DNA of 64,000 nucleotides. It comes from an uncultured Opitutaceae bacterium (GTDB lineage: Bacteria > Verrucomicrobiota > Verrucomicrobiia > Opitutales > Opitutaceae). Below the pieces are notes generated by a model. That model was not told the DNA's origin. It saw only the letters and a list, made by a program, of their open reading frames with translations, and ran no database searches. Shown here one piece after another: positions 1 through 64,000 of the stretch (position 1 is its first letter; every line of letters begins with the position of its first letter). The stretch covers positions 1-64,000 of the forward strand of contig CAIYUN010000072.1 in the NCBI GenBank assembly GCA_903929355.1. Direction: 5' to 3'. Position numbers and translations under genes: made by a program.

Positions 1-208
1 CCAGCGCGTTTTGCCGCGCCACCGCATCCTGCAGACCGTTCGCCGAGATCTGCGTCCCCACCCTCGTCAGCAGCGCCAGCGACAGCAGCAGCAGCACCAG
101 AAACGACAGCAAGGCAATGCTGATGAGAATCGCAAAGCCCCTACGGCCAAACGTCTTGCGAGATCCAGACCCGGGCAAGGGAAGCTGGGATGGTTGGGAT
201 CGTGTCAT
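1..208 (-). CDS. Verru_Chthon cassette protein A-like N-terminus (partial, runs off the left edge)
   Basis: Reverse strand from ATG at 208 reads MTRSQPSQLPLPGSGSRKTFGRRGFAILISIALLSFLVLLLLSLALLTRVGTQISANGLQDAVARQNAL; prepilin-like hydrophobic N-terminus next to the other cassette genes. Confidence 0.6.
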   Translation of the reverse strand, partial: MTRSQPSQLPLPGSGSRKTFGRRGFAILISIALLSFLVLLLLSLALLTRVGTQISANGLQDAVARQNAL

Positions 209-333
209 GGAATTTCTTTGGGAGATGGCCTGCTGACCTCCAAAGTTGGCCTAAGAATTATTGTGACAGATGCAGGGATAATTTCAACTGAAATCCTCTG
301 CCGCCGGCCAACCTCGCCGGGGGGCGACAGCGC

Positions 334-1707
334 TCACATCGGCGAGGCCAACAGCTCGATCCGGCGGGTGTAAACCTGGGAGTGTTGCTCGGCGGTCTGC
401 CACCAGAAATTGGCCGGTGTCACCCCGATGGGTGCCGTCAGCTGCCCGCCCTCGATGAGATTGATGAGCCTCGCCCCCTCATCGTCCAGGATGCGCAGAA
501 ACACATCGCAGTAAGCCGGGGTGCAGGGCGTGTCGGGGGTCCCGGCCCCGCCACCTTTGCGGTAGGCAAAGGCATAGGTCATGCTGTTGGCGCTGCCGCT
601 GTAATTCGTCGGTGGCACGATGGCCGAAATTGGCTGATTATTGGGCCCAACGGTCCGGGAAAAGCCATCCTCGGTGGAGGCGGCAAACCCGCGGTTGGTG
701 TTGGAGACCGGAAACAACAGGACCGGCATCTGATTATGGCTGGTATCGTAGGCCAGGCCCCAGAAGCGCACGCCGAAATCAACGACATTGTTGCCCAGGA
801 CCTGTTGGATGTTGGGACGGCGGATGTTCCCCGGATCACCCAGCGAGGTGCCACCCGAAGTCGCCCCCGAAAACGAGGCCGTCGTCGCCGTATGCACCCC
901 CCCGGTGAACTGGTAGAAGAAATCGTAGCCGGCGCCAAAGGTGGACATGGTCTGGGACCTCGTAACATTCGTCACGTTGCTGTCGATCGCGGATGCGTAG
1001 GGACGGACGGTGGACCGAAACAGGTAATAGTGGTAGCCGCCGGTGGCGGTGAGCTGGATCCGGGCGATCTGGTAGCCAACCGCCCGGGGCACGGACTCAT
1101 TTTGCGCGTTGGGCGGTCCCACGACGGCGTTGGCCGGCAGGGCGTTGTCGGGCTGGGTGGTGAAAAACCGCAACCACACTCCCGCCTGCCCGAAACGATA
1201 ACTGGACGGGGCCGGGGCCGACGGGGAGTTCAGGCTGACCATATTGCCGCTCGTCAATGTTGCCGTGGCGCTGGTCGGCGGGGTGTAGGCGGGGATGTTC
1301 AGGGAGGATGAGGTGGTGCCGGACGAGGCCTGGCCCGGCTTGGCGACGCCGGCGCCGGCCGTCCAGCTCTCGATCGTGGCACCGGGGGCACCGGCCGCAC
1401 TGGTCAGCGTTATTCCAGCATCACCCGCCGCCGCCTGGTCGTCCTGGATCGTGGCGGCAAGCCAGACCCGGCCGTCGCGCTTCATGACCGCCCCGCGGAG
1501 ATCCTTGGTCAGCAGGTCAAAGATGAGCGCCGCCTGGTTCTCCGTCTCCAGCGCGCCCGTCTCCTTGGTCCAGACTCTGAGCACGTTGTCGGTGATTTGA
1601 ATCACCAGGGCCACCATGACGACCGTGATGCTCATCGCGACCAGCAGCTCCACCAGGGTAAAAGCAGCTGGACGGCGTAAAAAAGAGGCGGACGGGCGGG
1701 CGGGCAT
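334..1707 (-). CDS. Verru_Chthon cassette protein C-like pseudopilin
   Basis: FTLVELLVAMSITVVMVALVIQITDNVLRVWTKETGALETENQAALIFDLLTKDLRGAV; type IV prepilin N-methylation motif. Confidence 0.75.
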   Translation of the reverse strand: MPARPSASFLRRPAAFTLVELLVAMSITVVMVALVIQITDNVLRVWTKETGALETENQAALIFDLLTKDLRGAVMKRDGRVWLAATIQDDQAAAGDAGITLTSAAGAPGATIESWTAGAGVAKPGQASSGTTSSSLNIPAYTPPTSATATLTSGNMVSLNSPSAPAPSSYRFGQAGVWLRFFTTQPDNALPANAVVGPPNAQNESVPRAVGYQIARIQLTATGGYHYYLFRSTVRPYASAIDSNVTNVTRSQTMSTFGAGYDFFYQFTGGVHTATTASFSGATSGGTSLGDPGNIRRPNIQQVLGNNVVDFGVRFWGLAYDTSHNQMPVLLFPVSNTNRGFAASTEDGFSRTVGPNNQPISAIVPPTNYSGSANSMTYAFAYRKGGGAGTPDTPCTPAYCDVFLRILDDEGARLINLIEGGQLTAPIGVTPANFWWQTAEQHSQVYTRRIELLASPM

Positions 1708-2318
1708 TATCGGGCAACGGCGGCGTTGAAGACAAAGATGCGGCGCTGGGGGCGCGGCGTGGGCAAAAGGACGGTCGTCGGGAGCCCGGTGCCATCGGGC
1801 AGATAGGCCGGCCAGGTGAGGCGGACGGTGAACATCACGAAGCTGATGTTGGAGCTGGCGGGGGCGGCGTCCGTGGCCGATAGCACCGTGTTTGGCGTGT
1901 GCACCAGCATGGCCTCAAAGTATTTGGCGGCATGGTTGTTCACTCCGCCCCAAACCGGGTCGGCCGCCGTGCCGACCTGCTCCCCGGTCTTGTTGGCAAA
2001 CAAGAGGTTTGGATCGGAGACGGGTACCGTGTTGGGGTTGGTGCTGGCGGGATACAGCAGTGCCTGCACCCGGCTGTAGCCCAGGCTCTGCAGCTTGGAG
2101 TTGATCGCGCTGGAGATTCGGTTCGCCGTGTTGGTGTCAATGGTGTCATTCACCGAGTTGACGGTGGGCACCAGCAAACCGATCACGATGGAGATGGCGA
2201 CGGCGAAGATGCCGACCGCCACCACCACCTCGATGAGGGAGAAGCCGCGGCCAGTCGTCCCAGCCAGGGATCGGGGGCGCCACGCGCCGGTCCGTTCATT
2301 GAAAATCTGTGACATCAT
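1707..2318 (-). CDS. Verru_Chthon cassette protein B-like pseudopilin
   Basis: GFSLIEVVVAVGIFAVAISIVIGLLVPTVNSVNDT; stop overlaps the start of the next gene. Confidence 0.7.
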   Translation of the reverse strand: MMSQIFNERTGAWRPRSLAGTTGRGFSLIEVVVAVGIFAVAISIVIGLLVPTVNSVNDTIDTNTANRISSAINSKLQSLGYSRVQALLYPASTNPNTVPVSDPNLLFANKTGEQVGTAADPVWGGVNNHAAKYFEAMLVHTPNTVLSATDAAPASSNISFVMFTVRLTWPAYLPDGTGLPTTVLLPTPRPQRRIFVFNAAVAR

Positions 2319-3006
2319 TCAAAAAAGTTTCGACACCATATTGGCTCACCTGCAGCCCGCGCACATCGTGCGAATTGAGGAAACGCACCGGCTGCGTGTC
2401 GGTGGTGTCACCCGGCACATGGGACTGTCCGCTGGCCAGCACCAGGAGGAAACCGTTGGCCGCCGCCCCGTTCAAGGTGCCCAGTGGGGAGAACTCGACA
2501 TAATAATAGTTCGAGGTGGTGGTCACACCGTCCACCTTCAATGAACCGAGACTCAGGTTGGTCGAGTTGAGGGTCGGGGCCCCGGCGGGCCAGGCGGTCG
2601 CGCCGAGCGGCACGGGCACGAGCGGCGGAGTCGTCGGGACCACATAGGTGCCGGGAGGCAGGGTCACAATGTCACCTTTGGTGATCCAATTGCTGCTGCT
2701 GGTCGGGTCGGGCACCACCACCTGCACTTGGGTCAGGTAGCGGGTTTCGTCAGCGTTCGGCACCGTCGCGTAGATAAGGAGCCGGGCGTTCCCCTGGGTC
2801 AGGGCCGCCTCGGAGCGGGCAAAGTTCAGCAACCCGCCCACCGTGCCCTGCGCCGCCGCCAGCCCGCCGCCCCCTTTGTTCGTCAACGCCTGGCCAATCA
2901 GGCCGCCGAGCAGCGCGATGATGCTGATCACCACCAAGAGTTCGACCAGCGTGAAAGCCCGGCGTGCGCGCAATGGGCCCGGGGAGTTGGTGGCGGAGGC
3001 GGTCAT
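2296..3006 (-). CDS. Verru_Chthon cassette protein D-like pseudopilin
   Basis: AFTLVELLVVISIIALLGGLIGQAL prepilin motif; overlaps the downstream gene. Confidence 0.7.
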   Translation of the reverse strand: MTASATNSPGPLRARRAFTLVELLVVISIIALLGGLIGQALTNKGGGGLAAAQGTVGGLLNFARSEAALTQGNARLLIYATVPNADETRYLTQVQVVVPDPTSSSNWITKGDIVTLPPGTYVVPTTPPLVPVPLGATAWPAGAPTLNSTNLSLGSLKVDGVTTTSNYYYVEFSPLGTLNGAAANGFLLVLASGQSHVPGDTTDTQPVRFLNSHDVRGLQVSQYGVETFLNDVTDFQ

Positions 3007-3711
3007 TTATTTCCAGCTAAAGACCGCGCTGCTCGCATCAATGGCGGCTCCCGAAGGGTTGCCCGGTCCGGGCGTATAAAAAATGACCCCAGCCCTGACG
3101 CCCTGAGTGGGGGTGAGGTTCACGTCGTTCACCGGATCAGGCGTGTATTTGCCCCCGCCCTTCGCGCTGAGCGTCGGGGCCGCCTGGGTCGCCCCGCCAT
3201 ACACCTTGTCGTCGCTCCTGATCCAGCCGTCCCCGTTGGAATCATACAGCACGGCGATCTGGGTGTTCCCGAACGCATCCTGCAGGCCGGTCGGGATCCC
3301 GTCGGTCAGAACCTGTTCGCTCTGGGCGATGGAATAGTAGCCCCGCCGCTTGGTGTTGCCCACCATGTCGGTCGCCGACGCGGTGGCCGGCAGCACCGTG
3401 CTGTCGAGTTCCACTCCGGTCAGGGCGATGGCAAATTTCTGCGGGTTGACGATGTTCGCCTCGCCCTGGGTGGCGGCGTAAGCCCCGTCAATTTGCGGAT
3501 AATAGGAGTAGTCGCTGTGGAAGGACTGCATCGCCACGGACCATTGGCCGAGTTGCGCCTTCACCGCCGCCTTGTGGGCGTGGTTCTGGACGGCTCCGAT
3601 GGTCGGAAAAATGATCGACGCCAGAATGCCGATGATGGCGATGACCGTCAGCAGCTCGATCAGGGTGAAAGCGCGGCGGCGGTGGGAGGTTTCAGGGGTT
3701 TTGGGAAGCAT
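3007..3711 (-). CDS. type II secretion / prepilin-type N-terminal methylation domain protein
   Basis: MLPKTPETSHRRRAFTLIELLTVIAIIGILASIIFPTIGAVQNHAHKAA. Confidence 0.8.
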   Translation of the reverse strand: MLPKTPETSHRRRAFTLIELLTVIAIIGILASIIFPTIGAVQNHAHKAAVKAQLGQWSVAMQSFHSDYSYYPQIDGAYAATQGEANIVNPQKFAIALTGVELDSTVLPATASATDMVGNTKRRGYYSIAQSEQVLTDGIPTGLQDAFGNTQIAVLYDSNGDGWIRSDDKVYGGATQAAPTLSAKGGGKYTPDPVNDVNLTPTQGVRAGVIFYTPGPGNPSGAAIDASSAVFSWK

Positions 3712-4315
3712 AAATGTTGTCCAAATTGAGCGGGTCTGAGGGGTTGATGTGGCCGCCCGGCGGGGCACCGCCGGTGAGACTGTCGTTCGACTTGCCGTCC
3801 ACTCCGGCGCTGTAAAGCAGGTAGGAGGGGTTGGTCCACGCCGCCCCGGTCACCCCTTGCGCCTTGTAAATATAGCGGTATTGGTTGCCCCAGGGATCCA
3901 AAATCTCACTGGTTCCGGCGGTGGTGTTCACCTGGGCCGAGTTGGTGATCTGGAATTTCGTCAGGTCCAGATAATTCTTGCCCCAGGTGGCGCTGGTGCC
4001 CAGCGACACCATGGTCGGCCCGACCTTGCCGGTGAGCGCGTCGCACAGGCCGCCCTTGGCGTTGCCCGGGTCGTCCTCGGTCTGCGGATAGTCGCCATAC
4101 TGGAGTTTGAATTCAGCCAGGGCCTGCGCCATACTCGACAGCTGGGCGTTCGCCTGCGCCTCCAAGGCCTTTTCCTGCACCCCCCGCATCACGCCCAAGG
4201 TGATCGCGCACAGGACGCCGATGATCGCCAGCACGGTGAGCAATTCGACCAGCGTGAAACCGGCCACGCGGTCGCGGCGGTCGGACGGAGGGGTGGATTG
4301 GGGGTTCAAACGCAT
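3692..4315 (-). CDS. type II secretion system protein G-like major pseudopilin
   Basis: GFTLVELLTVLAIIGVLCAITLGVMRGVQEKALEAQANAQLSSMAQALAEFKLQYGDYPQTEDD and DPWGNQYRYIY; GspG-like. Confidence 0.8.
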   Translation of the reverse strand: MRLNPQSTPPSDRRDRVAGFTLVELLTVLAIIGVLCAITLGVMRGVQEKALEAQANAQLSSMAQALAEFKLQYGDYPQTEDDPGNAKGGLCDALTGKVGPTMVSLGTSATWGKNYLDLTKFQITNSAQVNTTAGTSEILDPWGNQYRYIYKAQGVTGAAWTNPSYLLYSAGVDGKSNDSLTGGAPPGGHINPSDPLNLDNIYASQNP

Positions 4316-4429
4316 GGGGGAGGGGTTGGAAGAAGCATGCCCACCGTGGACACTTCAATGCAAAAGTGATGGGAAAAGCAAATTGCGGTTCCCCCAAAAC
4401 GCAAGCGCCACCGGCACCGGTCCGCCGGT

Positions 4430-5512
4430 TTAACCGGCCAGGGGGTAGCTGCCGAGCCACTTCACCAGCGGGCAGAATCTGTTCAGCTCCGCCAGCGCGG
4501 CCTGGGTCGCCGGGTCGTCATGGTGCCCCGACACGTCGATGAAAAAATAGTAGTCCCACGGGCGGCGCCGGCTCGGCCGCGACTCGATCTTGAGCAGGTT
4601 GATGCCCCGCCTTGCCAGCGGCCGGAGCATCCGCAGCAGCGCGCCTGGATGGGCGGCCGCCCCGTCACCCGGGGCGATCAGGTAGCTCGAGCCGTCCCGC
4701 CCCCCGCCCACCGGGCCGGCGGCCTGCTTGCCGAGCACGAGAAACCGGGTCGTGTTGTCCGCCTGGTCCTGGATGTTCCGCTCCAGCACCGGCACGCCAT
4801 GGAACTCCGCCGCCAGCTCGTTGGCCACCGCGGCGGCCCCCGGCTCGTCCCGCGCGATCTGCACCGCATGCGCCGTGCTCGGCGCGTCGAGCAGTTGCGC
4901 GTGGGGCAGCTGGCGTTGCAGCCAGCGCCGGCACTGCGCCAGCGCCTGGTCCTTCGAGTACACCCGCCGGATCTGCTCCAGCGGGGTCCGCGAGATCAGC
5001 GCGTAGGAGATCTCCAGACAGATCTGCGCCCCGATCTTCAGGTCGCTCTCGACAAACAGGTCGAGCGCATCGCGCACCGAGCCCTCGGTCGAATTCTCAA
5101 TCGGCACGACGCCGTGGTCCGCCTCCCCTTTCTCCACCGCCGTGAAGATGTCCGCAAAGGTCGTGAACGCGTGGTACCCCACGCTCGCGCCAAACTTCTT
5201 CCGCGCCGCCAGGTGGCTGTTGGTCGCCTCGGGGCCGAGGTAGGCGATCCGCAGCGGCTGCTCCAGCGCGATCGCCGCCGACATGATCTCGCGGTACACC
5301 GCCTGCAGCGCCGCCGGCTGGAGCGGCCCGCGGTTGAGTCCCGCGACTTTCCTCAGCACCGCGTCCTCGCGCTCGGGCACATAGATCGCCCCGCCCGCGT
5401 CGCGCTTGTGCCTGCCCACCTCGGCGCAAACCGCCAGCCGCTGGTTCAGCAGCGCGACGAGCTTGCCGTCGAGGACGTCGATTTTTTTCCGGAGCGGGAT
5501 GAGCGGGTCCAT
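4430..5512 (-). CDS. pheA: bifunctional chorismate mutase / prephenate dehydratase
   Basis: MDPLIPLRKKIDVLDGKLVALLNQRLAVCAEVGRHK (CM), RIAYLGPEATNSHLAA...VPIENSTEGSVRDALDLF (PDT), C-terminal ACT domain. Confidence 0.93.
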   Translation of the reverse strand: MDPLIPLRKKIDVLDGKLVALLNQRLAVCAEVGRHKRDAGGAIYVPEREDAVLRKVAGLNRGPLQPAALQAVYREIMSAAIALEQPLRIAYLGPEATNSHLAARKKFGASVGYHAFTTFADIFTAVEKGEADHGVVPIENSTEGSVRDALDLFVESDLKIGAQICLEISYALISRTPLEQIRRVYSKDQALAQCRRWLQRQLPHAQLLDAPSTAHAVQIARDEPGAAAVANELAAEFHGVPVLERNIQDQADNTTRFLVLGKQAAGPVGGGRDGSSYLIAPGDGAAAHPGALLRMLRPLARRGINLLKIESRPSRRRPWDYYFFIDVSGHHDDPATQAALAELNRFCPLVKWLGSYPLAG

Positions 5513-5531
5513 GGGAGAAGTTGCAGCAAAA

Positions 5532-6452
5532 TCACCCGCCCGTCGGCCCATCCGCCGTGGCGGGGGTGTCCACCGGTGCCGCGGCCGGGCCTTCCTGGTT
5601 TCCCTCCCCGGACTCCAGGCTCCGGGCCTCGGGCGGTTCGTCGCTGGCCTCTGACTTCTGACCTCTGACCTCTGTTTCCGTCCGCCCGGCCAGCGGCAGC
5701 TCGTCCTGGGGCAGGCCCATGGCCGCGTCGCCGAGGCGGGTCGGATTGGCGGCGACGCGCAACCACTCGTCGATCTGCCGCGACGAGAGTACATCCGACG
5801 CCGGCAGTTCGTCGAGCGACCGGGCGCCGACCAGGGCCAGAAATTTCTCCGTGGTCGCGTACTGCAAGGGCCGGCCGGGCAGGTCGGCGCGGCCGGTGAT
5901 GTGAATGAGCTCCCGTTCCAGCAGCTTGGTGACGCCCCCTTCCGCCGACACGCCCCGGATCGCCTCGATCTCCGCGCGGGTGACCGGCTGGCGGTAGGCC
6001 ACCACGGCGAGGGTTTCCAGGGCCGGGGGCGAAAGCCGGAGCGGCGGCGGCTCGTTGCGCAGCAGTCGCACCCACCGCGCGAACCGCGGCCGCGTCACCA
6101 GCCGCCAGCCTTGCGCCGTCTCGGTGAGCAGATAAACGTCGTTGGCCGCCGCGACCTCCGCCGTGATCGCGTCCATCACCTCGCGGATTTGCGCCGCCGT
6201 CACCAGCGAGGGCACATCGTGGTAGAGCTCAGGATCGTCGCCGGCCGCCTCCGGCTCCGCCGGGTCCGGATCAGCCGGGCTTTCGCCCGGCACCACCCCC
6301 GCCTCCGCTGGCGGCGTCCCGGTTTCGCCCAACAGCAGGATGGCGGGCGTCTCATGGAAGCGGGTGAACACCGTCTGGAGGTCTTTGACCGACAGCGGCT
6401 GGCTGGTCGAAAAAAGCAGCGCCTTGATAACTTGGGGAAGGTTGAAAGCCAT
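5532..6452 (-). CDS. scpB: SMC-Scp complex subunit ScpB
   Basis: [29 protein letters not shown]...[29 protein letters not shown]; low-complexity C-terminal tail overlaps a repeat. Confidence 0.9.
5610..5675. repeat. short-unit tandem phrase (ctgacttctgacctctgacctctg, preceded by ggactccaggctccgggcctcgggc) inside the scpB C-terminal coding region
   Basis: Direct reading; translated as [25 protein letters not shown]. Confidence 0.6.
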
Positions 6453-6641
6453 GCGGTGTGGCGGGCGAGTCATGGCCCGCGGGATGGTGCACGCAACCAA
6501 GAAAATGCCGGCCCACTCCGGCTTCCGCCTCCGTCTTTTCATCATTCATCCCTCCTCCGGCCTCCTTTCCCCCGGCCCACGCCGCATTCGCCTTGCCCGC
6601 GACGCCCCTGCCCGGTTTGGTCGCGGGACCCTTCCTCCGCC

Positions 6642-8345
6642 ATGTCCTCCCCCGCCCAACCCAACCTGCGCCCCCATTCCTCGATCATCCACGACGGCCC
6701 CGACCGCGCGCCCGCCCGCTCGATGCTCCGCACCGTCGGCTTTGGCGACGCCGATTTCAAAAAGTCCGTGGTCGGGATCGCCTCCACCTGGAGCATGGTC
6801 ACGCCGTGCAACATGCACATCGACGGCCTCGCCCGCGAGGCGGAGGCCGGCGCCAATGCCGCCGGCGGCAAGGCCATCATCTTCGGCACCATCACGGTCT
6901 CCGACGGCATCAGCATGGGCACGCCCGGCATGCGCTACTCGCTGGTCTCCCGGGAGGTCATCGCCGACTCCATCGAGACCGTCGCCGGCGCCGAGGGCTT
7001 CGACGCGCTCGTCACCATCGGGGGCTGCGACAAAAACATGCCCGGCTGCGTCATGGCCATGGCCCGGCTCAACCGCCCGTCGGTCTTTGTCTATGGCGGC
7101 ACCATTCTTCCCGGCATCCATCCCGATTCCAAAAAGGAATGCGACATCGTGAGCGTCTTCGAGGCCGTCGGCCAGCACTCCGCGCACAAAATTGACGACT
7201 CCGCCCTGCGCAAAATCGAAACCTGCTCCATCCCCGGCCCCGGCTCCTGCGGCGGCATGTACACCGCCAACACCATGGCCTCCGCCATCGAGGCGCTCGG
7301 CCTGTCCCTGCCCAACTCCTCCGCCCAGATCGCCATCAGCGCCGAGAAAAAGGCGGACTGCCGCCAGGCCGGTGCGGCCGCCCTGGACTTGTTGGGGAAA
7401 AACATCCGGCCCCGCGACATCCTCACGAAAAAGGCGTTTGAGAATGCCATCACCGTGGTCATCGCGCTCGGCGGCTCGACCAACGCCGTTCTCCATCTTC
7501 TGGCCATTGCGCACACCGCCCGCGTCAAACTTTCCATCGATGACTTCACCCGCATCGGGAAAAAGGTCCCGGTGCTCGCCGACCTCAAGCCCTCCGGCAA
7601 ATACGGCATGGCCCACCTTTCGCGGATCGGCGGCCTGCCGCCGCTGATGAAAATGCTCCTCGATGCCGGCCTCCTCCACGGCGACTGCCTCACCGTCACC
7701 GGGCGAACCCTCGCGGAGAATCTCAAAAACGTCGCGCCCTACCCGGCCAATCAGGACGTGGTGCGTCCGCTCTCGGATCCCATCAAAGCCGACAGCCACC
7801 TGCGCATCCTTTATGGCAACCTCGCGCCCGACGGCGCGGTCGCCAAGGTCACCGGCAAGGAGGGGCTCAACTTTTCGGGCAAGGCGATCACCTTTGAGTC
7901 CGAGGAAACCGCGCTCAAGGCCATCCTCGAAGGCCGGGTGAAGCCCGGCCACGTGATGGTCATCCGCAACGAAGGCCCGCGCGGCGGCCCTGGCATGCGC
8001 GAGATGCTCAGCCCGACGAGCGCGATCATGGGCAAGGGTCTGGGGAAGACGGTTGCGCTCATCACCGATGGCCGGTTTAGCGGCGGCAGCCACGGTTTCG
8101 TGGTCGGCCACATCACGCCCGAGGCGGCAGTCGGCGGCCCGATCGCGCTCATCAAGAATGGCGACCCCATCATCATCGACGCGGTGAAAAACCAGCTCAC
8201 TCTTGACCTCCCCGCGAAGGAGATCGCCGCCCGCCAAAAGGCCTGGAAGCCCAAACCGCCCAAGGAAACCCGCGGCGTCCTCGCCAAATACGCCAGCCAT
8301 GTCACCAGCGCCTCGGAGGGTGCGGTGACGGACAAGAACCTGTGA
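6642..8345 (+). CDS. ilvD: dihydroxy-acid dehydratase
   Basis: [75 protein letters not shown]. Confidence 0.96.
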
Positions 8346-8472
8346 CGAAGGCGCAAGCAGCACTCCGCTGACCCGCCGCTGTCGGCTTGCATCTTCTGCC
8401 TGAGTGGGGCCATCCTTGCCCGACTGGTTACCCGTTCCTGCGGCTTGCCCGCCCATTGCTTTTCAATTCCCC

Positions 8473-10584
8473 ATGAAAACACCCCGTCCCCTCCCCGCGC
8501 ACCGCCTTATGGCGCTGGCTTTGTTCGCCGCCGCCTTCGCCACTCTGCCGCTCCACGCCGCCGGCCCCGCGCCGTTGGTCGCCAAACCCGCCGTCAATGC
8601 CCCCGTGACCGTCACCGACAACGGCGCGACCTGGACGATGGACAACGGCATCGTCAAGGCGACCGTCCTGAAGAACAACGGCAACATGCAGTCCGTCATC
8701 TATCACGGGATTGGCATTCCCAACGCCCGCAGCGAATACTGGGAGACGGTGCCCACGGGTCAGATGACCGCGTCGCTGACGATTGACCCGGCGAAGAACG
8801 GCGGCGAACGCGGTGAGGTCGCGGTCAAAGGCGTGAACGGCCGCATGGACATTGAAGTCCGCTACACGCTGGAACGGGGCGTCAGCGGGTTTTACACCTA
8901 CGCCGAATACACCCACCAGGCCTCCTACCCCACCGCCGGTTTTGGCGAAAACCGCTTCATCCTCCAGATGAATCCCACCTTCAACTGGCTCTCGGTGGAC
9001 CAGGACCGCAACCAGCTCATGATTGCCGGCCAGGACCAGCGCTCCGGCACCGTCATCCACGCCAAGGAGCAAAGCATCCTCGCCGCCGGCAATTACCAGA
9101 ATTCCGTCGAGCACAAATACACCTACTGCGGCATCATGTACCGGCTTCCGGCCTACGGCTGGTCGAGCACCAAGGACCATATCGGCGTCTACTTCATCAA
9201 TCCCACCACCGAATACATCGGCGGCGGGGCGGAAAAGATGGATCTCGTCTGCCACATGGGCGCAACCCTGCTGGACTACTGGACCTCCGGCCACTATGCG
9301 GGCGGCGCCGGCTGCAACATCCCCCAGGGCCAGGATTGGAAGAAAGTCGTCGGGCCGATCTTCGTTTACTTCAACGCCCTGGAGAACCCCAAGGATCCCT
9401 CCCCGGCCGAGCTCGCCACGCTCGCCGCCACCCAGGGTAACCCCACCGTGCCGCCGACGTGGCACGACAATGCCTTCGCCCTGTGGAATGATGCCCTGGC
9501 CAAGTCAACGGAGGTTCGGGCGGCTTGGCCGTTTGCCTGGGTCAATGGCGTGGACTATCCGCACCGGGAGCAGCGGGGCAATGTCTCCGGCCAGGTCGTC
9601 CTGAACGACCCGCAGGCCGCCACCGGCAAACTGCCCAATCTCACCATCGGCCTGGCTCACCCCGACTACACCGGCACCGGCGGTGCCTTCGCCTCCCGCT
9701 CCGGCAACGGCAACCTCGTCACCTGGCAGCACGATGGCAACTACTACGAGTTCTGGAACCAGGGCGGCGAGGACGGCCGCTTCAAGATCACCAACGTCCG
9801 CCCTGGCAAATATACGCTCCACGCCTTTGCCGACGGCGTGCTGGGTGAATACGCCAGGACCGACATCACGGTCGCGGCCGGCCAGGACCTTGACTTGGGC
9901 AAGCTCGAATGGAAACCCGTCCGCCACGGCCGGCAGATTTGGGAAATCGGCTACACCAACCGCAACGGCGGTGAGTTTTACAAGGGTGACGAATACTGGC
10001 GCTGGGGCTGGAACATGCGCTACGCCCTTCTCTTCCCCAACGACATCACCTACACGGTCGGCCAGAGCGACTGGCACAAGGACTGGTTCTTCGAGGAAGT
10101 CCCGCATGCGACCAACCTCGGTTTCGTCAATCCCGCGGCCAAGGATCCTGCCCGCCAGCCTTTCGGTTGGGTCAACCTCCCCACCACCCAGGGTCAGGAT
10201 ATGTGGCCGGTCTGGGGTCGCGGCCGGGCCACCACCTGGACCATCAAATTCAACCTGGACCACGCCCCCAAAGGCGGCACTGCCACTCTCCGCGTCGCCT
10301 TGGGCGGTGCCGACGGCACCACCCTGTCCATTGGCGTCAATGGACAGAATGCGGGTGCAATCCGGCCCGTGTCCACCAATGCCCTGCGCTACAACACCGA
10401 CCGCGGCGTCTGGAAGGAATACGCCCAACCTTTCAACGCCTCGCTCCTCCAGGCCGGCGACAACGCGATGACGCTCACGGTGCCCGCCGGCGACCTCACG
10501 ACCGGGGTGTGTTACGATTATCTGCGCCTCGAGCTCGACGAGAATGCCCCGCCCGCCGGCGCGCCCGTCGCGCTGGCCGAGTAG
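8473..10584 (+). CDS. rhamnogalacturonan lyase-like protein (polysaccharide lyase family 4 architecture), signal peptide
   Basis: MKTPRPLPAHRLMALALFAAAFATLPLHAAG; LTNVRPG-type [14 protein letters not shown] domain (FnIII-like) and C-terminal CBM-like jelly-roll; similar to the next ORF. Confidence 0.8.
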   Translation: MKTPRPLPAHRLMALALFAAAFATLPLHAAGPAPLVAKPAVNAPVTVTDNGATWTMDNGIVKATVLKNNGNMQSVIYHGIGIPNARSEYWETVPTGQMTASLTIDPAKNGGERGEVAVKGVNGRMDIEVRYTLERGVSGFYTYAEYTHQASYPTAGFGENRFILQMNPTFNWLSVDQDRNQLMIAGQDQRSGTVIHAKEQSILAAGNYQNSVEHKYTYCGIMYRLPAYGWSSTKDHIGVYFINPTTEYIGGGAEKMDLVCHMGATLLDYWTSGHYAGGAGCNIPQGQDWKKVVGPIFVYFNALENPKDPSPAELATLAATQGNPTVPPTWHDNAFALWNDALAKSTEVRAAWPFAWVNGVDYPHREQRGNVSGQVVLNDPQAATGKLPNLTIGLAHPDYTGTGGAFASRSGNGNLVTWQHDGNYYEFWNQGGEDGRFKITNVRPGKYTLHAFADGVLGEYARTDITVAAGQDLDLGKLEWKPVRHGRQIWEIGYTNRNGGEFYKGDEYWRWGWNMRYALLFPNDITYTVGQSDWHKDWFFEEVPHATNLGFVNPAAKDPARQPFGWVNLPTTQGQDMWPVWGRGRATTWTIKFNLDHAPKGGTATLRVALGGADGTTLSIGVNGQNAGAIRPVSTNALRYNTDRGVWKEYAQPFNASLLQAGDNAMTLTVPAGDLTTGVCYDYLRLELDENAPPAGAPVALAE

Positions 10585-10793
10585 GTGGCGGACTGGCTGC
10601 GCCCATGAGGGCGCGACCGCCCCTGGTCGCATCTTATTTACGGGCCCGACCGCCCGGGCGCGTCGTCGGGAACCTGCCTTAAAAGGGGCGGTGCCGACCG
10701 GCATCGGGTCTTGCAACCTTTCCCGGAGGGGTTTGCCTTCAGCCTTGTCCGGCTCGTGCCCCACCCCTGCCCTTGGTTTCGTCCTTTTTTCCC

Positions 10794-13115
10794 ATGCATC
10801 CTCCCCGCTCCCTGCTCCTGCGGCAACTCGTCTTGCTCGCCTTGGTTTCGACCGCCGTGCTCGCACTCCGCGCCGCCGACGGTCCACCGGTCATCGCCCA
10901 ACCCGCGGGGGCCGCGCCGGTCACCGTCACCGAAGCCAATAACTTCTTCACCCTCGCCAACGGCATTGTCTCCGCCCGCATCAACAAGCGCACCGGCGAC
11001 CTCGAAGGAGTGACCTACAAAGGCGTGGACCGGGCGGGCCACGACCAGGGCGCCGTCGGCCCGTGGGAGCAGAACCCCTCGGCCGCCGCCCAAGTGGGGG
11101 GTCTCACCCAGACCATCACGATTGATCCCGCCAAGAACGGCGGCGAGCGCGCCGAGGTATCCGTCAAGGGCGTCACGGGCGGAAAGGTGGCCTTTGGCGC
11201 CTCGCCCGGTTCGACCGGCGGCACGTCGAACATGGACCTCGAGATCCGCTACGCGATGGGCCGCGGCGACAGCGGCGTCTACACCTACGCGATCTTCTCC
11301 CACCCCGCCGCCTACGGCCCGCTCAATCTCGGCGAGAGCCGTTTCATCCTGCGCGTCAACCAGTCCTTTGACTGGATCTCGGTGGACGCCGACCGGAACC
11401 TGCTCGCCGCCGGTCCGCGCAATTGGGGCACCGGCGTCGTCGTCCACGCCAAGGAGCAGCGCATCATGAGCCAGGGCCCCTACCAGAATTCCGTCGAGCA
11501 CAAGTACAGCTACAACGCCGTCCAGTATAAAATCCCCGCCTACGGCTGGTCCAGCACCACCGAGCATGTCGGTGTCTGGTTCATCAACCCGACCATCGAA
11601 TACCTCAGCGGTGGCGCGACGAAGCAGGAGCTCGTCACTCATTACGGTGACAATGACGACCCCGACCCCATTCTCCTCGATTACTGGCGGGGCACGCACT
11701 ACGGCGGCGGCGCCACGGTCAACGTGGCCGCCGGCGAGGCCTGGAGCAAGGTCGTCGGCCCGATTTTCGTCTACGTGAACTCGCTCGACAGTTTTCGGAC
11801 GCCCTCGGCGGCCGATCTCGCCACGTTCGCCGCCACCGCCGGCAACCCCACGATTCCCCCCGCCTGGACGGAGAACCAAACCGCGCTCTGGCAGGACGCG
11901 CTCGCGCAGGCGCGGAAGGAAACCTCCAAGTGGCCCTACGACTGGGTCAACGGGGTGGACTACCCGCACAAAAATGACCGTGCCCAAGTGACGGGTCAAA
12001 TCGTCCTCAACGACCCGCTCGCGCCCGTGCCTCTGAAGAAATTCACCAGCATCACCATCGGCCTCGCTTTCCCGGACGCCATCGGCGGCGGCGGGCGCGG
12101 CGCGGGTGCCCGCGGTGGCGGACGCGGCGCGGGCGCGGCGCCCGCTCCGGCTCCCGCCGCGGTGGCAGGTGCGGCCCCGGCCCGGGGCGGAGCCGCGCGG
12201 GGCGGACGCGGTGGCGGTGGCGGCGACTGGGTGCACGACGCCAAGCACTACCAGTTCTGGAACGACGGCGACGCCGACGGCAGGTTCACCCTCACCAACG
12301 TCCGCCCCGGCTCCTATACGCTGCACGCCTTTGCCGATGGCGTGCTGGGCGAGTTTGCCCAGGCCAACATCACGGTCGCGGCCGGCCAGAACCTGGATCT
12401 GGGCAAGATCGAATGGAAGCCCGTCCGCTATGGCAAACAGCTGTGGGATATCGGCTATCCCGACCGCACCGGCGGCAAGTTCTTCAAGGGTGACGGGGCC
12501 AACTACTGGCTCTGGGGCTGGAACCTGCGCTACGCGCTGTTGTATCCGAATGACCTCACCTACACAATCGGGCAGAGCGACTACCACAAGGATTGGTTTT
12601 TTGAGGAGGTGCCGCACGCGACAGCCGATCCCAAACTCTGGCTGAATCCCGCCGCCAAGGATCCCGCCAACCAGAAATTTGGCTGGGTCAAGGCCGAGTC
12701 CCGCGTCCAATACCCTGCCGTTGACGGCGCCGGCCCCTGGGCCATCTACGGCCGTGGCCGGGCGACGACCTGGACCATCAAGTTCAAGCTGGACCAGGCG
12801 CTGCAGGGCACTGCGGTGCTGCGCCTCGCGCTGGCCGGCGCCGATGGCGGCGGACTGACGGTGGGCGCCAACGGCCAGGCCATCGGTGCCATCCGGCCCA
12901 CGGCCACCAACGCCATCCGCTACAACACCGACAAAGGGGTCTGGCAGGAGCAGGACGTGCGGTTTGACGCCGCGGTGCTGAAAGCCGGCGACAATTCCAT
13001 CACACTCACCGTGCCGGCCGGCGACCTCCAAAGCGGTGTCGTGTGGGACTACCTGCGGCTGGAACTGGACGAAAGCCATCCCGCCGGCACCCCGCCCGTC
13101 GCCCTGTCCGAGTAG
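10794..13115 (+). CDS. rhamnogalacturonan lyase-like protein (PL4-like), tandem paralogue with a Gly/Ala-rich insertion
   Basis: Collinear similarity to 8473..10584 (e.g. [56 protein letters not shown]). Confidence 0.8.
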
Positions 13116-13143
13116 CAGCGCAGACTCTTGTCGGGCTCTCTTG

Positions 13144-13169
13144 TCCTCCGTGGCTTCAGCGAAGAAGGA
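13144..13169. repeat. pseudopalindromic intergenic repeat (TCCTCCGTGGCTTCAGCGAAGAAGGA)
   Basis: Related to 13323..13349 in reverse orientation; resembles the GCCTTGGCGAAGGC-type unit at 63782..63812. Confidence 0.4.
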
Positions 13170-13322
13170 AGCCTTGGCAATGGCCGTTGCTGCGCCCTTC
13201 GCCTACGACCGCCCCCTCGCAGCAGCCTGCTTTCAGGCGAGGCCATGCGCCGGCACCAACCCGGCCCGACCGAGCTTGCCCGCCGAGCTGCCGCTCGTCA
13301 GGGTGCCTTCGGGTCCACCGTG

Positions 13323-13349
13323 TCCTGTGAAGCCTTCGGCAAAGGAGGA
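13323..13349. repeat. pseudopalindromic intergenic repeat (TCCTGTGAAGCCTTCGGCAAAGGAGGA)
   Basis: See 13144..13169. Confidence 0.4.
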
Positions 13350-13413
13350 TTCGCGGTTCACACCTCCGTTCCAACCAAGCACCAAGAATTCCGCCCCCCC
13401 TCCCCTCCCTCCC

Positions 13414-14994
13414 ATGATCTGGTCCCGCTTCAAATCCCACTTTTATCACTCCGTCCCGCTCGGCCTCTCACTGGATGTAAGTCGGGTGCCGTTTCCCGAC
13501 GAGTTCCTTGTCACCATGGCGCCGCGGATGGAGCAGGCGTTCGCCGCCATGGCCGCGCTGGAGAAAGGCGCCATCGCCAACCCCGACGAGCAGCGCATGG
13601 TCGGCCATTACTGGCTCCGCGCGCCCCAACTCGCGCCCACCCCCGAGCTCACGACCGAAATCACCTCGACGCTGGCCGCCATCAAGGCCTTCGCCGCCTC
13701 GGTCCACTCCGGCGCCGTCGCCGGACCGAAGGGGAAGTTCAAGTATCTGCTCGTGATCGGCATCGGCGGCTCCGCGCTCGGCCCGCAGTTTGTCGCCCAT
13801 GCGCTCGGCCAGCCGCGCAAGGACAAGCTGGCGGTGTCCTTCTTTGACAACACGGACCCCGACGGCTTCGATCAGGTCCTCGGCGCACTGCGCGGCCGGC
13901 TCGCGCAGACCCTCGTTGTCGTCATCTCCAAGTCGGGCGGCACCGCCGAGACCCGCAACGGCATGCTCGAGGCCGCCGCCGCCTTCAAGGCCGCCAAGCT
14001 CGACCCGGCGAGGCACTTTGTGGCCGTCACCGGCGTGGGCTCCAAGCTTGACGCCACCGCGACCGCCGAAGGCTGGCTCGCCCGCTTCCCGATGTGGGAC
14101 TGGGTCGGCGGCCGGACCAGCGAGCTCTGCGCCGTCGGCCTGCTGCCCGCCGCGCTCCAAGGTCTGGACATCCAGGCGCTCCTCGACGGGGCCGCCGCCA
14201 TGGACGAGGTCACCCGCCAGCCGAACATCGCCCACAATCCCGCCGGGCTCCTCGCGCTCATGTGGTATTTCGCGACCGACGGCCGCGGCGCCAAGGACAT
14301 GGTCGTGCTCCCCTACAAGGACCGCCTGCTCCTCTTCTCCCGTTACCTCCAGCAACTGGTGATGGAGTCGCTCGGCAAGGAGCTCGACCTCGCGGGCCGG
14401 GTCGTCAACCAGGGCATCGCCGTCTACGGCAACAAGGGCTCGACCGACCAGCACGCCTATGTGCAGCAGCTCCGCGAGGGCGTGAATAATTTCTTCGTCA
14501 CCTTCATCGAGGTCCTGCAGGACCGCGCGCCGAAAGGCCGGTTTGAGGTCGAGCCGGGCATCACCAGCGGCGACTACCTCCAGGGCTTCCTGCTCGGAAC
14601 GCGCGACGCGCTCACGGAGAAAGACCGCCACTCGGTCACCCTGACCCTGCCCGATGTCTCGCCCCGCTCGCTGGGCATGCTGATCGCGCTCTACGAGCGC
14701 GTGGTCGGGCTCTATGCCTCGCTCATCGGCATCAACGCCTACCACCAGCCGGGGGTCGAGGCTGGTAAAAAAGCCGCCGGCGGCGTGATTGCGCTGAAGC
14801 AAAAACTCACCGCCACCCTGGCCGCCGCGCCAGGCAAGTCGTTCACCGCCGAACAGCTCGCCGCCGCCGCCGGCGCGCCCGACCAGGCCGAGCTCACCTT
14901 CAAGATTCTGGAGCACCTCGCCGCGAACAAGGGCAGCGGGGTAAAAAAGCGCGTCAAGGCCCGCTGGTTCGACTCGACCTACCGGTTCGCCTGA
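13414..14994 (+). CDS. pgi: glucose-6-phosphate isomerase
   Basis: [57 protein letters not shown]. Confidence 0.93.
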
Positions 14995-15027
14995 CCGCGG
15001 CCCCCACCGTCGCGTCAGTGGCCCCGG

Positions 15028-15056
15028 GGTGGAACCGGTTGACCCAACCGGTGGAA
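15028..15056. repeat. palindromic repeat family E, copy E4 (GGTGGAACCGGTTGACCCAACCGGT)
   Basis: 8-bp stem ACCGGTTG/CAACCGGT; same layout as the copies at 25803, 40147 and 46749. Confidence 0.65.
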
Positions 15057-15130
15057 TTCGTCGCCCACCAAGCCTGGCAGGCCTTTCTGATGTCGGGCGA
15101 TGGCCGACCCCAGTCCTTCCAACCCGGCTA

Positions 15131-17812
15131 TCACGCCACGCGCGCCTCCGCCCCGGTTTCGTTTGCCGCCCGAGGGAGGCTGAATTCAAAATGGGCCCCT
15201 CCTTCTGGCCGGTTCCACATGGTGATGGTGCCGCCATGGGCGGTCACGATGCCCCGGCAGATCGCCAGACCCAGCCCGGTGCTGCTTTCCCCCCCCGTGG
15301 GGCGGACCGAAGTCCGGCCGTATTCGGTGAACAGTTTCCTCTGTTCGCCTTCCGGCACCCCGGGGCCCCCGTCGTCCACCCAGATCATGATGAATTGGCC
15401 TTCGCGGCGCGCCCCCACGGTGATCGCGGTGTCGGGCGGCGAGAATTTGATGGCGTTCATCACCAGGTTCTCCAGCACCCGCTTCAACCGGATCTCGTCG
15501 CCGTCCAACTCCAGGCCGGAGGCCGGTTCCTCCAGCCGCAGCCGCAGGTTTTTCTTCGCCGCGATCGGCGCGAAAACCTGGTTGGCCCAGCGCAGCACCA
15601 GGGCGAGATCCAGCCGCTTGCGCTCAAGTTTCATGGTGTCGGCATCCAACGTCGTCACGTCCAGCAGGTCGTTGACGAGCGCGAGCATGGCCTCGACGCT
15701 GCCCGTCAGGTAATTCAGGGTCTCCACCTGTTTTTCGTTCACGGGGCCCAGCGTGCCGTCCCGAAGAAACTCCGCCAGCCCGCGCACCGCCGCCAGCGGG
15801 CTGCGCAGGTCGTGGGAGGTCACCGCGAGAATCCGATCCTTGGCGACATTGGCCCGGTGAATGTTCCAGTAGGCGGTCTCCAATTCCTCGGTCGCGTGTT
15901 TGCGCTGCGTGATGTCGCGCCCGATGGTGGAAAGGAACTCAATCTTTCCCTCCGGGGATTTGTGGGCCAGGATGACCTGGGAAATGGGGATCTCCAGCCC
16001 GCGCCGGCTGGACAAAATTGTTTCGCCGCTCCAGATCCCCTCGCGGACGGCGGTGGGAATCCCCTCGGTCACGACGAGGTTCTTGGCCGGGGTGGGGAGG
16101 AAATCGCTGATGGCCGACTTGGTGACATCCTCGTTCAGCCCAATCCCGAGCAGCTTGCGGCCGGCGCGGTTGATATACTGGAGCTGACCGCCTGGATCGC
16201 TGATTCCCACCAAGTCGGTCGTGGACTCAATGATGGCAATCAGGCGGTCGCGGGTACCCTCCGCCTTTTTGCGCAGGGTGGTGTCGGTGCGGATGGCCAC
16301 GAACTGGCGGGGCTTGCCCTGCGCGTCGAGAAACGGCACGATGGTGGTGTCCGCCCAGAAAAACGTCCCGTCCTTGGCCTTGTTTTTGATCTCACCCCGC
16401 CAGACTTTGCCCTCCAGGATGGTGGACCAAAGGCCGGTCATGAACGCCTTCGAGTGATGGCTGGAATTCAAGATGCGGTGGTTCTGACCCAGCAGCTCCT
16501 CGCGGGTGTACTTGGAGGCGGCGCAGAACTTGTCGTTGGCGGCAATGATGTTCCCCTGGGGGTCGGCGATGGTCACCAGCGAGTGCTCATCCAACGCGGC
16601 CTTCAAATCCACGATTTCCCGGAGGGAGTGCCGGAGCTGCAGCTCGGCCCCCTTGCTCTCGGTGACATCCGTGGAGGTCCCGAGCAGGCGGAGCACCTTG
16701 CCGGTGGCATCGGGCACCCGGAAGCCGCGGCTGGCCACCCAGCGCACGACCCCGTCGGGGCGCGCGATCCGAAACTCCACGTTCACCCTGGGCTCGCCCG
16801 CGATGAGCCGCGCAAAGGTGGCCTCCACCCGCGCCCGGTCCTCCGGCAGGATCGCCTCGGCCCAGGCCCGGGGCTGCGCATAGACTGTTGCCGCCGAACG
16901 ACCCCAGATCTCCTCAAAGGCCGGGCTGACATAGTAGGTCCGCTGCATGTCCGGCGAGGTCATCCAAAACACATCCGTGATGATCTCGGTGAATTGGCGG
17001 AACTTCTCCTCGCTTTCGCGCAAGGCTGCTTCCGCCTGTTTGCGCGCGGTGAGGTCGCGGAACGTCCAGATTCGCCCATAGTATTTTCCGTCCTTGCCAT
17101 ACACGGGGGCCGAATACCGGTCCAGCACGGTCCCATTCTTCAGCTCAAGCTCATCGCGGGAGATTTCATCCGGATGGGCGGACAGATAGGCTATCTTCTC
17201 GGTATACTGGTCGGGGGTTTTGACCGCGTTGGTGACCCAGGCCACCCGTTTCGTGTCATCTTCATCACTGGCTATCTCCGGGGGAAATCCCAGCAGGTCG
17301 GTCAGCCGCTGGTTTTGCAGGATTTTCCTACCCGCTTCGCTCACCACCAGGATGCCATCCAGCAGCGAGTTGGCTTGGGCCTCGAAAAACGCGTTCTTCC
17401 ACATCAACTCCTCGTCCGATCGTTTGCGCTCGGTGATGTCGCGCACCACTTTTGAGACGCCGACAATCCGACCAGTGGAATCCTTGATGGGTGAGGCCGT
17501 GATTGAAACTTCCACCAAGTGTCCATCCTGGTGCAGGCGCACCGTTTCAAAGGATTTGACCCTTTCCCCGCGTTGGATTCGTGCCAGAATCTCCCGCTCG
17601 TCCTCCTGGTGCTCGGTGGGGATCAACCGCATGATTGAGGTCCCCATCATCTCCCCGGCCGTGAAGCCAAACATATTTTCCGCCCCTTGGTTCCAACTCG
17701 TGATCAGGCCCGCGAGGTCCTTGCCGATGATGGCATCGTCGGAAGAATCCACGATGGCCGCCAGCCGGAAGCGGGCCTGTTCGCCGGTCAATGCCGGGGT
17801 GGGAGCGTCCAT
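15131..17812 (-). CDS. multi-PAS sensor histidine kinase
   Basis: Repeated PAS/PAC modules (IVDSSDDAIIGKDLAGLITSWNQGAENMFGFTAGEMMG), HisKA (AVTSHDLRSPLAAVRGLAEFL), HATPase ([30 protein letters not shown]). Confidence 0.93.
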   Translation of the reverse strand: MDAPTPALTGEQARFRLAAIVDSSDDAIIGKDLAGLITSWNQGAENMFGFTAGEMMGTSIMRLIPTEHQEDEREILARIQRGERVKSFETVRLHQDGHLVEVSITASPIKDSTGRIVGVSKVVRDITERKRSDEELMWKNAFFEAQANSLLDGILVVSEAGRKILQNQRLTDLLGFPPEIASDEDDTKRVAWVTNAVKTPDQYTEKIAYLSAHPDEISRDELELKNGTVLDRYSAPVYGKDGKYYGRIWTFRDLTARKQAEAALRESEEKFRQFTEIITDVFWMTSPDMQRTYYVSPAFEEIWGRSAATVYAQPRAWAEAILPEDRARVEATFARLIAGEPRVNVEFRIARPDGVVRWVASRGFRVPDATGKVLRLLGTSTDVTESKGAELQLRHSLREIVDLKAALDEHSLVTIADPQGNIIAANDKFCAASKYTREELLGQNHRILNSSHHSKAFMTGLWSTILEGKVWRGEIKNKAKDGTFFWADTTIVPFLDAQGKPRQFVAIRTDTTLRKKAEGTRDRLIAIIESTTDLVGISDPGGQLQYINRAGRKLLGIGLNEDVTKSAISDFLPTPAKNLVVTEGIPTAVREGIWSGETILSSRRGLEIPISQVILAHKSPEGKIEFLSTIGRDITQRKHATEELETAYWNIHRANVAKDRILAVTSHDLRSPLAAVRGLAEFLRDGTLGPVNEKQVETLNYLTGSVEAMLALVNDLLDVTTLDADTMKLERKRLDLALVLRWANQVFAPIAAKKNLRLRLEEPASGLELDGDEIRLKRVLENLVMNAIKFSPPDTAITVGARREGQFIMIWVDDGGPGVPEGEQRKLFTEYGRTSVRPTGGESSTGLGLAICRGIVTAHGGTITMWNRPEGGAHFEFSLPRAANETGAEARVA

Positions 17813-17839
17813 GGGATGAAGTTTCCGCCCGGGACCTAG

Positions 17840-19480
17840 CAGCCTGTCGGACTTGCCGCTGAAGTTGCAAACAGGGTTTTCCCGGAATCTCCCGCCTGGG
17901 CGGATTCCAACTCGAGTTGACGGTGGAAAGCTGTTTTGGGGGACGCTGGTCCGCTCGGCATCGGTCGCCGGGGGTTGAAACCCATGTTCCGCGCGGCGTT
18001 TTACCGCGCGGCGGCCAGTTTCGGCCCGGCACCGAGCGTGTGCAGGCGGCGGAGGTTGTAGGCCAGGCACACCAAGGTCCATTCCGTGGCGACCTTGATG
18101 GGACCGCGGAGCCGGAACTGCCGGAAGCCCATGGCCGCTTTGATGATGCCGAACACCGGCTCGACCGTCTGCTGCCGCAGTTTGTAGAGCGATTTGCCGA
18201 CGGTGGTTTTGAGGCGGTGCCGCATCACTTCGCTGGTGCTCGCGCCGGCGGCGGGCGCGGGAGGCTCGGGTTGCCTTTCCAGATCGGCCACGCTGCGGTG
18301 GTGGCTGGTTTTATCCAGCGGCGCATACACGGTGGTGCCCGTCGGCGTGCCGCCGGCGGTTTGTTCCACCTGCTGCACGGCGGCGGCGCTGTAGAAACCA
18401 TTGTCGGCGAGCACGGTGGCCACGGGGCCGGCCGCCGGTGCGATCGCAGCCACGGTTGGCCCCAGCTCCTGTTTGTCGTTGGGGGCCTGGCTCACGCGCT
18501 CGCCGACAATCAGACGGCTCTCTACCTCCACGGCGGCCTGCGCGTTGTAGCACTGGCCGAAGCCCCCGGCGGTTTTCATGATCCGGCTGTCCGGGTCGGT
18601 AAAGTTGTACTGGTCTTTGGGCTTGGGCGCGGGGCTGGGCGGCGTCGGACCCTTGCCGCGCACGGTCTCGCCCCGCGCCTGCCGGGCCTGCCGCGCGGCC
18701 ATTTTCTCCTCGTGCGCGGCCAGTTCCACCGCATACCGCGCGTGCGCGCGGGCCTCGATCTCGGCCCGCGCCTGGGCCAGCGCGGCCCGGCGCTCCTGAC
18801 GGCGCACGATCTCGGCGGGAATCGTCAGGCCGTCCTGCAGCGGGGTGGCGTCGGCCTGCTCGGCTTTGGCGACAAGCTGCTGCACTTCCACTTCGAGTTC
18901 GGTCAGCCGCTGGCCCATGCGGTCATAGCTCATGGCCGAGTGCTTGCTCGCGTTGGCCGCAATTTTGGTCCCGTCAACACTGACCGTGATCTGGCCGAAC
19001 TGGGCCAGCTTCAGGGCCTGGGCCAGTTGCAGCACCTCGACGAAGCTGGCCTGGAGCAGCGCCTGGTGCTCGCGCCGAAAGGTGCAGATCGTGTCATGGT
19101 CGGGATGGGTGTCGGCGGTGAGCAACCGCACCGCGACGTTGTCGTAGGTGGACTGCTCGATCCGCCGCGACCCAAAGGTGCCGGTCGCGTAGCTGTAGAC
19201 CAGCAACCCGAGCAACAGACCTGGCGGATACTGGGCACTGCCGGTGCCACGGTGATTGACCTTGGCCTGGCTCAGGTCGAGCGTCGCGACCGCATCCAGG
19301 ATGAAATGGGCGAGGTGGTCGGCGGGCACCCAATCGCGCAGATCGGGCGGAAGCAACAACGGGGTGTCACGGTCGATGGTTACGAAGTTTATGGCCACAA
19401 ACTTGTTACAGCACTTATCATGCCAAGTCTGCGCCGCCGCGAAAGGTCAGGAAATCCTCGCGGCTAAGTCCGACAGGCTG
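17840..19480 (-). mobile_element. complete IS1182-family insertion sequence, 1641 bp, flanked by CTAG direct repeats (17836-17839 and 19481-19484)
   Basis: Terminal inverted repeats CAGCCTGTCGGACTT...AAGTCCGACAGGCTG (15 bp perfect); encodes a full transposase; 4-bp target duplication. Confidence 0.92.
18001..19398 (-). CDS. IS1182-family transposase
   Basis: MAINFVTIDRDTPLLLPPDLRDWVPADHLAHFILDAV...VSVDGTKIAANASKHSAMSYDRM...DPDSRIMKT...KLRQQTVEPVFGIIKAAMGFRQFRLRG. Confidence 0.93.
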   Translation of the reverse strand: MAINFVTIDRDTPLLLPPDLRDWVPADHLAHFILDAVATLDLSQAKVNHRGTGSAQYPPGLLLGLLVYSYATGTFGSRRIEQSTYDNVAVRLLTADTHPDHDTICTFRREHQALLQASFVEVLQLAQALKLAQFGQITVSVDGTKIAANASKHSAMSYDRMGQRLTELEVEVQQLVAKAEQADATPLQDGLTIPAEIVRRQERRAALAQARAEIEARAHARYAVELAAHEEKMAARQARQARGETVRGKGPTPPSPAPKPKDQYNFTDPDSRIMKTAGGFGQCYNAQAAVEVESRLIVGERVSQAPNDKQELGPTVAAIAPAAGPVATVLADNGFYSAAAVQQVEQTAGGTPTGTTVYAPLDKTSHHRSVADLERQPEPPAPAAGASTSEVMRHRLKTTVGKSLYKLRQQTVEPVFGIIKAAMGFRQFRLRGPIKVATEWTLVCLAYNLRRLHTLGAGPKLAAAR

Positions 19481-21178
19481 CTAGACGGTCCATTCGAACG
19501 GCGCGTTGGCCTCGAGTTCCTCGATGGTGGTCAGGCCCAGGAGGACCTTTTTCAGGCCATCGTAGCGCAGGGGCTGGTAACCGGCGCGCTTGGCGCTTGC
19601 AGTCAGCAGGTCAAGGTCGCCACCGCGCCCGATGATGCCGCGCATTTCCTCGGTGACAATGGCGAGCTCGTGAAAGGCGATACGGCCCTTGTAGCCTTTG
19701 TGGCGGCAGGCGTCGCAGCCTTTGCCGGTGTAAAACAGGGGCGTCTCGCCCTCGGCGTCGTCGAAATAACGTGCGACCATCTCCGGGGAGGGCACGTAAC
19801 TTTCCTTGCACCGCTCGCAAATGCGCGCGGCCAGGCGCTGGCCCAGCACGGCCAGGACGGAGGGAGCCACGGTGTGGGCCTCGACGCCGATCTCCATCAG
19901 GCGCGCGATCGCCTGGATGGCATTGTTGGTGTGCAACGTGGCAAAGACGAGGTGGCCGGTGAGGGCCGCCTCGCAGGCAATCCGCGCCGTCTCCAAATCC
20001 CGGATCTCGCCCACCAGGATGATGTCCGGGTCCTGGCGCAGGAGCGCCCGCAGGAGCATGCCGAATTTCAGGTCAATATGGTCGTCGGTCTGCGACTGCG
20101 TCAATCCCGGCAGCTCGATCTCAACGGGATCCTCGATGGTGGACACGTTCAGATCCCCGATGTTGGCCTGCGCGAGCGCGGCGTAGAGCGTGGTCGTCTT
20201 CCCCGATCCGGTGGGACCGGTGACAAAGACAATGCCGTTGGGCGCCTTGATCACGCGCTGCAGCGGCTTCAATATCGCCTGTGAGATCAGCATCCGATCC
20301 AAGGATAGAACGCCTTGCTTGCTCACCCCACCGAGGATGCGGATGACGCATTTTTCCCCCTTGATGGTCGGGATGAAGCTCACCCGGAAATCAACCTTGT
20401 TAAAGCCCAGCTTGAAGGTACAGCGTCCGTCCTGCGGATACCGGGTCTCGGAGATGTTGAGGTCGCACATGATCTTGACGCGGCTGATCAACGCCCGATG
20501 CAACACCTTGGGGAGAAGCAGCAGCTCCTCCAAGATTCCATCAATGCGCAACCGCACGCGCGTTTCGCCGGTCTGCGGCTCGATGTGGATGTCGCTCGCC
20601 CGCTCCCCGAGCGCGAGGCAGATCAGCGAATCGGCGAGCCGGATCAGCGACTTCGATTCGCAGAGCCGCTCCAGCTCCACTGGCGCGTGCTGCAGGGCGA
20701 TGACTTCGCCGGTGGCTTCCATCTCCTTGATGATGGCCGCGATGTCCTTGTCCGTGGAATAGCGGAGCTCGATCGCGCCGCGGATTTCGGTGGGGAGCGA
20801 GAACATCGGGCTGACCTTCAGACCCGTGATGCCCTCCAGACGCCGGACCATGGCCTTGTCCAACGGATCCGCCATGGCCAGGGTGATGACCCCGTCAATG
20901 ACATAGAGCGGCAGGACCTGGGCCTTGCGCACAATCTCCGCCGGAACCAGCGCGGTCGCCTCCGGACTGGCGATGGTGTTGACCGGGTCAATGTAAGCGA
21001 TGCCGAGTCGTTCGCTCCATAACCGGCAGGCGTCGGCATGCGGCACCAAGCCGGCCGTGATCACCGCCTCCACCAGCGCAAGATCATCGGCCCCATGGGC
21101 GTTCACCAAGCCTATCAGCTCGTTTTCCGCCAAATAGGGGTGCGCTTGACGGAGCAAATCGGCGTAGGTGGCGGGCAT
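19481..21178 (-). CDS. GspE/PilB-family type II secretion / type IV pilus assembly ATPase
   Basis: GPTGSGKTTTLYAAL Walker A, RQDPDIILVGEIRDLETARIACEAALTGHLVFATLHTNNA, CERCKESY/CDACRHKGYKGRIAFHE tetracysteine. Confidence 0.94.
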   Translation of the reverse strand: MPATYADLLRQAHPYLAENELIGLVNAHGADDLALVEAVITAGLVPHADACRLWSERLGIAYIDPVNTIASPEATALVPAEIVRKAQVLPLYVIDGVITLAMADPLDKAMVRRLEGITGLKVSPMFSLPTEIRGAIELRYSTDKDIAAIIKEMEATGEVIALQHAPVELERLCESKSLIRLADSLICLALGERASDIHIEPQTGETRVRLRIDGILEELLLLPKVLHRALISRVKIMCDLNISETRYPQDGRCTFKLGFNKVDFRVSFIPTIKGEKCVIRILGGVSKQGVLSLDRMLISQAILKPLQRVIKAPNGIVFVTGPTGSGKTTTLYAALAQANIGDLNVSTIEDPVEIELPGLTQSQTDDHIDLKFGMLLRALLRQDPDIILVGEIRDLETARIACEAALTGHLVFATLHTNNAIQAIARLMEIGVEAHTVAPSVLAVLGQRLAARICERCKESYVPSPEMVARYFDDAEGETPLFYTGKGCDACRHKGYKGRIAFHELAIVTEEMRGIIGRGGDLDLLTASAKRAGYQPLRYDGLKKVLLGLTTIEELEANAPFEWTV

Positions 21179-21219
21179 GGCAAAAGGGAATCGGAGGACA
21201 AGGTGTCGTCGCCCGACGC

Positions 21220-21420
21220 TCAACTTCGAGCGGCCCGGGCCAGCCTGCGGTGGCTCGCAAAGATTGACCCGATTTCCGCCTGATCCAGCAACTCCGCCCC
21301 GAGCGCGGACCGCTGGCGGTCAATCTCCGCCTCCCGGAGCAGTTGCTTGAGCGGGTAGCGCACCTCGCTCACCCGCGGTGGCGTGGGCGCTGCGCCGGGA
21401 GTTGAAGGGGGATTCGACAT
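21220..21420 (-). CDS. small hypothetical protein between response regulator and ATPase
   Basis: 66-aa ORF MSNPPSTPGAAPTPPRVSEVRYPLKQLLREAEIDRQRSALGAELLDQAEIGSIFASHRRLARAARS; same strand and tight spacing. Confidence 0.55.
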   Translation of the reverse strand: MSNPPSTPGAAPTPPRVSEVRYPLKQLLREAEIDRQRSALGAELLDQAEIGSIFASHRRLARAARS

Positions 21421-21460
21421 CGAGGTTGGGTGGCGCGGTGGGATCGTCCGTGACGGAAAG

Positions 21461-21859
21461 TCAGGCGGGGTGGACGAGGTTTAGGCCGGCCCAAGTGTCG
21501 TGCAAAGTCTTCACCAGATCGGGGCGGGGCATGTCCTTGCGGATAAAATTGAGCGCCCCCGCGGCGGCGCATTTTTCGACAATTTCGCGCGAAGCGACAG
21601 CCGTCAGCATCACCACCTTCGCCAAGGGATCAAAGGCCAGCAATTTACCCAGAACGGACACGCCGTCCTCGCCGAGGAGATTGATGTCAAGCAGCACCAG
21701 ATCGGGCGCAAACTGCTGGTACATGAGCAGGGCGGCGGCCCCGTCCGCCGCCTCACGGATTTCGACCGCGCCAAGGCCGGTCACCACCAGCCGCAGGTAG
21801 ACCCGGATGTGGGGCTCGTCATCGACAATCAGGATTTTATGGGCAAAGGTGTCATTCAT
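21461..21859 (-). CDS. single-domain response regulator (REC)
   Basis: MNDTFAHKILIVDDEPHIRVYLRLVVTG...PDLVLLDINLLGEDGVSVL...KVVMLTAV...GALNFIRKD. Confidence 0.93.
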   Translation of the reverse strand: MNDTFAHKILIVDDEPHIRVYLRLVVTGLGAVEIREAADGAAALLMYQQFAPDLVLLDINLLGEDGVSVLGKLLAFDPLAKVVMLTAVASREIVEKCAAAGALNFIRKDMPRPDLVKTLHDTWAGLNLVHPA

Positions 21860-22038
21860 GAGGTATGGACGGGTGGGAGCGGCGGAATCCATGAATCCAC
21901 GCCGTGAACAACCCTTCGTGTCCCATTATATGGGCCCACCGCCGCCATGGGGATGGGGTGTTACCCTGCCAAACCGGCGGACCTTCGTTGGGAAAACGGC
22001 CTGTTTCATCGGCCGGAGGGCGCATCTCAGCAGCGGTG

Positions 22039-22182
22039 TTAACTGGCGAGGGTAAAGTTTGGAGGGGCAATGAGCCGATTGAGGACACGGATCATTTTGC
22101 GCATGATGGCGATGATGCAGACCTTGGAGGGTTTGCTTTTCTCATTCCGCCGGATTGGACCAACCCACTGGCTGATCCGCAT
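22039..22182 (-). pseudogene. possible remnant of an IS110-family transposase C-terminus
   Basis: Reverse strand reads MRISQWVGPIRRNEKSKPSKVCIIAIMRKMIRVLNRLIAPPNFTLAS*; the K-x-S-K-V-x-I-x-A-I-MRK-x-x-x-x-L-N segment resembles the conserved C-terminal end of IS110 transposases; no intact upstream portion. Confidence 0.5.
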
Positions 22183-23664
22183 TCAAAGTCTCTCGAGGCC
22201 GATGAAATCAATGTAGCCGCGCTCGACATCGGTGCTGACCAGTTTCACGCGCAGCCGGTCGCCGACCTGCAGATCGGTCGGGCCGCTGTCCAGTTTGCCT
22301 TCGATCGGCGGTTCGGCCAGCCGCACAAAAATGCCCCGGTCGGTCGCGCCCGTCACCGTGGCGTCAAACTCCCGGCCAATGCTGCCCCGCAACAACAGGG
22401 CGGCGGCGGATTTGTCCACCTGCCGCTCGACCTTCTTGGCGGCGTCCTCCTGTTCGGTGCAGTGGCGTGCAAGCCAGGCCAGTTCGTCGTTGGCGTAGGG
22501 CGGGCGCTGTCCGGCCAGCGCGGCCTGCAGCAGGCGCTGGGTAATCACGTCGGGATAACGCCGGTTGGGCGCGGTGGAATGAGAGTAGTCCCGCACTGCG
22601 AGGCCGAAATGCCCGGCGACCGACGCCCCTGGCACCTCGAGCACATATTCGCCCGCCCCCAGCAGCTTGATCACACAAAGCGACAGCTCGGCGAAACCAG
22701 CCGGCGTCTTCGCCTTGGCCGAAAGTAAAAACCTTTCGAGCGCCCTGGGATCGGGATCCTTGGGCAATGCCGTCCCTCTCTCGTCCGCGAGCTCGACGAT
22801 CCGGTCCCAGTGTCTCGGCACCCGCACCACGCGCCGGATCGAAGGGAAATTCCGGGTGGCGAGAAACCTGGCCGTGACCCCGTTGGCCGCGACCATCAGA
22901 TCCTCGATCAGCCGCTTGGCGGTATTGGATGTGTCCACCGCCAGGCCCGTGAGGACGTCGTGGTCGAACACAGGACGGGTTTTCAGGGTTTCCAGCGAGA
23001 GCGCGCCGTGCTGATGGCGAATGTCCGCCAGTTGGTCGGCCACCCGATGCTGCAACTTGATGTTTTCAGCCAGGCCGGCAACCGCGTCCACCGCCGCCGG
23101 CACCGTTCCGGTGCCCTCGAGCCAGGCCGCCACACTGTTGTAGGCCAGCTTGGCGCGGTTGCGGACCGTCGCCCGGTAGATGTCGGAGGCGGTCAGGGAG
23201 CCATCGGCGCTGAAAACCATCTCGATCACCATCGCGAGTCGGTCCGCGTCGAAGTTGAGAGAGGTGAGGTTGGTAGAAAGCTTTTCCGGCAACATCGGAA
23301 AAATCCTTGCGGCGGTGTAGACCGAGGTCGTGTTGGCCCGGGCGTGGCGATCCAGCGCCGACCCCTGGGCAACCACCGTGGCGACATCGGCGATGGCGAC
23401 GAGGATCTTTGTCGCGCCCTTCGGCAAGGCCTCGGCCACGGAAAGCTGGTCGAGATCGAGCGAATCATCGTTGTCGATCGAGCACCACAACCGAGAACGC
23501 AAATCCCGGGTCGAAGCCTCGGCCCCCACGGCCGGGGCGCGGATCGCGTCGAGCTCTTTCATGGCGGCCGGATCAAACTCGGGCACCAGCCCTCGGGCGA
23601 GCATCGCGCGGGCGGCGAGGTTTTGGAGCAAGGCACGCGACGGGTTGGCGACAGGGGTGGTCAT
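22183..23664 (-). CDS. RNB-domain exoribonuclease (RNase II/R-like)
   Basis: RDLRSRLWCSIDNDDSLDLDQLSVAE...FPMLPEKLSTNLTSLNFDADRLAMVIEMVF...YSHSTAPNRRYPDVITQRLL. Confidence 0.9.
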   Translation of the reverse strand: MTTPVANPSRALLQNLAARAMLARGLVPEFDPAAMKELDAIRAPAVGAEASTRDLRSRLWCSIDNDDSLDLDQLSVAEALPKGATKILVAIADVATVVAQGSALDRHARANTTSVYTAARIFPMLPEKLSTNLTSLNFDADRLAMVIEMVFSADGSLTASDIYRATVRNRAKLAYNSVAAWLEGTGTVPAAVDAVAGLAENIKLQHRVADQLADIRHQHGALSLETLKTRPVFDHDVLTGLAVDTSNTAKRLIEDLMVAANGVTARFLATRNFPSIRRVVRVPRHWDRIVELADERGTALPKDPDPRALERFLLSAKAKTPAGFAELSLCVIKLLGAGEYVLEVPGASVAGHFGLAVRDYSHSTAPNRRYPDVITQRLLQAALAGQRPPYANDELAWLARHCTEQEDAAKKVERQVDKSAAALLLRGSIGREFDATVTGATDRGIFVRLAEPPIEGKLDSGPTDLQVGDRLRVKLVSTDVERGYIDFIGLERL

Positions 23665-23799
23665 GGGGCCAAGCGGAACAGCTCAAAAACCACCCGTCAG
23701 CATGAAAACCATCGCTGGCTTAGGAAGAATCGTGCTGTCCGGGGTTGTCGAACCGGGCAGAGACTTGACTTTCTCCACCCCCACCGTTCGCTTGGGGCC

Positions 23800-23994
23800 A
23801 TGCTTTCCCGTCGCCACCTCCTGCCCGTCCTCGCCGCACTGGTGCTCGGCTCGTTATTGCCTGGTTGCGCCTCCGATGTCACCACCGAGAACAACACCAT
23901 CCCGTGGACCCGCCCGGCCTCATGGCAGGGAGGCATCCCCGGCATGGGTAGCGCCTTTGGCGGCAACAGCGGCGGCGGCAACGCCCTGCACTGA
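23800..23994 (+). CDS. small lipoprotein (64 aa)
   Basis: MLSRRHLLPVLAALVLGSLLPGCASDVTTENNTIPWTRPASWQGGIPGMGSAFGGNSGGGNALH; lipobox LLPGC. Confidence 0.7.
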   Translation: MLSRRHLLPVLAALVLGSLLPGCASDVTTENNTIPWTRPASWQGGIPGMGSAFGGNSGGGNALH

Positions 23995-24050
23995 ACGCGG
24001 CGCCACCTTGGCCGCCGTTTTTTGTTGGGCCCGGTGGCCGTCTGACCGCA

Positions 24051-24782
24051 ATGTCCGGTCGCGCCCCCATGACCGCCAACGCCTCCCTCACGCCGCAGCC
24101 CGGCACGCTCTACGTCGTGGCCACGCCCATCGGCAACCTGGCCGATTTGACGGAGCGCGCCCGGGCGATCCTCGGCGCGGTGGACCTCGTGGCCTGTGAG
24201 GATACCCGCACGACCGGGGGGCTGCTCACCCGGTTCGGGCTGCACCGCGAGCTCACCGCCTATCATGAGCACAACGAGCTCGAGGCCGCCACCCGGCTCG
24301 CCGACCTGGTCGCCGCCGGCAAGTCCGTCGCCCTGGTGAGCGACGCCGGCACGCCCACCCTCAGCGACCCCGGCTTCCGTCTCGTGCGCGCCTGCCGCCA
24401 GCGCGGGCTGCCGGTCGTGCCGGTGCCCGGCCCGAGTGCCCTCACGGCGGTGCTCAGTGCGAGCGGCCTGCCAACCAACGGTTTTCTCTTTGTCGGCTTT
24501 CTCCCGCCCAAATCCGCCGCCCGGCTCGCCTTCCTTGAGCAGCACCGCGACTTCCGTTACACTCTGGCGCTCTACGAAAGCTGCCACCGGATCGAAAAAT
24601 TCACCACCGAGATCGTGGAAAAGCTCGGCCCCGCCCGGGTCGTCTGCCTCGCCCGCGAGGTCACCAAGCTCCACGAGACCTTTCTCGTCGGCCCCGCCGC
24701 CGAGGTGCAGGCCCGGCTCGTGGCCGGGAGCCAGAAGGGGGAGTTCGTGGTGTTGATCGCACCGGGGGATTTCAAACTTTGA
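24051..24782 (+). CDS. rsmI: 16S rRNA (cytidine(1402)-2'-O)-methyltransferase
   Basis: GTLYVVATPIGNLADLTERARAIL...EDTRTTGGLL...SDAGTPTLSDPGFRLV. Confidence 0.94.
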   Translation: MSGRAPMTANASLTPQPGTLYVVATPIGNLADLTERARAILGAVDLVACEDTRTTGGLLTRFGLHRELTAYHEHNELEAATRLADLVAAGKSVALVSDAGTPTLSDPGFRLVRACRQRGLPVVPVPGPSALTAVLSASGLPTNGFLFVGFLPPKSAARLAFLEQHRDFRYTLALYESCHRIEKFTTEIVEKLGPARVVCLAREVTKLHETFLVGPAAEVQARLVAGSQKGEFVVLIAPGDFKL

Positions 24783-24857
24783 AACCACGGATGAACACGG
24801 ATGGACACGGATTGTCCGTCTGTTTTCATCCGTGTTTATCCGTATCCATCCGTGGTT
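24782..24857. repeat. inverted repeat of CACGGAT-unit arms (aaaccacggatgaacacggatggacacggat / atccgtgtttatccgtatccatccgtggtt)
   Basis: Both arms directly visible; related single arm at 36250..36280. Confidence 0.85.
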
Positions 24858-25802
24858 AACCCTCCTGCCATCGCCGTCATCGATATCGGCTCCAACTCGA
24901 TCAAGCTGCTCGTCGCCGCCCGCGACGCGGGCGGGAATCTGCAGGCTCTGCTCCAGCAGACGTTGGATGTGCGCATCAGCGCCGGGCTCGGCCGGGAGCG
25001 ACCCCGGCTCGGCGAGGAGGGCATCGCCCGCGGCCTCGCCGCCATCCAGGAACTCATCGCCGCGGCCGGGTCCCATTCGCCTGCGCAGACCATCCTCGTC
25101 GCCACGAGCGCGGTGCGCGGCGCGGAGAACGGCGCCGATTTCTGCGCCCGGGTGCTGGCCACCACCGGCCAGGCGGTCAGGATTTTGGCGGGCGCCGAAG
25201 AGGCCAACCTCATCGGCCGCGGCCTGCTCTGCGACCCGGCCCTGGTGGATTTTCAGGATTTTTATGTTTTTGACCTCGGCGGCGGCAGCTTGGAATGTCT
25301 CACCTTCCGCCAACGCCGGATCGAGCAGGAGCTGAGCCTCGCGCTCGGCTGCGTGCGCCTCACCGAGCGTTTCATCCCCGACCCCGCCGCGCCGATCACG
25401 GCCGCCGCCACCACCGCGCTCGCGCTTCATGTGCGCGACGAGCTGAAGAAGTCCGGCTTCCGCTTCAACCTCGGCTCCGCCGGGGCCGTGTTCACCGGCG
25501 GCAGCATGACCAGCGTGCGCGCCATCAATGGCGCGATGCACGGGGTCGCCCTTGCCGACACACCGCCCGTCGTGTCCGCCGACACCCTCGCCGCGCTCGT
25601 CGAGGAGGTGCTTCCGCTCACCCTGGGACAGCGCCAAAATATTCCCGGCCTCCCCGCCGCGCGCGCCGACGTGTTTCCGGCCGCTCTCATCACGATGCTC
25701 ACCGTGGCCGAATACGGGCTCATCAGCCATTTTCATCACTCGCTCCACAACCTCCGCTGGGGCGTGGCCGCGGAGGCGATGAGGGAAGATCCCCACGTTT
25801 GA
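24852..25802 (+). CDS. Ppx/GppA family phosphatase
   Basis: AIAVIDIGSNSIKLLVAARDAGG...FDLGGGSLECLTF; GTG start proposed because the ATG at 24801 lies inside the repeat. Confidence 0.88.
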   Translation: MVNPPAIAVIDIGSNSIKLLVAARDAGGNLQALLQQTLDVRISAGLGRERPRLGEEGIARGLAAIQELIAAAGSHSPAQTILVATSAVRGAENGADFCARVLATTGQAVRILAGAEEANLIGRGLLCDPALVDFQDFYVFDLGGGSLECLTFRQRRIEQELSLALGCVRLTERFIPDPAAPITAAATTALALHVRDELKKSGFRFNLGSAGAVFTGGSMTSVRAINGAMHGVALADTPPVVSADTLAALVEEVLPLTLGQRQNIPGLPAARADVFPAALITMLTVAEYGLISHFHHSLHNLRWGVAAEAMREDPHV

Positions 25803-25877
25803 GGTGGAGCGCGTTGACTCCAACGCGCTGGTTCGAGGGCCCGCCCGGAAAGCGCGTTGGGGTCAACGCGCTCCACC
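25803..25877. repeat. palindromic repeat family E, paired copy E1 (25803-25829 and inverted 25851-25877)
   Basis: GGTGGAGCGCGTTGACTCCAACGCGCT ... AGCGCGTTGGGGTCAACGCGCTCCACC; each arm has a 9-bp hairpin. Confidence 0.9.
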
Positions 25878-25966
25878 TTCTGGCTCCCTCACCCCGGCCG
25901 ACCACCACGTCACCAAGGCAACGCGGCGGGGCGCCACGCCTCCATTTTCTACCCGTTGCCCCGCTT

Positions 25967-26010
25967 TCCGTATACCGCCTTCCCTATTCCGCATTCCAAA
26001 TTCCAAAATC
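25967..26010. repeat. short-unit phrase repeat (ccgtataccgccttccctattccgcattccaaattccaaaat)
   Basis: Several near-repeats of a TTCC-containing unit; directly downstream of the pseudouridine synthase gene. Confidence 0.45.
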
Positions 26011-27039
26011 TCAGCCCCTGGGCTCGTGCTCGTGGAAGGTGGCCACGTCCGTCTGGCGGGTCTTCGCGGCGGCGGCGGCGGCCTTTTTGGTTTTGGCCGC
26101 GGCCCGGGCCAGTTTGCGCAGCGGCACCAGCTGGGCGGCAAAGTCCTTCGGGAGCGGTGCACGCAAATCCATTTTTTTTCGGGTGACCGGATGGGTGAAC
26201 ACCAGATGTTCCGCGTGCAGCATCACGCGGGTGGCCGGACGGGGGTCCTTCGGGTTGGGTTTCCAGCCGTAGATCACATCGCCGACCAGAATGTGGCCGA
26301 GCGATTTGAGGTGCACCCGGATCTGGTGGGTGCGGCCGGTGTGGATGGTGCAACGCACCAGCGCAGCGACGTGGCCGAACTTCTCCACGACCTCCCAGTC
26401 GGTGTGGGCATCGCGCCCGGGCTGCCCCTCCTCGGCCACGGCCATCTTGTGTCGCTGGCGTGGATTCCGCCCGATGGGCTTGCGGATGCTGCCGCTCAGG
26501 AGGCGGGGCACGCCGTCCACCAGCGCCAGATACTCCTTTTTCAGGGTGCGTCCGGAAAACTGCGCCGCGAGCCCGCGGTGCGCCGTGTCGGACTTTGCCA
26601 CCAAAATCAGGCCCGAAGTGTCGCGGTCGAGCCGGTGGACGATGCCGGGTCGCTGCACGCCGCCCACCCCGCTGAGCGAGCCCGCACAGTGCGCGAGCAG
26701 GGCGTGGACGAGTGTGTCCTCCCGCGTGCCCGCGCCCGGATGCACCACCATGCCGGCGGCCTTGTTCAGCGCGAGGAAGTGTTTGTCCTCGTAGATCACG
26801 TCGAGCGGGAGGTCCACCGCTTTCAGCTCCGAGGCCACTGTGGCGGGAAATTCATAAGTGACCACGTCACCCACATGGAGCGGGTGACTGCGGTCGACCA
26901 CCTTGCCGGCGACCCGCACCAACCCTGCGTCCAGCGCCCGGCGCCACGCCACCCGGCTGTGCTCCGGCAGCGCGGCGGCGAGCAGCTTGTCCACCCGCGT
27001 GCGGGGGGTGTCGGGGGGAACGGTGTAGGTTTCGGGCAT
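26011..27039 (-). CDS. RluA-family pseudouridine synthase (RluD-like, S4 domain)
   Basis: LDVIYEDKHFLALNKAAGMVVHPGAG...GIVHRLDRDTSGLILVAKSD...HTGRTHQIRVHLKSLGHILVGDVIYG. Confidence 0.94.
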   Translation of the reverse strand: MPETYTVPPDTPRTRVDKLLAAALPEHSRVAWRRALDAGLVRVAGKVVDRSHPLHVGDVVTYEFPATVASELKAVDLPLDVIYEDKHFLALNKAAGMVVHPGAGTREDTLVHALLAHCAGSLSGVGGVQRPGIVHRLDRDTSGLILVAKSDTAHRGLAAQFSGRTLKKEYLALVDGVPRLLSGSIRKPIGRNPRQRHKMAVAEEGQPGRDAHTDWEVVEKFGHVAALVRCTIHTGRTHQIRVHLKSLGHILVGDVIYGWKPNPKDPRPATRVMLHAEHLVFTHPVTRKKMDLRAPLPKDFAAQLVPLRKLARAAAKTKKAAAAAAKTRQTDVATFHEHEPRG

Positions 27040-27098
27040 GGGGCACCGCAAGCATGCGGCCTGCCGCCACAAGTGGCGATTGCAAAATCCGTCACATT

Positions 27099-30000
27099 TC
27101 AAGGTGCGGCTTCGCGCAACGCCAACGAGTGCTTCGTCCCTGCTGCGACCGCCACCACCCCCGCCAAGTCGGTCGGGACGTTGGTCTGACCGGCACCATT
27201 TTCACCCCATGCCACCACCGTACCATCCGCACTTACCGCGAGTGAATGTCCCGCTCCCGCCGCGATGCCGACTACGCTGATCAGTCCATCCGGCACCGCC
27301 GAAGGAGCCCCACCAATGCTCCAGGCCACGACTGTTCCATCCGCTCTCAACGCCAATGCATGACCCGCGCCGGCTGCAATCGCGACAACCTGACGCAAAC
27401 CCTCCGGACCAGCAGGTGAGGCCGGACGGCCGACGCCCCACTCCGCCACCGTGCCGTCCGACCGCAGGGCAAGCGAATGCATCCCTTTTGCCGCGATCGC
27501 CACCACGTCGCCCAAGGACAAGGGCAAGTTGGGACCTTGGGGCCCCCGGGCATAGTTTTCAGCCACCGATATATTCTCAACGATGCCATCTGTCCGGAGA
27601 AGAAGCGAATACCCGCTGGCTCCCTGGTACATCGTGCCTCCCGCGATCGCCAGTCCGCGGGACAGCTCTTGCAATCCTTTGATGGTGCGCACTCCACTGG
27701 AGCTTTGGACCGTTATCATCTGCGGCGGGTTTGATGGACCATGAGTTCCTCCCCAAGAAACAATAGTCCCGTCAGCCTTTAAAGCCAAAGAATGATAGCC
27801 ACCCGCAGCGATTGCCACCACGTCGTTCAAACCCGGCGGCACGATCGTTTGCCCGGCATCATTGCCACCCCAGGCCACCACCGTTCCGTCGGCCTTCAGG
27901 GCGAGGGAATGACGGTCGCCAGCCGCCACGGCCACCACTCCGGTCAAACCAGCCGGTAGGTTTGTCTGACCGTTGGTGTTGCCGCCCCAAGCAATTACCT
28001 CCGGTTTCGCCAGAGCGACGATTACAAATCCGCCCGCGCTGGCGGTCAGCCCGTTGCCATCCCTCACCTCGATCGAATAGTAGCCACCGTCCTGGAACTT
28101 GATCCCACCACGGGTCAGACTCGCCGTGGTGGCCCCATTGATATCGAACCCGTTCCTCTTCCATTGATACCGCAATGGAGCCTGACCGGTTGCCCGAACT
28201 CCAAGGCTGAGTGAGGCTCCCCTGTTGAGCACCGTCCGGGAAGGAAGTCCGACGATGATTCTCGGCGGCGGAATCACGGTCAAGGCGGCACTGGCGGTTG
28301 CGCGACCAGCGCCGTTGCTTACCACAACGGTGTAAGTGCCGCCATCAGCCGGCTGAACATTGCTCAGCAATAAATTGGCGGCCTGAGCGCCCTCAGCGGT
28401 CATACCCTCCGGAGGCGCCGGTTGCGATCCTCGAAACGGGCTCTGCTCAACGTTGTGAAGGGGATTCCCGTCCTTCAACCACTGGAAGACGAGGTTGTCC
28501 CCCTGGCCAGTCTGCACACTCAAGGCAACTTTCTGCTGTGGCATCACGGACTGGCTCTTTGGAGGCGTGGCAATGACGGGAAAAGTGTCCTGCGAGCCAT
28601 CACGCAACGCATAGGGTCCCGCCACGGCTAACACCGTCTTTGGGAGACTCAAAATCCCGCCGCTATATCCGGTCATGACGGTTCCATCTTCTGCTCTGAA
28701 GCCCCCTGGAATCCTTTCGACCACGTCATGCAGGCCGGCCGCAGTCTTGGCGGCATCGCCGCCCCACGCCACGACCTTGCCGTCTGCCCTGAGCGCCAGA
28801 GACCCAAAGTCTGTCGCCACGGCGACCACGTCATGCAGGCCAGTTGGAACAATCTCCTGGCCGTTGCCACCCGGGCCAAACGCGACGACACTCCCGTCCG
28901 CCCGCAAAGCTAGCGCGTTGCCGGAGTCGGCCGAGATGCCGATCACATCGTTGAAGTCAGTCACAGGGGTCTTAAAGTAGGAGGTGCCCTGTCCCCATGC
29001 GACCAGCGTGCCGTTGGCTTTCAATGCCAGCGCAAAGCTCCATTCCACCGCCACTGCCACAACATCACTCAAACCCGGCGGCACCTCAAGGACGTTGGGC
29101 AGGTTCCCACCCCAGGCCGTTACGGTTCCATCCGCTTTCAACGCGAACGAAGTTTCTGGGCCCGTGGCGATGGCGACGACGTCGCCCAAGGCGGCCGGCA
29201 CGTCGGACTGACTTCGATCATTGCCGCCCCATGCCGCCACCGTGCCGTCGGATTTCAGGGCTAGTATGCGCCAGCCGCCCGTAGCCGGGGAGGCGTTTGC
29301 CGACAGTGCCACCACGTTCCGTAGGTCGGTGGGCATCGGAGAACGATTGAATGCGCCGGGATTGAGATCCACCACTTGGTTGTGCGAAGCATCCAGGCCG
29401 GAAAACGACTGCAGCCGCACAAAGGCCACAGCACGGGTGACGATGCCCCTAGTGTCGGTCGCTTCCACCACATAGCTGCCGATGTCCTGAACGGCGGTTG
29501 CAGCCACCCCATAATTATCGGCCGTCGCGCCGGGAATGCGTCGGCCGTTTCGCTTCCACTGATACGTGAAGGGCGGATCTCCACTTGCCTTTGCTTGCAG
29601 AGAAAATGGCTCGCCAAGGCTCACCACCGGCCGGGAGGGCACACTCTCGATGGCGGTCGGCGCCCTGATCGTCAAAGTTGCCCTCTCGCTCATGACTGAA
29701 CCTAGGGAGTTCTGGACGACGACCCCATACTCCCCTGCCGCCGTCGCCGGGGGATTCGGCAAGGTCAACACCGACCCCGTAGCCCCGGGAATCGCCACCC
29801 GGTCCTTCTGCCATTGGTATTGCAGCGCCCCGCCGGACGCCGTCACCGCCATCGTAACCGCATGCCCTGCGGCCATGGCTTGGCTGACAGGTTGAACGGA
29901 AATGAGCGGCGGGGTGTCCTGCGAGCTATCGCGTAAAATCACCACCCGGTCTTTCCGCAGCACAACGTCCATCACATTGGTCAGGTCGGCTGGAGTCGCA

Positions 30001-33000
30001 AACTTTACACCAGCTTGGCCCCAGTCGTCGCTCCAAATCTTGAAGGTTCCGTCTGCTATCATCGCCAGCGATTGCCGATCGTTGGTGGCGACGGCCACCA
30101 CATTGTCCAGGTCGGACACGACTGCGGCCGATACGTTGAAGGAAAAACCGATGCGGAGCACCTTCCCGTCGCCCCTGAGCGCCAATGCGTGCTGATTCTC
30201 CACCACGAGGGAGGCCACATTCGCCACGTTGTCCGGTAGCTTCATCGGTCTAAGTCCGTCCCTCAAAGCCGTCACCGTCCCGTCCGCCTTCAAGGCCAGA
30301 GTGTATCGGCCCGATTGCTCAACCGCAATGACACCGCGCAAATGGGGGAGAACGGGAATATCCTCGTTCGGCAGTCTTTCCCATTCTGCCGCTCCGTCCG
30401 ATTTCAGGAGTATGACATGGCCGCCGCCACCGACCGCCGCCACCACATCGGAGGCCAGGGCGGATTCATTGCGCGGCCCATTGCGCGGGCTAAGCTCGGT
30501 CTCCCCCCACGTTAGCGCCGATCCGTCTTGGTTGAGCGCGCGCATCCAACCATCCCCGCCAGTCAATTCGGTGACCTTTTCCAGTTTGGTGAGCGGGCTA
30601 TTCGGATCAAATTCCCGACCTGTCCAGACGAGCACCTGCGTCTTTGGCGGTATAACGCGGACAAGACTGAGGTGCAGCGACGACAGGCCCTTCGCGTCGG
30701 TAATCTCCACCGAATAGATGCCCGTGTCCTTGACGGTGGCCGCCGGCACACTGTAGCTGTCTGTTGTCGCTCCGGAGAGCAGCCGGCCGTTGAGCTTCCA
30801 GCGGTAGTTCAGCGGCGACTGGCCCTCGGCCGTCACCTGCAAGCGGAGCGGTTGTCCGGCCGGCAATGATTGACGGGCGGGCGGCGCGGTAATGATCGCC
30901 GGCCGAGGACGCACGGTGAGCTGGAACGGCGCGCTGGTCGCCGAGCCACCGCCGTTGGTGGCGATCACAGTAAAGCTTCCGGAGTCGGCAGTTTGAGCGC
31001 CAGGGATCGTAAACACAGCATCGGTGGCCTGCTTGATCGCAACCCCATCTTTCTGCCATTGATAGGTGGCAAACCCCGGGTGTTCAGGAGCCGTTAACGT
31101 AACCGAATCCCACTCCAGGACCTCGATATCCTTCGTCTTGCCAACAAAGTTTGGCGGAAAGTCCTCCGAGCCATCGCGCAGAGCCAGCGCGTGGGATTCG
31201 CCCGCAGCCACAGCCACGACATGGTCAAGTTTCCCGGGCAAATAAGCCTTCGGTGGATTTGTGACACCCGGTCCACTCGCCATACTAACCCCTGGCTGCC
31301 AAGCCGCCAGGGATCCGTCCGACATACGCGCGAACGCTTGGTGTTGGCTGGTGGTCAGCCCCACCACACCGGTGATACCCTGTGGCATTGCCTGCGACAT
31401 TCCTTGTTGGTCAAGCGCCACCACCGTCCCATCAGCTTCCACCGCCATGGTTCCATTCGCCGTAATGGCTACGGCAACGTTTTGTCCGCCGGAATGGACC
31501 TTTGGCTCATTGACGCCCCAATTCACCACGGTGCCATCGGATTTCAGTGCCGCCAAACCGTAATGACCCGCCACCACGGCAATCGCCCCCTTCGCACTTT
31601 CGGGAGCAGCGCCTGCATAACCCCAGGACACCACCGAACCGTCAGATTTCAAGGCCACCCCGCTAAACCCTCCCGCCGCAATCGCCACCACGTCCCGCAA
31701 TCCAGCTGGAAATGCCAACTGGCCAAAACTGTTGTCGCCCCAACCCACGACGGTTCCGTCCGCGTTCAAAGCCAGCGAAAACCACTGGCCGGCCGCCACC
31801 GCCACGGCATCGGTGAGATTTGCCGGCACGTTTGACTCGCCCCCTTCATTGTTGCCCCAAGCCACGACCGTCCCGTCGACTTTCAGGGCCAATGAACGCT
31901 GATCGTCCGCCGCCAGCGCGACCACATTGTTTTCCAAGCCCTCCGGCAAGGTGGTTTCGCCGTGCCCATTCGTGCCCCAAGCGATCACGCGGGAGTTTGG
32001 ATAGGCGACATTTACGAAGCCCACGAATGTCCTCACAGTCACGCCGTTGGCGTCAGTCACCTCGGCGGTGTAGTAGCCAGCACTCTGCCAATTCGCCGCC
32101 CCATCGTGGTAGTCCGGCAAGGTCGCCCCAATCAGTTTCACCCCGTTTCGCATCCATTGGTAGCGCAAGGGGGCCTCGCCCGTGGCCTGGACATGGAGAT
32201 CGAACTTCCCACCCTTGTTGACGACGGTGCGCCGCGAAGGGGTCACGTTGAGCACGGGCGGCGCGGGCACAGTCAACACGGCCACCTCGCTCGTCACGCT
32301 CCCCGCCCCATTCGTGACCACCACCGTATAATTGCCTGCATCCCCTGGTTGTACCCGGGCCGCCGTCATGGTGTTCTTACTGGGCTTCGCCAGCGGCACG
32401 CCGTCCTTCTGCCACTGGTAGCTCACAAACCCGCCCGTGACGTCGACCCCAAAGCTCGCGTCTTGGTTCGCCAGCACCGTCCGGCTGGCCGGCTGCGTTG
32501 TGATGGTTGGCAGCACATCCAGGGCGCCATCGCGCAACGCCACCACATGGTTTTCACCGGCAGCGACCAGCAACACATGATCCAGCCCCGGCGGGATCGC
32601 CGTCTGACCGGTCTTGGCATTGCCCCAGGCCACTAACATGCCGTCGGCTTTCACCGCGAACGAGTAATCTTCCGCTGCCGCGATGGCGGTGGCTTTGCCG
32701 AGGTTCGCCGGCACGCTCGCCTGGGCGACACCATCGCCGCCCCACGCCACCACTTGGCCATTAGCCGTCAATGCCATCGAGTGCCGGGCTCCTGCTGCGA
32801 GCGACACGACTGCATCCAACCCGGGCGGAACTTTTCGGGGACCGGTAATGGCCGCATCATCCTGAATCAGTCCATCCGCCCGAAGGGCAAAGGAGTGCCT
32901 CGGACCGCCGGTCGCAATCAACGCCGATCGCACGCCGTCCAGCCGGCGTGAGGACTCATAATGAAAGGTGACGCGAGTGTCAAAAGAGCGCCACCATCCG

Positions 33001-35047
33001 ACGACTGTGCCATTCGCCTCCAAGGCCAGGATTTCGCTGCCTTGGGCGGCGATCGCCACCACCTCGCGCAACCCCCCAGCCATGGATTGTTGCGCGCCCG
33101 CGTCCTCACCCCAAAGCACCACCCTTCCGTCCGACTTTAAAGCGAGTGAATTGTTCGCCCCCGCCGCCACCGCCACGACGTCATCCAGGCCGGCGGGCAC
33201 CGTGGCCTGGCCAAACTGGTTGTCTCCCCACGCTACCACCGTGCCGTCTGCCTTCAATGCGAGCGAGTGCCCGCCGCCCGCCGCCACCGCAATCACCCCA
33301 TCCAGATTGGTCGGCGGCATCGTCCGGTCCATACTGAACGTACCCCACTCGACCACTTGAGCGCGCGGCCACGCAATGTTGACAAATGCCGTCGCCCGCG
33401 TCGTCAGGCTGTTATCGTCGGTGATTTCAACGGTGTAATAGCCGCTGTCTTTCCAGTCTGCTGCGGTCGTTGGCGTGAAGGCCGGCGTGGTGGCTCCGGC
33501 CACGGGCCGGCCGTTTTTCTTCCATTGGTAGCGCAATGCCGTCTGCCCTTCCGCCGACACTTGCAGGGTGAGCGACTGCCTGACGTTCAACACCGTGCGG
33601 GCTGGCGGCGCGCGCCGAATCACCGGAGGAACCAACACCGTAAGCGACACCGGCTCACTGGTGGCGGTGCCCAGATAATTACTAACCGTCACCGAGTAGC
33701 TCCCGGCGTCCTCGGGCCGCAGACTGGGTATGGTGAGCGCGGGTGCGGTGGCCCCTGCGATCGCCCCGCCGTTTTTCATCCATTGATAAGTCAGCATACC
33801 CTCGCGGGCCTCCACTTTTAACTCCGCCCTTTGGCCGACCCGGGCACGTTGGGACACTGGACCCGTGACAATTACCGGCGGGGAGTCGCGCGAGGCATCG
33901 CGCAAAGCGAGAGAATGGCTCCGACCGACTGATACCGCGACCACGGAATCCAATCCAACCGGCCCGCTCAGGCGACCCAGATCAGGGTAACCCCAACCGA
34001 CGAGGGTACCGTCGGCCTTCAACGCCAACGCACCATCAAAACCGGCGGAAAGAGCAAGAACGCCGGACAAATTGGGCGGCGTCAGGACTTGGTATCGGCC
34101 CCAGCTGACCACGCTGCCATCCGCCCTCAGCGCCAGGGATCCAGAATAGCCCGTGGCCAAATCCACCACATTCGCCAATGTCGGCGGGACCGGGCTTTGG
34201 CCGCTCGTATCGGCCGTACCCCAACCGACCACCGTCCCATCCCCCAGCAAGGCGAGCGTGTACAGGTAGCCTGCTTTCACCTTAATCACCTGACCAATTT
34301 GGGTCGGCACTATCCCCTCGCCTCCCGGACTACCACCCCATGCCACAACAGATCCATCGGCCTTAAGCGCCACCGAATGGTAAGAACCGGCCGAAATAGC
34401 GACCACATCGGACAATCCCGCCGGGACGCTGGACTGCCCGAATTGATTGTCTCCCCAAGCAACCACGGTGCCGTCGGCCCGCAGGGCAAGTGAATGATAT
34501 CCTCCCGCCGCCACGGCGACGACCTCGCGCAGATCCCCGGGAATTGCGTTCTGCCCGTTTTGGTTGCTGCCCCATGCCACCACGGTCCCATCGGCTTTCA
34601 ACGCAAGCGAATGATAATTCCCAGCGGACACCAATGTGGCATCGGTCAATCCCACCGGGATGTCAGTTAGCACCTTGCCGTCCGCATCCCAGTCTATGAC
34701 TTGGGCTCGACTGTAGGCAACGTTGACAAACGCCACCGTCCGCGTCACGAGCCCGCTGCCATCGGTCACCTCGACCGTGTAAACCCCGCCGTCCTGCGCC
34801 AAACCGAAGGGTTGCGATAGGTGGGGGTTGTTGCCCCTGCGATGGGTCGACCATCTCTTTTCCATTGATAGGCCAAATTCGAGTCGCCCGTCGCCGTTAC
34901 ATCCAAGGTCATCGACTCACCCACCCTGACTACTGTACGCGAGGAAGGGGGCGTCACAATGACCGGCGCCGCCAGCAGGACCAGAGGCAGGAAAAAAACG
35001 CAACTGATCGCAAAAATCGCCGTCAGCAGCTTACGGTGAAATCGCAT
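27099..35047 (-). CDS. giant secreted protein of alternating Ig-like domains and RCC1 repeats; needs one nucleotide restored near 34795-34830 to be a single ORF
   Basis: N-terminal ORF 34766..35047 has a signal peptide and first Ig domain (...YQWKRDGRPIAGATTPTY); remainder in ORF 27099..34865 with many copies of VVAVAAGxxHSLALKADGTVVAWGxNxxGQ and Ig motifs YQWKKNGxxxxGAT..YxxxxxxxxxxGxYTVxVxN. Confidence 0.85.
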
Positions 35048-35160
35048 GGGGAGATTGGCAGGCGAGGGTTGGGGCCGGGCGAAGGGAGGAGAACGCCCTC
35101 AATATCGGCAGCGTAGAACAAGCTTCACCGCAGGGGAAGTCTTTCATTGTCCGAATTCAA

Positions 35161-36180
35161 TCAACGCAACTTCTTTACACCCCCAAGCACCGGCATCACA
35201 TGCGATTGGATCACGGTGCCGGGAGGAAGGGGAAAGCCACGGAGAAACTCGGGGGCGGGCAGCATTTTGCCGCCAGGGCGCTGAAGACGCAGCAGGCACA
35301 GCTGGCCGTCGCCCGTGGCGACGAGCAGGGCCTCGGGATCGGCGCCGAGGATTTCCCCGGGAACGCCTCCCCCGCCCGGCGGCATAGTGTCACGTAATAT
35401 GTGACACTGCCCGGCGGCGGTCGCACCCCCGAGTTTCACGGTTTGACCGGCGATTTCGACCGTGCAGCCGGGCCACGGGTGGAGGCCGTTGATCCGCGCG
35501 GCCAGCACGGCGGCCGGCGCGGTGAAATCGAGCGCACCGTCCTCCTTCTGCAGCTTGCGGCAGAAGGTGGCGGCGGCGGGATCCTGCGGCGTGAACGCCA
35601 GCGTGCCGGCGGCGAGCGCGGGGAGCGCGCGCGCCAGGAGCGGGACGCAGGCGGCGGCGAGCTTCGTCTCCACCGCCAGGGCGGTGTCCCGCGGGCCGAC
35701 CGCCACCCGCTCCACGCCGGCCACCGGGCCGGCGTCGAGCTCCCGCACGATGCGCATGAGTGTCACCCCGGTCTCAATCTCACCGTTGGCAATGGCGGAC
35801 TGGATCGGCGAGGCGCCACGATACTTCGGCAGCAACGAGGTGTGAAGGTTGAGCGTGCCGAGGCGCGGTGTGGCGATGAAGGCCTCGCGCAGGATGTGTC
35901 CGTAGGCCATGACGAGCACGACATCGGGCGCGAACCCGGCGAGCTGCGCGCGGACGTCGTCGGTGAGTTTTTCCGGCTGGAAGACGGGCAGCCCGCGCCC
36001 AATCGCCCAGGATTTGATCGCATTGGGCCGGACCTGCTGGCCGCGGCCCACCGGGCGATCGGGCTGGGTGAAGACGGCGACGACCTCTGCGGGCGCACCC
36101 ACCGAGTCCGCCAACCAGTCGAGCAGGGGCAGCGCGATGGCGTCGGAGCCGAGAAAAACGAGGCGAAGCGGGGACGGCAT
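35161..36180 (-). CDS. fmt: methionyl-tRNA formyltransferase
   Basis: MPSPLRLVFLGSDAIALPLLDWL...LNLHTSLLPKYRGASPIQSAIANGEIETGVTLMRI. Confidence 0.95.
   Translation of the reverse strand: MPSPLRLVFLGSDAIALPLLDWLADSVGAPAEVVAVFTQPDRPVGRGQQVRPNAIKSWAIGRGLPVFQPEKLTDDVRAQLAGFAPDVVLVMAYGHILREAFIATPRLGTLNLHTSLLPKYRGASPIQSAIANGEIETGVTLMRIVRELDAGPVAGVERVAVGPRDTALAVETKLAAACVPLLARALPALAAGTLAFTPQDPAAATFCRKLQKEDGALDFTAPAAVLAARINGLHPWPGCTVEIAGQTVKLGGATAAGQCHILRDTMPPGGGGVPGEILGADPEALLVATGDGQLCLLRLQRPGGKMLPAPEFLRGFPLPPGTVIQSHVMPVLGGVKKLR
35386..35408. repeat. perfect 8-bp-stem palindrome AGTGTCAC-GTAATAT-GTGACACT within fmt
   Basis: Direct reading; AT-rich island in a GC-rich gene. Confidence 0.8.
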
Positions 36181-36203
36181 GAGAATGTTTTTACCGGAGT
36201 GGT

Positions 36204-36433
36204 TCTACAGGAGGGAACAGAGAAAACAGAGGTATCAGGAAAGGCAGTTGAAACCACGGATTGCACGGATGGACACGGATAAACCAGAGCTTTGAGTGTT
36301 TTGAGTTTCAACCCGAAGGGGATCGGCTCCACCGCAGATTAAACCACCCATTTTCCCCACCCGCGGTCTCGGGTTGATGGGTCGAAATTGAAGAGTGGAT
36401 CTCTCCTCCGTTCCCTCCGTTTCCTCCTGTAAA
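36204..36433. repeat. long-spaced inverted repeat: tctacaggagggaacagagaaaacagagg (36204-) and ctctcctccgttccctccgtttcctcctgtaaa (36401-36433), enclosing a CACGGAT-family arm at 36250-36280
   Basis: Direct reading; same family at 47247..47395. Confidence 0.75.
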
Positions 36434-36440
36434 AAAATGC

Positions 36441-37358
36441 TTATTTCAGGGTTCCAAGCCAGCGGGCCACGGCCGGGGCGAGGTGGCGGTCGAAGGCGGC
36501 GTCGGTGTCGGGGCGCGGGAGACCGTCAAGGACGGTCCACCACTCGACATGCGTGGCGGTCCGGCCCGGGGCCAGTTTGCCGAGGACACCGAGCGTCTCC
36601 AGCTCCAGGACCTCACCGTTGGTGAAAGCCTCGCAACAACTGCCGCAGTCGGGATAGGTGGCACCCGCCACCGGTGCGGCATATTTCACAAAGGTTGCCC
36701 CCTCCAGCCAGCAGGCGGACCAGCCCGGATAGTGGGTGATCCCAAGTTTTTGCGCCGACTTCGCCTTCGCCACGTCAATGCCGACAAAATTGCGGCCAAA
36801 CTTCCAGACGGGCAGCGAGAGGTCGGTAAAGGTCCACGGCACCAGCGCATAGGTGGGCAGCAGGTCGCCCTTGGCATGGTCACCCTTGGGCGGGAGCGGC
36901 AGCACGCCGTAACCGCCGGGGCGCAGCATGGTGAGCGCCCACGGTGCGACCTCGACCGGCCAGAGGCCGCGGTTGGTGAGGGTGTGGCTGACCCGCACGG
37001 TGCGCTCGCCCTGCAGCTCGATTTTCATGCCTTTTTGCAGGCCGGTCTTTGCCTCGACCGGCGGGGTGAGCGCGACCCCGCGCGGCAGGATTTTCACGGC
37101 CGACGGCTCGTCGTCAGGCTGGTAGCTGCGGACGATGTGCTCGGGCGAGTGCCAGAGCCGGTGGCCCCCGCGCAAATAATGGCCGTGGTAACGCGGCGCG
37201 TCGGCGGGCAGTTCCAGGAACAGGTTGCCGGCCCGGCCGGCGCGCGAGCGCAGCGAGATGACGCGCGGCCCGACGGAGGTCGTCACGATCAACTCCAGTT
37301 GCTTGGTGGCGAGCGCGAGCGCGTCGCCGCCGCGATAATCAGTCCTCGATGGTTTCAT
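36441..37358 (-). CDS. DUF4380-like / aldose-epimerase-fold conserved protein
   Basis: LIVTTSVGPRVISLRSRAGRAGNLFLELPADAPRYHGHYLRGGHRLWHSPEH...VSHTLTNRGLWPVEVAPWALTMLRPGG. Confidence 0.65.
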   Translation of the reverse strand: MKPSRTDYRGGDALALATKQLELIVTTSVGPRVISLRSRAGRAGNLFLELPADAPRYHGHYLRGGHRLWHSPEHIVRSYQPDDEPSAVKILPRGVALTPPVEAKTGLQKGMKIELQGERTVRVSHTLTNRGLWPVEVAPWALTMLRPGGYGVLPLPPKGDHAKGDLLPTYALVPWTFTDLSLPVWKFGRNFVGIDVAKAKSAQKLGITHYPGWSACWLEGATFVKYAAPVAGATYPDCGSCCEAFTNGEVLELETLGVLGKLAPGRTATHVEWWTVLDGLPRPDTDAAFDRHLAPAVARWLGTLK

Positions 37359-38835
37359 GGTGGGGTGAAGCATCGCCGGCCTCCTCCTGCGCGCGCCACT
37401 TCGCGGAGTGGGCCTCCGCGCGGGCGGCTTTGCCGGTGAAGGGGGTGCCGGGCTCATGGCGTTCCTTGCCGACCAGGTCGAAATAAACGGGGCAGCCGTT
37501 CAGCCCGAACTCCTCGACGATGCCGGACTCGAGGTAACGGCGGTATTGTTCGGTGAGCTTCTCCTCGCGGTTGCAAAACACCTTGATGCGAAATGGTCGG
37601 TTCCCGGTCTGGGTGGCGTAATAGGCCCGGAAACGACGGCCGCCGATGGCGGGCGGTGGATTGCGGTCCGCCAGATAACCGATAATTTTGTTCAACCGCG
37701 CCGTCGGCAGCTTCATATCCAGCTGGCGGTTGAGTTTCACGGCGGCGTTGAGCATCCGGTCCACCTCGTAGCCGTTCATGGCCGAGACAAACACCAGCGG
37801 CGCGCCCGGGGTGAAATAGAGGCGCTCGAACAGGGCATGCTCGTATTTCTCCCGGTAGTCGCGCTCGTTCTTGTAGGGCTCGAAGCCGCCGTCGGCCTTG
37901 AACGCCGCGCGCACGAGATCCCACTTGTTGACGACCACCACGACGGGCTTGCGCTCCTTGATGGCCTCGCCGGCGATGGCCTTGTCCTGCTGCGTCACGC
38001 CCTCGATGCCGTCGAGCACGAGAAACACGACGTCCGTCTTCTTGATCGCGTCCAGCGAGCGCAGGCGGGAAAAATACTCGACCGGCGAGGCGAGCTTGGT
38101 GGAGGCCTTGAGGCCGGCGGTGTCGATCAGCTTGAAGGGATAAAGGTTGCCGTCGCGCCCACGGAAGTCGAACGGCAGCTCGACCGAGTCGCGCGTGGTG
38201 CCCGGCGTCGGGCTGACGATGAGGCGGTCGCTCTGCAGCAGGCGGTTGCTCAGGGAGGACTTGCCGACATTGGGACGGCCGATGAAGCACACGCACAGCG
38301 GGTCGGCGGCGGTCTTGGCGGCCTCCTCGGCGGGCGGCGGGCCCAGTTTCTCCAGGATCGCGACCCGGAGCTCGGTCTCACCGGTGCCGTGCTCGGCGGA
38401 CACCCGGAGCGGCTCGCCCAGGCCGAGGCGGTAGGCCGCGGCGAGGTCCACCTTGGTGTCGTCGAAATCGGCCTTGTTGACCACCAGCCGCACGGGCTTC
38501 TTTGACCGGCGGAGCATGACGGCGATCTTTTCGTCGAGCGCGGTCATGCCGTCGAGGCCGTCCACGACGAAGAGGATGAGCGCGGCGGTGGCGATGGCGA
38601 AATCCACCTGGGTCTCCGACGCGGCGGTGAGCGCGGCGGGAGTGTCCACGCCCTTGTAGCCGATCCCGCCGGTGTCGAGCAGGGTGTAGGCCCCGTCGGC
38701 GATCTCGGCGGAGATGACGTCGCGGGTGATGCCCGGCTGGTCATGGACGATGGAAATGCGCTTCCGGGCCAGCCGGTTGAAGAGGCGGCTTTTGCCGACG
38801 TTGGGTCGGCCGACGATGGCGACGGTGCGGTTCAT
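37339..38835 (-). CDS. der: ribosome biogenesis GTPase Der
   Basis: Two G domains: VAIVGRPNVGKSRLFNRLARKRISIV and VCFIGRPNVGKSSLSNRLLQSDRLIVSPTPGTTRDSVE; C-terminal KH-like domain. Confidence 0.96.
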   Translation of the reverse strand: MNRTVAIVGRPNVGKSRLFNRLARKRISIVHDQPGITRDVISAEIADGAYTLLDTGGIGYKGVDTPAALTAASETQVDFAIATAALILFVVDGLDGMTALDEKIAVMLRRSKKPVRLVVNKADFDDTKVDLAAAYRLGLGEPLRVSAEHGTGETELRVAILEKLGPPPAEEAAKTAADPLCVCFIGRPNVGKSSLSNRLLQSDRLIVSPTPGTTRDSVELPFDFRGRDGNLYPFKLIDTAGLKASTKLASPVEYFSRLRSLDAIKKTDVVFLVLDGIEGVTQQDKAIAGEAIKERKPVVVVVNKWDLVRAAFKADGGFEPYKNERDYREKYEHALFERLYFTPGAPLVFVSAMNGYEVDRMLNAAVKLNRQLDMKLPTARLNKIIGYLADRNPPPAIGGRRFRAYYATQTGNRPFRIKVFCNREEKLTEQYRRYLESGIVEEFGLNGCPVYFDLVGKERHEPGTPFTGKAARAEAHSAKWRAQEEAGDASPHHETIED

Positions 38836-38838
38836 GGG

Positions 38839-38947
38839 AAAAGGCTGAAGGGCTGAAGAACAGAAAGGCTGAAGGTTGAAAGCTGAAACACAAACGCCGA
38901 AAACCGCCAGGAGGCAGAATATCAGCCTTTCAGCTCTTCAGCCTTTC
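38839..38947. repeat. inverted repeat of GGCTGAAG-unit arms between der and the aminotransferase gene
   Basis: aaggctgaagggctgaagaacagaaaggctgaaggttgaaagctgaaa ... tatcagcctttcagctcttcagcctttc. Confidence 0.8.
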
Positions 38948-40126
38948 GCTTCGTGGCGAAGCGACAAACCGCTCGATCCGATCGCAGGCCACAATCAGCT
39001 GCTCGTAACTGGTGGCAAAGCAGGCGCGGACATGGCCTCGGCCGTTCTCGCCAAACGCGAGGCCGGGCACTACGGCGACCTTTTCCTTTTCAAGCAGGCC
39101 GACGGCAAACTCCTTCTCGGTGAGTCCGGTCACGGCCACCGTGGGGAAGGCATAGAACGAACCGCGGGGCGAATGGCAGGTGAGGCCGATCTCGTTGAAC
39201 CGGCGCACGATCAGATCGCGACGGCGGTGGTATTGCTCGCGCATCTTGAGCACGCTGTCCCAGCCGCGCAGCAGGGCCTCGAGGGCGGCCTCCTGGGCGA
39301 TGATCGAGGCACAGAGCATGGAGTATTGATGGACCTTCATCATGGCGTCGATGAGCGGCGCCGGGCCGCAAGCGTAGCCAATGCGCCAGCCGGTCCTCGC
39401 AAAGGCCTTGGAGAAGCCATGCAGGAAGATGGTCCGCTCAGCCATGCCCGGCAGGCTGGCGATGCTGGTGTGCGTGCCGTCAAAGGTGAGCTCCGAGTAA
39501 ATCTCGTCGGTGAGCACGAGCAGATCCTTTTCGCGACAGAACTCCGCGATCTTGGCCAACTGCTCCCGGGTGCAGGTGCCGCCGGTCGGGTTGCACGGCA
39601 GGTTGAGCATGAGCATCCGCGCACCCGGCTCCCACGCGGCGCGCAGGGCCTCGGCCGTGAGGGCAAAGTTATCCGCCGCGTAGGTCGGCACCGCAATGGC
39701 GTGGCCGTGGGCCAGCGCCACGCTTGGCGAGTAGGAGACGTAGCACGGCTGGTGAAACATCACCTTGTCACCGGGGTTGACGAAAGCACGACACGCGAGG
39801 TCGAGCGCCTCGCTCACGCCGACGGTGACAATGACCTGGTCCTCGGGGCGGTAGCTCACGCCAAAATGCTCCTCCACATAGGTGGAGATGGCGCGGCGCA
39901 GCTCGATGAGACCGAGGTTGGAGGTATAGTAGGTTTTCCCCTTTTCGAGGGCGTAAATGGCGGCCTCGCGGATGTGCCAGGGCGTGACGAAGTCAGGCTC
40001 GCCCACGCCCAGGGAGATCACGTCCTGGCCCTTGAGCTTGGCGACGAGCTCAAAGAAATCGCGGATGCCGCTCTTGGGCAGCGCGGCCACATGGCCCGCC
40101 ACCCAGCGTTTCGGGTCGTTGCTCAT
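38930..40126 (-). CDS. class I/II PLP-dependent aminotransferase (aspartate aminotransferase-like)
   Basis: ISLGVGEPDFVTPWHIREAAIYALEKGKTYYTSNLGLIELRRAIS...LNLPCNPTGGTCTREQL...GFSKAFARTGWRIGYACGP; start set at MSNDPKRW because upstream codons lie in repeat E2. Confidence 0.92.
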   Translation of the reverse strand: MSNDPKRWVAGHVAALPKSGIRDFFELVAKLKGQDVISLGVGEPDFVTPWHIREAAIYALEKGKTYYTSNLGLIELRRAISTYVEEHFGVSYRPEDQVIVTVGVSEALDLACRAFVNPGDKVMFHQPCYVSYSPSVALAHGHAIAVPTYAADNFALTAEALRAAWEPGARMLMLNLPCNPTGGTCTREQLAKIAEFCREKDLLVLTDEIYSELTFDGTHTSIASLPGMAERTIFLHGFSKAFARTGWRIGYACGPAPLIDAMMKVHQYSMLCASIIAQEAALEALLRGWDSVLKMREQYHRRRDLIVRRFNEIGLTCHSPRGSFYAFPTVAVTGLTEKEFAVGLLEKEKVAVVPGLAFGENGRGHVRACFATSYEQLIVACDRIERFVASPRSERLKS

Positions 40127-40146
40127 TTTGGTGAAATTGGCTGGTT

Positions 40147-40203
40147 GGTGGAGCGGGTTGACCTCAACCCGCTTCAAGCCGGTTGGGGTCAACCGGCTCC
40201 ACC
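40147..40203. repeat. palindromic repeat family E, paired copy E2 (40147-40173 and inverted 40177-40203)
   Basis: GGTGGAGCGGGTTGACCTCAACCCGCT TCA AGCCGGTTGGGGTCAACCGGCTCCACC; local stems CGGG/CCCG and CCGG/CCGG. Confidence 0.9.
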
Positions 40204-40204
40204 T

Positions 40205-40693
40205 TCAGGGGGCGACGGTAAGCCGTGTGGTGGGCGCGTCGCCGCCGTCGAGCAGGAAGCCCTGCTCCTTGTAGCAACGCAGCATGAAATGGGTGGAGGT
40301 CGAGAGGACGCCCTCAACGCTGGAGAGCTTCTCCGACACGAACGCCGCCACCTTTTGCAGGGACGGCCCCTTGACGAAGACGAGCAGGTCGTAGCCGCCG
40401 GACATGAGGTAGCAGGACTCGACCTCGTCGAAGCGCGCGATGCGCTCGGCGAAGCGGTTGAACCCGCCCCCGCGCTCGGGCGTGACCTTGACCTCGATGA
40501 CCGCGCGCACGGCGGCGGCGGCGGCGGCCTCGTGGGAGAGATCGAGCACCGGGCGCCAGCCGAGGAAGATTTTATCTTTCTTCAACTGCTCCAGATGCTG
40601 TTCAACCTGGGCGACCGACAGCCCCGCGACCGACGCCATTTGCGCGGACGTGAGACTCCCGCCTTCGAGGAGCAGCTTGAGCACTGGGTTCAT
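40205..40693 (-). CDS. Lrp/AsnC family transcriptional regulator
   Basis: MNPVLKLLLEGGSLTSAQMASVAGLSVAQVEQHLEQLKKDKIF... with C-terminal RAM-like ligand domain. Confidence 0.85.
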   Translation of the reverse strand: MNPVLKLLLEGGSLTSAQMASVAGLSVAQVEQHLEQLKKDKIFLGWRPVLDLSHEAAAAAAVRAVIEVKVTPERGGGFNRFAERIARFDEVESCYLMSGGYDLLVFVKGPSLQKVAAFVSEKLSSVEGVLSTSTHFMLRCYKEQGFLLDGGDAPTTRLTVAP

Positions 40694-40719
40694 AGGGACC
40701 GAGATTAAACCCGAAACTT

Positions 40720-40835
40720 GAACCACTAATCCACACTAATTTTCACTGATAAGGATCCGGACCTCCATTCACCGGCTGTGGCAGCCGGCATCCAATGATT
40801 GGAAATTAGTGTTCATTAGTGTCCATTAGTGGTTT
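40720..40835. repeat. inverted repeat of CACTAAT-unit arms enclosing a CCGGCTG-TGG-CAGCCGG hairpin (40772-40788), in the divergent lrp/ffh intergenic region
   Basis: gaaccactaatccacactaattttcactgat ... aattagtgttcattagtgtccattagtggtttc. Confidence 0.85.
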
Positions 40836-40848
40836 CAACTCCGGCTCC

Positions 40849-42201
40849 ATGTTCGAGTCCCTCACCGACAAACTTTCCTCCGCCCTGCGCCACCTCCGCG
40901 GGGTGGGCCAGCTCTCCGAGGCCAACATGGCCGAGGCGCTCCAGGAGGTGCGCACGGCCCTCCTCGCCGCCGATGTGCATTTCAAGGTCGCCCGCGAGTT
41001 CGTCGAGCGCGTCCAGGCCCAGTGCGTCGGCCAGGCGGTCCTCAAGGGCGTCGCCCCCGGCCAGCAGGTCGTCAAGATCATCCATGACGAGCTCGTCCGC
41101 CTCCTCGGCGAGGGCGCGACCGGGCTCTCCGCCGCCCGTCCGCTGCGCATCCTGCTCGTCGGCCTCCACGGCTCGGGCAAGACCACCTCCACCGCCAAGC
41201 TCGGCAAGCTCCTCAAAAAGCGCGGCTACACCACGCCCTTTGTTGTCGGGTGCGACGTTTACCGTCCCGCCGCCATCGACCAGCTGGAGATTCTCGCCCA
41301 GCAGGAGGCGCTGGGTTTTTACGCGGATCGCGTCTCGAAGGACGTGCCGGCCATCGGCGCCGCCGGGCTCGCCGCCGCCCAGGCCGCCAACGCCGACGCC
41401 ATCCTCTTCGACACCGCCGGCCGCCTCCAGATCGACCAGGGCTTGATCGAGGAGGTGAAACGGCTCAGCGCCCGCATCTCGCCCGACGAAATCCTGCTGG
41501 TCGCCGACGGCGCGCTCGGGCAGGAGGCCGTCAACGTGGCGAAGGCGTTCCACGAAGCGCTCGCCCTCACCGGGCTCATCCTCACCAAGCTGGACGGAGA
41601 CGCACGCGGGGGCGCGGCGCTCTCCATCAAGAGCATCACCGGCGTGCCGATCAAATTCGTGGGCACCGGGGAGAAGACGGGCGACTTTGACACCTTTCAC
41701 CCCGACCGCCTGGCCTCGCGCATCCTCGGCATGGGCGATGTGGTCTCGCTGGTGGAGAAGGCGCAGGAGCACATGGATGAGAAGGAGGCGGAGCGCATGG
41801 CGGAGAAAATGCGCAAGGCCGACTTCAACCTGGAGGACTTCCTCGCGCAGATGCGGCAGATGAAAAAACTTGGCTCCATCCAAAGCATCATGGGCATGAT
41901 GCCCGGCATGAGCGGGATGCAGATCCCGGACGGAGCCGAGGCGCAAATGGGCCGCACCGAGGCGATCATCCTCTCGATGACCCCCCAGGAACGCCGCAAA
42001 CCCGACCTGCTCAACGGCAGTCGCCGCAAACGCATTGCCGACGGCTCCGGCACCAAGATCGTCGAGGTCAACCAGCTGATGAAACAGTTCCAGCAGATGC
42101 AGCAGATGATGAAGATGATGAAAGGCGGCGGCAGCGGCATGAAGAAGATGATGCGCCAGATGGAGGCGATGAAGGGCAAGGGCGGGTTTCCGGGGCTGTG
42201 A
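40849..42201 (+). CDS. ffh: signal recognition particle protein Ffh
   Basis: [27 protein letters not shown]...[21 protein letters not shown]...[33 protein letters not shown]-domain [30 protein letters not shown]. Confidence 0.97.
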
Positions 42202-42232
42202 GACGAGAGGCTTCCTTGATTCACGAAGAACA

Positions 42233-42970
42233 ATGAGCTTCACCGAAGACCGCGCGCTCTGGTTGCACCAACATTACCTTTGGCTGGAGACGAACCTCCC
42301 GAAGAGGGCATCGAGGCCAGCCTACGAGATCATCCTGCCCGCCGACGCGCATTTTCCTATGCGAAACACCCGCGATCACGCGTTTGCGACCGCCATCTTT
42401 GCACGCATCAAGGAGCTCATGGGTATGGCGGACTGGCCGTGCGAACTCCATTCCAACCAGACTGCACAAGCAACCCTGCAGAAGGCATTGGCGGAGTCCA
42501 ACCCATGGGGTGGCTTTCAGCCGGGGCCCGGCGCTGCAGGGCTCTTTTCAAGTGGGGACAAAGTGATCATCCGTTATGGAGAAGAGTTGTTGCAGAATCC
42601 GGTCGCATTGGTGGCGGTGCTGACGCATGAGCTTTGCCACTACCTAAACGCCTGTATCCTGACAGAACCTCCGGCCACTTGGAAAGAACTGGAGCCGTTG
42701 ACCGACCTTGCGGCCGTGGTGGAAGGATACGGTGTCTTTCTCTGCAATGCCGCCTTCAGTTTCAGCCAGTTCACCCGGCATGACCGCCAAGGCTGGCGAT
42801 CGCAAAGTCTGGGGTATCTCAATGAAGCAGAGTTGGGGTATGCGCTGGGCATTTTCTGTGTCCACCGGCACATAGATCCCGACCTCATTGGAAGGCATCT
42901 GAAACTCAATCCTCAGGAAGTGTTTTATGACTCCATCGGCTACATCGAGGAACTTGAGCAGGCGAAGTGA
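42233..42970 (+). CDS. hypothetical protein with an HExxH-type motif (putative zinc metallopeptidase-like)
   Basis: VALVAVLTHELCHYLNACIL ... EPLTDLAAVVEGYGVFLCNAAF. Confidence 0.6.
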   Translation: MSFTEDRALWLHQHYLWLETNLPKRASRPAYEIILPADAHFPMRNTRDHAFATAIFARIKELMGMADWPCELHSNQTAQATLQKALAESNPWGGFQPGPGAAGLFSSGDKVIIRYGEELLQNPVALVAVLTHELCHYLNACILTEPPATWKELEPLTDLAAVVEGYGVFLCNAAFSFSQFTRHDRQGWRSQSLGYLNEAELGYALGIFCVHRHIDPDLIGRHLKLNPQEVFYDSIGYIEELEQAK

Positions 42971-42987
42971 CGCATTGAATCCTGCCC

Positions 42988-43617
42988 ATGCCAATTACGG
43001 TACGCCTTACCCCCAAGAAACTCCGCCGCGCTGAAGCCCACCTTCGCGCCGCCGACCCTGTCATGGCGGATCTCATCGCGCGGCACGGACCATGCCGGCT
43101 GGGCAAGCGTGAGGGCTCGCCGTTTGAATCGTTGGCGGGAGCGATCATCGGCCAGCAGCTCTCCACCAAGGCGGCCGCCACCATCCGGGGCCGCGTGGCC
43201 GCGCTGGCGGGACCAAGGTTTGAACCGGCCGCGATCTTGGCGCGGAGCGTGGAGGAGCTGCGGACGGCGGGGCTGTCGGGTGCGAAGACCCGTTATATTC
43301 GCGAGCTGTCTGAAAAGGTGGTGGCGGGCGAGTTCTCGTTCGAGACGGTGGCCGGCCTCGACGACGAGGCCGCGATCACCGCGTTGACGGAGCTGTCCGG
43401 CATCGGCCGCTGGACGGCGGAAATGTTTCTGCTCTTCCATCTCCAGCGGGCGGACGTACTCGCACTCGGCGATGGCGGCCTGCAACGCGCCGCCCAGCAG
43501 CTTTACGCGCGCCGACGAAACCAAGCTGATGTGCTCGCCAAGGCCGGCGAACCGTGGCGGCCGTATCGCTCGGTGGCGTCCTGGTACCTGTGGCGGTCGC
43601 TCGACAACGAGGGGTGA
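42988..43617 (+). CDS. DNA-3-methyladenine glycosylase II (HhH-GPD, AlkA-like)
   Basis: FESLAGAIIGQQLSTKAAATIRGRVAAL...LTELSGIGRWTAEMFLLFHLQRADVLALGDGGLQRA. Confidence 0.9.
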   Translation: MPITVRLTPKKLRRAEAHLRAADPVMADLIARHGPCRLGKREGSPFESLAGAIIGQQLSTKAAATIRGRVAALAGPRFEPAAILARSVEELRTAGLSGAKTRYIRELSEKVVAGEFSFETVAGLDDEAAITALTELSGIGRWTAEMFLLFHLQRADVLALGDGGLQRAAQQLYARRRNQADVLAKAGEPWRPYRSVASWYLWRSLDNEG

Positions 43618-43640
43618 GATTCGCCTGCGGCATGCTGGTG

Positions 43641-43744
43641 GTGACGCATTTTGAAATGCCACCACAACGGTGGGGGCGGCTCTCCGAGCCGTCCGCGGAC
43701 GCCACGGAGTGGCGTCCCTACCCAAGGACGGCAAAATGCGTCAC
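43641..43744. repeat. compound palindromic element: 13-bp terminal inverted repeats GTGACGCATTTTG/CAAAATGCGTCAC enclosing two hairpins
   Basis: Inner hairpins ggcggctc-tcc-gagccgtcc (43677-) and ggacgccac-gga-gtggcgtcc (43697-43717). Confidence 0.8.
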
Positions 43745-43842
43745 GACCGGCTTGCACGGTCGGTTTTTCCGGTTATCAATCGGCTCAGGATGAGTTCGAC
43801 GCGGGGTGAGGGCACCCCGCCCACATTATTCCCCGCCTCCCC

Positions 43843-44973
43843 ATGAACCCCACCCTGCTCCCCACGGTTTCCCGCCGCGAATTTGTCCGCCACGCCGCCC
43901 TGGCCGGCGCCGCCCTGGCGCTGCCCCGTCTCTCCCGGGCCGCCGACGCACCTCCGCCGGGCCGCAAGCTCGGCATCGCGCTCGCCGGCCTCGGCGGTTA
44001 CGCCACCGGCCAGCTCCTGCCCGCCTTGCAGCAAACCCAGAATTGCAAACTGGTCGGAGTCGTCACCCGCGATCCCGCCGGCAAGGGCAAACGCTGGGCC
44101 CAGGGGGCCGGCGCCGGTTTTCCCGAGAAAAACATCTACACCCTGGAGACGATGCACCAGATGGCGGACAACCCCGACATCGACATTGTCTACGTGGTCA
44201 CGCCCAACGGCCTCCACGCCGAATATGCCATCCTCGCCGCCATGGCCGGCAAGCACGTCATCTCCGAAAAGCCCATGGCCTGCACGGTCGCCGAGTGCGA
44301 CGCCATGATCCGCGCCTGCGAGTCCATGAAACGGACGCTCTCCATCGGCTACCGCCTGCATTACGACCCCTACAATCTCAAGCTCATGAGCCTGGGGCAG
44401 GACCCGGACTTCGGCCCCTTCACCAGCATGCACGGCGACGACAGCTGGTTCATGGGCAACGAGCAGTGGCGCATGCAGCACAAGCTTTCCGGCGGCGGCC
44501 CCCTCATGGACGTGGGCATCTATGTCGTCCACGGCGCCATCATGGCCGCCCACGCCTACCCCATCGCCATCACCGCCATCGAGCGCCCCAAGGCCCGGCC
44601 GGACTTTTTCAAGACCGTGGAGGAGGGCATCGAGTGGACCATGGAGTTTCCCGGCGGCGTCACGGCAAAATGCACCTCGAGCTACAATGAAAACTTCAAC
44701 CGCTTCCATGCCGAGGGGCCCAAAGGCTGGGTGGACATGCCCTCGGCCTTCGGCTACAACGGCCTGCAGATGAACACGAGCAAAGGCCCGGTCATTTTCC
44801 CGACGGTCAATCAGCAGGCGCTGCACATGGACGCCATCGCCCGGGCGATCCTCGACGGCGCCCCCTCGCCGGTCCCGGGCGACATCGGCCGGCACGACAT
44901 GGTCATCATCGAGGCGATCTATAAGTCCGCGCAGCTCGGCGGGAAGCGGGTGGAGCTGGATTACACGGTGTGA
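43843..44973 (+). CDS. Gfo/Idh/MocA family oxidoreductase with TAT-like signal
   Basis: SRREFVRHAALAGAALALPRLSRAAD; LGIALAGLGGYATGQLLPAL...VYVVTPNGLHAEYAILAAMAGKHVISEKPMACTVAECDAMI. Confidence 0.9.
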   Translation: MNPTLLPTVSRREFVRHAALAGAALALPRLSRAADAPPPGRKLGIALAGLGGYATGQLLPALQQTQNCKLVGVVTRDPAGKGKRWAQGAGAGFPEKNIYTLETMHQMADNPDIDIVYVVTPNGLHAEYAILAAMAGKHVISEKPMACTVAECDAMIRACESMKRTLSIGYRLHYDPYNLKLMSLGQDPDFGPFTSMHGDDSWFMGNEQWRMQHKLSGGGPLMDVGIYVVHGAIMAAHAYPIAITAIERPKARPDFFKTVEEGIEWTMEFPGGVTAKCTSSYNENFNRFHAEGPKGWVDMPSAFGYNGLQMNTSKGPVIFPTVNQQALHMDAIARAILDGAPSPVPGDIGRHDMVIIEAIYKSAQLGGKRVELDYTV

Positions 44974-44983
44974 CCTGCGGGCA

Positions 44984-45150
44984 GGACAAACAGGATTTGA
45001 ACAGAAGATAACGAAGGAAACGAAGCGACCGGATTGGTCGGTCTGGAAGGAGAAACTTTTCCAGAGGTCTGATATGAACCACCAATGGATACTGATGAAC
45101 AGTAATTCTGGGGATCAGATTAGTGCAAATTAGTGCAGATTAGTGGTTCC
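44984..45150. repeat. composite intergenic repeats: ggacaaacaggatttgaacagaagataacgaaggaaacgaag (44984-45025) and ATTAGTG-family inverted arms (45075-45106 / 45118-45150)
   Basis: Same unit family as 40720..40835; first part resembles the 36204 and 47247 repeats. Confidence 0.7.
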
Positions 45151-45246
45151 AGGTTTTGGTTTGGCACGTCGTGAACAGGCACTGGCTGCAATCGATCAAG
45201 CCAAATGCGGGCTCGCTGCGCGACCGAAGGGGGTCCATCGTGCCGC

Positions 45247-47232
45247 ATGGAAAAACTGCCGTTCGCCGCCCTTGGTCTCTCGCCCGATGCCCTCAAGGCC
45301 GTGGCCAAGATGGGATTTGAGGAGGCCTCCCCCATCCAAACCGCCGTCATCCCCGCGATTCTCGCGGGGCGCGATGTCGTTGGCCAGTCCTCGACCGGCT
45401 CGGGCAAGACTGCCGCCTTCGCGCTCCCGGCCATCGAACGCGTGGACCCCAAGCTCCGCGCGGTGCAGGTGCTCATCCTCTGCCCCACCCGCGAGTTGGC
45501 GGTGCAGGTCGCCGAGGAGGTCGGCAAGCTCTCGTTCTTCAAGCGCGGCCTGCAGGCGGTGCCGATCTACGGCGGACAGAGCTACGAGCGGCAGTTCCGC
45601 GCCCTGGCGGCCGGCGCCCAGATCGTGATCGGCACCCCGGGCCGGGTGATGGACCACATGGACCGCGGCACCCTGCGGCTCGACGCGCTCAAGCTGGTGG
45701 TCCTCGACGAGACCGACCGCATGCTCGACATGGGCTTCCGTGACGACATCGAGAAAATCCTCAAGGCCGTGCCCGCGACCCGGCAGTTGCTGTTTTTCTC
45801 GGCCACGATCCCGCGTCTGATCCAGGACCTGATCAGCCGCTACTCGAAGGACCCGGCCTGGATCAAGATCGAGTCGGTCGCACAAAACGCGCCGCAGGTG
45901 GATCAGGTCTATTTCGAGGTGGACCGCCGATCCAAGATCGAGGCGCTCACCCGGCTCATTGACGTGCACGACTTCCGCTACGGTCTCATCTTCTGCAGCA
46001 CCAAGATCATGGTGGACGAGCTCGACGAGCACCTGCACGCGCGCGGCTACGCGACGGACCGGCTGCACGGCGACCTCTCCCAAATGCAACGTGACCGCGT
46101 GATGGACAAATTCCGCCGGCGCGGGTTCGAGTTTCTCGTGGCGACGGACGTCGCGGCGCGCGGACTCGATGTGGACGACCTGGAGGTGGTGTTCAACTTC
46201 GACCTCCCCAACGACGCCGAGGACTACACCCATCGCATCGGTCGCACGGGCCGCGCGGGGAAGTCGGGCCGGGCGTTCACCTTTGTCTCCGGGCAGGAGA
46301 TCTACAAGCTCCAGAGCATGGTGCGCTGGGCGCGGCTGAACATCCGCCGCGAGCGCATCCCGTCGCTGGACGAGGTGGACGAGGCGCGCGCCAACGTGTT
46401 TTTCGACAAGATCCGCGCCACGCTGGAGGCGAAGGAGTTCAAGCCGCACGACCGGATGATCGACCGGCTGCTCGACCAGGGACATGCCAGCACGGACATC
46501 TGCTCGGCGTTGATTCACCTGCTGCAAGGCGGCACGGGCGCCCCGGCGCCCGCGGCGGGCAAACGACCAAAGCCCGCCATCGCCGACGCGGACGCGCGCC
46601 CGAAGGCGCGCTATGGTGGTCCCCTGCCCCACGCCGCCATCCCCAAGCCCGCGATGCAGCCGGTGCCCGCCAAGCCCGCCGTTGCGGTCACTGCCGCCTC
46701 CCCGGAGCCCAAGAAAATCAAGCCCTTCATTCATGCGGCTCCGAAAAAGGTGGAGCGCGTTGACCCCAACGCGCTGGGCGGAACCATCACCACCCCACCC
46801 GCCGACGCCAAGGCGATGGCCCGGCCAGCCCCGCCAGCCGAGGCACCCGCCCATCCGACACCCACCACCCCTTCCTCGCCGCGCCAGAGCGCAGCGACGG
46901 CGGGAGCCCTTCCTCCCTCCGCCACGCCCACCGCGCCGCCGCCGCGCAAATCCAAATACGAGCGCCAGCCGCGCACCGGCCGCGAGCCGGGCATGACCAC
47001 CATCCGCCTGAATGTCGGCCGGGCCCAGCTCGTCACACCGGGCGACATCGTGGGGAAAATCTCCGGGATCACCCGGCTGCCCGCCGGCGTCGTGGGCGCG
47101 ATCGACATCCACGAGGACCACACCTTCGCCGATGTCGCCTCGGCTGACGCAGCCTTTATCGTGAAAAAGCTTGAAGGCATCCCCCTCAAGGACGTGACGC
47201 TCGCCCCGACCCTGGCGGGAAAGGCGGAATGA
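45247..47232 (+). CDS. DEAD/DEAH-box RNA helicase with C-terminal DbpA/CsdA-type RNA-binding domain
   Basis: SSTGSGKTAAFALPAIE, VVLDETDRMLDMGF, FFSATIPRL, ATDVAARGLDVDDLEVVFNFDLPNDAEDYTHRIGRTGRAG. Confidence 0.94.
   Translation: MEKLPFAALGLSPDALKAVAKMGFEEASPIQTAVIPAILAGRDVVGQSSTGSGKTAAFALPAIERVDPKLRAVQVLILCPTRELAVQVAEEVGKLSFFKRGLQAVPIYGGQSYERQFRALAAGAQIVIGTPGRVMDHMDRGTLRLDALKLVVLDETDRMLDMGFRDDIEKILKAVPATRQLLFFSATIPRLIQDLISRYSKDPAWIKIESVAQNAPQVDQVYFEVDRRSKIEALTRLIDVHDFRYGLIFCSTKIMVDELDEHLHARGYATDRLHGDLSQMQRDRVMDKFRRRGFEFLVATDVAARGLDVDDLEVVFNFDLPNDAEDYTHRIGRTGRAGKSGRAFTFVSGQEIYKLQSMVRWARLNIRRERIPSLDEVDEARANVFFDKIRATLEAKEFKPHDRMIDRLLDQGHASTDICSALIHLLQGGTGAPAPAAGKRPKPAIADADARPKARYGGPLPHAAIPKPAMQPVPAKPAVAVTAASPEPKKIKPFIHAAPKKVERVDPNALGGTITTPPADAKAMARPAPPAEAPAHPTPTTPSSPRQSAATAGALPPSATPTAPPPRKSKYERQPRTGREPGMTTIRLNVGRAQLVTPGDIVGKISGITRLPAGVVGAIDIHEDHTFADVASADAAFIVKKLEGIPLKDVTLAPTLAGKAE
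46749..46775. repeat. palindromic repeat family E, single copy E3 translated in frame inside the helicase gene
   Basis: GGTGGAGCGCGTTGACCCCAACGCGCT; encodes (K)VERVDPNAL in the Pro/Ala-rich linker. Confidence 0.88.
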
Positions 47233-47246
47233 GGACGGGATCGGAG

Positions 47247-47395
47247 TTTTTACAGGAGGGAACAGAGCGAACAGAGTGGAAATCAGGGAGCCGGAGAATT
47301 GCCGCTGAGCGGAAGGCCTATCACCTTTCATCTTCTCTCCTTTTTGATTCGGCCTGGGTCCCTCACCTCTGTTCCCTCCGTTGCCTCCTGTTCAA
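47247..47395. repeat. inverted repeat of ACAGAG/GGAGG-unit arms
   Basis: tttttacaggagggaacagagcgaacagag ... cctctgttccctccgttgcctcctgttc. Confidence 0.75.
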
Positions 47396-47527
47396 AATCT
47401 GTGACCGTCGTCTTTCCCGGGCGGCCGCGTGACTCGAGGGAGGCTCCTCCGCTGCTTTGGTGCGCTGGGGCAATCCTGGCTGGATGCGGGGTTGCCTATT
47501 CGGTCCGCCCCCTGCATGTTTCCGGCC

Positions 47528-48043
47528 ATGAACAACGATGTTGTCCTGGTCACCGTCAAAGGCGTCATGCCCACGCCCAACGGCTGTGCCGTGTTCCTCG
47601 GCCACGACGACAAGACGATCGTCATCTATGTGGATCATTCCGTGGGCAACGCCATCCAGATGACCCTGGCCGGGGTCAAGAAGGAGCGTCCGCTGACCCA
47701 TGATCTCATCGGGCACATCCTGCTCGGCCTCGGTGCGCGGCTCGACCACATCGTCATCAACGATGTGACCAACGGCACGTTCTTCGCCCGCATCCTCCTC
47801 CGCATGGACAACGAGCTCGGCACCAAGGTGGTCGAGATTGACGCGCGCCCCAGCGACTCAACCGTGCTGGCGCTCCAGCAGCAACGACCCATCTATGTGG
47901 CGCGCAAGGTGCTCGACTCCGTCGAGGACATGACCGAAATCCTGGAGCGGGTGCTCAAGCAGCAGGCCGACGAGGCCGCCAAACCCAAGCCCGAACCCGG
48001 CGAGGACTCGCCGCCCGAGGAGGATGAGGAGGATCCGAAGTGA
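47528..48043 (+). CDS. bifunctional nuclease family (DUF151) protein
   Basis: VILVTVKGVMPTPNGCAVFLGHDDKTIVIYVDHSVGNAIQMTL...RPLTHDLIGHILLGLGARLDHIVINDVTNGTFFARI...ARPSDSTVLALQQQRPIYVARKVLD. Confidence 0.88.
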   Translation: MNNDVVLVTVKGVMPTPNGCAVFLGHDDKTIVIYVDHSVGNAIQMTLAGVKKERPLTHDLIGHILLGLGARLDHIVINDVTNGTFFARILLRMDNELGTKVVEIDARPSDSTVLALQQQRPIYVARKVLDSVEDMTEILERVLKQQADEAAKPKPEPGEDSPPEEDEEDPK

Positions 48044-49167
48044 GGGAAGACGGCGGGGGGACAATCGCTGGCGCCGGGAAACAAGGTTCGCCCAGGAACC
48101 TGCCCGCACCCGCGATCCCGGGGCGGCCGCTCACCGCGCTCGCGCCCATGCAGGATGTCACCGACCTGGCCTTCATGCGGGTCATCGCGCATTACGGCGC
48201 GCCGGATTATTTTTTCACCGAGTTTTTCCGCGTCCATGCCACCTCGCAGCCGGAGCGGCACATCCTGCGCTCGATTGATGAAAACGACACCGGCCGGCCG
48301 GTGTTCGCCCAGCTGATCGGCGAGGATCTCGGGCACCTCGGGCGCACCGCCACCGAGCTGCTCCGCCATCCCGTCGCCGGGATTGACCTCAACCTCGGCT
48401 GTCCCGCGCCCAAGGTTTACAAGAAGAACGTCGGCGGCGGCCTCCTCCGCGACCCCGCCCGCGTCGGCGAGATCCTGGCCACCCTGCGCGCCGCCGTGCC
48501 CGGCTGCTTCACGGTGAAGATGCGGATCGGTTTCGAGGACACCGCCCACTTCGACCGCCTGCTCGACCTGGTCAACGAACACCGGGTCGACCTGCTGAGC
48601 GTGCATGGCCGCACCGTGAAGGAGATGTACCGCAGCGAGGTGCATTACGATTTCATCGCCCGCGCGGTCGCCCGGGCACGCTGTCCGGTCCTGGCCAACG
48701 GCAACATCACCTCCGCCCCCCGCGCGACCGCCGTGCTCGCCACCACCGGCGCCGCCGGGGTGATGGTGGGCCGCCACGCCATCCGCAACCCCTTTATCTT
48801 CCGCCAGTGCCGCGAGCAGTTCGGGGGTGCCCCCGAGATTTTCCGCCCCACGCTCGCCGATGTGCGCGACTACGTCGAACGCCTCTATCGGGCGACGCAG
48901 ACGCCCGAGTTGCCGGAGCGCGCCCACGTGAACAAAATGAAGAAATACCTCAACTTTGTCGGCCAGAGCGTGGATCCCGCCGGGGCGTTCCTCCACGACA
49001 TGCGCCGCACCGAGACCGAGGCTGGGCTGTTCGAAGTCTGTGACCGCCACCTGCTGGCCGAGCCGGGGCGCGAGTTTTCCCCCGAGCCCTATCCGGGCGT
49101 CATCGCGCGACCGAACTGCGAGACGCCCGACGGCGCCAGTTGCTCGCTGGACACCATCACGGCCTGA
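48040..49167 (+). CDS. tRNA-dihydrouridine synthase family protein
   Basis: LAPMQDVTDLAFMRVIAHYGAPDYFFTEFFRVH...GIDLNLGCPAPKVYKKNVGGGLLRDP...VKMRIGF...VHGRTVKEMY. Confidence 0.92.
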   Translation: MREDGGGTIAGAGKQGSPRNLPAPAIPGRPLTALAPMQDVTDLAFMRVIAHYGAPDYFFTEFFRVHATSQPERHILRSIDENDTGRPVFAQLIGEDLGHLGRTATELLRHPVAGIDLNLGCPAPKVYKKNVGGGLLRDPARVGEILATLRAAVPGCFTVKMRIGFEDTAHFDRLLDLVNEHRVDLLSVHGRTVKEMYRSEVHYDFIARAVARARCPVLANGNITSAPRATAVLATTGAAGVMVGRHAIRNPFIFRQCREQFGGAPEIFRPTLADVRDYVERLYRATQTPELPERAHVNKMKKYLNFVGQSVDPAGAFLHDMRRTETEAGLFEVCDRHLLAEPGREFSPEPYPGVIARPNCETPDGASCSLDTITA

Positions 49168-49170
49168 GGG

Positions 49171-49350
49171 ATCCGCCTACGCCAGGCTACGGCGCGCCAA
49201 CGCGCTGCCGCCCTCCGTCCAATCCTGATTGGCCTCAAAGAAGCACCAATTCGTTGTTGGCTCCGGCGAAGATCTCCCGCGCGCCTATCGGCGCGATGCA
49301 GGCTCCCGTCCTCCCTACTGATTCTTGTGCCTTTTTGTGGCGATCCTCCG
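49171..49350. repeat. composite intergenic repeat F1 (CCGCCTACGCCAGGCTACGGCGCG / CAATCCTGATTGGCCTCAAAGAAGCAC / CGCGCGCCTATCGGCGCG / TTGTGCCTTTTTGTGGC)
   Basis: Shares at least four ordered modules with 63578..63835. Confidence 0.8.
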
Positions 49351-49411
49351 TTCCTCTGCCGGGAATCTCGTTTCATTCACAGGTTTCGCGGATAGGTTCT
49401 TGCTTCAGCCT

Positions 49412-50386
49412 TCAGCTTTCCGCGTAGACGCCCAGCCGGCGATAGCGGGCGTAGCGCGTTTCCACCAATTGCTCGGCCGGAAGCGCACGCAGGTCGTTGA
49501 GATGCTTCTGGAGCGTGTAGCGGAGCGCCGCAGCCGCCTGCGCCGGATCGTGGTGCGCCCCGCCGGCCGGCTCGGGGATCACCTCGTCCACCACGCCCAG
49601 TTTTTCCAGCTCGGCGGCGGTCAGTTTCAGCGCGGCGGCCGCCTTCGGGCCGGCGGCGGCGTCTTTCCACAAGATGGCCGCGCAGCCCTCCGGTGAAATG
49701 ACCGAGTAATAGCTGTTCTCCAGAATCAGCACCCGATCGGTCACCCCGATGCCCAGCGCACCGCCCGAACCGCCCTCGCCGATGACAACCGAAATCGAGG
49801 GCACGCGCAGCCCGGCCATCTCGCGCAGGTTGACTGCGATGGCCTCCGAGACATGCCTCGCCTCCGACTCGATGCCGGGATAGGCACCGGGAGTGTCAAT
49901 GAAGGCCAGCACGGGCAGGCCGAACTTCTCCGCCATTTTCATCAGCCGGAGGGCCTTCCGGTAACCCTCGGGCTGGGCCATGCCGAAGTTGCGGGCAATC
50001 TTCTCCTTGGTCTCGCGCCCCTTCTGCTGGGCGATGATCATGACGGCCGCGCCGTCAAAAAAGGCGGTGCCCCCCACCAGCGCGCGGTCGTCGCCAAACT
50101 GGCGGTCGCCGTGCAGCTCCTGGAACCCCTCGCAAATCTGCGCCACATAATCGAGGGCGTAGGGCCGCTTGGGATGCCGGGCGATCTGAACCCGCTGCCA
50201 GGCGGTGAGGCCGGCGTAAATCCCCCGCCGGAGCTCCTCCAAGGACCGCTCGAGCGGTTCGGTTTGCGCGGAGAGGTTGGTGTTGGTCTCGAGCGCCTGC
50301 TGGCGCAACTGGTCGATCTGGGCGCTCAAGTCGCGCAAGGGCTTCTCGAAATCCAGCGTGTAGGCGGGTTTTTCCATCGCCATCAA
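49412..50386 (-). CDS. accA: acetyl-CoA carboxylase carboxyltransferase subunit alpha
   Basis: YTLDFEKPLRDLSAQIDQLRQQA...VQIARHPKRPYALDYVAQICEGFQELHGDRQFGDDRALVGGTAFFDG...PVLAFIDTPGAYPGIESEARH. Confidence 0.97.
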   Translation of the reverse strand: MMAMEKPAYTLDFEKPLRDLSAQIDQLRQQALETNTNLSAQTEPLERSLEELRRGIYAGLTAWQRVQIARHPKRPYALDYVAQICEGFQELHGDRQFGDDRALVGGTAFFDGAAVMIIAQQKGRETKEKIARNFGMAQPEGYRKALRLMKMAEKFGLPVLAFIDTPGAYPGIESEARHVSEAIAVNLREMAGLRVPSISVVIGEGGSGGALGIGVTDRVLILENSYYSVISPEGCAAILWKDAAAGPKAAAALKLTAAELEKLGVVDEVIPEPAGGAHHDPAQAAAALRYTLQKHLNDLRALPAEQLVETRYARYRRLGVYAES

Positions 50387-50410
50387 GGTAGGGGGGCGCC
50401 CGGGCGGCTG

Positions 50411-51343
50411 TCAACGGGCCCGGTGGGCCGAAACAGTGGCGCGGTCCGATGGCCGGCGCCACGCCGCCGGGCACCGGCCCGCCGTAAGCTCGGCACGCGC
50501 CAGGGTGTCGTCGGGTCCGGGCGTCACCCGGCCGAGGGCGCACACCTGGGCGTGGAGGCGCCGTGCCAGCATTTTCCGGTCGGGGCCGGGCGGTTGCGGG
50601 ATGCCGTAGCGGACGCGGGCGCGAATTCGGCGCTTCGAGAGAAAATTCCAGAAATGCCCGGGAAAACCGGCGTCGCCCCACCAGCAGACTTCCTGCGTGG
50701 CGTCGCCGTCGTCCGCTTCAACCGCAAATTCGATCCACGCGGGGGTGACGGACCATCCCCGCCGGACGGCGGGAGCAAACAGCGACGAATGGAAGGGAAG
50801 CACGGTGCGGCCGTCGGAGCTCGTGCCCTCGGGAAAAAAGGCGACCACCGCACCGGCCGCGACCACGCGGGGAAATTCCCCGATCACCCGCCGCACATCC
50901 CGACGGCGCGCACGATGGACGAACACGGTGCCGGCGCAGCGGGTCACCCAGCCGACGACCGGCCAGCCGCGGAGTTCGCTCTTGGCGACAAAGACGAGCG
51001 GTTGCGCGGCGCCGAGCACCAGGATGTCAACGTAGCTGAGGTGGTTGCTCACCAGCACACCGGCCCGGGGCGGTTGGCCCTGCCCCGCGACCTCGATCCC
51101 GAGGATACTCAGATACCGTCGCGCCCAACGTTGGGCCCAGCGGGCCCGGGCCAAAGTCGGGTTGGCCGGACAGACCAGGCATACCCGCAGGAAAAAATCC
51201 CCGAACGACGTGAGCACGCAGACGAGGAACACGGCGAGCCGAACCGGCGCCCGCCACCAGGTCCCCAGGCAGCCGGGGAACCTGATCGCGCCCGCCGCGG
51301 CCGGCGCACCGGGCGTGATCGCGACCTCGGTCGAAGAACTCAT
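50411..51343 (-). CDS. 1-acyl-sn-glycerol-3-phosphate acyltransferase-like protein (OlsA-like)
   Basis: GVLVSNHLSYVDILVLGAAQPLVFVAKSELRGWPVVGW...VVAFFPEGTSSDGRTVLPF. Confidence 0.88.
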   Translation of the reverse strand: MSSSTEVAITPGAPAAAGAIRFPGCLGTWWRAPVRLAVFLVCVLTSFGDFFLRVCLVCPANPTLARARWAQRWARRYLSILGIEVAGQGQPPRAGVLVSNHLSYVDILVLGAAQPLVFVAKSELRGWPVVGWVTRCAGTVFVHRARRRDVRRVIGEFPRVVAAGAVVAFFPEGTSSDGRTVLPFHSSLFAPAVRRGWSVTPAWIEFAVEADDGDATQEVCWWGDAGFPGHFWNFLSKRRIRARVRYGIPQPPGPDRKMLARRLHAQVCALGRVTPGPDDTLARAELTAGRCPAAWRRPSDRATVSAHRAR

Positions 51344-52110
51344 GTGCGGAGAAATCTCTCCAGTGTCTGCGGGTGCAGCCCGGCCAGATCGAGCACGGTG
51401 AGAAAGTCGATCGTGCCAAACTCGCGGTCGAGGACGGGCGGGGCGCAGATCTTTGCGCCCAGCGCGAGATAGGCGGCCAGCAGGCCTGGGATCTTGGGCG
51501 CGACGGGCGCAACCCGGTCGAGGGGACAGGCCAGCGCGGGCCAGGGCAGCGTGCGGAGCTCCGGCGGGGCGAGGTGACGGCGGGCGAGCACGGCAAACGC
51601 CGCCGCCCCCACCGCCGGGTCCCGGGTGGTGAGCGAACTGCACCCGATGAGCCAGCGCCCCCGGCGCGCCCGGGTGTGGCGCGCCACGGCCTGCCACAGC
51701 AGGCCCAGCACACCCCGGCTGCGGTGATCCCGGTGGATGCACGCGCGACCCAGCTCGATCATTTCATCCCGGAGTGGCTCGAACGGCGCGAGGTCAAACT
51801 CCTGCGCGCAGTAATAACCGAGATGCGCGGCCGCCTGCGCGCCGGTTTGCAGCCGATAGGTCCCGATGGTCTCACCGGTGTCGGCCCGCTCCGCCAGGAG
51901 GTGGTCACAAACCGTGTCAAACACATCGGCATCGAGGCCGGAGGCGTGGGATTCATCGAGACCCCGGCCGAGCTCAAGATTGAACACGGCAAAGCGCAGG
52001 GCCTGGGCGGCACGGACATCGTCGGTGCTTTCCGCCAGGCGCACGGTGTACCCGGTGGTGGCGAGAGTTTGGCCGGAAGAGAAGAGGGAAGGAGACTGCA
52101 GGTTGGTCAT
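51340..52110 (-). CDS. GNAT-fold L-ornithine N-alpha-acyltransferase-like protein (OlsB-like)
   Basis: YTVRLAESTDDVRAAQALRFAVFNLELGRGLDESHASGLDADVFDTVCDHLLAERADTGETIGTYRLQTG...EMIELGRACIHRDHRSRGVLGLLW. Confidence 0.82.
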   Translation of the reverse strand: MTNLQSPSLFSSGQTLATTGYTVRLAESTDDVRAAQALRFAVFNLELGRGLDESHASGLDADVFDTVCDHLLAERADTGETIGTYRLQTGAQAAAHLGYYCAQEFDLAPFEPLRDEMIELGRACIHRDHRSRGVLGLLWQAVARHTRARRGRWLIGCSSLTTRDPAVGAAAFAVLARRHLAPPELRTLPWPALACPLDRVAPVAPKIPGLLAAYLALGAKICAPPVLDREFGTIDFLTVLDLAGLHPQTLERFLRT

Positions 52111-52232
52111 GGCAATGATTCCGCCCAGTGATACCGGTCGGATGTTACAACCACGCTGGGATTGGGCGAAAATTGGGTGAATTGTGCCCGGTGGAGCGGA
52201 CGGCCTTCACCACTTGCCCCCCTGAAAATCAG

Positions 52233-52266
52233 ACGCCGGCGGCGGACGAAGTCCGACCGCCGGCGT
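52233..52266 (-). terminator. strong GC hairpin downstream of the PEP-CTERM gene (possible terminator)
   Basis: ACGCCGGCGG-CGGAC-gaa-GTCCG-a-CCGCCGGCGT; only a short T-run follows on the minus strand. Confidence 0.55.
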
Positions 52267-52289
52267 TGAATGGCAAACCCGCAAAATTA

Positions 52290-53906
52290 TCAGGCCCGCC
52301 GCCCGTTCCGGCGGCGGATCCAGCCGGCGCCGCCCAGCACCATCAAGCCAAAGATTCCGGCGTAGGTCGAGGGCTCGGGAATGGCGGAAGCCTGGGGCAC
52401 AAAGGAGACCCCGCGCAGGACCTGCCCGTTTTGCGCCGCCTCCAGCAGGCTGAACGCTTCACCCAACGCTTGGGTGGAAGTGGAGTCGGCGAGTGTGTCG
52501 GTGATGTCATACAAGCCATTCGGGTCCGCGCCCTGGTCGGCCAGGGTGCTGACCGTGGAGGCGATGCCGTAGATGGTCACCGTGCCATCGCCGTTGACCT
52601 TGCCGGTGATGTTGCGGAGGCCGTCATTCGCCGGAGCCGGACCGGTGTAGCCATTCACCGTGTAGGCCACGCCCAGGCTGAGACCGGTCTGCAGGGTGTA
52701 GGCGAGTTTCCAAGTGCCATTGGAGAAAATCCACTTCTGCAGACCCGAGTTGGGATCGTTGCCGTTGGTGAGATCCGCCGCGATTCCATCCCCTTCATCC
52801 GCGACATAAAGGGTGTTGGCGTTGGCAAACCACAGGCCAAACGGGTTGGATGCCGGATTGGTCGGGCTCACCGCCGTCTTGGCCGAAGTGAGGTTGAATC
52901 CGGGCAGAACGTTGATGGTGGTGGCCGCGGCATTGGCCGCGGTGGGGACGCCCAGCGCGCCGTTCACATACCCGCCGCCACTCGGGTTGACCTGATAAAC
53001 CGTGTCGATGCCGTTCCCCCCGCTGCCCTTGGAGACATAAAGGGTGTTGTTGAACAAGGTCAGCCCGCGAAAATTGTCATCCTTGCCGCTCTTGTCCGCC
53101 GTGAGGCCGACGCCCGACTGCGCCACCGAGAATCCATATTCAAAGCCGGTGGAACTGCCCGGAGTCCCCTGCTGCAACCCGACCACGGTGGCCTCGCCCG
53201 TGGCACCTTGGGCGATCATCTGCACCCCCGTGTTGTTCACCACATTGACCGGCTCGGTGCCCGAACCGTTGCCGCCGTTGCCCACCATGTAATAGTTGCC
53301 GTTGTCGAGCACGGCCGCGCGGCCGTTGTTGCCGGTGTAGGTGTTGTTCGGGGAAATCGTCAGAGTTCCATTGAAGTTCAACTGGGCCACCGAGCGTTGA
53401 TACGTCTGGGCCACCGGATTGGTCGGGTCCACATGGTTGGGCGTGTTGGAGTTCGAGACATCCAAAGTGTTCACCGGAGCGATATAATCCATGAAAGTCA
53501 CGGCCGTGCCGTCGGCCGAAACATTCAGCGCGATCTCCGATTTCGAAGGAAAGCTTGTGACCAGATTGACGCCCTCGTTCGCGGCCATTTGGGTGATATT
53601 GAGGCTTTGCACGGTGCTGCCGGTGGTCGTGATTTCGTTAATGATGATCGGCGAGGTCACCCCAAAGCTGGCATCCACGGAGTCATTGCTGAACACATTG
53701 GGATAAGTGCCATTGGCGATGGCGAGCCCGCCGCTGGCTCCAGGCAGCGGTTGGCCAACGATCACGGTGGACGCCGTGCCTTGGTAGATGCTGCCGCTCA
53801 CCAGCAGATCGCCGGCGGTGAAGGCACTTTGGGCCACGGCGTGGCCGGCCGCGACCAGCGCGAGCGCACCGGCCAGAAAGAGTCGGGATTGGCTGGATGA
53901 TTTCAT
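52290..53906 (-). CDS. PEP-CTERM sorting-domain protein
   Basis: Signal peptide MKSSSQSRLFLAGALALVAAGHAVAQS; C-terminus AIPEPSTYAGIFGLMVLGGAGWIRRRNGRRA. Confidence 0.9.
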   Translation of the reverse strand: MKSSSQSRLFLAGALALVAAGHAVAQSAFTAGDLLVSGSIYQGTASTVIVGQPLPGASGGLAIANGTYPNVFSNDSVDASFGVTSPIIINEITTTGSTVQSLNITQMAANEGVNLVTSFPSKSEIALNVSADGTAVTFMDYIAPVNTLDVSNSNTPNHVDPTNPVAQTYQRSVAQLNFNGTLTISPNNTYTGNNGRAAVLDNGNYYMVGNGGNGSGTEPVNVVNNTGVQMIAQGATGEATVVGLQQGTPGSSTGFEYGFSVAQSGVGLTADKSGKDDNFRGLTLFNNTLYVSKGSGGNGIDTVYQVNPSGGGYVNGALGVPTAANAAATTINVLPGFNLTSAKTAVSPTNPASNPFGLWFANANTLYVADEGDGIAADLTNGNDPNSGLQKWIFSNGTWKLAYTLQTGLSLGVAYTVNGYTGPAPANDGLRNITGKVNGDGTVTIYGIASTVSTLADQGADPNGLYDITDTLADSTSTQALGEAFSLLEAAQNGQVLRGVSFVPQASAIPEPSTYAGIFGLMVLGGAGWIRRRNGRRA

Positions 53907-53938
53907 GGAAGGAGGCTGGAAGCAGTTGCGCCGGTGAT

Positions 53939-55951
53939 TCAATGGGCCGACAGCGGGGTGAGGGAGTTCCGCCGACGGCGGAACCACGTGGTCCCGGTCA
54001 GGACCAGCAGACCAAAGATACCGGCATAGGTCCCGGGCTCCGGGATCGCATTCACCTGCAGGTCATACCCGTTGCCCCCAAGGGACAGGTAAGAACCGTT
54101 CAGGGACGAATCGGTGACGAGATTGAAGGAAGCCAGATTCCAGCTCGTCGTCGAAGTAACGCTGCCGGTGACGCTGAGCAGGGTAAAGGTGCCGAGTGTC
54201 GCCGTGCCATTAAAATTGAGCAGATTGATCGTCACCTGTCCGCTGGACGGCCCGGTGAGGGTGAGACCGGTGCCGCTGAGGGTGAGCTGGTCCGCCGTCG
54301 AATTCCCCAGCCGGAAATTCAGCGCGCTGCCGCCATTGAGTGTGAGATTGCTGCCGATGGTCAGCGTGCCCGGCGTGGCACCACCGGGAGCGATCGCGCC
54401 GCCGCTGGCAACCGTAACCGCCCCATTCACCGTGCCGGTTCCCCCCAGTGTGCCGGTGCTGTTGACCGCGACCACGCTGGCGGCCGAGGTGCTGCCGTTA
54501 ACCCGCAGGGTGCCGCCGTTGATGATCGTGGCGCCGGTGTAGGTGTTGGCCCCGGCCAGGGTGACGGTGCCCGGCCCGGCCATGGTCAGCACCACCCCGC
54601 TGCCGGCGAGCTTCGCGCTGATCGTGCCGGATTGGACGGTGTAGCTCGTGCCGGTGAGGGTGCCGGAGCCACCGGTGCTCTGAATCGTGCCGCCAGCGAG
54701 CGTCACCGCACCCACGGTCTGGCTCGTGGTCGTGAAGTCGAGGATGCCGCCGCTCACCGTGACCGCGCCGGTGGCACCACCGATCGTGCCGGTGCCAGTC
54801 AAGGCCAGCACACCGCCGCTAACGGTCGTGCCGCCGGTGTAGGTGTTCGCTGCGCTGAGCGTCGTTGTGCCGGTGCCGGCGCGCACCAGCGCGACGGTTC
54901 CAGCCCCATTGCTGATAACCTGGGCATAGGCGGAGGTGGCCGTGGCGGAGCCATTGATGGTCAGCGTGCTGATGGTTCCGGAAGCACTGTTGGTGATGCT
55001 GCCTCCGCCCAGGCCGGACATGAGGGAACCAATCGTTTGATTCTGCCCGTTGAGATTGAGCAGTGAGCCGTTGCCCGCAGCAAAGCCCATGATCAGGTCG
55101 GTGCCGGTGGGCAGGGCATTGCTCACGCTCAAGGTAACCGCCCCGGTGCTGCCGTTGTTGATCAAGGTTTGGCCGGTGTAGGTGTTCTGGGCATTGAGAA
55201 AGACCGTGCCCTTGCCGCCACCCGCGATGCTGTTCTCGATGATCACGCCCGAGGTTCCGCTGATCACCCCGTTCACCACCAGTGAAGCCCACGTGGTGGT
55301 GGACGTGCCCAACAAGGTGTTGACCCCTGAATTGTTTGCGATGGTGGCGCTGATGGTGGCGGCCACCGGAGAAATTGCGGTGGTGGCGGCCTTGAAGACA
55401 AACCCGGCCGCGCCCCCGGTATTGGAGGTGCTGGTGGTGTTGATGATGACCGGCGTCGACATGATCGAGGCGGTGGACACATATGCCAGCAAGGCGTCGC
55501 TGGCCGTCAAGGTGGTGCCCCCAAAAACCAGATTAGTCCCCCCACTCACTGAAGACAGGGTGAGGGTGGTAGCCGCAGCGTCGTTGAGGGACAGGGTGAG
55601 GGTCACCCCGGTTCCCAAGGTGACCGCTCCCGTGCCCAGGGCGACCCCGGAAGCCACACTCAAGGTGTAGCCCGTGGTGTTGAACACGAGCGAACCGGCC
55701 AGCTGGCTTGCGCTCAAAGTTATCGTTCCACCGGCGGCACCCGCAAAAACATCCGCACTCGACGCCGTCGAGGAGACCAAGGTGCCGGTGCTGTCCGCCG
55801 CCGTGTTGAAACTGGTCGCGCCCCAGGTGCCCGCGCCGCCCACGCCACCACCGACGCCGGCCGGATCCCAATAAATCTGCGCCCGCAGGTTGACCACCCC
55901 GGCGAGGCCGGCGACGAGGGCGAACTGGAAAAGGTGTTGGAGAAGTTTCAT
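53939..55951 (-). CDS. PEP-CTERM protein with autotransporter-associated beta-strand repeats
   Basis: Repeats such as GAGTGTTTLSAANTYTGGTTVSGGVLALTGTGTIGG and LAGANTYTGATIINGGTLRVNGS; C-terminus AIPEPGTYAGIFGLLVLTGTTWFRRRRN. Confidence 0.9.
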   Translation of the reverse strand: MKLLQHLFQFALVAGLAGVVNLRAQIYWDPAGVGGGVGGAGTWGATSFNTAADSTGTLVSSTASSADVFAGAAGGTITLSASQLAGSLVFNTTGYTLSVASGVALGTGAVTLGTGVTLTLSLNDAAATTLTLSSVSGGTNLVFGGTTLTASDALLAYVSTASIMSTPVIINTTSTSNTGGAAGFVFKAATTAISPVAATISATIANNSGVNTLLGTSTTTWASLVVNGVISGTSGVIIENSIAGGGKGTVFLNAQNTYTGQTLINNGSTGAVTLSVSNALPTGTDLIMGFAAGNGSLLNLNGQNQTIGSLMSGLGGGSITNSASGTISTLTINGSATATSAYAQVISNGAGTVALVRAGTGTTTLSAANTYTGGTTVSGGVLALTGTGTIGGATGAVTVSGGILDFTTTSQTVGAVTLAGGTIQSTGGSGTLTGTSYTVQSGTISAKLAGSGVVLTMAGPGTVTLAGANTYTGATIINGGTLRVNGSTSAASVVAVNSTGTLGGTGTVNGAVTVASGGAIAPGGATPGTLTIGSNLTLNGGSALNFRLGNSTADQLTLSGTGLTLTGPSSGQVTINLLNFNGTATLGTFTLLSVTGSVTSTTSWNLASFNLVTDSSLNGSYLSLGGNGYDLQVNAIPEPGTYAGIFGLLVLTGTTWFRRRRNSLTPLSAH

Positions 55952-56273
55952 GGAAGCGGGACGGAGGAAAGTTGCTGGCGGAGAAAGATCCTTGGCGCCG
56001 GACGGCGCGGGCGTGGTGCCGGCACCGGATGAGAAAAAATTGCGGCACCGCGCCGGTCAAACCGCGGGGGTGACGATTCCTCAACGATCGCGTTACAACT
56101 GCGACAAACGCGTTACAGCCGCGTGTCAGGCCGTGCCTTTGCGTGAAATCCGGCCGCGGCGCCCACCCCTTCGAGCGCGTATGACTTTTTGGGATACAGT
56201 CGGGGTGGCCCCACCGCCCCAAAGCCAGCCTCCAGCCTCCGCCTTCTGGCCTCTGGCGCACCCGGCGGCGCGC

Positions 56274-58439
<2,166 letters not shown>

Positions 58440-58575
58440 CGTCCGGGCCTTCCGCCAGTTGAGCCAGGCGCGGTGAAGATTGTGTAACGATGACCGGCCC
58501 CGCCACCCTGAACCGGGGCCGCGACGCCCTCGTCGCGTTGCCTGCGATCCCCGGCATCAACCCATGCTCCGTCGC

Positions 58576-60630
58576 TCAACCCAAGGCCGACCCAACCCCC
58601 GCCTGTTCCAAAAACGGACGGCAGACCTCGCTCAGCCGCTCAAAGGTGAACGGTTTGGCCAGCAGCGGCACGCCCCAGCCCGCAATGTCCTGCTCCAGCA
58701 GGGTGCCCCCGGGATAGCCGGTCACAAAGACAAACCTCCGCGCCAGATCTGGGCGCGACTCCCGCGCGCGCAGGTAGAGCTCCGTGCCATTCATCACGGG
58801 CATGCGGATATCGGACAGCACCAGGTCGTAATCCGCCACCGCCAGGGCCGCGAGCCCATCGGCACCGTTGTGGGCCAGCGTGATGCGGCACGCCCCCTGC
58901 CGGCGGAGCAGCTCCTGCAGCAGGACGCGGACAATCTCCTCGTCCTCGACAATCAGCACCCGGGCCCGGGCCCGGGTCTCGGTGGCGGTCCGGACCGGCC
59001 CGGATTGGGATCCGGGGGACTCCTCCAGGAGGAGCGATTGCTCCGGCGCGGCGTCCAGCGGGAGAGTGACGGTGAACCGCGCCCCCTGGCCGGGGACGCT
59101 TTCGGCGGTGATATCGCCATCGTGCTGGCGCACGAGGCTCTGGCAGATGCTCAGCCCCAACCCCGTCCCCTTGTCCGGGTCCTTGGTGGTGAAAAAGGGG
59201 TCAAACACCCGACCCAGGTGCTCGGGGGCGATACCGGGGCCATTGTCGGCCACGATGATGCGCCCAGCGGCGCCGTACGGCTCGACCGCGATCACCACGC
59301 GCGGCTCCGGCCGGGCGCCCACGGCTTGGAGTGCGTTGAGCACGAGGTTCATCACGATCTGCTTGAGCTGGGCGGCGTCAGCCCGCACCGGCACCGGGGC
59401 CGACGGCAAAGAGGCGCGCAACTCACAGCGCGACTCACGCAACTGGAAGCTGAGCATCACCAACGACTCCTCCACCACCGCCCGCAGATCCGTCCGCTGG
59501 AACTGGCCGCGCGCGGGCTTGGCCAGCTGGAGGAGCTGGCGGATGATGCCGGCGGCCTCGAGCGCGCTCTGCCGGATACTGGCGGCAAAGTGGGTGGGAG
59601 CCTCGCCCGTTTGGGTCATGAGCAGGTCGGCGAACCCGAGCACGGGGGTGAGCTTGTTGTTCAGCTCGTGCGCGATCCCGCCCACCAGTGTGTCGAGCAG
59701 GTTCTGCTTCTCCTGCCGTGCCATCATCTGCTCCATCGCGCGCTGCCCTGTCACGTCGTCAAGGCAGGCGCACACCTGGCCGGTCTCGGGAATCCAGCCG
59801 GTGGTAACCCGGAAACGTCGCGGGCCGCGGCCGGGCACTTGGAGCAGGAATTCCCGGCTGGTCGCGCCGTCCGCGTCCACCCCGTCGCGCTCGTGCCGCT
59901 TGAGCATCTGGAGAAAGGCCCCGCGCTCAGCCTCGCTCACCCGGGCGACGAGCGCTGCGGTGGCGGCCTCGTACTCCCCGAGGTTGAGCAGCTCGGCGAG
60001 CCGGCGGTTGCAGGCCTGGATGTTCCCCGCGGGGTCAAGCATCGCCACGCCGAGGGCGTTGCTCTCGAAGAGGCCTTGGTAGAGCCCCCGCGACTGGCGC
60101 AGCGCGTGATTGGTGCGGAACAGCTCCAGGTTCTGGTGGTGGAGCTCGTCGTGCTGGTGGACCAACCGCTCCATCTGCCCCGCCATGAGTCGCGATTGCA
60201 AATTTACCAGCGCCTCGGTGCTGATGAGGCCGAGCAGGCTGCCGGTGTCGTCCACGAGCACGACATCGTCGTAAAACGCATCCCCCCGGCGGGCAAACGC
60301 CCGGGCCAGCAGCTCGTGCGGGGTGGTGCTGGCACGCACGACGACGGGATTCTCCACCAGCGCGGTGTGGGCGGTGCTGTTGCTGTAGAGGGCAAAGCCG
60401 AAGCGCGAACCAAGGATGAAGCCGATGTGGCTGCGGGCGCACAGCCCGAGCACCCGCCCGTCGCGCAGCACGGCGAAGTAGTCCACCTTGAGCTGACGGA
60501 ATCCTTGGTGAATCTCTTCCAACGTGGCCAGGTGGTCCACCGCGTGGCCGTGCTGCACGAGCTCCTTCAGGCCGGGGGTGTCCGACGCGGGTGCAGGTAA
60601 ATCGAGCAGGTCGTGGGCGGCTTCTGGCAT
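58576..60630 (-). CDS. hybrid sensor histidine kinase with CBS-type N-terminus, PAS, HisKA/HATPase and C-terminal REC
   Basis: LVGGIAHELNNKLTPVLGFADLLM, GTGLGLSICQSLVRQHDGDI, RVLIVEDEEIVRVLLQELL...DLVLSDIRMPVMNGTELY. Confidence 0.93.
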   Translation of the reverse strand: MPEAAHDLLDLPAPASDTPGLKELVQHGHAVDHLATLEEIHQGFRQLKVDYFAVLRDGRVLGLCARSHIGFILGSRFGFALYSNSTAHTALVENPVVVRASTTPHELLARAFARRGDAFYDDVVLVDDTGSLLGLISTEALVNLQSRLMAGQMERLVHQHDELHHQNLELFRTNHALRQSRGLYQGLFESNALGVAMLDPAGNIQACNRRLAELLNLGEYEAATAALVARVSEAERGAFLQMLKRHERDGVDADGATSREFLLQVPGRGPRRFRVTTGWIPETGQVCACLDDVTGQRAMEQMMARQEKQNLLDTLVGGIAHELNNKLTPVLGFADLLMTQTGEAPTHFAASIRQSALEAAGIIRQLLQLAKPARGQFQRTDLRAVVEESLVMLSFQLRESRCELRASLPSAPVPVRADAAQLKQIVMNLVLNALQAVGARPEPRVVIAVEPYGAAGRIIVADNGPGIAPEHLGRVFDPFFTTKDPDKGTGLGLSICQSLVRQHDGDITAESVPGQGARFTVTLPLDAAPEQSLLLEESPGSQSGPVRTATETRARARVLIVEDEEIVRVLLQELLRRQGACRITLAHNGADGLAALAVADYDLVLSDIRMPVMNGTELYLRARESRPDLARRFVFVTGYPGGTLLEQDIAGWGVPLLAKPFTFERLSEVCRPFLEQAGVGSALG

Positions 60631-60781
60631 GGACCATCAGCACAATCCCTCCGGCGGCCCGTTGGCAAACCGCCCGGGTTAAGAACAGGTGAATACTGGC
60701 AGAGGAGGAACGGAGCCGGGGTCAGGAGCCAGAGGGACCGGCAAATTCACTCTTTTGAAGGACCGGGTGATTCCGTTGGAA

Positions 60782-62389
60782 TCACCTCGTCCGCGCCAGC
60801 TCCGCCGCGTGGCGGTATTGGGCCCGGAAGGCCGTGCCAAGTTCGGTTGCGAGACGGATTTCGTCAGCCGGGTCCTTTGAGGTCAGCGCGGCATGGATGC
60901 GACCGTTGGCCGCGGCGTAGTCCACTGCCGACAGGTCCTGCAGCGCCGCCAGCGCCGCCGGGGGGCGGCCGGCGGCGAGGATCGCCCGCCACGCCTCCGT
61001 GAGTTCGGGGTGCGGGTCGATGTCCATCACGCGGATGATGAAGCTGAGCTCCCGATACACCCCACCCGTCCACGCGGCGCGATAAACCAGCGGGCTGGCC
61101 GCCGCGTAGGGGTTCTCCTCCGGGTCGCTGCGCCGCGGCCCCAGTGCGGCGTCCGTGTAAAAGTCACGCCGGATCGGCAGCCGGCGCAACGCGTATTGCT
61201 CCGGGCCGCCGGGGGTGCCGGGGCGGACGTTCCATATCTCCTGCCCCTCCGGAGAGAGCGCAAACTCGATGAACGCCAGCGCCACCGTGCGGTGGGGCGC
61301 GCCGCGCAGGAGCCCAATGGGGTCGGCCGAGCACACCGTGCCCCCAACGGGTGAGACGTAGCCCACGCGGTCGCTCCCGGCGCGGCGCGTCACCGCCTCG
61401 GCCTGCTGGCGTCCGTAGGAGTCGATGCACATGCCCGCCGCGCAGTCCCCCGCCGCGACATCGATCGGGACCTTTTGCGCCGAGTCCGTGAAGTAGCGCG
61501 CGTTGGCCGAGATGAGTTGGAGCATCCGCAGCCCCGCCACCCAGCCCTCGCCGACCGCCCGGGTCTCGGTGATCTTGTCGGCCGGGCCCGCCGCTCCGGC
61601 CGGAGTCAAGGCCGTGAGCCGCGCCTGCATCTGCTGCTGGATGAGGTTTTCGAAGGCCTTGGCGATGGAGCCGCTCTTCGTCGGGTCCGCCAGCGCCACG
61701 CCGCCGAGGTAGCGCGCGTCTGCGAGGTCCGCCCATTGCGCCGGTGGCGAGGGCAGCCCGCGCCGCGCAACCTCGTCGCGGTTGAACACGATGCCAAACG
61801 CGCTCAACGCGCATCCAACCCAGCGGCCCGACGGATCCCAATAGTCCTCGCCGGCATACGCCGGCGGGATGACCGCGGCGGTGAACCATTCCGGATGCGC
61901 ATGAAGCATGCCGCAGTCCACCAGGCGGCCCGCCGCCGCCTGCGCCTTGAAGTCAAACGCGCCGCCACCAAAGAACAGGTCGAGGCCGCAGCCCGCGTCG
62001 GACGCGAGAAACGCCGCCCGCGCCGCTGCGGCGGGCGTGCCGACAGGCGCCTTGGGGTTAATGAAGCCGGCCTGCACCTCCGCGCTCCACGTCTGGCCGG
62101 GCCGGCTGATCCACAGGTTTTTGAACGCGTTGTTGTAGGCCCCCTCCAGGTAGCGGGCGATCTCACTGGTCCCGCCGAGAGAGCGCCAGTCCACCGCAAC
62201 GGTGCGGCCGGTTCGTGCCCGGTACCAGCGCGCGAACGCCAGCCCGTATTCGTGGCGGATGGCCTCGTTGTGGGGCGAGATGATGACGACCGTGTCGTCC
62301 GCCGCCGCACCCGCCTCGCGCGCCGGCCGCAACCAGAACGGCAGGGCGAGGGTCGCGGCGAGCAGAAATAGGATGAGGACGCGTTTCAT
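60782..62389 (-). CDS. ABC transporter extracellular substrate-binding protein
   Basis: Signal-like N-terminus MKRVLILFLLAATLALPFWLRP; VVIISPHNEAIRHEYGLAFARWYRARTGRTVAVDWRSLGGTSEIARYLE; adjacent to the ABC ATPase. Confidence 0.85.
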   Translation of the reverse strand: MKRVLILFLLAATLALPFWLRPAREAGAAADDTVVIISPHNEAIRHEYGLAFARWYRARTGRTVAVDWRSLGGTSEIARYLEGAYNNAFKNLWISRPGQTWSAEVQAGFINPKAPVGTPAAAARAAFLASDAGCGLDLFFGGGAFDFKAQAAAGRLVDCGMLHAHPEWFTAAVIPPAYAGEDYWDPSGRWVGCALSAFGIVFNRDEVARRGLPSPPAQWADLADARYLGGVALADPTKSGSIAKAFENLIQQQMQARLTALTPAGAAGPADKITETRAVGEGWVAGLRMLQLISANARYFTDSAQKVPIDVAAGDCAAGMCIDSYGRQQAEAVTRRAGSDRVGYVSPVGGTVCSADPIGLLRGAPHRTVALAFIEFALSPEGQEIWNVRPGTPGGPEQYALRRLPIRRDFYTDAALGPRRSDPEENPYAAASPLVYRAAWTGGVYRELSFIIRVMDIDPHPELTEAWRAILAAGRPPAALAALQDLSAVDYAAANGRIHAALTSKDPADEIRLATELGTAFRAQYRHAAELARTR

Positions 62390-62420
62390 GTCCGAAATCG
62401 TTCTCGTTCTCCTACGCTTA

Positions 62421-63491
62421 CTACCCCAACAGCACCACTACATCCTCCGGATCCGCCGCCGCGAAAAGCTCCGCTCCGTCCGGCGCGGCTGCGAGTCGCG
62501 GGTTGAGCTCGTAGATCTTCAACGTCAGGCCGGAGACGGCGAACTCATGCTGCGCCATCTCGCCGAGATAGACCGTGCCGCCGATCCGTCCGCGCAGGGC
62601 GTTGCCCGCGGGCGGCGCACGGTGGAGGGTCCAGCACTCGGGGCGCACCGACAGCATCACGGCCGCGCCGGCGGCCGGGTGCGCGGTCGGGTCACCCATG
62701 ATCCCCTCGAACCGGCCGGCGGGCGTCTCCACGAAAACTCGTCCGCCCGCCCCGCTGATCCACTTTCCCGGGAGCAAATTCGTCTCGCCGATGAACTCGG
62801 CGACCGCCCGGCTGACCGGCCGCCGGTAGACCTCGCGGGGGGTGCCGACCTGGAGGATGCGGCCGGCTTCGAGCACGGCCATGCGATCGGCGATGGCGAG
62901 GGCCTCCTTCTGGTCGTGCGTGACATAGACCGTGGTGAGTTTGGATTCCACGCATACCCGGCGGATTTCCGCCCGCAACTCCTGGCGCAACTGCGCGTCC
63001 AGATTCGACAACGGCTCGTCGAGCAACAGACAGCGCGGGCGCACGATGAGCGCACGCGCCAGCGCCACCCGCTGCTGTTGACCGCCCGAAAGCTGGTTCG
63101 GCCGGCGCGCACCCAGCTCACCCATCCGCACCGCGGCCAGCGCCGCGGCCACGCGGGCGGCGATCTCGGCCTTGGGCACGCGCCGCTCGACGAGGCCGAA
63201 GGCGACATTCTCCGCCACCGTGAGGTGCGGCCACAGGGCGTAGCTTTGGAACATCATCCCCGTGTTGCGCCGGTGCGGGGGGACAGCCGTCACGTCCTCG
63301 TCGCCGAACAGGATTTTGCCGGAATCCGGGACACAAAAACCTGCGAGACTGCGGAGGAGCGTGGTCTTGCCGCAACCGCTCGGGCCGAGCAGGAAAAACA
63401 ACTCGCCCGGCCGGATGGCGAGGTCGAGCCCGTCCAGCGCGACGGTGGCGCCGAACCGCTTGGTGAGTTGCTGGATTTGGATGCCGATCAT
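62421..63491 (-). CDS. ABC transporter ATP-binding protein (Fe3+/polyamine/sulfate-type, TOBE domain)
   Basis: FFLLGPSGCGKTTLLRSLAGF, QLSGGQQQRVALARALIVRPRCLLLDEPLSNLDAQLRQELR, C-terminal TOBE-like region. Confidence 0.95.
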   Translation of the reverse strand: MIGIQIQQLTKRFGATVALDGLDLAIRPGELFFLLGPSGCGKTTLLRSLAGFCVPDSGKILFGDEDVTAVPPHRRNTGMMFQSYALWPHLTVAENVAFGLVERRVPKAEIAARVAAALAAVRMGELGARRPNQLSGGQQQRVALARALIVRPRCLLLDEPLSNLDAQLRQELRAEIRRVCVESKLTTVYVTHDQKEALAIADRMAVLEAGRILQVGTPREVYRRPVSRAVAEFIGETNLLPGKWISGAGGRVFVETPAGRFEGIMGDPTAHPAAGAAVMLSVRPECWTLHRAPPAGNALRGRIGGTVYLGEMAQHEFAVSGLTLKIYELNPRLAAAPDGAELFAAADPEDVVVLLG

Positions 63492-63577
63492 GCCACGCGC
63501 AGGCTGCGCTCAGGCAAGTTTGGGGGCGTGGGAAGTCAAAGGGAATGCGCCTACTCGCTCTCGTCCGTCCGGCACCG

Positions 63578-63835
63578 CCCAATCCGGATTGGCCACAAAG
63601 AAGCACAAAAAACGCCTCTCGCTCCGGCGATCATCTTCCGCACGCCTATAGGTGCGACGCAGGGTTCACCACTTTCGAGCAAGTATCCAGACGGCGCGCC
63701 CGGCGTGTACGCCCCACCTCAAACTATCGCCCGCGCGCCTGTAGGCGCGACGCCGGGCCAGCCTAAACGCAGGATTTTTGCCTGCCGCGCCGAAGCCTTG
63801 GCGAAGGCGGGTGCCTTTTTGTGGCCAAATCTCCG
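63578..63835. repeat. composite intergenic repeat F2 (CAATCCGGATTGGCCACAAAGAAGCAC / CACGCCTATAGGTGCG / CGCGCGCCTGTAGGCGCG / GCGCCGAAGCCTTGGCGAAGGCGGG / TGCCTTTTTGTGGCC)
   Basis: Shares ordered modules with 49171..49350. Confidence 0.8.
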
Positions 63836-63920
63836 ACTTCCGGCCAGCTTCCGGCCTGCTCTCAGAAATCACCTTGCCAGCATGACCTCGTTTGGTTCCT
63901 GCTTCGCCCCTCCTTCACCC

Positions 63921-64000
63921 CATGAAAATCATCACCCCTGCCCGTCTGCGTTGCCTCGGCCTGCTTTTTACGCTCGCCATTCCCGCCGGCTCCATCCGTG
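63921..64000 (+). CDS. N-terminus of a putative secreted protein (partial, right edge)
   Basis: MKIITPARLRCLGLLFTLAIPAGSIR; signal peptide-like. Confidence 0.5.

Follow-up and report, generated by a model that had tools for sequence, protein, structure and literature searches.

GTGG-tagged REP hairpins in an Opitutaceae draft genome and a RAYT beta1 motif associated with the tag

Immediately past the stop codon of ppx, in the space between convergent genes, this uncultured Opitutaceae bacterium carries two copies of one palindrome in opposite orientation, and the question is what kind of element they form and what moves or maintains it. The sequence-only reading of the window (by which we mean the whole 64,000-nucleotide stretch analysed) listed six such arms and took them for a dispersed hairpin family that might be a selected or mobile unit. 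All six are present (Table 1); the starts at 25803, 40147, 46749 and 15028 are those of a GGTGG motif, with the stems following 5-6 nt on. Our own reading, which we hold to be very probable, is that each hairpin is a REP element whose guide tag is GTGG instead of the usual GTAG, that two of them frequently stand head to head as a REPIN, and that they would have been mobilised by a RAYT (REP-associated tyrosine transposase) in which a change in strand beta1 goes with the reading of GTGG.

Table 1. Coordinates, within the window, of the REP copies and of the genes beside or around them
Feature	Positions	Strand	Remarks
REP left arm of dimer E1	25803..25829	+	GGTGG tag 25803-25807; 9-bp stem and 4-nt loop 25808-25829
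Spacer of head-to-head dimer	25830..25850	.	21 nt
REP right arm of dimer E1	25851..25877	-	inverted, tag outward; CCACC at 25873-25877
Complete head-to-head dimer (REPIN) E1	25803..25877	.	
ppx (Ppx/GppA phosphatase)	24801..25802	+	upstream of dimer; gene call start 24852
Presumed RluD-like pseudouridine synthase gene	26011..27102	-	convergent neighbour of ppx
REP, left arm of head-to-head heterodimer	40147..40173	+	AGCGGGTTG/CAACCCGCT stem
REP, right arm of heterodimer	40177..40203	-	AGCCGGTTG/CAACCGGCT stem; 3-nt spacer
Single REP	46749..46775	+	in frame within DEAD-box helicase gene (KVERVDPNAL)
DEAD-box RNA helicase gene	45205..47232	+	linker holds in-frame REP
Degenerate REP	15028..15053	+	3-nt loop (GGTGGAACCGGTTGACCCAACCGGTG)

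Anatomy, copy number and stem covariation

The unit is 27 nt long and consists of a near-invariant GGTGG followed by a 9-bp stem with a 4-nt loop, the tag-oriented consensus being GGTGG - AGCGCGTTG - ACCC - CAACGCGCT. The unpaired tag, which the initial reading did not single out, is its best-conserved portion. Within the window, AGCGCGTTG-N4-CAACGCGCT with at most three mismatches has 4 matches against 0.06 expected, and an oriented pattern that includes the CCACC tag has 11 against 1.28 expected. Pattern searches of the 3.8-Mb draft genome found the strict core at 43 exact places, against 0 for a reversed control; a tagged pattern with at most three mismatches matched 82 and 74 times on the two strands (control 6 and 2), some places being counted twice because the pattern is near-palindromic, and a GTGG-anchored pattern with at most two mismatches matched 120 times (control 0), palindromy again double-counting a few. 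We put the copy number of the GGTGG REP family in this genome at roughly 110-120; the family is dispersed, as had been claimed, and rather than being limited to the copies first seen it extends well beyond the window. An nhmmer search of 397 kb of loci picked around pattern matches, and so not a genome-wide count, gave 107 copies of at least 11 bits that start with GGTGG (49 distinct sequences), plus five hits of at least 11 bits without that start. The hairpins had no match in Rfam at gathering scores.

Stem types include AGCGCG, AGCGGG, AGCCGG, AACCGG, GGCGCG, AGCGCA and AACGCG, among others, each with its matching partner. That the stem bases change together while pairing is kept was also borne out, with both-side changes at five stem positions among 46 distinct copies. 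In these rows, 92.8% of the cells are paired (83.6% when shuffled), 26 cells are changed on both sides (5.2 when shuffled, and inflated in the real rows by inherited subfamilies), and the covariation score is 0.214 (0.069 when shuffled), with none of 500 shuffles reaching any of these values. The number of stem pairs with a double change (5 against 3.1; 47 of 500 shuffles) and that of further pair types (251 of 500) are unexceptional. Because the rows share ancestry, and significance comes from shuffling rows related by descent, the evidence for compensatory change is strong but not formal.

Compensated stems could also arise through palindrome correction by template switching instead of selection for pairing, the family then being inert debris of past REP activity, and covariation alone does not separate the two. 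Such correction makes symmetric changes in a single step with no need of intermediates, the inflation of counts by subfamilies that many copies inherit is in its favour, and so is the lack of a cognate RAYT in the draft. One-sided intermediates do occur, however, stem position 5 being left unpaired in 12 distinct rows, for instance, and template switching leaves the conservation of the tag unexplained. Contigs C8 and C38 moreover start with identical dimers having an identical spacer, which suggests recent copying and speaks against inert debris. We regard this explanation as unlikely. The proposal that the hairpin is a mobile unit is, by comparison, well supported by the compensated stems, by the presence of more than 100 copies and by the bracketing of RAYT genes in relatives.

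Genomic setting and the dimer beside ppx

Adjacent copies lie head to head with their tags outward in 27 cases and in tandem in 9, and never tail to tail, while about half of the copies are single or more than 130 bp from the nearest next copy. A simple gene call from codon usage places 83 copies outside predicted genes, 23 inside and 10 at edges; 83 of the 106 classified copies are thus outside, though predicted genes make up 83% of the bases. The flank profile of 108 copies has a weak A at -1 only, with no clear target consensus around them. Of the 13 intragenic copies on the strand of their gene, 12 share a reading frame, which mostly gives VERVDPNAL, and in-frame insertions that add VERVDPNAL-like peptides to proteins were seen at 46749-46775, at L031:5713-5878, in L040 and elsewhere.

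The copy in the helicase gene, with in-frame linker sequence APKKVERVDPNALGG, is absent from the congeners G002, G004 and G005 and unclear in G003; the same linker holds different REP-like sequences in G001 and G162. At the 40147 site, G002 carries a GTAG-type inverted pair in place of the heterodimer. The copy at 15028 scores 7.3 bits, where the other five arms reach 26-37, and it folds only weakly better than shuffles (z of -2.9), compared with clear values of -5 to -11 for arms and dimers. A different dispersed element, of about 90-140 bp, occupies window positions 22010-22150, with six more genome copies at 79% identity, several of them at contig ends, and further copies in G002, G091 and G162; no tRNA was found there.

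The dimer beside ppx, taken as single-stranded DNA, folds as a single long hairpin (z -10.75). No dimer is present at the orthologous place in G001, G002, G004 or G005, where gene order is preserved (the G003 contig ends short of ppx); in G002, some 28 nt separate the aligned parts. These congeners are diverged, at about 75-85% identity, and exact empty sites cannot be mapped among them. A search for related loci based on Ppx gave two loci only, in Oleiharenicola sp. and Lacunisphaera sp. MAGs, at 60-61% identity. Upstream of ppx, at 24781-24813, lies a short ATCCGTGTTCATCCGTG-like stretch that recurs in congeners; the long start-codon call probably runs into it, and the real start of ppx is probably downstream of 24801. 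On the other side of the dimer, the convergent gene is one that we take to be RluD-like from sequence motifs such as HRLDRDTSG, and beyond it a 2588-aa reading frame (27099-34865) contains repeated SLALKADGTVVAWG (RCC1-like) and Ig-like modules.

A start right past a stop codon invites the suggestion that an RNA function, such as 3'-end protection, attenuation or termination, maintains the hairpins, their spread being incidental, and the many copies between codirectional (51) or convergent (21) genes fit this suggestion, as does the tolerance of some stems for G-T pairs. At the dimer itself, though, no intrinsic terminator (a GC stem followed by a T-run) was found; the T-run is absent, and the sole site returned by the terminator scan, 25928-25942, is outside the dimer and at chance level. 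The best conservation falls on the unpaired tag, copies stand in frame inside genes, and the same family brackets RAYT genes, all of which argue against an RNA function, and we judge it quite improbable as the explanation, the RNA-function and REP readings not being mutually exclusive. The perfect dyad symmetry and the inverted pairs might also suggest operators bound by a dimeric regulator, or else a DDE transposase MITE, but we give these readings almost no credence, as the stem sequence varies while symmetry and the one-sided tag stay, the opposite of an operator, and as RAYT genes are bracketed by the family.

As REP elements, the hairpins have the features of the GTAG/GTGG superfamily: a high-copy stem-loop of 20-40 nt, with an unpaired GT[AG]G at its 5' foot, that is mainly extragenic. 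Di Nocera et al. 2013 (PMC3733652) describe GTAG-tagged REPs that include GTAG-20 of Opitutus terrae, most GTAG-20 elements being tagged GTGG. By that description, GTAG-20 resembles our family in being a short stem-loop with a 5' tag, in having complementary alternative stem bases in its subfamilies and in forming head-to-head dimers; O. terrae is also reported there to be rich in intragenic REPs, with RNA helicase genes among their hosts, and here too copies are intragenic and include one in an RNA helicase gene. The REPINs of Bertels and Rainey 2011 (PMC3116915) are likewise two inverted REPs with a short spacer, dispersed as a unit, but about half of our copies are single or distant and there are tandem arrays as well. 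Rickettsia palindromic elements, as cited in PMC3733652, are palindromic repeats in frame within protein genes, as some copies are here; the present family differs in that most copies are outside predicted genes and in its link to a RAYT in relatives. REPs, REPINs, GTGG tags in O. terrae, intragenic REPs and GTGG-enriched marginal RAYTs are already in print.

Candidate transposases

The strict tagged pattern occurs in five of 177 genomes in an order-wide sample, all five of one family, and in all six genomes of the genus. Related copies are present in G007, dimer-length matches were found in relatives, and the presence or absence of copies differs between congeners.

On the proposed mechanism, a REP present as single-stranded DNA would fold into tag plus hairpin, and the RAYT (TnpAREP), a Y1-HUH nuclease, would bind both, nick a nearby dinucleotide chosen with the help of the tag, and join the nicked strand elsewhere; a GTGG-type RAYT would have mobilised the copies in this genome. 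The initial suggestion to look for a RAYT or Y1-HUH transposase was rewarded in relatives, where such genes have copies of this REP family on both sides, but no cognate was found in this draft. Among the four Y1-type genes (Y1_Tnp) of the draft assembly, none is bracketed by the GTGG family, and the draft has no H-x-R RAYT (see below). We rejected as mobiliser the nearest RAYT, on contig C39, which is bracketed by a different, GTAG-tagged family (GTAG-GGACGCCTCTCCGAGGCGTCC), and likewise two 326-aa genes and a truncated one, which have no adjacent GTGG-family copy. A second REP family (GGACGCC/GGCGTCC type) is represented in the window by two head-to-head copies at 43668-43723, the right one with tag GTAG, and this family also brackets the RAYT at C39 (L031:12377-12922).

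A small RAYT of G077 has a GTGG REP of this hairpin family on either side, both with their tags outward. Its close homologues in G003 and G005 likewise stand between copies of the GTGG family, and G001 has a related RAYT. The G077 protein scores 65.7 bits with NCBIfam REP_Tyr_transpos NF047646 (E 4e-18; curated cut-off 80) and 17.5 with Pfam Y1_Tnp (E 0.0046; cut-off 23), and the GTAG RAYT of C39 is above the cut-off in both. RAYT identity is supported by a match to the TnpAREP of PDB 4er8 (E 1.5e-9). In alignment A2, the H-x-R RAYTs have the HUH motif MPDHxH, WQ, and invariant Y122, N126 and P127 (the YIxxNP motif), and the tag-contact residues W, Q, D, H and R on the beta4 side are constant across their rows. 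Like known RAYT/TnpAREP proteins, for which Quentin et al. 2018 (PMC6006769) and Corneloup et al. 2021 (PMC8266576) report GT[AG]G guides, they are encoded by genes flanked by their own REP family and keep the region of W94, Q95, E/D100, H101 and R104.

In this genome, the cognate GTGG RAYT may have been lost, be missing from the draft or have been replaced by another RAYT, leaving more than 100 REP copies with no detected cognate. Contigs C8, C14, C31, C38, C39, C43 and C74 of this genome (G000) each have an end no more than a few dozen bases away from a REP copy, so the RAYT absent from the draft could have fallen into an assembly gap. In the single-contig G162 genome, no RAYT flanked by a GTTG-type REP was found, despite 25 copies.

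The tag and the beta1 motif

In a first tree of 26 RAYTs, with tags read by eye, the seven flanked by GTGG REPs form one clade (100/99), and three alternating residues in beta1 split the groups, H-x-R-x-[RS] going with GTGG and F-x-T-x-C with GTAG. A family sample of RAYT loci from 120 genomes, in which a script compared six tags, gave 22 GTGG, 0 GTAG and 3 unscored among H-x-R loci, and 36 GTAG, 1 GTGG, 1 GTCG and 14 unscored among F-x-T loci. Motif and tag agree in 58 of 59 calls, a figure that covers GTGG and GTAG calls alone and an H-x-R set in which the seven loci that first suggested the motif are counted. In a later phylum-wide set, all six H-x-R and all nine F-x-T loci match the tag (15/15, with one unscored), where one of the nine F-x-T loci reads F-x-S and several H-x-R loci have GGTG as top tag, counted as GGTGG one base off register.

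The H-x-R proteins are a single clade of 31 rows nested within 58 F-x-T rows (99/95; 98% of bootstraps). The association thus goes back to a single event in evolution that many descendants have inherited; it does not establish cause and effect, and the Fisher value must not be taken as independent evidence. Tag-motif agreement leads us to infer that the beta1 change from F-x-T to H-x-R accompanies the reading of GTGG instead of GTAG. Tag contacts of TnpAREP have been reported in the RAYT literature in beta1, around beta4 and at the C-terminus, and the E. coli protein, a GTAG RAYT of solved structure, aligns F15-F16-T17-V18-N19 at the motif positions and so carries F-x-T. Published accounts (PMC6006769, PMC8266576) have the tag guiding the cleavage dinucleotide in Marinomonas and note some marginal RAYTs enriched in GTGG; beta1 H-x-R as a predictor of GTGG is not described in the sections consulted, and relative to these the beta1 signature is what is new here. 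Tag and motif change jointly on one well-supported branch while the bacterial family also retains GTAG relatives, and co-evolution between the enzyme and its DNA tag can thus be put to a direct test.

Corneloup et al. 2021 (PMC8266576) matched the CT site with A3G4 of the tag, and found that when the Marinomonas REP was changed from GTAG to GTGG, it was cleaved at CC, CA also continuing to be cut. Their matching model predicts CC or CA as the site in natural GTGG elements; in a search for a mark of the cleavage site, no CC, CA or CT proved to be conserved at constant spacing from the tag. A more specific idea, to which we give somewhat less than even credence, is that a Verrucomicrobiota RAYT lineage switched its guide from GTAG to GTGG via beta1 (F-x-T-x-C to H-x-R-x-R), moving the cleavage and target dinucleotide from CT to CC or CA as well. 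If so, this would be a naturally re-programmed single-strand transposase whose tag is predictable from protein sequence.

Two F-x-T RAYTs are exceptions in being flanked by GTGG REPs, namely L191 (G221:C6) and L084 (G091:C43), the latter falling outside the 58 of 59 counted by the script. The reading frame of L191 contains one TGA. A GTGG-GCGGGGTGCCCTCACCCCGC hairpin at 43800-43826 of the window, which represents a third REP family, matches the REPs on either side of the L084 RAYT in G091.
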